From contig JAGFWP010000024.1 of NCBI GenBank assembly GCA_017639935.1, positions 1 through 41,980 on the forward strand: DNA of 41,980 nucleotides. Direction: 5' to 3'. Under the pieces are notes generated by a model. It saw nothing but the letters and a program-made list of their open reading frames with translations. It ran no database searches and was not told the origin of the DNA. Below, piece after piece: positions 1 to 41,980 of the stretch (within the stretch, counting starts at the first letter, position 1; each line of letters begins with the position of its first letter). Position numbers and translations under genes: made by a program. The DNA is from Pelagibacteraceae bacterium (GTDB lineage Bacteria; Pseudomonadota; Alphaproteobacteria; HIMB59; GCA-002718135).

Positions 1-127
1 CATATAATTCTTTAGGTAAATTATTTGTTTTTTCTAAAAGTTCTTCATATTGCATGAGTTCATTTTTCACAAACGATCTCGTTGTTTGTATTAAAAGATT
101 TTGCTCTTCAGAAAGATCAAAATTCAT
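1..127 (-). CDS. Acyl-CoA dehydrogenase family protein, N-terminal fragment (runs off window)
   Basis: Reverse-strand reading from ATG at 127: MNFDLSEEQNLLIQTTRSFVKNELMQYEELLEKTNNLPKELY..., typical acyl-CoA dehydrogenase N-terminus. Confidence 0.7.
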   Translation of the reverse strand, partial: MNFDLSEEQNLLIQTTRSFVKNELMQYEELLEKTNNLPKELY

Positions 128-162
128 GAATTTCCCTCTCACACATTTGTTAACTTATTATC

Positions 163-190
163 ATACCACCAAACACAAGGAATGTTGAGG
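163..190 (+). repeat. Junction repeat copy 1: ATACCACCAAA-CACAAG-GAATGTTGAGG
   Basis: Ungapped alignment with four other copies at 830, 1483, 1966 and 2402; 18 of 28 columns invariant. Confidence 0.9.
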
Positions 191-229
191 TTCAATATCT
201 TTATTTTTAGAAACCAGTTAAATAAAATA

Positions 230-820
230 TTAGTTTTTAGCCCATTTGATTGAATCTTCCATTCGATCATCCCCCCAAAAGTTTTCATTTTCATATATAA
301 AAGTGGGGCTACCAAATATTTTTTTTTGCCGAGCTAAATCAGTATTTGCCTCATACATATTATCAATAGGTTCAGCATTAGCTTCATTCATAGTTTTTTC
401 ATGATTTAAGTTCAATAATTTAAAAATTTCAGAAATATTAGGTTCAACTGCCGGCTCTTTACCCTCTTGAAACCAACGTTTATATGTCAATCTAATATAT
501 TCTACACCCCATCCTTCTTTTAAACCTAGTATTGCAATTTTGTTAGCTAAATCAAATTCGGTTAATGGATAAGGAACTGGTACCTTTGCAAAAAAACCAT
601 AAAATTTTGCCCTTCGTTCTATATCCCTCCACATATAGTCTACTTTGTTTTTTTTATTTGGAGGAAAAGGAACATTATCCATTTCTTTCATTATTTTTCT
701 TACGCTAAAAGGTTTCCAAGAAAATTTTACTTGATGTTTTTTCTCAACATCTAAAATTCTTGTTACAGAAAGATAAGTATACGTACTTCCTATAGAAAAC
801 CAAAATTCAATATTTTTCAT
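230..820 (-). CDS. 2-hydroxychromene-2-carboxylate isomerase / DsbA-like thioredoxin-fold protein
   Basis: FWFSIGSTYTYLSVTRI N-terminus and IFGSPTFIYENENFWGDDRM C-terminal motif; ATG at 820 preferred over TTG at 823. Confidence 0.75.
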   Translation of the reverse strand: MKNIEFWFSIGSTYTYLSVTRILDVEKKHQVKFSWKPFSVRKIMKEMDNVPFPPNKKNKVDYMWRDIERRAKFYGFFAKVPVPYPLTEFDLANKIAILGLKEGWGVEYIRLTYKRWFQEGKEPAVEPNISEIFKLLNLNHEKTMNEANAEPIDNMYEANTDLARQKKIFGSPTFIYENENFWGDDRMEDSIKWAKN

Positions 821-829
821 CAACTCATC

Positions 830-857
830 TTACCATCAACCACAAGAAATGTTGAGG
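830..857 (+). repeat. Junction repeat copy 2: TTACCATCAAC-CACAAG-AAATGTTGAGG
   Basis: Same 28-bp repeat; flanking bases give near-perfect inverted arms TACCATCAAC/GTTGAGGGTA (9/10). Confidence 0.9.
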
Positions 858-907
858 GTAAAAAAATTGAAGTTTGTACTAAAATAATTATATACTAATA
901 TGTAAAT

Positions 908-1477
908 ATGAATGAAAGGACCAAAACTATATTAGATTTTTGGTTCCTACAAACTTCTCATAAAGAAAAATTTGGTAATAACAAAACTTTTGATAATAAA
1001 ATTAGAGATAATTTTTTAGATGACTATCAAAAAGCAATAAAAAATGAATACGATTATTGGCTTGATAATGCTTCTGAATGTCTTGCTTTAATAATTTTAC
1101 TTGATCAATTTTCTCGTAATTTGTTTAGAAATAATCCTGAAGCATTTGCGATGGATAATAAAGCTCGCCTAGTTGCTAATCATGCAATTGACAAAGGATA
1201 TTGTGAAAAATTAACTAACGATCAATTAATATTCATATTTTTACCTTTTATGCATAGTGAAGAATTAAAAGATCAGATTTATTGCGATAAATTAATAGAT
1301 ACTTATTTAAAAAACCATAAAAGCTACAAAGAGGCAAAAAAATTTTCAAAATTGCATTATGATATAATTAATGAATTTGGAAGATTTCCTTACCGAAACA
1401 AAGTTTTGGGAAGAAAAAATACAACAAAGGAAAAAGAATATCTAAAATCAACTCATCATAATTTTTTTAATATATAA
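908..1477 (+). CDS. DUF924 family protein
   Basis: TILDFWF start, LDQFSRNLFRNNPEAFAMD and FLPFMHSE motifs characteristic of DUF924. Confidence 0.8.
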   Translation: MNERTKTILDFWFLQTSHKEKFGNNKTFDNKIRDNFLDDYQKAIKNEYDYWLDNASECLALIILLDQFSRNLFRNNPEAFAMDNKARLVANHAIDKGYCEKLTNDQLIFIFLPFMHSEELKDQIYCDKLIDTYLKNHKSYKEAKKFSKLHYDIINEFGRFPYRNKVLGRKNTTKEKEYLKSTHHNFFNI

Positions 1478-1482
1478 TCTTC

Positions 1483-1510
1483 CTACCTCCAAACACGAGG
1501 AATGTTGAAT
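1483..1510 (+). repeat. Junction repeat copy 3: CTACCTCCAAA-CACGAG-GAATGTTGAAT
   Basis: Same 28-bp repeat, lying between two gene 3' ends. Confidence 0.85.
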
Positions 1511-1528
1511 AGATAGTTTTATAAATTA

Positions 1529-1954
1529 TCACAAATCAATATTGTAATGAGTAAGTTTTTTTTTTAAATATTCTCTATCCATTTTACAATCCTTATAACC
1601 CTGATTTATTATATCAACATACCATCTTTGTGGTGATTTGAATGAATACTGTCTTTTAATAATATAGAACATAACCTTCACACCGTTAAGTGTAAAAAAA
1701 TCTTTTGTATATTTAGTTGGAAACCTTTCATAGTAATCAAGTTCCTTCTCATCATTTGCAGAAATTTTCCAAATCCCGCCTGGAACTTTTGAATCTGTTT
1801 TTTTTACAATATTTGCTACACCATAATTTCCGTTTATCGCACAAAAAGAAAGTTTATAACCATCCAGAAAAACGTTTTTTATGTATTTAGAATTTTTACA
1901 TCTTTCTTTCATTCGCTCATGGTTAAGATTGCTTCCGTAGGCGAAATACAACAT
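1529..1954 (-). CDS. Gamma-glutamylcyclotransferase-like (AIG2-like) protein
   Basis: N-terminal MLYFAYGSNLN motif and overall length. Confidence 0.75.
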   Translation of the reverse strand: MLYFAYGSNLNHERMKERCKNSKYIKNVFLDGYKLSFCAINGNYGVANIVKKTDSKVPGGIWKISANDEKELDYYERFPTKYTKDFFTLNGVKVMFYIIKRQYSFKSPQRWYVDIINQGYKDCKMDREYLKKKLTHYNIDL

Positions 1955-1965
1955 ATCTTATTATC

Positions 1966-1993
1966 CTACCATCAACCAAGATTAATGTTGAGT
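1966..1993 (+). repeat. Junction repeat copy 4: CTACCATCAAC-CAAGAT-TAATGTTGAGT
   Basis: Same 28-bp repeat with diverged central bases. Confidence 0.85.
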
Positions 1994-2014
1994 GTAAATT
2001 GAAAGTAACAAGAA

Positions 2015-2368
2015 TTATAATAAATTTAATATGTTTTCCGGAGGCCTTCCAATCACTGCCTTGCTATTTTTTACAACAATAGGTCTCTGCAACAATTTAG
2101 GAAATTTTATTAAAAACTCTATTAATTCATCATCACTTAAGTTTTCATTTTTAAGATTATTTTTTTTATATTCGTCTTCTCCTGTCCTTAGAATATCTCT
2201 TATGGATAATCCAAGTTTTGAAAGTAAATTATTAATTTCAGCTTTAGACAGCTTGTTTAAAAGATATAAAATAATTATCGGCTCAATATTTTTGCTTTTA
2301 ATAATTTCTAGAGCTTTTCTTGATTTGCTGCATTTAGGGTTATGATAAATTGTTATCTTATTATTCAT
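2015..2368 (-). CDS. arsC: ArsC family reductase
   Basis: HNPKCSKSRKALEII, RTGEDEYK and LIKFPKLLQRPIVV motifs of the ArsC family. Confidence 0.75.
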   Translation of the reverse strand: MNNKITIYHNPKCSKSRKALEIIKSKNIEPIIILYLLNKLSKAEINNLLSKLGLSIRDILRTGEDEYKKNNLKNENLSDDELIEFLIKFPKLLQRPIVVKNSKAVIGRPPENILNLL

Positions 2369-2401
2369 TAATAAAAAATTGATTATATTTCAAATCTTAC
2401 C

Positions 2402-2429
2402 CTACCACCAACCACAAGGAATGTTGAGT
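2402..2429 (+). repeat. Junction repeat copy 5: CTACCACCAAC-CACAAG-GAATGTTGAGT
   Basis: Best match to consensus; last copy, 32 bp before tRNA-Thr. Confidence 0.9.
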
Positions 2430-2461
2430 GCTAACATAGTCTGTGGTATTAGAAATCCAGT

Positions 2462-2536
2462 GCCGCAGTGGCTCAGTGGTAGAGCACGTCATTGGTAATG
2501 ACGGGGTCGGTGGTTCAATTCCACCCTGCGGCACCA
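2462..2536 (+). tRNA. tRNA-Thr (anticodon GGT)
   Basis: GCCGCAG...CTGCGGC acceptor stem, anticodon stem CGTCA-TTGGTAA-TGACG, GGTTCAATTCC T-arm, encoded CCA. Confidence 0.95.
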
Positions 2537-2544
2537 TTTATAAT

Positions 2545-2871
2545 TTATTTATTTGGAATATTGGTAGCCCCAGTCTCGGAGCGAATAATTTTACCATCCT
2601 TTATAATATATACTATCAAAACAGCCTGTCTTGAACCATCTTTGAAGGTAACAAAGCTATGAACAACCCCTATTTCATCGTTTTCATAAATGATGCGTTG
2701 ATTTTCTGTCCTGGGAGCATCATCACTCATAAACCATTTACCCAATTCCTCTCTAGTAATATGCTTGCCTGTCGAGTGTTGTAACCAATAATAGTCTTCA
2801 CTAAGGACTTCATTGTATTTTTCCAAATCTTTATTTTCCTGAGCATCATAAAGTTTTTGTATCAGTGACAT
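2545..2871 (-). CDS. SnoaL-like / NTF2-fold protein
   Basis: About 108 aa with LIQKLYDAQENKDLEKYNEVLSEDYYW and VLIVYIIKDGKIIRSE pattern. Confidence 0.65.
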   Translation of the reverse strand: MSLIQKLYDAQENKDLEKYNEVLSEDYYWLQHSTGKHITREELGKWFMSDDAPRTENQRIIYENDEIGVVHSFVTFKDGSRQAVLIVYIIKDGKIIRSETGATNIPNK

Positions 2872-2883
2872 CTCTATTCTCCT

Positions 2884-3249
2884 TTATTCTTTTGCATAAT
2901 CTCCTGCGGTACTGGCATCAAATTCAACCATCACACAAGGTTCATCGCCAACTGCTTGAGCTTGATGGCCTGGTTTGCACTCATAAACATCACCTGCAGT
3001 AAGTGTTTCTTCGCTTCCATCTTCATGTTGGACTGAGAGCGTACCTGACTGGACAACACCTAAATGATGAGCTTGACAGCTATCAGTTCCAACTACAGGC
3101 GCAACGCAATCTTTCCAAACCCATCCTGGTTGCACAGTTAAACGTGCTACTTTGGCATTTCCAGCTGTGAGCGTTTCAACTCTTGTTTTATCGGGTGTTC
3201 TAACATCATCCGAAGATGAAAAATCCAGTTTATAAACTCCTTTGCTCAT
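2884..3249 (-). CDS. Cupin domain protein
   Basis: HHLGVVQSGTLSVQHEDGSEETLTAGDVYECKPGHQA cupin motif. Confidence 0.75.
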   Translation of the reverse strand: MSKGVYKLDFSSSDDVRTPDKTRVETLTAGNAKVARLTVQPGWVWKDCVAPVVGTDSCQAHHLGVVQSGTLSVQHEDGSEETLTAGDVYECKPGHQAQAVGDEPCVMVEFDASTAGDYAKE

Positions 3250-3366
3250 AATAAATATCCCTTCTATAATTTAATCAGTTATTTTGTTAGTATCTTCAAA
3301 TACAGATGATATGTTGTCAAATACATATGGAATATTTCATGTGTATTAAATATACGTTTTATTTTT

Positions 3367-4101
3367 ATGGCATTATTAAGCGTTAATATCAATAAATTTG
3401 CACTTTTGCGCAATGCGCGAGGGACTAACCATCCTGATGTTGTTAATATGGCAAAGAATTGTATAGATTTTGGAGCGCAAGGCATAACCGCCCATCCAAG
3501 ACCTGATGAAAGACACGCGAAATTTTCTGATCTTCAACCAATCTCTGACCTGATAAGCAAGCATTCAAATATTGAATTTAATATTGAAGGATATCCTTCA
3601 AAAAAATTTATTGATGAAGTTATAAAAGTGAAACCCGATCAAGCCACCCTCGTCCCTGATCCTCCCGATGCTCTTACATCTTCTTTTGGATGGGATTGTA
3701 AAGAATTTAAGTCTTTATTATCTGATGTGGTTAAAGATTTTCAAAGAAATAATGTCCGCACTTCTTTATTCATTAACCCGTCTGTAAAAACACTTGAAAA
3801 TCTAGCTGATATATTGCCAGACAGAGTAGAATTATATACCTTTGATTTTGCAAAAGATTACACAAAAAATGCCAATGAAGCCATCAGACCATATGTTGAA
3901 GTAGCGCGCTTTCTGCTTGATAATATTTCTTCCATATCTCTTAATGCTGGTCATGATTTAAACTTAGATAATTTAGATTATCTTCTAAAAACAATACCTA
4001 TGATTAAAGAGGTCTCAATTGGCCATGCCCTTGTATGTGACGCATTCGAATACGGATTAAAGAACACAATCCAAAAATATTTAGCAATCACGAAACGTTA
4101 A
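3367..4101 (+). CDS. pdxJ: Pyridoxine 5'-phosphate synthase
   Basis: LSVNINKFALLRNARGTNHPDVV and GITAHPRPDERH PdxJ signatures. Confidence 0.95.
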   Translation: MALLSVNINKFALLRNARGTNHPDVVNMAKNCIDFGAQGITAHPRPDERHAKFSDLQPISDLISKHSNIEFNIEGYPSKKFIDEVIKVKPDQATLVPDPPDALTSSFGWDCKEFKSLLSDVVKDFQRNNVRTSLFINPSVKTLENLADILPDRVELYTFDFAKDYTKNANEAIRPYVEVARFLLDNISSISLNAGHDLNLDNLDYLLKTIPMIKEVSIGHALVCDAFEYGLKNTIQKYLAITKR

Positions 4102-4105
4102 TTAA

Positions 4106-4720
4106 ATGACTTTTTTTATTTGGTCCCAATTAGCTCTGGTGTGCTTGCTAGGCGCAATGTCTCCAGGTCCTAGTCTTGCTCTTATCATTAGAAACAGTAT
4201 AAATTTTAGTCGTCTAGCCGGCATATTTACTTCACTGGGTCATGGTATGGGCATTGGAATATATGCGACATTTGCTGTAATTGGTTTAGGTTTTATTATT
4301 CAAAAAAGTGAAGCAATTTTTTTTATCATTCAAGTGTGTGGTTCGTTATTCTTAATGCTATTAGGTCTTCTGTTTGTTTTTACTAAAAAAAATGCAAGTG
4401 AATCAAGTAGCTATCAAATACATTCCAATTCTTTTGCTCAAGGATTTGCAATTGCTATCATTAATCCCAAAATTTTGATTTTTTTCATAGCGATTTATTC
4501 CCAATTCATTAATGCTGATGCAGAACTAATTGAAAAAACCATTCTTGTATCTACTTCAGCAATAATAGATGCAATTTGGTACATCTTTGTCTCCGTGCTG
4601 GTGACGGGATATGGACTTAAGGAATTTCTTTTTAACAATAGACATGTCATTCAAAAAATAATAGGCGCACTTCTCATATTTATTGCTTTGAGCCTTTTAT
4701 ATAATTTAACCAATAATTAA
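4106..4720 (+). CDS. LysE/RhtB family translocator
   Basis: GAMSPGPSLALIIRNS motif, multi-pass hydrophobic protein of 204 aa. Confidence 0.85.
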   Translation: MTFFIWSQLALVCLLGAMSPGPSLALIIRNSINFSRLAGIFTSLGHGMGIGIYATFAVIGLGFIIQKSEAIFFIIQVCGSLFLMLLGLLFVFTKKNASESSSYQIHSNSFAQGFAIAIINPKILIFFIAIYSQFINADAELIEKTILVSTSAIIDAIWYIFVSVLVTGYGLKEFLFNNRHVIQKIIGALLIFIALSLLYNLTNN

Positions 4721-4730
4721 TAATTTAGCA

Positions 4731-4752
4731 AAACACTATGAGTTTAGTGTTT
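4731..4752. terminator. Convergent hairpin AAACACTA-tgagtt-TAGTGTTT
   Basis: 8-bp perfect inverted repeat between convergent CDS ends. Confidence 0.5.
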
Positions 4753-5320
4753 ACTTGGATGCGATTTCCATTTTAATAATCTTATCAGGATCTTCAGGTG
4801 GCTCTCCTAATTTTATATTATCAACAAACTCCATACCTTCAATTACATAGCCCCAGACTGTATATTGACCATCTAGAAAAGAAGCATCTTTAAAACATAT
4901 GAAGAATTGACTGTTTGCACTATTTGGATTTTGCGATCTGGCCATAGATACAGCGCCTCTTCCATGATTTGCATCAGTAAATTCAGCTTCAATATCGGGC
5001 AAAGATGAACCTCCGGTTCCCGCGCGACTAAGATTGAATGAATCCTTTGATGAATTGCCGAATTCTACGTCCCCAGTCTGAGCCATGAAACCTTCGATGA
5101 CGCGATGAAAAACCACTCCATCATATTGCCCTTCACTTACCAATTTTTTTATTTGAGCCACATGCTTAGGAGCCAAATCAGGTCTTGTTTCAATAACAAC
5201 TGTCCCGTCTTTTAAAACCAAGCTAATTAAATCTCTAGTATCTTCTGCCATAATCCCTCTCGATGTAAAAAAATTTGCTAAGATTAGGCATAGAAAAAAA
5301 AATATTTTTATTTTTGTCAT
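4751..5320 (-). CDS. Cyclophilin-type peptidyl-prolyl cis-trans isomerase, probably exported
   Basis: YDGVVFHRVIEGFMAQTGD and NSANSQFFICF motifs; N-terminal signal-like segment. Confidence 0.9.
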   Translation of the reverse strand: MTKIKIFFFLCLILANFFTSRGIMAEDTRDLISLVLKDGTVVIETRPDLAPKHVAQIKKLVSEGQYDGVVFHRVIEGFMAQTGDVEFGNSSKDSFNLSRAGTGGSSLPDIEAEFTDANHGRGAVSMARSQNPNSANSQFFICFKDASFLDGQYTVWGYVIEGMEFVDNIKLGEPPEDPDKIIKMEIASK

Positions 5321-5365
5321 ATTTCGTCCCTTTACCTAAGCTGAAAATGTTTTATATAGTGCTTA

Positions 5366-5830
5366 ATGCACATTTTTGAAAAAAATATCAAGGATCTTGA
5401 TTTGCTTATTCCCGATTTGGCAATGCCTATAGCAAATTATGTGCCTTATAAGATATTTGATAAAATTTTATATGTTTCTGGACAGGCGCCTTCAAAAGAA
5501 GGCTCTCTTATTTACAAAGGTAAGGTTGGAGAAGATATTACTGAGAAAGATGGCATTAAAGCCGCTGAACTTTGTTGCGTCAATATAATCGCTGCTCTTA
5601 AAAGTGCTATTAATGGAGATTGGGAACAATTAGATGGATTTATAAAACTTGGCGGTTTCGTTAACTGTAATGCAAGTTTCACTAATCACCCACAAATCAT
5701 CAATGGGGCTTCAGATCTCCTTGTAAAAATTTTTGGCGAACAAGGAAAACATACTCGATTTGCAGTGGGCTCAGATTCACTTCCCCTGAATATATCCGTT
5801 GAAATTGACGCAATTATAAAAATTCGTTAA
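5366..5830 (+). CDS. RidA (YjgF/UK114) family protein
   Basis: LYVSGQAP and HTRFAVGSDSLPLNISVEIDAI motifs. Confidence 0.85.
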   Translation: MHIFEKNIKDLDLLIPDLAMPIANYVPYKIFDKILYVSGQAPSKEGSLIYKGKVGEDITEKDGIKAAELCCVNIIAALKSAINGDWEQLDGFIKLGGFVNCNASFTNHPQIINGASDLLVKIFGEQGKHTRFAVGSDSLPLNISVEIDAIIKIR

Positions 5831-5903
5831 TTCAATTTTTTCGAACATAAGAATTATTTGTAATTGAGCATATTGTAATAAATATGCTAAAGTTCTTTTT
5901 TTC

Positions 5904-6980
5904 ATGAAAATTACATTAAATTTACTAACCATAATATTTTTTGTATCGGTTAGCCTTAGTTCAAATCCTGTTTCAGCAAAAAGAGCCGCCATTATCATTG
6001 ATTATGATACTCAAGAAGTGCTTTTCGAGGTTAATGCCGACACATTAAATTACCCGGCCTCGTTGGCTAAAATCATGACACTTTACATAGTATTTGATTA
6101 TTTAGACAAAAATAAACTTTCGTGGGATGCTAAAATGAAAGTATCCGAAACCGCCGCTTCCCGCTCACCCAGCAAACTATATTTAGAAAAAGATTCTTCA
6201 ATTAATGTCAGAGACGCTGTGATGGCTTTAATTGTGAAATCAGCAAACGATGTTGCTACTGTAATTGCCGAACATATAGCTGGGACGGAAAGAGATTTTG
6301 CCAAACTCATGACAAAGTATGCAAAACAAATTGGCATGGATAAAACAACATTTAAAAATGCTTCAGGCTTGCCCAACCGAGCGCAATTAACAACAGCCAG
6401 AGACATGGCTACACTATCATATTTTCTAATTAGGAATTTTCCTGAGGAATATAAACTTTTCAATAAAAAAAGATTTGTTTGGAAAGATAAAACATACAAG
6501 AATCATAATAAATTAATGAAATCATATGAGGGCGCAGATGGTATTAAAACTGGATATATCAAAGCTTCAGGTTTTCAATTAGCTTTTTCTGCAGTACGGG
6601 AAGAAAAAAGGTTAATAGGGATTTACTTTGGCGGCGATACAGGAAAACAACGTGACAAGTCACTTGCTTTCTTAATGGATAAGGAATTTGGCGAATTAAA
6701 TATAAATACAAAAAAAATTGAAAAGACTTTGCCCAGCTCTGGAAATTATAAGATAGTTGTAGGTACGTTTAAGTATAAGAAAAACGCAGAAAAACATTTA
6801 AAATTAATTCAACACAAATATCCTAAAACAACATCCAATAAAAACGCTCATATCGCGCTAATTAAGTCCAATGGAAGACAACTGTATGAATCCCGCTTTC
6901 AGTTTTTTACAAAAAAAGATGCTAAATCGGCTTGTGCCCGTTTAAAAAAATATAAACGAGATTGCTTCATTAGAGGTTAA
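5904..6980 (+). CDS. D-alanyl-D-alanine carboxypeptidase (penicillin-binding protein) with C-terminal SPOR-like domain
   Basis: YPASLAKIMT (SxxK), KSANDVA (SxN), DGIKTGYIK (KTG) motifs; C-terminal repeat-domain segment. Confidence 0.92.
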   Translation: MKITLNLLTIIFFVSVSLSSNPVSAKRAAIIIDYDTQEVLFEVNADTLNYPASLAKIMTLYIVFDYLDKNKLSWDAKMKVSETAASRSPSKLYLEKDSSINVRDAVMALIVKSANDVATVIAEHIAGTERDFAKLMTKYAKQIGMDKTTFKNASGLPNRAQLTTARDMATLSYFLIRNFPEEYKLFNKKRFVWKDKTYKNHNKLMKSYEGADGIKTGYIKASGFQLAFSAVREEKRLIGIYFGGDTGKQRDKSLAFLMDKEFGELNINTKKIEKTLPSSGNYKIVVGTFKYKKNAEKHLKLIQHKYPKTTSNKNAHIALIKSNGRQLYESRFQFFTKKDAKSACARLKKYKRDCFIRG

Positions 6981-8376
6981 ATTTAAATTCAACTCCGCTA
7001 AGTTTTAATTGATTTTCAATCAGTTTTATAAGATCAGGTAGATCATCTTTGTTTAATGATTCAGCTCTGCATGTTAACTGATTCTGCGTGTTACTTGCCC
7101 GAATAAGAAACCAGCCCTTATCATTTTCAACTCGAATTCCATCAATATCGATTATTTTACCTTTTATGTCTTTTAAACGATTTTTTATTTCATTAATGAT
7201 TTCAAATTTTCTTATTTCCTCAACATTAACGCGAGTTTCAGGAGTAGCTGTTGTTTTTGGATATAATCCCATCAGTTCATTTAAAGATATTTCTTCATTT
7301 GATAAAATTCTCAATAATCGCAAACCAACATACATTGCATCATCATAGCCGAAAAAATCATCACCGTAACAAATATGACCGCTCATCTCCCCTGAAAGTG
7401 GTGATTTTACTTCTTTCATTTTTTCTTTAATGGGTGAATGTCCTGTTTTAAACATTATAGGTTCACAGTTGAATTTTTTTACTTCATCAAAAAAAACTTT
7501 GCTGCTTTTAACATCCATAATGATTTTGGGATTTTCATACAAATTAGAAATTTCTTTAACTAATAATAGCATATATTGGTCTGCCCAAATTATATTACCT
7601 TTATTATCTACTACTCCTAATCGATCGCCATCTCCATCAAAACCAAGACCGATATCACAAGAATTAGATATAACAGTTTTAATAAGCTGTTCCATATTTT
7701 TGGGAACTGTGGGATCAGGATGGTGATTTGGAAATGTTCCATCTACCTCTTTATTGATAACGATATGTTCAGCTCTGCTTAATTGATTCGTAAATGAATC
7801 TATAACTGTGCCCATAGATCCGTTCGCGATATCCCAAGCTATTTTCATTCTTTTATTAAATTTAATATTTTTCAAATTGTTTTTTACGTATTCTTTTCTA
7901 ATATCAAAATTATTTAATTTGCCCTGCCCTGTTAAGATATTTTTTAAAGTAGTTAGTGATTGAAGGTTTTGAATTTCATCAGCAAAAAAAGAATGCTTAT
8001 TTAAAACCATTTTAAAGCCATTGTATTCAGGTGGATTATGTGAACCAGTTACCATAACAGCAGCATCAGTTTTAAGATGATAATGGGCAAAATATGCCAT
8101 TGGTGTTGGGCACAGACCAATAGAAAAAACATTTGCGCCACTTTCAAGTAACCCAGCGCATAAAGCATCATACAGAGATGGCGATGTCAATCTTCCATCA
8201 TATCCAATGGCGATCTTTTTTTCAGAAAATTTAGAACATACGATATGGCCGAAAGTTCTGCCTATAGAATAAGCTGTATTAGCTGTGAGATCTTTATTTA
8301 CGATGCCCCGGATGTCATACTCCCTTAAAACATCAGGATTGAACCGTTCTAAAATAAAATTATTTTCCAACTCCAT
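6970..8376 (-). CDS. Phosphomannomutase/phosphoglucomutase
   Basis: REYDIRGI, VMVTGSHNPPEYNG, GFDGDGDRLGVVD, SGEMSGH motifs. Confidence 0.93.
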   Translation of the reverse strand: MELENNFILERFNPDVLREYDIRGIVNKDLTANTAYSIGRTFGHIVCSKFSEKKIAIGYDGRLTSPSLYDALCAGLLESGANVFSIGLCPTPMAYFAHYHLKTDAAVMVTGSHNPPEYNGFKMVLNKHSFFADEIQNLQSLTTLKNILTGQGKLNNFDIRKEYVKNNLKNIKFNKRMKIAWDIANGSMGTVIDSFTNQLSRAEHIVINKEVDGTFPNHHPDPTVPKNMEQLIKTVISNSCDIGLGFDGDGDRLGVVDNKGNIIWADQYMLLLVKEISNLYENPKIIMDVKSSKVFFDEVKKFNCEPIMFKTGHSPIKEKMKEVKSPLSGEMSGHICYGDDFFGYDDAMYVGLRLLRILSNEEISLNELMGLYPKTTATPETRVNVEEIRKFEIINEIKNRLKDIKGKIIDIDGIRVENDKGWFLIRASNTQNQLTCRAESLNKDDLPDLIKLIENQLKLSGVEFKFNL

Positions 8377-9664
8377 GATATTCTATGCCCATATCTTTTA
8401 CTTCAGTTTCATTATAAATATTGCGGAGATCAAAAATTACAGGATCTTTCATTAACTCTTTTATTTTTTTTAAATCCAATGCTCTGAATTCATTCCATTC
8501 AGTGGCAATTATAAGGACTCTTGATCCTTTGCATACATCGTAGGCCGACTTACAATAATCAATATCAGGCAAAATTTCTTTAGCATTGGTCATAGCGTGA
8601 GGATCAAAGCACTTAATATTTCCTCCTGATTTATTAAGTTCATTGGCAATGATGATCGAGGTTGAATCGCGAATATCATCAGTATTGGGTTTAAAGCTCA
8701 AGCCTAAAATGCCAATTGAAATGCCGTCGAGTTTATTATTAAATCTATTTTTAATTTTTGAAGCAATTCTTCTTGGTCTTGATTCATTTGAAGCATTAAC
8801 GGCATTGATAATTGAAAATTCAATATTATGTTTTTTAGCAGTTGCACTAAAAGCTTTAACATCTTTTGGAAAACAGGACCCGCCAAAGCCCGGTCCGGCA
8901 TGTAAAAACTTCTCTCCGATCCGCTTATCAAGTCCCATTGCCTTAGAAACATCTTGAACATCAGCGCCAACTGTTTCACAAAGATCAGCGACTTCATTTA
9001 TAAAAGAAATCTTGGTAGCTAAAAAACTATTGGATGCATACTTAATAACTTCAGCGCTCTCTATAGTTGTTGATAAAATTGATGTTTTTTGCAAGTATAA
9101 AGGTCGATAAATTTGTCTCATAATATCTTCAGATTTTTTATTTTCAGTGCCAATCACCACTCTGTCAGGATGCATGAAATCATTAATTGCAGAACCTTCC
9201 CGCAAAAACTCAGGATTAGAAACTACATCAAATTTATCGCTAGAAGATTTTTGAGATATGATTTCTTTAATTTTTCTTGTTGTTCCCACAGGAACAGTTG
9301 ATTTAGTAACCACAACACAATAGTTAACAATATTTTCAGAAATTTTTTCTGCTACTGCATAAACGTCATTCAGATCTGCTTCATTTTCTAATCTTTTTGT
9401 TGGGGTGCCAACCGTAATAAATACGACACTAGCTTCCTTTAAAGATTCACTTAAATTATTTGATAAAGAGAAACGTTTTGTTGAGTTGAGATGCTTGACA
9501 AGCAAGTCATCCAAGCCTGGCTCGAAAAACGGACAAACACCTTTGGCAATGCTATTTATTCTAGATTGATCCTTGTCGACACATAAAGTTTCAAATCCAA
9601 ATTCTGCAAAACATAGACCTGAAACAAGACCTACGTATCCAGTTCCAACCATTGCTATTTTCAT
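8360..9664 (-). CDS. ugd: UDP-glucose 6-dehydrogenase
   Basis: GTGYVGLVSGLCFAEFG and GPGFGGSCFPKD active-site motifs. Confidence 0.95.
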   Translation of the reverse strand: MKIAMVGTGYVGLVSGLCFAEFGFETLCVDKDQSRINSIAKGVCPFFEPGLDDLLVKHLNSTKRFSLSNNLSESLKEASVVFITVGTPTKRLENEADLNDVYAVAEKISENIVNYCVVVTKSTVPVGTTRKIKEIISQKSSSDKFDVVSNPEFLREGSAINDFMHPDRVVIGTENKKSEDIMRQIYRPLYLQKTSILSTTIESAEVIKYASNSFLATKISFINEVADLCETVGADVQDVSKAMGLDKRIGEKFLHAGPGFGGSCFPKDVKAFSATAKKHNIEFSIINAVNASNESRPRRIASKIKNRFNNKLDGISIGILGLSFKPNTDDIRDSTSIIIANELNKSGGNIKCFDPHAMTNAKEILPDIDYCKSAYDVCKGSRVLIIATEWNEFRALDLKKIKELMKDPVIFDLRNIYNETEVKDMGIEYHGVGK

Positions 9665-9714
9665 AACTTCGCCTTATACAATCATTGATAAAAAAAGCGA
9701 AGAAAGATTATAAA

Positions 9715-10488
9715 ATGAAAAAAAAACAAATTTCCTTACAAGTATATTCAGCTAGAAATTTCAAACCATATGAAGATATATTTAAATTTTTATCGGAAGA
9801 AGGAATGAAAAATGTGGAATTGTTTGAAGTTGAAGCATTCAATGAAACTAAAGAATTGTTGGATAAATATAACTTAATCTCATTATCTTCTCATATAGGT
9901 TTTGACACGCTTAAGAATACTGATTTGATCATTGAAAGCCTGAAAAAATTAAAAATCAAGCATGCCATCATACCTTGCCCAGTTGGAAAACCAGGTGGAA
10001 AATTCGAGGCAGTTTTTGATAAAAATGAAGAAGAATGGGATGCTTTTGGAAAAGAGCTATCATCATATGTTCAAGTCTTTGAAGACAATGGGATGACGCT
10101 TGGATATCATAATCATGCATTTGAGTTTAATAAACTTCCAAGTGGAAAAATGCCTTTGGAATGTATTTTAGATCACAATGAAAACTTAAAATTTGAAATT
10201 GATTTGGGATGGGTTGTTGCAGGGAAAGCTGATCCAATTTTTTGGACAAAAAAATATTCATCAAAAATTATTGCTTGTCACATAAAAGATTTTTCTTCAC
10301 CAGATAAAGATTTAATAGATCATGATTCACAATGTGCAATTGGCGAAGGTTTCATTAATTGGAAAACAGTTCTTGGAGAAATAAAAAACACTTCTTGTGA
10401 GATTTTTGCTTTAGAACACGATGATCCGAAAGATTATAAGGAATATGTTTCAAAATCTTTAAATTTTTTAAACAATCTAGAGTTTTAG
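9715..10488 (+). CDS. Sugar phosphate isomerase/epimerase-like TIM-barrel protein
   Basis: YHNHAFEF, EIDLGWV, CHIKDF motifs; internal ATG (MKKKQISLQVY) preferred over 9685. Confidence 0.85.
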   Translation: MKKKQISLQVYSARNFKPYEDIFKFLSEEGMKNVELFEVEAFNETKELLDKYNLISLSSHIGFDTLKNTDLIIESLKKLKIKHAIIPCPVGKPGGKFEAVFDKNEEEWDAFGKELSSYVQVFEDNGMTLGYHNHAFEFNKLPSGKMPLECILDHNENLKFEIDLGWVVAGKADPIFWTKKYSSKIIACHIKDFSSPDKDLIDHDSQCAIGEGFINWKTVLGEIKNTSCEIFALEHDDPKDYKEYVSKSLNFLNNLEF

Positions 10489-10493
10489 TTTAA

Positions 10494-11615
10494 ATGAACG
10501 TAGGCATTATTGGATGTGGGAATATCGCGCCCGTTTATTTTAATTCTCACAAATTTTACAATAATTTCAAAGTTACAGCTTGCGCTGACATTGTTCATGA
10601 AGTTGCAAAAAAATCTGCAAAAAAGCATAATGTTAAGGCACAAACTGTTGAAGAAATTCTTTTAAATGATGATATCAGTCTAATTATTAATTTAACAGTT
10701 CCTTCATCTCATAAAGAAATTATTATGAGATCATTAGAGGCTGGAAAACATTGTTATTCTGAAAAACCATTGGCGATAAATTTTAAGGATGGATTGGCAA
10801 TTAATAATCTCGCAAAAGAAAAAAAATTAATTGTTGGTTGTGCGCCTGATACTTTTTTAGGAGGTGCTGGGCAAAAAGCTAGGGAAATAATTGATAGCAG
10901 TGAAATAGGCAACATAGTTCTTGGAACATTTAACTTAATGTCACACGGAATGGAACATTGGCATCCTAATCCGGATTTCTTTTTTAAACCTGGGGCAGGT
11001 CCAGTTTTTGATGTTGGTGTATACTACATTACTCAACTGGTTAACTTGCTTGGATCCGTAGAGAGAATAATTAGTGTTAGTGGTACTGCCACTGAAGAAA
11101 GAATTATTACTAGCAAACCTAATTACGGAAAGAAAATTAAAGTAGAGACACCAACTACATTAATGGGTGTTATGGAATTTACAAATAAATCAAAAGTTCA
11201 ATTATTCGCCTCTTGGGATGTCTGGAAACATAAGCATAGTACAATAGAATTATATGGGCTAAATGGATCTATTGTTCTGCCTGATCCAAATTATTTTGGT
11301 GGCGAGTTACTATTATCTAATAAAGATTCTGACTGGCAGAAAATAAACACTGACTCAATGTTACTTGGCACCCCTAATAGTGAAGATAATAACGCCATGG
11401 TAGCAAACTACAGAGGCATTGGTCTGTCTGATATGATCGATAGTATTAAGAAAAACATTCAACCTCGTTGTTCCATTGATCTTGCTCTGCATGTTCTTGA
11501 GATAATGGAAGGAATTTTAATCTCTAGTATAAATGAGTCAATATACAAAATCACAACTCATTGTGATAGGCCAGAATCTTTAAATGAAGAGGAAATTAGA
11601 TCTTTAAAAGTTTAA
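10494..11615 (+). CDS. Gfo/Idh/MocA family oxidoreductase
   Basis: GIIGCGNIAPVYF Rossmann motif and KHCYSEKPLAI motif. Confidence 0.9.
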   Translation: MNVGIIGCGNIAPVYFNSHKFYNNFKVTACADIVHEVAKKSAKKHNVKAQTVEEILLNDDISLIINLTVPSSHKEIIMRSLEAGKHCYSEKPLAINFKDGLAINNLAKEKKLIVGCAPDTFLGGAGQKAREIIDSSEIGNIVLGTFNLMSHGMEHWHPNPDFFFKPGAGPVFDVGVYYITQLVNLLGSVERIISVSGTATEERIITSKPNYGKKIKVETPTTLMGVMEFTNKSKVQLFASWDVWKHKHSTIELYGLNGSIVLPDPNYFGGELLLSNKDSDWQKINTDSMLLGTPNSEDNNAMVANYRGIGLSDMIDSIKKNIQPRCSIDLALHVLEIMEGILISSINESIYKITTHCDRPESLNEEEIRSLKV

Positions 11616-11633
11616 AATTAATATTCACGATAT

Positions 11634-12665
11634 TTATAAAATTTTTACTGTATGAACAGAATCTCTTTCAGTTATTTTAGGTTCTCCTAAAAACTCTATG
11701 AGAGTGCTCTTATCTTTTTCAGTGTCAAATAATATTTCAATCGCTTTTTCTCCTAAATCCTTTAATGGATTATCTACGGTTGTAATTGATGGCGAAGACA
11801 GATGCTCTAAAATTGGTCCACCGTATGAGATAACCGAAATATCCTTTCCTATTTCTTTATTTAATTCCTTACAGGCATTTATGGCTCCTACGGCTGTAAA
11901 TTCCGTTGAAGAGATTATACTTGTAATTTCAGGATTTTTTATAATTGTGTTTATTATTATATCTTTGGCCTGTTTAGGATTCTCTGACCGTAAGGTTTTA
12001 TAATATTTTTTTTTAAATTTAAGATTATTTTTTTTTAAACCTTTTAAAAATCCAATTTTTCTCTGATGTGCAAAGTTATATTCTTCAGAAATATTTATAA
12101 AAGCTATATTCCTATGGTTTTTATTAACTAAATAATCAACCATCATTTCTATACTTGCCTCATTATCAAGATCAACCCATGAATAATTATTAAAATTCTT
12201 AGAACGACCCCAGGAAACAAAATGTACTTTATTTTTCTTTAAAAAATTAATTCTATTATCGTATTTTTTTGTATTATGAATGATAAGTTTATTAATTTTC
12301 TGAACATTAACTAATTTTTCATAAGCTTCTTTTTCTTCCTTTTCATTTTTTGCAAACATCATTGTAAATTGAATATTCTCAGAATGAAGCTTATCTGACA
12401 AGCCTGCAATAAATTCGAAGAATGATGATTGATTCAGTATTGATGAATTTAAACCATAAATAGGTAAAACAAATCCCACTGAGTTTGATTTGCCAGATGC
12501 CAGTCTACTTGCATGGGGATTTGGTGAATAATTGTATTTTTTGGCTAAATTTAGAACTCTGATTTTTGTTTTTTCACTAACATCGGAATAGTTTCCTAAA
12601 GCTCTCGACACAGTTGTGATGGATAAGTTAAGTTTTTTTGCTAACTTTTTAATATTCATATTCAT
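11634..12665 (-). CDS. LacI family transcriptional regulator
   Basis: NIKKLAKKLNLSITTVSRALGNYSDVSEKTKIRVLNLAKKYNYSPN LacI HTH; start probably internal Met near 12665. Confidence 0.93.
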   Translation of the reverse strand: MNMNIKKLAKKLNLSITTVSRALGNYSDVSEKTKIRVLNLAKKYNYSPNPHASRLASGKSNSVGFVLPIYGLNSSILNQSSFFEFIAGLSDKLHSENIQFTMMFAKNEKEEKEAYEKLVNVQKINKLIIHNTKKYDNRINFLKKNKVHFVSWGRSKNFNNYSWVDLDNEASIEMMVDYLVNKNHRNIAFINISEEYNFAHQRKIGFLKGLKKNNLKFKKKYYKTLRSENPKQAKDIIINTIIKNPEITSIISSTEFTAVGAINACKELNKEIGKDISVISYGGPILEHLSSPSITTVDNPLKDLGEKAIEILFDTEKDKSTLIEFLGEPKITERDSVHTVKIL

Positions 12666-12710
12666 AAAAATACAAGATTTACACAATAGATTAACCTTAT
12701 GCTATTGACA

Positions 12711-12726
12711 ACCAAAACGTTTTGGT
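12711..12726. promoter_or_regulatory. Perfect 16-bp palindromic LacI-type operator ACCAAAACGTTTTGGT directly following TTGACA (12705-12710)
   Basis: Perfect dyad with central CG, in the divergent region between lacI-type gene and sugar-binding protein gene. Confidence 0.85.
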
Positions 12727-12761
12727 AAAAAATAAGTTATCTAATTATAATTGGAGGCAAA

Positions 12762-14069
12762 ATGAGTAAAACGACAAAATTAGCTTTGGCGTTTTTAGTT
12801 AGTGTTTTATTTTTTAATGCTAATGTTAATGCTGAGGCATATAGCGGTCCGGATCTAAGTGGACAAAAGGTAACCATTTCTGGTCCTTGGTTGGCACCTG
12901 AAGATGGATACATAAGAGAAATAGCTGCAATTTTTGAAAAAGCTACTGGGGCTACAGTTGAATATGGTGGTTCAGATAGTTTTGAACAACAAATTGTTAT
13001 TGATATAAAAGCTGGTAGCCCTCCAGACTTAGCAATATTCCCACAACCAGGTTTAGCAGCTAATATGGCAGCAATTGGTGGATTAGTGCCACTAAGCGAT
13101 GATGTGAAAAATGAGGTTTTGAACAATTATGCAGCTGGTCAATCTTGGGTTGATCTTGCAACATATCCTGATCAAAACGGAAATGATCAATTTTATGCTA
13201 TTTTCTATAAAGTTAATGTTAAAAGTTTAGTTTGGTATTCTCCAGACAACTTTGAAGATAATGGATATGAAGTTCCAACCACAATGGAAGACTTGATTGC
13301 TTTAACTGAACAAATGGCTTCGGAAGGAAATACTCCGTGGTGCATAGGTTTAGGTTCAGGTGATGCAACAGGCTGGCCTGCAACTGACTGGATGGAAGAT
13401 ATAATGTTAAGAACGCATGACCCTTCTGTTTACGATATGTGGGTATCAAATGAAATGCCATTTAATGATCCTAAAGTACTAGAAGCTATGGACTTTTTTG
13501 GTTCTTTTGCGTTAAATGATAAATACGTTAATGGCGGATCTAAAGCTGTAGCTACAACTGATTTCAGAGATTCACCAAATGGTTTATTTTCATCTCCTGC
13601 AGAATGCATGATGCATCGTCAAGCAAGTTTTATTCCTGCTTTTTTTCCAGAAGGACTGGAAGCTGGCGTAGATTATGACTTCTTCTATTTCCCAGCTTAT
13701 TCAACAAAGGATCTAGGAAAACCTGTACTTGGAGGCGGAACATTATTTGCTGCAACTAATGATAACCAAGCAACTATGGAGTTTGTGAAATTTTTACTTC
13801 ATTCAGAACCTAATGAACATTGGATGGCAAAAGGTGGTTTCTTAACTCCACATAAAGGTGCTGATTTGAGTAAATATTCTAGTGATACCTTTAGAAAACT
13901 TGGTGAAATTCTTACTGGAGCAACAACCTTCAGATTTGATGGTTCGGATTTAATGCCCGGCGCAATTGGTGCTGGTAGTTTCTGGACTGGTATGGTTGAC
14001 TATACTAATGGAAAATCTGCAAAAGATGTTGCTGATGCTATCCAAGCAAGTTGGGATGCCATAAAATAA
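12762..14069 (+). CDS. Sugar ABC transporter substrate-binding protein (AglE-like)
   Basis: Signal peptide, family-1 solute-binding features, gene order before two permeases and an ATPase. Confidence 0.85.
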   Translation: MSKTTKLALAFLVSVLFFNANVNAEAYSGPDLSGQKVTISGPWLAPEDGYIREIAAIFEKATGATVEYGGSDSFEQQIVIDIKAGSPPDLAIFPQPGLAANMAAIGGLVPLSDDVKNEVLNNYAAGQSWVDLATYPDQNGNDQFYAIFYKVNVKSLVWYSPDNFEDNGYEVPTTMEDLIALTEQMASEGNTPWCIGLGSGDATGWPATDWMEDIMLRTHDPSVYDMWVSNEMPFNDPKVLEAMDFFGSFALNDKYVNGGSKAVATTDFRDSPNGLFSSPAECMMHRQASFIPAFFPEGLEAGVDYDFFYFPAYSTKDLGKPVLGGGTLFAATNDNQATMEFVKFLLHSEPNEHWMAKGGFLTPHKGADLSKYSSDTFRKLGEILTGATTFRFDGSDLMPGAIGAGSFWTGMVDYTNGKSAKDVADAIQASWDAIK

Positions 14070-14103
14070 TAACTCCTTTGAAATTCATAATTCCTCCTAG
14101 AAT

Positions 14104-14138
14104 AGGCGAGCAATTAAACTTGCTCGCCTGTTTTTTTT
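14104..14138 (+). terminator. Rho-independent terminator/attenuator AGGCGAGCAA-ttaaac-TTGCTCGCCT-g-T8
   Basis: 10-bp perfect stem followed by eight T, located inside the operon between binding protein and permease genes. Confidence 0.9.
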
Positions 14139-14154
14139 GTATAATAAATTTCTT

Positions 14155-15126
14155 GTGACTATTTTTTCTCTAGTTTTATATGTTTTAGCGGGAATTCTGG
14201 TTTGTATTTTATACTACCATATATCTAATTTTTTATTAGATTTTTTCGCAAAAAAAGATTCCAAAGACTCATCAATAAGGGCTGTTATTTTTATTGCTCC
14301 CGCATTTATTGTTTTAGTAATATTCATTTTATATCCAGTATTTGAAACGATAAGATTAAGTTTTTTTGATAAATTTGATAGAGAATTTGTTGGTATAAAT
14401 AATTATATCTGGGCAGTTAATGATCCGGAGTTTAGAAGGTGTATTTTAAATAATCTTGGCTGGCTTTTAATTGTTCCAACCTTGAGTACTTTTTTTGGAC
14501 TAGTTATTGCAAATCTAGCTGACAGAATTTGGTGGGGGACCATTGCAAAATCTATTATTTTTATGCCAATGGCCATATCATTCGTTGGAGCTGGAGTTAT
14601 TTGGAAGTTTGTTTACGATTACAGAGGACCGGGTGATCAACAAATTGGTTTTTTAAATGCCATCATAGTATCTTTTGGGTTGGATCCTCAGGCCTGGATA
14701 ACTATTCCTATTTGGAATAATTTGTTTTTAATGGCAATTATGATCTGGATACAAACTGGATTAGCTATGATAATATTTAGTGCTGCTTTAAGAGGTGTGC
14801 CGAAAGAAATGTTAGAAGCAGCCCGAATAGATGGTGCTGGTGAATTAAAAATTTTTACTTCTATAATAATTCCTTACCTTCAACAGACCATATTAGTAAT
14901 TTGGACAATAATAACCATAGTAGTTTTGAAAATCTTTGACATCATTGTAGCGATGACAAATGGTCAGTGGCAAACAGAAGTTTTGGCAAATCTTATGTTT
15001 GATTGGATGTTTAGAGGTGGTGGTGACTCAGGGAGAGGCAGTGTATTCGCAATAGTTATAATGGTTGCGGTTATACCTATTATGGTTTTGAACATATACA
15101 GACACAAACAGGAACAAAAAATATAA
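14155..15126 (+). CDS. Sugar ABC transporter permease (AglF-like)
   Basis: MalF-type EAA loop AARIDGAGELKIFTSIIIPYL; likely GTG start at 14155 rather than the ORF-track TTG at 14137 within the T-tract. Confidence 0.85.
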   Translation: MTIFSLVLYVLAGILVCILYYHISNFLLDFFAKKDSKDSSIRAVIFIAPAFIVLVIFILYPVFETIRLSFFDKFDREFVGINNYIWAVNDPEFRRCILNNLGWLLIVPTLSTFFGLVIANLADRIWWGTIAKSIIFMPMAISFVGAGVIWKFVYDYRGPGDQQIGFLNAIIVSFGLDPQAWITIPIWNNLFLMAIMIWIQTGLAMIIFSAALRGVPKEMLEAARIDGAGELKIFTSIIIPYLQQTILVIWTIITIVVLKIFDIIVAMTNGQWQTEVLANLMFDWMFRGGGDSGRGSVFAIVIMVAVIPIMVLNIYRHKQEQKI

Positions 15127-16265
15127 TGAGGAAAAACCTTCTTTCATCCATAATTGCTCAGTTAATTCTTCTTGTATTTGTAATAATTTGGATAATTCCT
15201 ACATTTGGACTGTTTGTAAGTTCATTTAGGGATAAAGATTTATTGGCTGTAAGTGGATGGTGGACCTCATTAACAACTACTCAAGTTAATGAGATACATA
15301 GAACTCTAAACAAAGACGCACAAATTCAAGAAAACAATATTTACATGATAAAAGCAAATATATTTGATATTGATAAAGGAAAAAAAATTACTAGTTTCGG
15401 AATTACATCAAAAAACATCAATCAATTCTTAATTGAAGAAAAGGCAACTTTAAAAGATGGGAGTGAATTAACTGTCTCTGAAAATGGCGAATATATATGG
15501 AAATCCCAAATTCCTTTTAAAAATAAGAAGGGAAAAAGAATTTTTATAACTGCATCTAGTCCTCCTAATTTTACTTTGGAGAATTATAAGGAAGTTCTAT
15601 TTAAAGAAGGAGTTGGTCAAGCTTTTTTAAATACTTTGACCGTAGCGATCCCTTCTACAATTATTCCGCTAATAATATGTTCCTTTTTTGCTTATGCTTT
15701 ATCTTGGATGAGGTTTTTTGGAAGAGATACATTATTAGCAGTAATTATCGCCTCATTAGTAGTTCCATTACAAATGTCTTTAATACCATTATTAAGCATT
15801 TATAACGATATAGGGGCATTATTTAACGTAAGTTCAAAATCATATCCAGGTGTATGGATGGCGCACACGGGATTTGGTTTGGCTTCAACCACTTTTCTTT
15901 TAAGAAATTTTATCAAATCATTACCGCATGAAATGATAGAAGCTGCAAGAGTAGATGGGGCAACTCATTATGATATATTCACAAAAATAATATTACCTTT
16001 GTCCATTCCTGCTTTTGCTTCTATATTTATTTTACAGTTTTTGTGGGTATGGAATGATCTGCTTGTAGGATTAGTTTTTTTAGACCAAGTTCCCAGTGAA
16101 ATAATTATTACTGCTAAATTAAGAGAGTTACTCGGATCTAGAGGTGAAAATTGGGAGATTTTAACTACAGGAGCTTTTGTTTCAATGACTGTTCCTCTTG
16201 CTATATTTTTTTTACTACAAAAATATTTCATCAGGGGGCTAGTAGCTGGTTCTGTAAAAGGGTAA
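15126..16265 (+). CDS. Sugar ABC transporter permease with large periplasmic insertion (AglG-like)
   Basis: MalG-type EAA loop AARVDGATHYDIFTKIILPLS; about 380 aa; overlaps previous gene by 1 nt. Confidence 0.87.
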   Translation: MRKNLLSSIIAQLILLVFVIIWIIPTFGLFVSSFRDKDLLAVSGWWTSLTTTQVNEIHRTLNKDAQIQENNIYMIKANIFDIDKGKKITSFGITSKNINQFLIEEKATLKDGSELTVSENGEYIWKSQIPFKNKKGKRIFITASSPPNFTLENYKEVLFKEGVGQAFLNTLTVAIPSTIIPLIICSFFAYALSWMRFFGRDTLLAVIIASLVVPLQMSLIPLLSIYNDIGALFNVSSKSYPGVWMAHTGFGLASTTFLLRNFIKSLPHEMIEAARVDGATHYDIFTKIILPLSIPAFASIFILQFLWVWNDLLVGLVFLDQVPSEIIITAKLRELLGSRGENWEILTTGAFVSMTVPLAIFFLLQKYFIRGLVAGSVKG

Positions 16266-16266
16266 G

Positions 16267-16377
16267 ATGAGTAAATCTTTAATAATTATTCCTGTTCAGG
16301 CTGAAAAATTGTTAAATAAAATAATAGATATTGAAAAACAGCATCTAGGATGCTTAATTCAGTTGCTTCTTATTTAA
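16267..16377 (+). pseudogene. 36-aa ORF, possible N-terminal remnant of a KdsB-like cytidylyltransferase
   Basis: Reads MSKSLIIIPVQAEKLLNKIIDIEKQHLGCLIQLLLI; first residues resemble nucleotidyltransferase N-termini (S-LIIIPAR...LP-K). Confidence 0.25.
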
Positions 16378-16428
16378 TATTCAATTAAGTTCCGATTTCA
16401 CTTGAAAGATCGCTCAAAGGAGGATGAA

Positions 16429-17508
16429 GTGGCCGATATAAATATCAATACAGTTAACAAATATTTTGGAGATGTGCATGTCATTAAAGACATATCTCTG
16501 GATGTAAAAAGTCAATCTTTTACCGTTTTAGTTGGACCCAGTGGTTGCGGTAAATCAACTATGCTAAGGATGATTGCGGGTTTAGAAGATATCAACTCAG
16601 GCACAATATCAATTGATGGACAAGTTGTTAATGATTTGCCTCCAAAAGAACGCAATATTGCAATGGTTTTTCAATCTTATGCTTTATATCCTCATATGAC
16701 TGTTTTCGATAATATGGCATTTGGTTTAAAGTTGGAAAAACGGTCTAAAGATGAAATAAATGAAAGAGTGCAAGAAGCTGCGAGAATTCTTCAAATTGAA
16801 GACTATTTGCAACGCAAACCTAAACAACTTTCTGGAGGACAACGACAACGTGTTGCGATTGGCAGAGCCATTACAAGAAAACCTAAAGTTTTTCTGTTTG
16901 ATGAGCCTTTATCAAACTTAGATGCTGCACTTCGTGTTCAAATGCGTGTGGAACTTGCAAAATTGCATGATGAGTTAAATGCGACAATGATTTATGTCAC
17001 TCATGATCAAACAGAAGCAATGACTTTAGCTGATGATATTGTGGTTCTTGATGAGGGAATAGTTTCCCAAAAAGGATCTCCAATGAAACTATATAATACC
17101 CCTTCTAACCTTTTTGTAGGTGGATTCATAGGTTCCCCAAAAATGAATTTTATTAAATCAACAATAATTAGTAAAAACAATGATTCCACAGAAGTGAATT
17201 TATTCGAATCATCGAAACTAACTGTACCTAAAATTTCAGACATTTCTTCTGAAGGTGATCAAGTTCAAATAGGTATTCGCCCCGAACATCTTCTGGTTAA
17301 TCAAGAAGGGGATGCGAGCTGGGAAAGCAAAGTTTTTGTTGTTGAAAAACTTGGCTCTGGAACTTTTTTATATTTAGAGAAAGAAGGTGAGCCCTTAGTT
17401 GTGGAAGCGGCTGGCGATTCGAATATCAAAGTAGGAGATACTGTTAAAATTGGCTTTAACGCATCTCGATGTCATATATTTGATAATTCTGATCAAGCCT
17501 TTCAGTAA
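16429..17508 (+). CDS. Sugar ABC transporter ATP-binding protein (UgpC/MsmX/AglK type)
   Basis: Walker A GPSGCGKST, LSGGQRQRVAIGRAI, VFLFDEPLSNLDA; GTG at 16429 preceded by AAAGGAGG. Confidence 0.93.
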   Translation: MADININTVNKYFGDVHVIKDISLDVKSQSFTVLVGPSGCGKSTMLRMIAGLEDINSGTISIDGQVVNDLPPKERNIAMVFQSYALYPHMTVFDNMAFGLKLEKRSKDEINERVQEAARILQIEDYLQRKPKQLSGGQRQRVAIGRAITRKPKVFLFDEPLSNLDAALRVQMRVELAKLHDELNATMIYVTHDQTEAMTLADDIVVLDEGIVSQKGSPMKLYNTPSNLFVGGFIGSPKMNFIKSTIISKNNDSTEVNLFESSKLTVPKISDISSEGDQVQIGIRPEHLLVNQEGDASWESKVFVVEKLGSGTFLYLEKEGEPLVVEAAGDSNIKVGDTVKIGFNASRCHIFDNSDQAFQ

Positions 17509-17608
17509 TAGAATCGGCAATATTTCACGTAAGGTTTAATCAAGATCTACTGCCGATTTCTTACTTATTTATTGTCAATATTAGTTACAAATCGTAATTA
17601 TTTTAATC

Positions 17609-17666
17609 GAGCAGAGAGTTTCATATTATTTCCTCCTAAAGAAGTATTCCTCAAACTTCTCTGCTC
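17609..17666. other. Long imperfect hairpin (GAGCAGAGAGTTT ... AAACTTCTCTGCTC) in convergent intergenic region
   Basis: 13 paired positions with one bulge, followed on + strand by a T-rich tract; loop carries AGGAGG+ATG on the minus strand. Confidence 0.6.
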
Positions 17667-17728
17667 ATTACAATTTTAATTTTTTTCATCACAATAACAA
17701 AGTGAGAATATAATGAGAAATTATTAGA

Positions 17729-18322
17729 TTAATTAAAATATTTTTCTAATTTTACTTTTATTTTATTAGGATCTGTAAGATGTACGGTTACAAAATTTAA
17801 TTTTTTTGCTGCCTCAATATTCTCTTTTTTATCATCCACAAATACGGTCTCCTCAGGAGTTAAATTGAATTTAGAAATTGCTAGTTCATATATTGCTATT
17901 TCAGGTTTAATTAATTTAACCTCTCCGGATAAAAGTAAACCATCAAATTTATTTAAAAAAGGATAATCATCCAACATTCCCACAAACGTTTCTTCTGACC
18001 AATTAGATAAAACATAGCACAAAAAATTTTTTGATTTTAAATCCAATAATAACTCAACAGAACATTGAAAAGTTGTTTTAATCATATTCCGATGATTGGC
18101 ATAATACATTTTTATTTCCTTGTCATACTGAGGAAATTTATTAATTAGTTCATATTCCGCATCTTTAATTAGCCTTCCCCTGTCTTGTTGGGCATTCCAT
18201 TCATCACTGCAAACATTTGTAAGAAAAAAATCCATTTCATCTACGGAAGAAAAAAAACTTTGATAATAATGTTTTGGGTTCCAATCAAAAAAAATGCCGC
18301 CCAAATCAAATAGAAATTTCAT
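17729..18322 (-). CDS. HAD superfamily hydrolase (IA type)
   Basis: FDLGGIFFDWN, VLSNWS, KPEIAIYELA, VFVDDKKENIEAA motifs. Confidence 0.85.
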   Translation of the reverse strand: MKFLFDLGGIFFDWNPKHYYQSFFSSVDEMDFFLTNVCSDEWNAQQDRGRLIKDAEYELINKFPQYDKEIKMYYANHRNMIKTTFQCSVELLLDLKSKNFLCYVLSNWSEETFVGMLDDYPFLNKFDGLLLSGEVKLIKPEIAIYELAISKFNLTPEETVFVDDKKENIEAAKKLNFVTVHLTDPNKIKVKLEKYFN

Positions 18323-18431
18323 ATTAATTAATATATCTATAAAATAAATTAAGTATAAAGAATATTATCAAAAAGCATTTAACATATTAGAATTGATTGT
18401 TAAATATGATAATTATGACAATATTAATGCT

Positions 18432-19295
18432 ATGCAAAAAAATATTATAGATTCAATTCAAAATGATTTTTTTGAGTTGACAAATAAAAAATTATCTAAA
18501 AAACAAATAGAGAAAAAAATCCTTCCTATATTTTTTTACATATACAATTCAAAAAGAAAAAAGTTTTTAATTTCAGGGTCTCAAGGAATAGGTAAAACTA
18601 CTATTCTTGAAATATTAAATAGAAACTTTCATAAATTTTTTGGAAAAAAAATTTTATCGTTGAGTTTAGATGATTTTTACTATGATAAGGCTCTAAGAAT
18701 AATATTATCAAAAACCATACATCCTCTATTGATGACAAGGGGGGTTCCAGGAACCCACAATACAAAAAAAATATTAAATGTCATAAAAAAATTCAATAAA
18801 TCTGAATATCCGATAAAAATTCCTATTTTTAACAAATTAAAAGATTTGAGTAGGAAAAAACAGAGAATAGTAAACAAAAAAACCGACATAATTATTCTCG
18901 AAGGATGGTGTTGTGGTTCTCCTCCAATAAATAAAAAATATCTACATAAAAATATTAATTATTTAGAAAAGCGATTTGATAAAAAATTAACATGGAGAAA
19001 TTATTACAATAATAAACTTAAAAATGAATATTCAGAATTGTTTAAAAAATTTGATAAATTAATATATTTTAATGCGCCTAACTTCTCTCACGTTTCTAGT
19101 TGGAGACTGAAACAAGAAAAAAATATGAAAATAACTAAAAACTCTAAACAGGGGATGGACAAAAAAGAGATTGCTGAATTTATTCAACATTATGAAAAAG
19201 TTACAAAATGGATGATGAAAGTTTTGCCGACAAAAGCTGATTTGACCATTTATATTAATACAAATCAAAATATTAAAAAAATATCCATCGCTTAA
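18432..19295 (+). CDS. D-glycerate 3-kinase-like P-loop kinase
   Basis: SGSQGIGKTT, LSLDDFYY, HPLLMTRGVPGTHN, IILEGWCCG motifs; ATG at 18432 likely start. Confidence 0.8.
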   Translation: MQKNIIDSIQNDFFELTNKKLSKKQIEKKILPIFFYIYNSKRKKFLISGSQGIGKTTILEILNRNFHKFFGKKILSLSLDDFYYDKALRIILSKTIHPLLMTRGVPGTHNTKKILNVIKKFNKSEYPIKIPIFNKLKDLSRKKQRIVNKKTDIIILEGWCCGSPPINKKYLHKNINYLEKRFDKKLTWRNYYNNKLKNEYSELFKKFDKLIYFNAPNFSHVSSWRLKQEKNMKITKNSKQGMDKKEIAEFIQHYEKVTKWMMKVLPTKADLTIYINTNQNIKKISIA

Positions 19296-19737
19296 CCGCC
19301 TTCATATACTGACCATACTCATCAGAGAATTTATTCAGTAAAGAGTTCTCTTCTAATTTTATTACATAATTATGCAACCAAATAGCTAGCCCAACAGCTG
19401 ATAAAAAATACATAACATTTTCAAAAACCAAAAACATACTTAATAAAAACATTACGATTGCAAGATAAATAGGGTTGCGAGTATAAGCAAAAATTCCTGT
19501 TTTTATTATCCGATCAGTTGTTGATGCTGGAAGCGGATTTTCATCATAAGATTTAAACATATTGAATCCGGAAATGAAAATAAATGTGCTCGATATTAAA
19601 CCTAAAACACCCAAAAGCTTGAATGCATAAATAAGAGGGTATTTGGGTACAATGAATTCACCTATTACATAAGAAAAGACTAGCAATCCAACTGCTATCC
19701 GCAAAGGATTGCCAATAATATTTGGTCCATTGCTCAT
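19273..19737 (-). CDS. Isoprenylcysteine carboxyl methyltransferase-like membrane methyltransferase
   Basis: GIFAYTRNPIYLAIVMFLL and EENSLLNKFSDEYGQYMKAVKRWI motifs. Confidence 0.8.
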   Translation of the reverse strand: MSNGPNIIGNPLRIAVGLLVFSYVIGEFIVPKYPLIYAFKLLGVLGLISSTFIFISGFNMFKSYDENPLPASTTDRIIKTGIFAYTRNPIYLAIVMFLLSMFLVFENVMYFLSAVGLAIWLHNYVIKLEENSLLNKFSDEYGQYMKAVKRWIFF

Positions 19738-20393
19738 AATTTGTTTATTAATAATAACATATCTTCATAATTTTTTACAACAGCGTAAGCGCCCGCATCT
19801 AAAAGCTCTTGATCGGAGCGATCCTTGTGCCAATGCTTTCCTGCTATTAAGCCAATAACTTTAACACCTGTTGAAACGCCCGCTTGAATTCCAACCGCGC
19901 TGTCTTCAATAATAATTGTCTCTTTTTTATCAAGATTGGCAATATCTATAAGTCTTTGGTAAACATCGGGTTCGGGCTTGGGTTTTCCTACTAAATCAAA
20001 AGAACTAATTGAGTCTTCGTTAAAATAACAATCTATTCCTACTATTTTCAAACCTCTTTTGATTCTCTCTTTATTGCTGTTAGATCCAATAAACCTATTA
20101 TGATTTGTATTTTCCAAAAAATGATTCACGCCAAATACAACTTCTAACTCTTTAGAAAACAAGTCGTTAGCAAGAGACATTACATCATTAAAAAAAGATT
20201 GCTTATCAAGAATATTAAAAAGTGATGACAACTCAGATATAACCTGAAATGTTTTTTTTCCAGCAAACTTTGAAAATTCATTTTCCTCAAACGTAATATT
20301 TTTTTCAGCTAAATATTTTCTCATAGCTTTTGCCGCTAGAATTTCACTATCCACAAGAACGCCATCAAAATCAAAGATGATATTTTTTATCAT
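19734..20393 (-). CDS. HAD family phosphatase (beta-phosphoglucomutase-like)
   Basis: IIFDFDGVLVDSE, KPKPEPDVYQ, IIEDSAVGIQAG motifs. Confidence 0.85.
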   Translation of the reverse strand: MIKNIIFDFDGVLVDSEILAAKAMRKYLAEKNITFEENEFSKFAGKKTFQVISELSSLFNILDKQSFFNDVMSLANDLFSKELEVVFGVNHFLENTNHNRFIGSNSNKERIKRGLKIVGIDCYFNEDSISSFDLVGKPKPEPDVYQRLIDIANLDKKETIIIEDSAVGIQAGVSTGVKVIGLIAGKHWHKDRSDQELLDAGAYAVVKNYEDMLLLINKL

Positions 20394-20497
20394 TAATGGG
20401 GCTCTTATTTATTGAATTTTTCCAATAATCACAGCATTTTTTGAAACTTTTACGAACTTGTAATTTTTTTTTTATAATTTAATAGATTAGTATTAAG

Positions 20498-21283
20498 GTG
20501 TATCCGCTAAAAAAAGAGTTTGATAGTAATTCTACTTATTGTGAACACAATATAGATGTTTCAGGCATTCCGAGTATCTTTATTCATGGTGTCGGGCTTG
20601 ATAACACAATGTGGTTACCACAGAAGAATTTTTTTCATAATAAAAAAATTATTTTTTATGATTTATTAAATCATGGAAAATCTAAGAAGGAATACCTTGG
20701 ACTTAATTTTGAAGATTTTATCAAACAACTCAATCAATTACTTGAATATTTTAACATAAAGAAATGCAACTTGATTGGTTTTTCCTTAGGTGCATTAATA
20801 GCTCAACATTTTACTTCGCGGCATTATGATAAATTAAATAAACTAATCATAATCGGTAGTGTCTATAAACGAACAGAAGAACAACTTAAGAAAGTAAAAA
20901 ATCGTTTTAATATGGCTTTGCGAGGTGAAAGCATAACAAAAGACTCGATTAATCGTTGGTTTAATAAAGAATATTTAGAAAATAACCCTGATATATATGA
21001 TTTCTTTTTTTCTCTTCTGGAAAAAAAGAAAAATAAAGATTTTCTGCCTGCATATAAATTATTCGTTGATGCAGATAATTTGCCATTGAATTTTTCAAAT
21101 TTTACTATGCCCACGTTAATAATGACAGGTGAAAATGAAATTGGATCTACGCCGTATATGAGTAAAATGTTGCAGAAAGAAATTCAAAACAGTAAACTTT
21201 ATATTGTTTCAAAAGCAAAACATATGGCAACTTATGAAAAAGCCAGTGATGTTAATTTACAAATATCAGAGTTTCTATATTAA
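20498..21283 (+). CDS. Alpha/beta hydrolase
   Basis: IFIHGVGLDNTMW, LIGFSLGALIAQ nucleophile elbow, KAKHMATYE. Confidence 0.85.
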   Translation: MYPLKKEFDSNSTYCEHNIDVSGIPSIFIHGVGLDNTMWLPQKNFFHNKKIIFYDLLNHGKSKKEYLGLNFEDFIKQLNQLLEYFNIKKCNLIGFSLGALIAQHFTSRHYDKLNKLIIIGSVYKRTEEQLKKVKNRFNMALRGESITKDSINRWFNKEYLENNPDIYDFFFSLLEKKKNKDFLPAYKLFVDADNLPLNFSNFTMPTLIMTGENEIGSTPYMSKMLQKEIQNSKLYIVSKAKHMATYEKASDVNLQISEFLY

Positions 21284-21319
21284 AACTAAAGCAAGTCCCA
21301 CTAATCCGCCTCTATCCTG

Positions 21320-23140
21320 TCATTCTACCGTAACAGATTTAGCAAGATTGCGAGGTTGATCAACATCAGTGCCAAGAAGAACAGCTAAGTAATAGGCTAT
21401 AAGTTGTACTGGCAAAGAATAAAGAATGGCGGAGGTTACAAAATTTGTATTTGGCAAAACAATTGTCTGATCACAGTATTTTTTCGCCTTATCTACGCCC
21501 TTAGTGTCACTTATTAAAATAATTTTGCCATTTCGGGCTTTGATTTCTTGAATATTTGATAAAATTTTTAAAAAATTTTCATCATATGGAGCTAGAACTA
21601 TAACTGGTATATCTTCTTCAATGAGAGCTAAGGGGCCATGTTTTAACTCTCCTGCAGCATAACCCTCACAATGCTTGTAAGTAATTTCTTTTAATTTAAG
21701 GGCGCCTTCAAGTGCCAAAGGATACATTGGCCCCCTACCTATATAAAATATGCTTTTTGCATCTCTCAAGCTATGAGCGACTTCTTCAAATTTTTTTGAA
21801 TTATTTAATATCCTTCTCATTGTTTGATGGATTTTAAACAATGATTGAAAAATAGTGTCCTTAGCATAATCAATATTCTCCATATTATTTTTTTTTATAT
21901 GTAAAGCTAATAGAGCTAAAACTGCCAACTGTGATGTAAATGCCTTTGTTGAAGCAACACCAATTTCAGGTCCAGCAACTGTAGGCAATATATAATCACT
22001 CATTCTTGCAATAGAGCTACTAAGAACGTTCACAATTGATATAGTAAAAATGTTATGCTGCTTAAACTTTTTGAGACATTCCAAAGTATCCATAGTTTCT
22101 CCAGATTGAGAAACAACAATACCTATGGAATTATTGACAGGTTTGTCTTTTCGATAACGATATTCTGATCCAATATCAATTGAAGTGGGAATCCCTGTTA
22201 ATTGTTCAAGCCAATATTTCGCAATCATGCATGAATGATAAGCTGTTCCACAGGCTACCAGAATTAAATTTGATACATTGCTAAAATCGATTTCATTTTC
22301 CGGAAAAAAAATCGAGCTGTTTTTTTTGTCAGCAAAATTTAAGATTGTATCTTCAATGCTTATAGGTTGGTGAAAAATTTCTTTTTCCATAAAGTGCTTG
22401 AAATCCCCCCTGACTTTAAAATCTTTTTTTGGCACAAATTCATGCATTTCTCTTTTCACTTCATTTCCTTCAATGTCATAAATTGATATTGAAGACTTGT
22501 TAATTGTAGCTATATCATTCTCTTCTAAAAATATTATTTCCTTTGTTTCGTCCGGCAAACCCAAAAGATCGGAACTGATGGAATTAAAGGCATCTGACAG
22601 GCCTAAAACAAGAGGGCTGCCTTTTCGCGTTGCATATATTGAATCTGATCCCCTAACCAAAAAACCAAGCGAGAATGTTCCTACAATTTTATTACTTAAA
22701 TCTCGGATAGCTTCGATTGGATTATTATATTTGTTCAATAATTTATTAAATATTTCAGCAATAACTTCTGAATCTGTTTCAGATGTAATGTTTTTACTAT
22801 TCAATGAATAATGATTTGATAATTCTTCAAAATTTTCAATAATGCCATTGTGAACTAAAGCACAATTATCTTTTATAAAAGGATGACAATTAGTTAACGA
22901 CGGCTTTCCATGTGTTGCCCATCTGGTGTGCCCAATAACCATATTTCCTTTTATTTTATCTTTAACAATTTCTTTTTCTAAATGTGAAATTTTTCTTATG
23001 CTTTTTTTATGAATAAAAGCATCCCCATTCAATGCAGTGATGCCGCACGAGTCATAGCCTCTGTATTCTAAAGAGTTTAATCCTGAAACTATGTCGTTAA
23101 CACAATTATTACGACTAGCTATTCCTACAATGCCGCACAT
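21320..23140 (-). CDS. glmS: Glutamine--fructose-6-phosphate aminotransferase (isomerizing)
   Basis: MCGIVGIA N-terminal Cys glutaminase domain; SIS domains; C-terminal DQPRNLAKSVTVE. Confidence 0.95.
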   Translation of the reverse strand: MCGIVGIASRNNCVNDIVSGLNSLEYRGYDSCGITALNGDAFIHKKSIRKISHLEKEIVKDKIKGNMVIGHTRWATHGKPSLTNCHPFIKDNCALVHNGIIENFEELSNHYSLNSKNITSETDSEVIAEIFNKLLNKYNNPIEAIRDLSNKIVGTFSLGFLVRGSDSIYATRKGSPLVLGLSDAFNSISSDLLGLPDETKEIIFLEENDIATINKSSISIYDIEGNEVKREMHEFVPKKDFKVRGDFKHFMEKEIFHQPISIEDTILNFADKKNSSIFFPENEIDFSNVSNLILVACGTAYHSCMIAKYWLEQLTGIPTSIDIGSEYRYRKDKPVNNSIGIVVSQSGETMDTLECLKKFKQHNIFTISIVNVLSSSIARMSDYILPTVAGPEIGVASTKAFTSQLAVLALLALHIKKNNMENIDYAKDTIFQSLFKIHQTMRRILNNSKKFEEVAHSLRDAKSIFYIGRGPMYPLALEGALKLKEITYKHCEGYAAGELKHGPLALIEEDIPVIVLAPYDENFLKILSNIQEIKARNGKIILISDTKGVDKAKKYCDQTIVLPNTNFVTSAILYSLPVQLIAYYLAVLLGTDVDQPRNLAKSVTVE

Positions 23141-23218
23141 GATAAAGGGAGATTTATATTATTTTGTATGAATTAACAGTATTATTGAACCTGATTTATT
23201 AAAAAAATTTTCTAGTAC

Positions 23219-24304
23219 TTATGATATTAAATTTCCATGTAGATAAACTTTTTTAATGTTTAATGACTTATCTAGAACTATCAAGTTTGAACAAAACCCT
23301 TTTCCTATTTTTCCTTTATCATTTTCACAAAGATATTGAGCTGCATTGAAACTTGTCATTGCCACTGATTTTTGCATTGAAAAATTAATTTTAACTAAAT
23401 TTTTAAATGTATCATGCATATTTATAACGCTGCCTGCTAAAACAGTAGAATTAATTGTAGCTCGTCCATTTTTTTTTGATATTTTAGTACTTGAGAAATC
23501 ATAGTCTCCATCAGGCATTCCAGTTGCAGATATTGCATCTGTAATGGCATAAAGCCTTGGAATGCATTTGTGAGCAAGATGAATATTTTCTTTATCAACA
23601 TGATGTAAATCACAAATGATTTCTGCATATTCTGCATGTCTAAGAGCAGCTGTTACCACTCCTGGGTTGCGGTGATCATCCCCTGACATAGCATTATATA
23701 AGTGTGTAAAACCTACCTTATTCTTATTCAATATTTTCATACAGCAATTATAGTCAGCTAAAGAATGACCAATTTGAACTCTGATATTATTATCAATTAA
23801 ATAATCTATACAAGCTTCAGCTCCTTCCAATTCTGGCGCTAGTGTAATTACTTTAATTTTGACTTTTTCCTTAATCTTTTCAAAAAAATCAATATTGGGA
23901 AGTTGTGTGAAAGGAGGTTGCGCCCCTAATTTGTTTGGATTAATAAATGGCCCCTCTAAATGAACGCCTAATATATTTGTTTTATTTATGTTGTGAACGA
24001 TAAAATGATCAATACCTTCAACGGCATTAATAGTATTATCAAAAGAAGCTGTCAGTGTTGTTGGTAATAATGTAGTTGTGCCATGCTTGAGATGATACTT
24101 GGATATTTCTTTTATGGAAGAAAGTCCTGCCATAGTGTCAAAGCCGTTTCCACCATGGCAATGAAGATCTATAAAACCTGGTATTATTATATTTTCAAAA
24201 TCTGATTGCTCATTTTTATAAACAGATTCTATTTTGTCACTAAATTCAATAGTGCCCGTATACGAACTATCATGATTTATAATTTTTCCTGAAATTTTGT
24301 TCAC
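23219..24304 (-). CDS. nagA: N-acetylglucosamine-6-phosphate deacetylase
   Basis: PGFIDLHCHGGNGFDTM, HLEGPFINP, HLYNAMS, ITDAISATGMPDG motifs; GTG start. Confidence 0.93.
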   Translation of the reverse strand: MNKISGKIINHDSSYTGTIEFSDKIESVYKNEQSDFENIIIPGFIDLHCHGGNGFDTMAGLSSIKEISKYHLKHGTTTLLPTTLTASFDNTINAVEGIDHFIVHNINKTNILGVHLEGPFINPNKLGAQPPFTQLPNIDFFEKIKEKVKIKVITLAPELEGAEACIDYLIDNNIRVQIGHSLADYNCCMKILNKNKVGFTHLYNAMSGDDHRNPGVVTAALRHAEYAEIICDLHHVDKENIHLAHKCIPRLYAITDAISATGMPDGDYDFSSTKISKKNGRATINSTVLAGSVINMHDTFKNLVKINFSMQKSVAMTSFNAAQYLCENDKGKIGKGFCSNLIVLDKSLNIKKVYLHGNLIS

Positions 24305-24311
24305 AAAGAAA

Positions 24312-24338
24312 TTAAGGACCGCATTTAGCGGTCCTTAA
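24312..24338 (-). terminator. Intra-operonic hairpin TTAAGGACCGC-attta-GCGGTCCTTAA
   Basis: 11-bp perfect stem between binding-protein gene and nagA-like gene; weak T-rich tail (TTTCTTTG) on the minus strand. Confidence 0.8.
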
Positions 24339-24348
24339 ATAAATAGGT

Positions 24349-25563
24349 TTATTTGTATTCTTCAAGCTCCTCAGCTGCCTCAGCAACTAAATCAGCTGGA
24401 TCTCCTTCACCAAGAATAGCTCCTTGGATCATAGAGTTCATCACTGTTTGAAAAGCTTTATAATCAACTAATAATGGTTCTGGTCCGCCATCTGCAATAG
24501 CATCAATAAACATCATCCAATAATCGTCATTGTATGGTGCTACCTTGCCAATTTGCGAGTACTGCATAATTGGTGTCAATCCCCAACTAGTATCAAGATC
24601 ATATTGAGCATCGCCTGAAGCTAACTTAGCAACAAGTTTGCTTGCCAAATCTTCATGACCAGTGCCACTGAAGATCCCAACACTGTCTGTAATTAGAAGA
24701 GTTCCTTGTTTTCCTTGAGGTCCAGCAGGAATTCTTACCGTTTTTACATTAAGTCCTTCACCGTGCGCACCACGACCCCAAGGACCATTGATGTACATTG
24801 CAATTTTTTCATCATTAAACAATTCTGTTAACTGAGAACGCTCCCATGCCAATGGACCTTCTTGAGATACATTAGCTAGTTTTGCATAAAAAGCCAAAGC
24901 TTCCACAGTGTTAGAACTATTTAAAGTAATAGTATTGGTATCAGGATCAATTACTTGTCCACCATTGCTATAAAGATAATTCAAGAATTGATGCATAGTA
25001 TTATCGAAATCTTTTCCGCATAATCCTATACCTGCAATTCCAGTATTGTTTTTAATTGTTTCAGCCATAGAATAAAGTTCATCCCATGTCTTAGGTCCTT
25101 CACAAGCAAGACCTGCTTGCTCGAGAATACCACAATTCATAAAAAGTGCCTTAGTTGAAAAAGCGTGAGGATAACCCCAAGTTTTTCCTAGATGGCTAAC
25201 TGTATCTAAAATTCCAGGTTGATACATTGCTTTTTGTGATTCAGGAATCTCAACAGCAACAATATGGCCGTTCTCTGCTAGACCCTTAAGAGTTCTGGAT
25301 CCAAGATATGAAAAACTAACTGGATCGCCAGCTATTGCTAAATTGATAACTTTATCTTGACAAGTGCCCCAGGGAACAGCTTCCATCGTAACGGTAACTC
25401 CAGGATTATCTGCCATAAACTGGTCAACAACAGCTTGATCAGCTGCTCGAATTTCACCACCACACATAACTCCATGCATTTCTGTACCAGCCATTGACTG
25501 AAAAGAGCTGAACAAAGAAACAAAAAAAGCCGTGAGTAGTGAGCCTATAAAAGTAAATCTCAT
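24349..25563 (-). CDS. Sugar ABC transporter substrate-binding protein
   Basis: Signal peptide and family-1 SBP features; adjacent permeases. Confidence 0.85.
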   Translation of the reverse strand: MRFTFIGSLLTAFFVSLFSSFQSMAGTEMHGVMCGGEIRAADQAVVDQFMADNPGVTVTMEAVPWGTCQDKVINLAIAGDPVSFSYLGSRTLKGLAENGHIVAVEIPESQKAMYQPGILDTVSHLGKTWGYPHAFSTKALFMNCGILEQAGLACEGPKTWDELYSMAETIKNNTGIAGIGLCGKDFDNTMHQFLNYLYSNGGQVIDPDTNTITLNSSNTVEALAFYAKLANVSQEGPLAWERSQLTELFNDEKIAMYINGPWGRGAHGEGLNVKTVRIPAGPQGKQGTLLITDSVGIFSGTGHEDLASKLVAKLASGDAQYDLDTSWGLTPIMQYSQIGKVAPYNDDYWMMFIDAIADGGPEPLLVDYKAFQTVMNSMIQGAILGEGDPADLVAEAAEELEEYK

Positions 25564-25660
25564 ATTACTCCTCCTAAATAATTATTCTACAAACTAATTT
25601 ATAAGCGGTTTTGTGGCAAGATAGAATTTCAATAAAATCAACAAATAAGTATAAAATGAG

Positions 25661-26500
25661 CTAATTTTTTACCGCTCCGGCCGTTAATCCCTCCACAATA
25701 TATTTTTGTAAGAATATAAAAAGTAATAAAACAGGTGTTATGCCTACTAAAGATGCAGCCATCATTTCATTCCATTTAACAGTTTGGTAACCTATGAACT
25801 CATACAGGCCAGCTGGTAGCGGCATAAACTCCTTTTTCTGATTAAACGAAATAGCATACAAAAATTGTTGTGCGTAAGCTCCTATAAAAGCATAAATGCC
25901 GACAACAACAAGTCCCGGGGTGCTCAAAGGAGCGATTATGTGTCTTAATATTTGTAATCGTGAAGCGCCATCAACAAATGCAGCCTCCTCTAAATCTATT
26001 GGAATTTTTTGAAAATAAGACTTAAGCAACCAAATGGAGGTAGGAATCAAAAAAGCCACTCCCGGCACTATCATTGCATAATAAGTATTTAATAAGCCAA
26101 AAGATCTTAATACTTTATACAAAGGTATTAGTAACACAGGCCCGCTAAACATATTAACGGCAAGCAATAGATAGAGGGTTCCGTTTTTTGCTGGAAAATC
26201 AAAACGTGCGTAGGAATAAGCTGCCGGAATTACAAACAATAAAGTGAGTATTGCGACACATGATGCTAGAAAAAAACTATTAAAAATATATCGACCAAGA
26301 TAAGGAACGGTATTCCACATTTCACTATAAGCCCAAAAAGACAAATCATCGGAATAAAATTGATAGGGGGATCTAAACAAGTGATCCAGGGGCCTAAGTG
26401 AAGCATAGAACATTTCTACAAAAGGCAGAAGAATAAACGTTAAAAAAATTAGAATAAAAAAATATAAGAAAATTTTTTGGAATATATTGTATTTATTCAC
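25661..26500 (-). CDS. Sugar ABC transporter permease (MalG type)
   Basis: EEAAFVDGASRLQILRHIIAPLSTPG EAA loop; GTG at 26500 overlaps upstream stop. Confidence 0.85.
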   Translation of the reverse strand: MNKYNIFQKIFLYFFILIFLTFILLPFVEMFYASLRPLDHLFRSPYQFYSDDLSFWAYSEMWNTVPYLGRYIFNSFFLASCVAILTLLFVIPAAYSYARFDFPAKNGTLYLLLAVNMFSGPVLLIPLYKVLRSFGLLNTYYAMIVPGVAFLIPTSIWLLKSYFQKIPIDLEEAAFVDGASRLQILRHIIAPLSTPGLVVVGIYAFIGAYAQQFLYAISFNQKKEFMPLPAGLYEFIGYQTVKWNEMMAASLVGITPVLLLFIFLQKYIVEGLTAGAVKN

Positions 26501-27398
26501 TGGCAACCTTCCTATTGATTTGAGCAAGGAGTGATAAATAAAAAACTGCAAATAAAGTTAATAAAATGACCACCACTACAGCTCTAGCTGCGCCTCTGCC
26601 AAATTTATAATTACCCAAAGCTTGTTTATAGGTATCTATGATAAGGGTCGTTGTGGCCCCTCTTGGACCGCCCTCGGTTAATATCCAGATTATTTCAAAA
26701 GAATTAAAAGTCCAAATAGCAGATAATAAAGCCATTGTTATAATTACTGGCGTTATCTGAGGCAGGGTAATGCTATAAAAGCGATCCCATTTTGAAGCAC
26801 CGTCACAATAGGCAGCTTCATACAAATCCTTTGGAACGCCTTGCATTGCAGCTAAGAAAAAAACAGTGCACATAGGAGTGCCGACCCATACATCAGCTAT
26901 AATAGTGCTAATAAAAGCACTTTGCTTATAAGCAAGAAAACCGAAAGGACCGTCAAGAATGCCTGTGCGCATTCCAACTCCAGCAATGATTCCAAAATAC
27001 CCATTATAGAGCCAAAGCCATCCAAGCATCCCAATTGCAATAGGTATAATCCATGGCGGCATCACAAGAACACGAAAAACTGCCCTTCCCTTTAAATGTG
27101 AATTAAGTAATGCGGCGCCTATTAAGCCAATAATTAATTTCAACGAAACAGAGAAAAACATCCATACGAACGTTCGAATAATTATTTTATGAAATTTAGT
27201 GCTAGAAAGCATTTTGGCAAAGTTTTTGGTTCCTATGTAATCTTCCCCTGCCAAGCTAGAGTTTGTAAACGACAATCTGACTGTTTCAATCAAAGGCCAT
27301 GCCACAATACACAGTATATAAATAGCCGCTGGTGCGATTAAAGCATAAGCTAAAAAAGTAGGGGAATTATAAGCTTGTAATTTTGTTTTTTTAATCAT
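26493..27398 (-). CDS. Sugar ABC transporter permease (MalF type)
   Basis: YEAAYCDGASKWDRFYSITLPQITP EAA loop; start overlaps upstream gene stop. Confidence 0.87.
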   Translation of the reverse strand: MIKKTKLQAYNSPTFLAYALIAPAAIYILCIVAWPLIETVRLSFTNSSLAGEDYIGTKNFAKMLSSTKFHKIIIRTFVWMFFSVSLKLIIGLIGAALLNSHLKGRAVFRVLVMPPWIIPIAIGMLGWLWLYNGYFGIIAGVGMRTGILDGPFGFLAYKQSAFISTIIADVWVGTPMCTVFFLAAMQGVPKDLYEAAYCDGASKWDRFYSITLPQITPVIITMALLSAIWTFNSFEIIWILTEGGPRGATTTLIIDTYKQALGNYKFGRGAARAVVVVILLTLFAVFYLSLLAQINRKVASE

Positions 27399-28563
27399 TT
27401 TGTAAATTATAGTTATCTAATTTTTTCCAAGTATCTGTTAAATCAATTATTTGATTTGTTTCTCGAGATTCGTCAATTTTCATTGCTACAAGACCTGCCT
27501 CCATACAATTTACCACTCCTACCGGTAAAGGATGGGATGAATTATTAAACAAATAATCATTAATATCTTTTAACATTAATTGATCGGCACCATAATGTCC
27601 TTTGGTTCCTTGTTGAAAAGCTGCTCCAAAATTTTCATCAAATATCTTTTTACCAGTATGAGAATTATGAGCTTTTAGATATCCTCTTACAAAATCACCT
27701 TCTGCCATCCCCTTCGTGCCAATAAGAGCAAAACGTCTAAATTCATCTGGTACTTTCATATTAGTATGAAAAGCCAAGGTTGCTCCATTCTCATATTCAA
27801 TTATTGCTACTTGATGATCCACAATATCCGCATCACTGTCAAAAACCTCTTCTTTTGATTCCCATCCTGGTAAATTATATTCCAGGTACACGTCCAAATT
27901 TTTCTCACCTTGTAAAATCGGAGATTGATCGGGCACAAAAGCATTTCTCCCACCAAAACTAGCGACTCTGATTGGCCTGCAACCGACAATCATTGAATAA
28001 AAATCAAGATCATGGCAACATTTTTCTAAAATAAAACCTCCTGAATAAGAAGTTTTTCGCCTCCAATTTCGCATAAAAAAACCTCCGTGCCATGGCATAA
28101 TATGTTCAGAAGCCTCTATTGAAATAATTTTCCCAAAAGCATCCTCCTTCATAAGTTTTCTTATTGATCTTGCGTGTTTAGAATAGCGCAGCACTAATCC
28201 TACAAGTACCTTGTCTTTTCCATATTTTTTTATTAGTTCTGCTAATTGCCAAGTTTGCTCTTCATTAGCAACAATTGGTTTTTCAGCAAATATAGTGACT
28301 CCTGCTTCTAGGCCTTTTTGTATATGCTCTAAATGCAAATGGTTGGGAGATCCAACCAGTAATAAATCTAAATTCTCTTTTTTTAACATTTCTTCAAGGG
28401 AAGAATATTTTTGATGAGGAAAAAAACTCTTTTCTTCCGAAAATTTTTTTCCTATTGGCTGAGGATCAACAAATGCGACTAAAGAATAGTTTGGATTAAT
28501 TTTTGTTAATTCAAAAAAAACATGGGCTGCTCTATTTCCTAAACCGACAACTCCTACTTTCAT
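27391..28563 (-). CDS. Gfo/Idh/MocA family oxidoreductase
   Basis: GVVGLGNRAAHVFFEL Rossmann and IFAEKPIVA motifs. Confidence 0.9.
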   Translation of the reverse strand: MKVGVVGLGNRAAHVFFELTKINPNYSLVAFVDPQPIGKKFSEEKSFFPHQKYSSLEEMLKKENLDLLLVGSPNHLHLEHIQKGLEAGVTIFAEKPIVANEEQTWQLAELIKKYGKDKVLVGLVLRYSKHARSIRKLMKEDAFGKIISIEASEHIMPWHGGFFMRNWRRKTSYSGGFILEKCCHDLDFYSMIVGCRPIRVASFGGRNAFVPDQSPILQGEKNLDVYLEYNLPGWESKEEVFDSDADIVDHQVAIIEYENGATLAFHTNMKVPDEFRRFALIGTKGMAEGDFVRGYLKAHNSHTGKKIFDENFGAAFQQGTKGHYGADQLMLKDINDYLFNNSSHPLPVGVVNCMEAGLVAMKIDESRETNQIIDLTDTWKKLDNYNLQND

Positions 28564-28607
28564 TTTTGAAATTTATAAAAAATTACAGATTATCACAAGC
28601 TAAATGA

Positions 28608-30506
28608 TCAAAAATCATGATTATTCCAACCCAATTTTGTGGTCAACTGCATTGATTGAAACAATGCTGATCTAAAATCACTCCAATTTCTTCTATTTTT
28701 TGAAGACCAAGAAACTTCAGCAAGTGTAGCTAGTCTAGGATTAATCATTGAGTCAATATAATGATCTTTAGTTAATGTTTCTGACCATAGTTGACCTTGC
28801 ACACCGGCAATCAAGTGGTGGTATTTTGGATCTATATCATTTAATGGTTGCCAGGCATGTACATCGGGAGTTTCAATTGTTGCCGCCCAGCAAATCCCTC
28901 TTTCATATGTAGAATTATTGTAAGCCATATCAAAGTAGCATAATTGTCCTGGACACATAACCGTTTCAAAACCTTGTTTTAGAGCTTTTTCAACCACTGA
29001 CATATGCTCCCAAGCAAATATTAAACAACTTTTATCAATATTCCCAGTGCCACCTCCACTGCCTATATCTTTATGAGGAGGGAGAGCCGCTTCATTCCAT
29101 GCGGCTGTACGTTTATTGAAACGTTTTAATATATTAATAATACGATTAACAAAATAATCTTGGATTTCATCAAATGATTGGAATTTATTTTTTTTCATAA
29201 ATTCAATTAATTCAGATGAGCCTCTCCATGAATCTTTTGGTCTTTCATCCACGCCAATATGAATTAGAGAATAAGGAAAGTTCTCAGCTATATCTTTAAG
29301 TACACTTTCTAAAAAATTCCATGTGTCGTCCAATGTTGGATTTATTGTATTGTTTTGATAATTACCAACATCTTGAAAAATATTATTTGACTTTTTGTCT
29401 TGCAACTCTGGCATAACTTGAAGTAGCGCCCAAGAATGAGCGGGCAAATCAATTTCTGGCATTACTTCAATATTTAATTTATTTGCATACTCAATTATTT
29501 CTTTAACATCTTTTGAAGAATAAAAACCTCCTGAACGATGGTAGCCAGTTCCGTAAACAGGTGGAATAATTTCATGGTAACCTCGATAAGAGGTTTGTTT
29601 TGCTAAATTCGGAAAACTTTTAACATCTAATCTCCATGCTTCGTTATCTGTTAAATGCCAATGAAAACGATTGAGTTTAAATAACACCATATAGTCAAGT
29701 AAACGTTTGATATGATCTAAAGAATGAAATTGACGCGCGCAGTCCAGATGCATTCCTCTCCAATTAAATTGCGGCCTGTCCTGAATTAAGCCAAGAGGAA
29801 GCTTATCTCGATAAAAAAAAATTAGATGCATGAGTGAAATTAACGCATAGAGTCGTCCTCCATAATCAGAAGCAATGATAAGAATCTGATCTTGTAAGAT
29901 GTTTATCGCATATTCTTCTGTCTTAAGTTCTTCTTTTTTGAAATTAATTAGCATTCCTTGCTTAGAATTAAAATTAATTTTTAAATTTAGACAGTGCCGT
30001 GAAAGAACATTAATAATTTCAAGGAGTCTCTGATCATTGATGAAAAAATCATTATTACATTTTATAAAGTCATTCTTCAATTTAACCACAAGCGGCTCTG
30101 GAATGATTGGCATTGAAGTGTTTACGTAACTTGTTGAATAAATAGTCTGAGCAATCTTTTTTTCAAATGTCAGTTTATTTATCAAAGATTGAATAATTTT
30201 CTCATTTTCATCTATGACAAACAGGCCTTCTGGTCCACAAGACATATTATAAGTGCCAATTCTTGGTTCTTGTAATGTAAGCGCAATGAGCAAGGATCCG
30301 TGTGCAGGTAAATTTGAATCATCTGTTTTTAATTCATAATATCTGCCAGTTTGTCTGGATATTCTTGCGTCTTTAATGGATTTTATAGAGTAGATAAGAC
30401 TGAAACAAATTTTAAAAGCGCTGAAAATTTGATCGGAGTTGTTTTTTATAAGAATTTCCAGAAGATTTTTGTTATTAAATTTAGGTGTTATAGAAAGAAA
30501 AGTCAT
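28608..30506 (-). CDS. GH20 beta-N-acetylhexosaminidase, apparently without signal peptide
   Basis: FNWRGMHLDCARQFH, FHWHLTDNEAWRLD, EIDLPAHSWA, HIGVDERP catalytic-region motifs. Confidence 0.92.
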   Translation of the reverse strand: MTFLSITPKFNNKNLLEILIKNNSDQIFSAFKICFSLIYSIKSIKDARISRQTGRYYELKTDDSNLPAHGSLLIALTLQEPRIGTYNMSCGPEGLFVIDENEKIIQSLINKLTFEKKIAQTIYSTSYVNTSMPIIPEPLVVKLKNDFIKCNNDFFINDQRLLEIINVLSRHCLNLKINFNSKQGMLINFKKEELKTEEYAINILQDQILIIASDYGGRLYALISLMHLIFFYRDKLPLGLIQDRPQFNWRGMHLDCARQFHSLDHIKRLLDYMVLFKLNRFHWHLTDNEAWRLDVKSFPNLAKQTSYRGYHEIIPPVYGTGYHRSGGFYSSKDVKEIIEYANKLNIEVMPEIDLPAHSWALLQVMPELQDKKSNNIFQDVGNYQNNTINPTLDDTWNFLESVLKDIAENFPYSLIHIGVDERPKDSWRGSSELIEFMKKNKFQSFDEIQDYFVNRIINILKRFNKRTAAWNEAALPPHKDIGSGGGTGNIDKSCLIFAWEHMSVVEKALKQGFETVMCPGQLCYFDMAYNNSTYERGICWAATIETPDVHAWQPLNDIDPKYHHLIAGVQGQLWSETLTKDHYIDSMINPRLATLAEVSWSSKNRRNWSDFRSALFQSMQLTTKLGWNNHDF

Positions 30507-30538
30507 ATTAAAAATAATATAATACTGTAGCTTTTTTT

Positions 30539-31624
30539 ATGAACAATAATAACAAGATTTTTTATAATATTTTCCGACAAAATTATTTACATACAAATGA
30601 AGCGCATGCGCGCGTCAATTTAATAGGGGAGCACACGGATTATACAGGTGGTTATGTTCTTCCCTGCCTCCTGCAATATAAAACAGTCGTATCCATTGCT
30701 GAAAATAAGACTTCTCAAGCACACAATGCTTATTCTGAGTTTTACAATGAAACAATGTCATTTAATGATTTTATAAAATCAAAAAATAATCAATGGGTTG
30801 ATTATGTAAAAGGATGTTTTTTTGTTTTTTACGATGAAATTAAAAATTTAGATAATGTTTACTTAAATATTCTAATCCAAAGTGACATACCAATGGGAAG
30901 GGGCATTTCATCATCCTCTGCACTGTGTGTTGCTATCCTTAAGTCACTTAATGATTTTTTTAATATCGGATGCACAGATAAACACATTGCGATACTTGCT
31001 CAAAAAGTGGAGCGCAATTACATTGGTGTGTCAGGCGGAATAATGGATCAAATGGTTTCTTCCATTGGAATTCATAGTAAGGCCTTTTTTTTAGATTGCT
31101 TAACACTTAAATATGAATTGATAGACCTTCCAGGTGATTATTGTTTTGAATTATTGGACTCGGAAGTCCAACGTGATAACAGAAAAAGCGCTTATAATGA
31201 AAGACATGATCAACTTAAAAAGGCGGAGGAGATATTAAATGTAGAAAATTTAGGAAGCGTAAAAATAGATCAATTGAATAAAAATAAATTCGACGATCTT
31301 CTAATTTATAAACGAGCGTTACATGTTGTGACTGAAAATCAGAGGACCCTAGATGCAAAAAAATGCTTACTCAAACAAGATATGAAACGATTTGGAGATC
31401 TAATGAATTTAAGTCATCTATCTTACTCTCAAGACTTTGAAGCTTCTACAAAAGACGTTGATCTTTTAGCAAAACGATCAATTGAATCTGGAGCACTTGG
31501 ATGTAGATTAACTGGAGGTGGATTTGGGGGATTTACAGTATCTATGATTGCAAAAAAAGACTATGAACATTGGTACAATAATATGGTTAAGTTTTATTCT
31601 AGGGATAAATTTTTTAAATTATAA
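30539..31624 (+). CDS. Galactokinase-like GHMP kinase
   Basis: HARVNLIGEHTDYTGGYVLP signature, DIPMGRGISSSSALCVA, RLTGGGFGGFTVS. Confidence 0.88.
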   Translation: MNNNNKIFYNIFRQNYLHTNEAHARVNLIGEHTDYTGGYVLPCLLQYKTVVSIAENKTSQAHNAYSEFYNETMSFNDFIKSKNNQWVDYVKGCFFVFYDEIKNLDNVYLNILIQSDIPMGRGISSSSALCVAILKSLNDFFNIGCTDKHIAILAQKVERNYIGVSGGIMDQMVSSIGIHSKAFFLDCLTLKYELIDLPGDYCFELLDSEVQRDNRKSAYNERHDQLKKAEEILNVENLGSVKIDQLNKNKFDDLLIYKRALHVVTENQRTLDAKKCLLKQDMKRFGDLMNLSHLSYSQDFEASTKDVDLLAKRSIESGALGCRLTGGGFGGFTVSMIAKKDYEHWYNNMVKFYSRDKFFKL

Positions 31625-33096
31625 TGGAGAATTATAAACTTTATATTAACGGTAAATTTGAAGATTCAATTTCAAAGAAAACTTTTGAATCTATTGATCC
31701 AACTACTGAAAAACCATGGGCTAGTATTGCAGAAGCTCAAGCAGAAGATGTAAATGAAGCGGTAGAGGCGGCTAATATTGCCTTCCATGGTGAATGGTCT
31801 TCAATGTTGGCTAATCAACGAGGTCAATTTTTGCGCGCCATCGGAGATCAACTCAAAAAAAATGCTGAATTACTTGGTACAATAGAAACACGTGATACAG
31901 GAAAAATGTACAAAGAGACGAAATTTCAAGCAAACTATATTGCAGAGTTTTATTATTATTATGCAGGACTTGCTGATAAAATTGAAGGTTCAACATTGCC
32001 TATTGATAAATCTGATATGCAAGTTTTCACCACAAGAGAACCAATAGGAGTTGTAGCTGCTGTCATTCCCTGGAATTCCCAACAACTGTTAAGTGCCATT
32101 AAACTTGCGCCTGCGCTTGCAATGGGAAATACGATTATTGTAAAAGCTTCAGAGGCTGCGCCTGCTCCTTTATTAGAATTAGCAAAGTTGATTGATAAAG
32201 TCGGCATTCCTAAGGGGGTTGTCAATATCATCACAGGATTTGCAGAAGAATGTAGTAAAGTTTTGACATCACATCCAAAAATTGATCGCATTGCATTCAC
32301 TGGCGGCATGCATACCGCTAAACACATTGTTAGAAATTCCGCTGAAAACTTATCTCAAGTAAGTTTAGAGCTTGGAGGAAAAAGCCCAGTTGCAGTTTTT
32401 GATGATGCAAAAATTGATAACGCTCTTAATGGTGTTACTACTAGTATTTTTGGTGCAAGTGGTCAGAGTTGTATTGCTGGTTCTCGACTTTATTTACAAG
32501 AAGGAATTTATAGTGAATTTTTAGATAAAATTTCAACAAAAGCTAAAAATATTAAAATTGGACCACCAATGAGAGAGGACACCCAAATGGGTCCGCTTGC
32601 AACACTTGATCAACTGAATAATATTCAAGAAAAAATTGATCAAACAATTCAACAAGGCGGTAAATTAATCACAGGTGGTGAAAAACCTAAAGATATGAAT
32701 CAAGGCTGGTATTATAAACCAACAATTATTGAATGCGATCATCATAATTTGCCTGTCGCTGAAAATGAATTATTTGGACCGGTATTATCAGTCATGAAAT
32801 TTACTGATGAAGAGGAAGTGATTAAATTGATGAATGATAATTCATATGGACTTGCTGCAGGAGTGTTTACTGAAAATAACGGAATTGCACTTCGAGTATC
32901 TAAAGCTGTCAGGGCAGGAATTGTATTTGTAAACACATATCGTTTGATCTCCCCAATCGCTCCTTTCGGAGGATTTAAAAATAGTGGTTTTGGTAGAGAG
33001 TCTGGAATGGAAGCAATAAAAGATTACTCGAATATTAAAACTACTTGGATTAATACATCTAAAGATCCAATGGGGGATCCATTTATAATCAGATAG
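31624..33096 (+). CDS. Aldehyde dehydrogenase family protein
   Basis: AAVIPWNSQ, VSLELGGKSP, GASGQSCIAGSRL motifs; start overlaps kinase stop. Confidence 0.93.
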   Translation: MENYKLYINGKFEDSISKKTFESIDPTTEKPWASIAEAQAEDVNEAVEAANIAFHGEWSSMLANQRGQFLRAIGDQLKKNAELLGTIETRDTGKMYKETKFQANYIAEFYYYYAGLADKIEGSTLPIDKSDMQVFTTREPIGVVAAVIPWNSQQLLSAIKLAPALAMGNTIIVKASEAAPAPLLELAKLIDKVGIPKGVVNIITGFAEECSKVLTSHPKIDRIAFTGGMHTAKHIVRNSAENLSQVSLELGGKSPVAVFDDAKIDNALNGVTTSIFGASGQSCIAGSRLYLQEGIYSEFLDKISTKAKNIKIGPPMREDTQMGPLATLDQLNNIQEKIDQTIQQGGKLITGGEKPKDMNQGWYYKPTIIECDHHNLPVAENELFGPVLSVMKFTDEEEVIKLMNDNSYGLAAGVFTENNGIALRVSKAVRAGIVFVNTYRLISPIAPFGGFKNSGFGRESGMEAIKDYSNIKTTWINTSKDPMGDPFIIR

Positions 33097-33102
33097 ATTA
33101 TA

Positions 33103-33130
33103 TTGCGGTATTACAATAGTAATACCGCAA
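33103..33130. terminator. Bidirectional hairpin TTGCGGTATTAC-aata-GTAATACCGCAA
   Basis: 12-bp perfect stem between convergent genes. Confidence 0.75.
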
Positions 33131-33141
33131 CTAAATAACGA

Positions 33142-34341
33142 TTACTCTTTTCCTAATGGAATTTGCTTTTTTGGATCCCAAAAAGGAAGATCTACTACAA
33201 TTGATTCAAGTTTGCCGTATGGGGAATGAATATTAATTTTATTTCCCTTATTAGCTTGCTCAATTATAACAAAAGCAAAGGCAATATTTTTCTTTAATCT
33301 TGGTGAAAAGCATTTTGATGTTACATGGCCTATTTCTTTCCCGCCGGTATCATGGACTGGCCAATGATCGGGTACAAAATATCCTGGCGTATATTCTGGT
33401 GGAACAATCATTGTAATTGGATCGCCTAGTATTTCAATGCCAACTAACTTTCTTTTTATTCCCTCAGCTTTAATTTCCTTTAAAGCTTCCTTGCCACAGA
33501 AATCAGCTTCCATATCCAAATCAACAAGACGGTCCATACCAATTTCATATGGATTGTCAGTAACACGCATATCTTGGAAATACGAAAAAATACCTGCTTC
33601 AACACGTCTAATTTGTGAAGGTCCTGTTGGTGCTATCTTATAAGGTTCTCCAGCTGCCATTATTTTTTCATATAAATCTGCACCGCGACTACCATCACGT
33701 AAATAAATTTCATAACCTACTTCCCCACTCCATCCCGTACGTGATACTACCACAGGTATACCGTCTAGCTCAGTTTCTTTGCACCAGTAATAACGAATAT
33801 CATTAATCCAAGAACCAAATAAATCCACCATAACATTTTTTGATTTTGGTCCTTGAACTTGCAAAGGAGAGACATCAGGTTCAACTAATTTGATATCATA
33901 TTTGCCTTTCCCGGCGACTCCCATGGCCCACAATAATAAATCACTATCTGAAATTGAATACCACCAATGATTTTCTGCTAAACGCAATAAAATAGGATCA
34001 CTAAGTATTCCGCCTTCATAATTTGTATTCAAAACATACTTACATTGCGTTACTTCACAATCAGATAAATTTCTTGGGGTGAGCATTTGTGTAAACTTTG
34101 TTGCATCAGGGCCCGTAATTTCAACTTGTCTTTCAACTGCAACGTCCCATAAAGTAACATCATTAACTAAGCTCCAATAATCATCTTCAGGTGTATTATA
34201 ATATACTGGAAAATACATGTGATTGTACGTGGTGTATTCTTTACAACCCCATTTCAACGTTGATTCAAAATAAGGTGACTTTCTAACTCTTGTACCAAAA
34301 CCTAGATAAGGCTTTGGAGGATTATTTGTACGTGTGGCCAT
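33142..34341 (-). CDS. GcvT/DmdA-like tetrahydrofolate-dependent aminomethyltransferase family protein
   Basis: YTTYNHM, DVAVERQVEITGPDATKFTQMLTPRN, YSISDSDLLLWA, VSRTGWSGEVGYEIYL. Confidence 0.8.
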   Translation of the reverse strand: MATRTNNPPKPYLGFGTRVRKSPYFESTLKWGCKEYTTYNHMYFPVYYNTPEDDYWSLVNDVTLWDVAVERQVEITGPDATKFTQMLTPRNLSDCEVTQCKYVLNTNYEGGILSDPILLRLAENHWWYSISDSDLLLWAMGVAGKGKYDIKLVEPDVSPLQVQGPKSKNVMVDLFGSWINDIRYYWCKETELDGIPVVVSRTGWSGEVGYEIYLRDGSRGADLYEKIMAAGEPYKIAPTGPSQIRRVEAGIFSYFQDMRVTDNPYEIGMDRLVDLDMEADFCGKEALKEIKAEGIKRKLVGIEILGDPITMIVPPEYTPGYFVPDHWPVHDTGGKEIGHVTSKCFSPRLKKNIAFAFVIIEQANKGNKINIHSPYGKLESIVVDLPFWDPKKQIPLGKE

Positions 34342-34448
34342 GCTAACTCCTTAAATAAATGAAAAAAAATATATGATAATTTTTTCGTAAGTGTCTACAG
34401 TTTGTTTATTATGAAAAAATATTTCTTAGGATAATTTTTTCAAAATTT

Positions 34449-36869
34449 TCAACTCATTAATCTGGCATTAGCTGGATCATAGGCCATTTCTTTCAAGACT
34501 TTGGCCTTTCTTTTATTACCCTGTATTTCGATTTCAAATTCACTTTCCTTTTCAGCTAACTCAGCCTTAACGTAGGCAAAGGATAGGCTTTTATTGACTC
34601 TAAAACCATATCCTCCTGAGGTTGTTACTCCTATGATCTTGTTTTGCGAATATACTGGTTCATTTCCGATTGCATCGGCGTCATCCGAATCAACCTCTAA
34701 ATAAACAATTTTAATATCTATTCCTTCATCTAACTTTTCTCTTATGGCTTCTGAACCTACAAATGTATTTTTTGTATTTAAATTATAAAACCGATTCATA
34801 TCAGCTTCTACCAAAGAAATCTCACCTGTAAGTTCGCTTCCCCATCCTTTATAAGCTTTTTCTATTCTCAGGGAATTAACCGCATATGTTCCAAAGTTGG
34901 TCATATTGAATTGTTTTCCTGAATCCATAAAACCTTTGTATAGATCTTCCATTTGATTCATCGGATGATGGAGTTCCCAACCCAATTCACCTAGATAGTT
35001 AATTCGAAGTGCTCTAACAGGAATATCATTAATTGAAATTTCCTTTCCTTTTAACCAAGGGAAATGTTCATTGCTCAAATCGGCATTTGTTTGTTGAGAT
35101 AATACTGAACGAGAATGAGGTCCTGCTAAAACTAGAACACCATAATTTTGCGTCACATTTCTGATATTCACTTTTTCATCTTTTTTTATGTGATTATTAA
35201 ACCAATCAAAATCTCTGATTTCAGAAGCGGTTGAAGATAAAACATAAAAAAGATTATTGGGAAAACGAGTTATTGTGAGTTCACTTTGAATGCGTCCTTT
35301 TTCATTTAGCATATGGGTGAGAACAATGCTGCCGTCTTTTTTTGGGATTCTGTTAGCGCACAAACGGTCTAAAAATGTTTCACTATTTTCACCAGAAATT
35401 TCAAATTTTGAAAAAGTGCTTAAATCTAAAATCCCAACACCTTTATGGACGGCTTCACATTCCTTTTGCACATAAGAAAAAGCGTTTGACCTTTTGAAAC
35501 TATATTCTTCCTGTATTCCATTTTTAGCAAACCACTTCGGACGTTCCCATCCGAATGCATCGATATACATCGCCCCTTGGTCTTGCAATTTTTTATAAAT
35601 GGGTGTTGTTTTGATTGGCCTGCCAACTTCCAAACTTTCGTTTGGCAAAGGAGTAACGTACATACGTTTATACTCGTCAGTACTTTTTGCTACCGCATAA
35701 TCTTTATGCGCCCAACTCAAGTATCTTCGTGGATCAAATTCCAACATATTGATATCTGCGTCTCCGTAAGTCATCCATTGTGCCATATACTTGCCTGCAC
35801 CGCCTCCTTGAGCTATTCCAACACTTGCCGCGCAAAACATCCAAAAATTTTTTAATCCAGGAGCGGGTCCTGCGAGAAAATTACCATCAGGAGTGTGCGT
35901 AATAGGACCGCAAATTATTCTTTTAATTCCGACGTCACGAAACTGGGGTATTCTGTCCATCCCTCTATTCAAATGTTCTTCCAACCTGTCAAGTTCAGGC
36001 TCTAACAGTTCCATATCAAACTTCCAATCCATCCCGTCCAAAGCCCAGCATCTTGCATCTTTTTCATAAATTCCTATTAACAAACCTTTTCCCTCTTGAC
36101 GTAGGTAACATGAAGAATGGGGATCTCTTACTACTGGCAATTCTTTGCCAAGTTTTTTAATTTCAGGATGTTCGTCTGTAACTAAATAATGGTGAATCAT
36201 ATTGATACTAGGTATATTTTTTAGTCCAACCATATGTCCTACTTCAGGACAAAAACTACCTGCAGCATTAACAACATGTTCAGAGATAATTTTTCCTTTT
36301 TCTGTCATCAATTCCCACTCGCCAGTAGGAAGATGATTAATATTAGTAACGCGATTATGCCTATATATTTCTGCGCCACCACTACGAGCTCCTTTGGCCA
36401 TAGCATTGGTAGTACTCGTTGGATCAGTGTGTCCGTCTTCAGGAGTGTGTAGCGCTCCGATAATTCCGTCCAACTTAATAAAAGGATGTATTTTTGAAAT
36501 CTCTTGCGTTGAAATTATTTCAGCAGAACAACCCACATTAATTAAAATTCCTTTGACATAATGAAACCAATCAAGATCTTTTTGCGCATAGGCCAATCTT
36601 AAACTTCCACAACCGTGCCATCCGGTTGATTGTCCTGTTTCTTTTTCTAATTGTTTGTATAATTCTGTGGAATGAAAATGTACTTTTGCTAAATTGTAAC
36701 TACCGACAAAATGGGGGCACTGTCCGGCTGCATGCCACGTTGAACCTGACGTCAGTTCCCCTTTTTCAATTAACACCACATCACTCCAACCTTCTTTTGT
36801 TAGATGATACAAAAGGCTTACGCCCATAATACCGCCACCAATAATTGCTACTTGAGTGTGTGATTTCAT
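34449..36869 (-). CDS. Dimethylglycine/sarcosine dehydrogenase-like FAD oxidoreductase with C-terminal GcvT domains
   Basis: VAIIGGGIMGVSLLYHLTKEGWSDVVLIEKGELTSGSTWHAAG; C-terminal GVLVLAGPHSRSVL and LGELGWELHHP. Confidence 0.85.
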   Translation of the reverse strand: MKSHTQVAIIGGGIMGVSLLYHLTKEGWSDVVLIEKGELTSGSTWHAAGQCPHFVGSYNLAKVHFHSTELYKQLEKETGQSTGWHGCGSLRLAYAQKDLDWFHYVKGILINVGCSAEIISTQEISKIHPFIKLDGIIGALHTPEDGHTDPTSTTNAMAKGARSGGAEIYRHNRVTNINHLPTGEWELMTEKGKIISEHVVNAAGSFCPEVGHMVGLKNIPSINMIHHYLVTDEHPEIKKLGKELPVVRDPHSSCYLRQEGKGLLIGIYEKDARCWALDGMDWKFDMELLEPELDRLEEHLNRGMDRIPQFRDVGIKRIICGPITHTPDGNFLAGPAPGLKNFWMFCAASVGIAQGGGAGKYMAQWMTYGDADINMLEFDPRRYLSWAHKDYAVAKSTDEYKRMYVTPLPNESLEVGRPIKTTPIYKKLQDQGAMYIDAFGWERPKWFAKNGIQEEYSFKRSNAFSYVQKECEAVHKGVGILDLSTFSKFEISGENSETFLDRLCANRIPKKDGSIVLTHMLNEKGRIQSELTITRFPNNLFYVLSSTASEIRDFDWFNNHIKKDEKVNIRNVTQNYGVLVLAGPHSRSVLSQQTNADLSNEHFPWLKGKEISINDIPVRALRINYLGELGWELHHPMNQMEDLYKGFMDSGKQFNMTNFGTYAVNSLRIEKAYKGWGSELTGEISLVEADMNRFYNLNTKNTFVGSEAIREKLDEGIDIKIVYLEVDSDDADAIGNEPVYSQNKIIGVTTSGGYGFRVNKSLSFAYVKAELAEKESEFEIEIQGNKRKAKVLKEMAYDPANARLMS

Positions 36870-36925
36870 TTTAATATCTAATATTTTCTATCTCGTGGTA
36901 CACGCATATGTCAATATTTCGAAAT

Positions 36926-37879
36926 TTATTTTTTACTATGAAGTATGCGACCTATAACATTCATAAGCAGTTGGGCAGCTAGTGTAGAGGTTGAATTTGT
37001 AATATCATAATCAGGTGCTACCTCCACTAAATCCAATCCTGTAACTTTCCCCTGTTTCGTTAAACCATCAATAAATTCAAGAATCTCATAATAATAAAAA
37101 CCCCCGTGGCTTGGTGTTCCAGTTCCGGCTGCGATTGATGGATCGAATGCATCAATGTCTATCGTTAAATAATAACGAACATTTTTTGGAATATTTTTTA
37201 GAATCTCAGCAATTCCTATCTTGCGAAACTGCCTAACAGAGAAAATTGTTGATCCTTTTTCTTTTGCAGCAATATATCCATCACGTGCTGTTGAAGAAAC
37301 GTTTCGAATACCAATATGCGTAATGCCTGAAACGTAAGATTTTTCAGACGCACGACGCATTGGATTTCCATGACCAAATCGAACACCATGTCTTTCATCG
37401 ACAAAATCTAAATGCGCATCAATCTGAATTACATGAACTGGGTCTTGATTTTCAAATGCTTCAATACACGGGATATTTATGGAATGATCACCTCCGATAA
37501 CTACAGGGATAGCATTAGCTTCTAATATCTTTTTTACGCCAAACTTGATGTTTGCATGACTTTTTGTTGTATCTGTATGCACAATATCCGCATCACCTAT
37601 ATCAATAATCTTAGCCGTATCAGGAGATAAATAAGTAATGTCATCTTCATGGTCATAGGCCCCAGCATGACCAAAAGAAAATAAAGTAGATGCCTCACGA
37701 ATTCCCCTCGGCCCCATTCTACAACCAGAACGCCACTGGGTTCCCATATCAAATGGAGCGCCTAATATACAAACATCAGCATCAATATTGTCCCAATCAC
37801 TAATATAAGGGTATTTTCCAAATGTGCAAATGCCTACAAAAGGCAGATTGAGTCTTCCTTTTTCATATTCATTAGACAT
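36926..37879 (-). CDS. Agmatinase/ureohydrolase family protein
   Basis: GGDHSINIP, DAHLDF, TIDIDAFDPSIAAGTGTPSHGG metal-binding motifs. Confidence 0.85.
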   Translation of the reverse strand: MSNEYEKGRLNLPFVGICTFGKYPYISDWDNIDADVCILGAPFDMGTQWRSGCRMGPRGIREASTLFSFGHAGAYDHEDDITYLSPDTAKIIDIGDADIVHTDTTKSHANIKFGVKKILEANAIPVVIGGDHSINIPCIEAFENQDPVHVIQIDAHLDFVDERHGVRFGHGNPMRRASEKSYVSGITHIGIRNVSSTARDGYIAAKEKGSTIFSVRQFRKIGIAEILKNIPKNVRYYLTIDIDAFDPSIAAGTGTPSHGGFYYYEILEFIDGLTKQGKVTGLDLVEVAPDYDITNSTSTLAAQLLMNVIGRILHSKK

Positions 37880-37977
37880 AGAGTTTTCATATCATTAAAT
37901 AAAAAAAATGTACATTGAGTTACATCAGATTATTTATATATTTTTTATTGTTATTCATCTGATAAACAGAAATTAAA

Positions 37978-38853
37978 ATGCAAATGTCTAATAGAACTAA
38001 AGGACTGTATATATCTTTAATAGGTGTCTTTATCTTGAGTCCAGATAGTTTGCTAATACGATTATTAAATTTGAATGATATTAGTTTAATTTTTTATAGA
38101 GGCATTTTACCCGCAATAGCTACGAGCCTTTTTTTATTAATATATTATAAAAAAGATATCTTAAAAGCTTTTATTTTAATCGGTTATGCGGGATTGTTAA
38201 ATGCGTTCTTGTATTCAATAGTACACATTGCTTTTGCTTATTCAATTCAACACACAGCTGTAGCTAATACATTGATTTTAATTGCCTCAGCTCCAATATT
38301 TACTGCAATACTTTCTTTAATTTTTTTAAAAGAAAATCCCACGCCTATTACATGGTTAACGATTTTTTTTGCATTAATTAGTATTATTATTATTGGCTGG
38401 GGAAGTTATACATCAGATGGTTTTATTGGTGACATGTTCGCACTTATTACAGGCATTGGTATGGCGGCTGGTGCTATTTTAGTACGATATTGTAAAGATA
38501 AGGATTTAGTTCCATCAGTTGTCATTGGTTGCATATTAACTACCCTCTATTGTCTGCCTTTTTCTCCAGACTTAACAGTTAGTAATGAACAAATTATTTA
38601 TTTATTTCTTATGGGTTTCATAGTCATACCTTGTGCTTTTATTGTGCTTACTGTCGCACCTAGATATGCGCCAGCACACGAAGTCACACTTATTTTTCTG
38701 CTTGAAAGTATTCTGGGCACACTTTGGGTGTGGTTTGTTATAAATGAAAAACCACCATTAAATACTTTGATTGGAGGAACAATGTTGCTATCTTCAGTTT
38801 TTGTCTTTGTTTTCATAACCGCAAAAGAAGAGTATAGATCTAGTGTATTGTAG
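37978..38853 (+). CDS. EamA/DMT family transporter
   Basis: Ten-TM DMT pattern, 291 aa. Confidence 0.8.
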   Translation: MQMSNRTKGLYISLIGVFILSPDSLLIRLLNLNDISLIFYRGILPAIATSLFLLIYYKKDILKAFILIGYAGLLNAFLYSIVHIAFAYSIQHTAVANTLILIASAPIFTAILSLIFLKENPTPITWLTIFFALISIIIIGWGSYTSDGFIGDMFALITGIGMAAGAILVRYCKDKDLVPSVVIGCILTTLYCLPFSPDLTVSNEQIIYLFLMGFIVIPCAFIVLTVAPRYAPAHEVTLIFLLESILGTLWVWFVINEKPPLNTLIGGTMLLSSVFVFVFITAKEEYRSSVL

Positions 38854-39715
38854 GTTCAGTTTTAATTTTTTTTACTACATGCTCTCTAATTGTAATATAA
38901 ACACCACTTGATACAATTATTATCAAGCCCAACCAAATCCATCTATCTGGAAAATCACCAAAGAAATAGTAGCCAATGATTATATTATTCACGATTTCAA
39001 AATATGCCAATGGCGCAAGTTTAGAAGCTTCGGCAAATTTTAAAGATAATATTAATAACAAATGACCTAAAGTACCAAAAGCTGCTAATCCAATCATAAA
39101 TAACCATTGATGATATGTCGGTGAAATCCAGACAAAGGGGACGATGATTGAAATAATTATTGCCCCTAATAATCCTGTAAAAATCAAAGTAAGCAAAGGA
39201 CTGTCAATTGAAGATAATTTTCTTGTTGCTATAATATAAAAAGCATAAGCAACTCCTGTACCAAGCCCCGCTAGGGTAGCTAATTGAATCTCATTAAATC
39301 CAGGCCTAATGATAATTAGTGCGCCAATAAAACCAAATATGACCGCACTCCATCTACGAAATCCAACTTTTTCTTTTAAAATCAATGCAGATAATAATGT
39401 CACGATAATGGGAGCTATAAAGGCTAATGTAAGTGCTTCTGCAAGAGATATAACGGATATTGAATAAAAAAATAAAATTGTCGATAAAAATAAAAAAACA
39501 CTTCTTGCAACTTGTATATTAATGTTTTTTGGCCAAGTTAAATGATTCCGAAAAAAAAAATAAGTTAGAGGCAAGCTGATTAAAACCATAAAAAAATAAC
39601 GACCCCAGACAACTTCTAGAAAATGAAGATCTGTATTAACCATAAGATGCTTTGCCATCCCATCCATAATAGGCAAAACCGACCATGCCAATAAATTTAG
39701 AAATATTGCTTTCAA
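38840..39715 (-). CDS. EamA/DMT family transporter
   Basis: Ten-TM DMT pattern, 291 aa. Confidence 0.85.
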   Translation of the reverse strand: MKAIFLNLLAWSVLPIMDGMAKHLMVNTDLHFLEVVWGRYFFMVLISLPLTYFFFRNHLTWPKNINIQVARSVFLFLSTILFFYSISVISLAEALTLAFIAPIIVTLLSALILKEKVGFRRWSAVIFGFIGALIIIRPGFNEIQLATLAGLGTGVAYAFYIIATRKLSSIDSPLLTLIFTGLLGAIIISIIVPFVWISPTYHQWLFMIGLAAFGTLGHLLLILSLKFAEASKLAPLAYFEIVNNIIIGYYFFGDFPDRWIWLGLIIIVSSGVYITIREHVVKKIKTEPTIH

Positions 39716-39765
39716 AAAAATATTTGATTAATGTATTTAAGATATACTATATCAGTTATAAAAAA

Positions 39766-40017
39766 ATGAATATAAAATTATTAAAGAATAATTGGAGAAA
39801 ATATTACAAGAGAGGTTTTATAACTGGATTAGTTGTTTTATGTTTTCTTTGCTTTGTTGATCAAACATTACAATTCACTATATTTTTTAATAAAATTACA
39901 AACTTAGGTATGTTTATGATAACTTTATCTTATATTTTTTTTGGCGCTGTATTTTGTGGATTATTAAGTCTAATAATATTGATAATTATGTCTTTAGTAA
40001 CAACCTTCAAGAATTAA
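39766..40017 (+). CDS. Small two-TM hypothetical membrane protein
   Basis: MNIKLLKNNWRKYYKRGFITGLVVLCFLCF..., ATG at 39766 in frame with the given ORF. Confidence 0.55.
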   Translation: MNIKLLKNNWRKYYKRGFITGLVVLCFLCFVDQTLQFTIFFNKITNLGMFMITLSYIFFGAVFCGLLSLIILIIMSLVTTFKN

Positions 40018-40019
40018 AT

Positions 40020-40193
40020 TTATAATTTATTTTTTTTAAACCAATCTTTTAAATGCCATTCATTATCTTTCTTGGCTAATTTTCTTATTAAAAAAAACAT
40101 AATAGCAAACCATATTATTACAGTTATAATTCTATGTTCATTAACTAATTGGAAAATATTAGCAAATAAGTTTTCAATAATCTTATAATTCAT
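40020..40193 (-). CDS. 57-aa single-TM hypothetical protein, below the ORF-track length cutoff
   Basis: Reverse strand reads MNYKIIENLFANIFQLVNEHRIITVIIWFAIMFFLIRKLAKKDNEWHLKDWFKKNKL*. Confidence 0.5.
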   Translation of the reverse strand: MNYKIIENLFANIFQLVNEHRIITVIIWFAIMFFLIRKLAKKDNEWHLKDWFKKNKL

Positions 40194-40228
40194 TTTTTAT
40201 TAACTTTATCTTAATTTTTTAAAAAAAA

Positions 40229-40251
40229 AAGGGCAGTTTATTACTGCCCTT
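40229..40251 (-). terminator. Rho-independent terminator (minus strand) AAGGGCAGT-aataa-ACTGCCCTT followed by T-tract
   Basis: 9-bp stem; plus-strand poly-A immediately left becomes poly-T in the minus-strand transcript. Confidence 0.88.
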
Positions 40252-40271
40252 AATATTAATATAAAATTTAG

Positions 40272-40444
40272 TTATTCATTGTCCTTAGCGGTTTGAGCTT
40301 CATGCTTTGCTGCAGATATAATTATACCTAAACATACGCAACATACACCAAAGTGATAAGAACTAGCATACCTGGTGAATCAGCCCATGTAAAATAAGCA
40401 TCAACACCTTCCCAGCTATTTGTTGGTCCAGGCCAAGTATTCAT
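40272..40444 (-). pseudogene. Small single-TM protein downstream of amt, apparently carrying a 1-nt frameshift
   Basis: Frame 0: MNTWPGPTNSWEGVDAYFTWADSPGMLVLITLVYVAYV*; a -1 shift at GTTTAG continues as LGIIISAAKHEAQTAKDNE*; 173 nt total. Confidence 0.6.
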
Positions 40445-40464
40445 AATATGTTCCTTTCTCTTTG

Positions 40465-41745
40465 TTAATTGTGATAAGCTTGTAGTCCAAGCTCAGCTTT
40501 ATCAATTCCAGCTTTTTGGACACTATCAGGTACACGTAACCAGCCACCTGCTTTCATAATCGCTGAAATGCCGTAGCCAGGTACAAAACCAACTAACGCC
40601 ATTACAACAGCGCTGATTAATTGACCCGTGAATGATGATGGAGGTATATCTCCTGCAGCTGGATATCCAGCGGCAAAAAGACCAACAACTAACATGCCTA
40701 GAATTCCACAAACACCATGAATTGACACTGCTCCTACACAGTCATCAATTTTAAATGTATTATGCAGGAAGTCATTTGCCGGAATAATAACGATACCAGC
40801 TACAATCCCTAATAAAAATGCAAACCCTGGATACCAAATATCAAGACCGCTAGCACAAATAAATATTCCTGCTAGTCCCCCAGACATCATCCAGAAAGGA
40901 TTACCTCTACTCCACCAGAAAGCGCCAATCATACCTCCTGATAGACCCATTAGAGTATTGAAGACAAAAGATGATAAAGTTGCTGGCGCACCATAAATAT
41001 TTGTCCAGCCTCCTAAATCAGCTCCTCCCCAAATTAAACAACCTCCGAGGAATCCAAAAAAACCTACAATCAAGGTTAATAGTCCAACAAAAGATAAGAC
41101 AAGACTATGACCTTCAAGTTCATTCATCGTGCCATCCTCGTTATATTTTCCTACTCTAGGTCCTAAATTTAATAGAACTCCAAATGCAAACAAACCAGCT
41201 ATTGTATGTACACAACCTGCTGCTGCTGCATCATGAAATCCAAATCTAGTCACAAGCCATCCATCAGGATGCCATCCCCAAGAAGCTCCTAAGATCCACA
41301 CAACAGAGCCTAAAACTACAGCCAAAAATGTGAATGCACTGATTCTGATTCTTTCTATTACAGATCCAGAGAAAATTGAAGCTGTAGTACACGCAAACAG
41401 CGTAAATGCTGCCCAGAATACACCAGTTGCTTGGTCACTTAACATTGGACCCATTGATACATTCCACGGAGCTCCATATCCTTCTAAATCAATAGGAATA
41501 AAACCTCCAGGAAAAGCTAGATAGATCCACCATCCAAATAGCCAAAAAGTTGGTATCATAAATGCAAATGCTAATAAATTTTTAACACCAGAAGAGACGG
41601 CATTTGGCATTCTAGTCGCCCCCACCTCATACATTAAGAAACCAACGTGAATAATAACCATAAGTGCTGTACACCACCAATAATAGGCTTCCATACCTAC
41701 ATTAGCTTGGGTGGTAACAAATACATTTAATTCTTCTAACGTCAT
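40465..41745 (-). CDS. amt: Ammonium transporter (Amt family)
   Basis: Amt-like multi-TM; ASWGWHPDGW, HDAAAAGCVHTIAGLFA, DDCVGAVSIHGVCGILG motifs. Confidence 0.93.
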   Translation of the reverse strand: MTLEELNVFVTTQANVGMEAYYWWCTALMVIIHVGFLMYEVGATRMPNAVSSGVKNLLAFAFMIPTFWLFGWWIYLAFPGGFIPIDLEGYGAPWNVSMGPMLSDQATGVFWAAFTLFACTTASIFSGSVIERIRISAFTFLAVVLGSVVWILGASWGWHPDGWLVTRFGFHDAAAAGCVHTIAGLFAFGVLLNLGPRVGKYNEDGTMNELEGHSLVLSFVGLLTLIVGFFGFLGGCLIWGGADLGGWTNIYGAPATLSSFVFNTLMGLSGGMIGAFWWSRGNPFWMMSGGLAGIFICASGLDIWYPGFAFLLGIVAGIVIIPANDFLHNTFKIDDCVGAVSIHGVCGILGMLVVGLFAAGYPAAGDIPPSSFTGQLISAVVMALVGFVPGYGISAIMKAGGWLRVPDSVQKAGIDKAELGLQAYHN

Positions 41746-41980
41746 TTGACCTCCTTACGAGTTCATTTTTTTATTAAACCATTTAACGTATAAAATTTTT
41801 GGAAAAAAAAGATCAAACTTTATTCTTTTGTATACCTTGCTTCCCTTCTCTTAAATAAGTTAAACGATAATTTAAGGTTCTTATGATATCATTTTCAGAC
41901 AGAATCAATAAGATTATATTAACTTATCAACATTGTAGCTATATAACTATTTGAAATTTATGAATTTTTCTAAAACTATA

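Follow-up and report, generated by a model that had tools for sequence, protein, structure and literature searches.

A short repeat at the junctions of exchanged gene neighbourhoods in tRNA-linked islands of a marine alphaproteobacterial family

Introduction

Several described systems place a short conserved sequence between small genes. In integrons, small, mostly single-gene and mostly co-oriented units form arrays beside a fixed end, with one conserved site each at which exchange takes place, and units are common to distant genomes; the sites themselves (attC, recombined by IntI) are variable, folding sequences of 57 nt or more in which only the outer core sites are conserved. In pdif modules, which rely on XerCD, sites of the 28-bp class flank one to several genes and are chained together. 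Those of Acinetobacter include single-gene modules in arrays, and their dif sites alternate between C/D and D/C orientation (PMC12907356). REP/BIME elements associated with RAYT transposases are short, dispersed and intergenic. In putative mobile promoters, or promoter reuse, a near-identical short sequence is found directly upstream of unrelated genes. tRNA-integrated islands and tycheposon-like elements carry tyrosine integrases together with partial copies of tRNAs and a Prim-Pol protein.

The repeat considered here resembles each of these in part. It lies in a stretch of 41,980 nt ("the window"), the whole of one contig (C17) of a draft genome (1.33 Mb in 70 contigs, 91.5% complete) from a streamlined marine alphaproteobacterial family, probably HIMB59/AEGEAN-169. 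An earlier note, made from the letters of the window alone, had pointed to five repeats in the same orientation near its beginning, and that observation is confirmed. A literature search found no published description of the repeat.

Repeats and genes in the window

The five repeats were recovered where the earlier note had put them (starting at 163, 830, 1483, 1966, and 2402), as gapless 28-bp copies on the forward strand at spacings of 667, 653, 483, and 436 bp, with 18 of 28 columns invariant. At up to three mismatches there were five matches in the window and none in shuffled sequences. The note's statement that the other ~39 kb holds no copy also stands, since a search of the whole window gave no sixth one even at weak thresholds. 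The arrangement is as follows.

1..127, reverse strand: acyl-CoA dehydrogenase gene, N-terminal part (translation MNFDLSEEQ...), cut by the contig end
163..190, forward strand: repeat copy 1, between the acyl-CoA dehydrogenase start and the 3' end of the HCCA-isomerase-like gene
230..823, reverse strand: DSBA/HCCA-isomerase-like gene (Pfam PF01323), with synteny in five relatives (G079, G038, G058, G032, and G106)
830..857, forward strand: repeat copy 2, between the starts of the HCCA-isomerase-like and DUF924 genes; island edge on the HCCA side
908..1477, forward strand: DUF924 gene unit (PF06041), in opposite orientation to its neighbours
1483..1510, forward strand: repeat copy 3, between the convergent 3' ends of the DUF924 and GGCT genes
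1529..1954, reverse strand: gamma-glutamylcyclotransferase-like (GGACT/GGCT) gene (PF06094)
1966..1993, forward strand: repeat copy 4, 5' of the GGCT gene
2015..2368, reverse strand: ArsC-family gene (PF03960)
2402..2429, forward strand: repeat copy 5, 5' of the ArsC gene and 32 bp from tRNA-Thr
2462..2536, forward strand: tRNA-Thr(GGT), conserved island anchor near pdxJ

Pfam matches bear out the identities first proposed for the four passengers (HCCA-isomerase-like, DUF924, GGCT-like, and ArsC). The idea that all of them are newcomers is ruled out, because the HCCA isomerase is a conserved island flank in the five relatives named above and so is not counted as one.

When 47 copies from this genome and from relatives are aligned, positions 2–26 are near-invariant and conservation falls to the background level beyond the edges, which are themselves weaker than the core (TTAYC before it, GKWAA after it). 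The conserved site is thus wider than 28 bp, about TTAYC-CTACCACCAACCACGAGGAATGTTGAGR-GTAAA, or roughly 38 bp. With its edges it forms an interrupted dyad, TACC-nn-CAAC-N10-GTTG-nn-GGTA, whose spacer is conserved as strongly as the arms. Some copies contain GTTGAGT, which fits the core GTTRRRY. An Rfam search gave no RNA element at the repeats, and the consensus folds no better than shuffled sequences (z of -0.18 and 0.04 for the two strands), which removes an attC-like fold from consideration; only a hand-written, idealised symmetric 41-mer folded well, and this is not evidence.

Orientation and gene ends

Neighbouring repeats less than 7 kb apart are co-oriented in all of 23 pairs (p 1.2e-7), so the reading from the window, that the repeat keeps one orientation while genes flip, extends well past it. 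Genes facing the opposite way in places, despite the fixed orientation of the repeats, include DUF924 in the window and others at loci L055 and L061.

The position relative to genes is also biased. Of 51 copies, 41 face the 5' end of the gene to their left and 42 the 3' end of the gene to their right; in 15 of the 41 5'-facing cases the start codon is 7–12 bp from the repeat, and it is often 9–11 bp from the core. On the opposite strand the order is usually tRNA/att, repeat, gene, repeat, gene, and there the repeat contains a AGGATAAT-like stretch of Shine-Dalgarno (SD) character near the start codon. At the remaining ten copies it is a 3' end that lies to the left, and five of these are between convergent 3' ends, as at 1483 in the window. 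The earlier note had taken the layout in the window to argue against a promoter role. Those ten copies agree with this, but the claim was too strong given the 5' ends at the other 41: with about 80% of copies at gene 5' ends and an SD-like stretch, a regulatory role has to be taken seriously as a partial alternative to a cassette site.

On such an account the repeat would be a reused 5' leader or operator, its dyad overlapping the SD-like AGGATAAT, and would mark a regulon or a "mobile promoter" whose genes were shuffled for other reasons. Besides the bias toward start codons, with a nearly constant spacing to them in most units, the interrupted dyad itself and the glutathione or thiol roles of several units (gshA, gshB, GFA, ArsC, and GGACT) would fit. 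Though it is the main competing account, we consider it unlikely. Copies at 3' ends, including convergent ones, are not where a mobile promoter would be expected; the repeat holds its orientation where genes flip; its spacer is conserved like its arms, unlike that of ordinary operators; the passengers are mostly unrelated; and, as described below, close homologues without the repeat occur in repeat-bearing genomes, whole gene-plus-repeat units are shared, and contigs end at the repeat, which a leader does not predict. The two roles may also coexist, since a site carrying its own ribosome-binding sequence would help to express each new unit.

Distribution in the genome and beyond

The repeat is not restricted to the window locus, as it had at first seemed. 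At up to three mismatches the draft genome has at least 13 copies in all, compared with none for a reversed control; they cluster on contigs C17, C31, C2, and C24, with single copies on C51 and C52. A consensus search of the relatives, as the earlier note had advised, found the repeat in 8 of 110 genomes of the family at up to two mismatches and in 9 of 110 at up to three with a shorter core, leaving 101 without it. The repeat-bearing genomes span four genera, and the core is identical across them. None of 52 genomes of the sister family has it. No match was found among 2.9 million viral contigs, and a phage origin was set aside on this basis.

A scan of 85,462 species genomes returned 23 stretches with the repeat, all titled as marine metagenome or single-cell sequences. 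The assemblies among these matches include AG-464-G03, AG-414-E06, MarineAlpha5 bins 3 and 5, SI047_bin126, and ERR599031_bin.40. Misbinning probably accounts for four records with other taxon labels (L097, L102, L109, and L114), judging from contig position and cargo.

A genome-wide scatter through ordinary gaps, as for REP/BIME elements, had been named at the outset as a pattern that would count against cassettes. Copies do occur across the genome, but largely as arrays in tRNA-linked islands. Like REP/BIME elements the repeat is short, dispersed and intergenic; unlike them it is co-oriented at the junctions of shuffled units and has no strong hairpin, and no Y1 (RAYT) transposase domain (PF01797) was found in 12 genomes, with 5 of 14 controls positive. 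A RAYT/REP element is ruled out on this last count.

Shared units and homology breaks

Repeat loci were compared with one another at the DNA level, all against all, with the 200-bp flanks scored separately for each side. Sixteen pairs of repeats have a homologous 200-bp flank, and in every one it is on one side only (10 left, 6 right), with the other side at background, although two of the 16 are only partly checkable: one has no scorable left flank and one just 46 bp on the right. The former pairs the window repeat at 1483 with position 4 of G104:C69, where the end of the contig leaves no left side to score.

Whole units also came out of the all-against-all comparison. The GGCT unit of the window (1482–1989) is 87.4% identical, from repeat to repeat, to 3–511 of G104:C69, which is from another genus, and the ArsC unit (2009–2429) is 87% identical to 3654–4070 of G001:C10. 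Elsewhere, a gene for a EutQ-like cupin is common to G000:C2 and G001:C2 (95.8%), and an MGMT-like gene is found at different places with 99.3% identity. Other passengers found at different places are a methyltransferase in three genomes, GFA in three (its unit sits between repeats in G001:C1), and DUF1330 in two. Two repeats in G005:C100 mark off three segments, namely an ABC-transporter operon, a tRNA_edit (YbaK-like) gene, and a gene of 97 aa; among the matches listed in other genomes, these segments are at separate places. The sequences of G020 and G042 agree for 8.1 kb as far as the repeat region at a tRNA-Ser and differ from there on, with 6.2 kb in the one and 1.4 kb in the other. Homologues without the repeat are also present in repeat-bearing genomes: GGCT in G001, and SdpI-like and desaturase genes in G104. 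Among the genomes compared, no pair of empty and filled sites from one strain was seen; most comparisons cross genera or species, so that intermediate steps are lost.

The locus of the window itself was followed in relatives. The tRNA-Thr(GGT) is near pdxJ in most of those examined. In the five with a syntenic HCCA isomerase, the tRNA is followed by a variable stretch of 1.7–10.7 kb without the repeat, ending at the HCCA-isomerase orthologue and then ABC-F, sometimes with one or two small genes between. The same interval in the window holds DUF924, GGCT, and ArsC, each between repeats, and the repeat at 163 parts the HCCA isomerase from acyl-CoA dehydrogenase, not ABC-F. The tRNA-Thr island of G001 contains a GGCT gene that lacks the repeat, along with a Rieske-type gene and a partial copy of tRNA-Thr; the similarity of this GGCT gene to the window unit stops, by eye, at the start of the repeat. 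Invariant gene order here would have spoken against cassettes; the orthologous locus is instead highly variable. Comparison among relatives, which the earlier note had also recommended, thus finds that homology ends at the repeat and that whole units are common to different genera. From these alignments, the repeat is a junction at which gene neighbourhoods have been exchanged.

Such exchange might need no dedicated enzyme if the repeat were simply a patch of microhomology, without a function of its own, used by RecA-dependent or illegitimate recombination in hypervariable tRNA islands. A length of 28–38 bp is short for exchange by RecA, and a neutral patch would hardly keep the same sequence between unrelated flanks in different genera; the co-orientation of 23 of 23 pairs also speaks against it. 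For these reasons we regard this explanation as quite improbable, although the islands of the same five relatives are hypervariable without the repeat, no enzyme is tied to it, and a study of HIMB59 attributes its islands to homologous recombination (PMC10734472).

Contig ends

Among 45 repeats on presumed MAG contigs, seven lie 60 bp or less from a contig end (against an expectation of 0.70; p about 1e-5, an approximate value because copies are not independent, with several per contig), and 13 are within 300 bp (3.45 expected). Several contig ends are within 20 bp of a repeat. The same test on two presumed single-cell genomes gave 0 of 16; for some contigs, here as above, the kind of assembly was presumed on the basis of the contig name. 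Assemblers halt where reads fork, so this excess suggests that neighbours beyond the repeat differ within one population, with general strain variation of the islands contributing.

tRNA-linked islands

Arrays tend to end near a tRNA or att copy. Terminal repeats are 32 bp from tRNA-Thr in the window, 180 and 106 bp from tRNA-Arg (L055 and L058), about 81 bp from tRNA-Ser (L067 and L068), and 223 and about 100 bp from att copies (L023 and L066). The tRNA or att copy is on the right-hand side of all of these repeats; L062 has a tRNA-3'-end-like sequence on the left. The window locus shows only its tRNA-Thr end because the contig ends at base 1.

Two other arrays in this genome are inside elements with direct-repeat tRNA ends and a tyrosine integrase. 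The C31 array is within a 12.8-kb element whose ends are a 54-bp perfect repeat of a tRNA-Gly end; the products encoded there include a Prim-Pol/AAA_25 protein, an HTH_17 protein, and a class A tyrosine integrase. At tRNA-Met, 205-bp copies enclose the C2 array, and the integrase there is of a different class. With their tyrosine integrases, a Prim-Pol protein and partial copies of tRNAs, the surroundings of several arrays recall tycheposon-like elements, but the repeat is internal and distinct from the tRNA att repeats. Since the arrays are inside tRNA-bounded elements, the repeat subdivides island cargo and is not their tRNA att site.

Candidate recombinases and known systems

Tyrosine recombinases in ten genomes comprise class A, class B, one outlier, and a core protein of 352 aa present in most. 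The class A integrase (at least 48% identity) is found in repeat-bearing G000, G005, G104, and G105, and also in seven repeat-free genomes; as its association with repeat-bearing genomes is partial, it is not claimed as the enzyme of the repeat. No recombinase among those surveyed maps uniquely to the repeat, and the two tRNA-bounded array elements carry different integrases. A serine recombinase system is ruled out: the resolvase domain (PF00239) is absent from all 12 genomes searched, with 10 of 14 controls positive.

The 28 bp can be divided as 11+6+11, with a GAATGTTGAGG arm that is vaguely XerD-like, and single-gene modules in arrays are known from Acinetobacter, so a pdif-like module used by the host Xer was considered. 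A candidate dif, TTACGATAA-CTGTAA-TTATCGTAA, was found directly upstream of the 352-aa Xer-like recombinase, with one copy per genome in 78 of 110. Against it the repeat has 9 matches, compared with a shuffled mean of 10.5. The conserved Xer-like recombinase therefore appears to have a site of its own which the repeat does not resemble; most genomes with the candidate dif lack the repeat; the repeats are all in one orientation, the C/D–D/C alternation never being seen; and no classical XerC/XerD pair was seen. A pdif-like module used by the host Xer is accordingly very improbable.

Integron cassettes share with these arrays their co-oriented single genes and the GTTGAGT fit noted above, yet an attC recombined by IntI is scarcely credible. 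The site is 28–38 bp long, conserved throughout and without a fold beyond chance; it lies on the 5' side of the gene, in arrays by tRNA or att copies. The three recombinases scanned gave only distant matches to the integron integrase model TIGR02249, below its curated cut-off, and in this 91.5% complete genome each recombinase recovered is either Xer-like or an arm-domain integrase. The first impression that the site matches neither integrons nor pdif by eye is therefore upheld.

A possible cassette system and its significance

The interpretation we favour, with a probability of roughly 0.6, is a gene-cassette system of tRNA-linked islands that has the repeat as its junction site, with units exchanged within the repeat. 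The cassette-array layout proposed in the earlier note is sustained by the homology breaks, unit sharing, orientation, and contig ends; of the further signs that the note had advised looking for, a tyrosine recombinase could not be assigned to the repeat and no circular cassette was seen. A unit would consist of one repeat and usually one gene, and units would be joined head to tail in one orientation and gained, lost or exchanged by recombination within the repeat, possibly by way of a circular or linear cassette intermediate. The process would most likely be conservative site-specific recombination by an island-encoded tyrosine recombinase. The reverse complement of the repeat, mostly just upstream of a start codon, may also supply an SD-like AGGATAAT-n-ATG and so have a translational role.

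A more specific version is put forward only tentatively: a previously undescribed cassette system, in which a short double-stranded site of 28–38 bp, unrelated to attC or dif and doubling as a ribosome-binding leader, would be used by a putative tyrosine recombinase to bring genes one by one into tRNA-borne islands of abundant streamlined ocean bacteria. Identification of the enzyme could add a third type of cassette system to integrons and pdif modules. A 25-bp probe for the repeat would also give direct access to cassette pools in metagenomes, and the repeat marks candidate exchangeable cargo, including genes for thiol metabolism, arsenate-reductase-family proteins, and nitrate reduction. 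Streamlined ocean bacteria have almost no classical mobile elements yet keep exchanging adaptive genes, and a defined site of exchange, by which cargo is cut into single genes, would offer a concrete, testable route.

Candidate dif site of the core recombinase

Just upstream of the gene for the family's conserved Xer-like recombinase (352 aa) lies a perfect 9-6-9 inverted repeat, TTACGATAA-CTGTAA-TTATCGTAA, of which 78 of the 110 family genomes have one copy each. Among the recombinases of the clade genomes examined, classical XerC and XerD were not seen, and this enzyme and its inverted repeat look like the clade's own single-recombinase Xer/dif system. The candidate dif is absent from the window's genome (G000), where the recombinase, on contig C42, is diverged (323 aa, about 38% identical) and has a different dyad upstream, as if site and recombinase had changed together.

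G079:C3:165908-165931, example of the inverted repeat upstream of the 352-aa recombinase gene (also in stretches L080-L085, L087 and L089)
L094 (G000:C42), bases about 900-935, dyad TAGGTTTGATAT-GGGAGAG-ATATCGAACCTA

Sequences and cargo associated with the repeats

After five of the 28-bp junction repeats comes the near-identical sequence GTTCWTTGGCAC or one similar to it, with iterated GGAACA/GTGTTCC-like words in two of the five cases; this sequence may mark where one replicating element ends.

Repeats followed by GTTCWTTGGCAC-like sequence, by stretch:
L022, from 9464
L110, from 2343
L061, from 4164
L097, from 624
L109, 1-4

A 21.5-kb contig, G005:C80 (L059/L060), carries genes of nitrate reductase, which Pfam identifies as NarH- and NarI-like, and has one repeat close to each end, both in the same orientation. 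In L110, from another genome, a multicopper-oxidase gene, nirK-like by eye, is close to a repeat. The nitrate/nitrite-reduction genes may form a large exchangeable block.

Window 100-127, where the acyl-CoA dehydrogenase gene begins, is identical to the final 28 bases of contig C13 (G000:C13:12189-12216).

Duplications and tRNA-fragment islands

In stretch L055, about 195 bp comprising a repeat and sequence 5' of tRNA-Arg are present twice, 11.6 kb apart, and the two copies share 90% identity; the intervening array looks as though it had been inserted at that place. In some islands tRNA-Thr or tRNA-Ser recurs as tandem partial copies, set one or a few genes apart.

L055, 6109-6285 and 17732-17928, duplicated repeat/tRNA-Arg 5' stretch
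L148, 12748-14555, tandem partial tRNA copies
L066, 7383-8973, the same
L067/L068, 7865-10173, the same

These islands are an accretion parallel to the repeat arrays, with tRNA fragments in place of the repeat.
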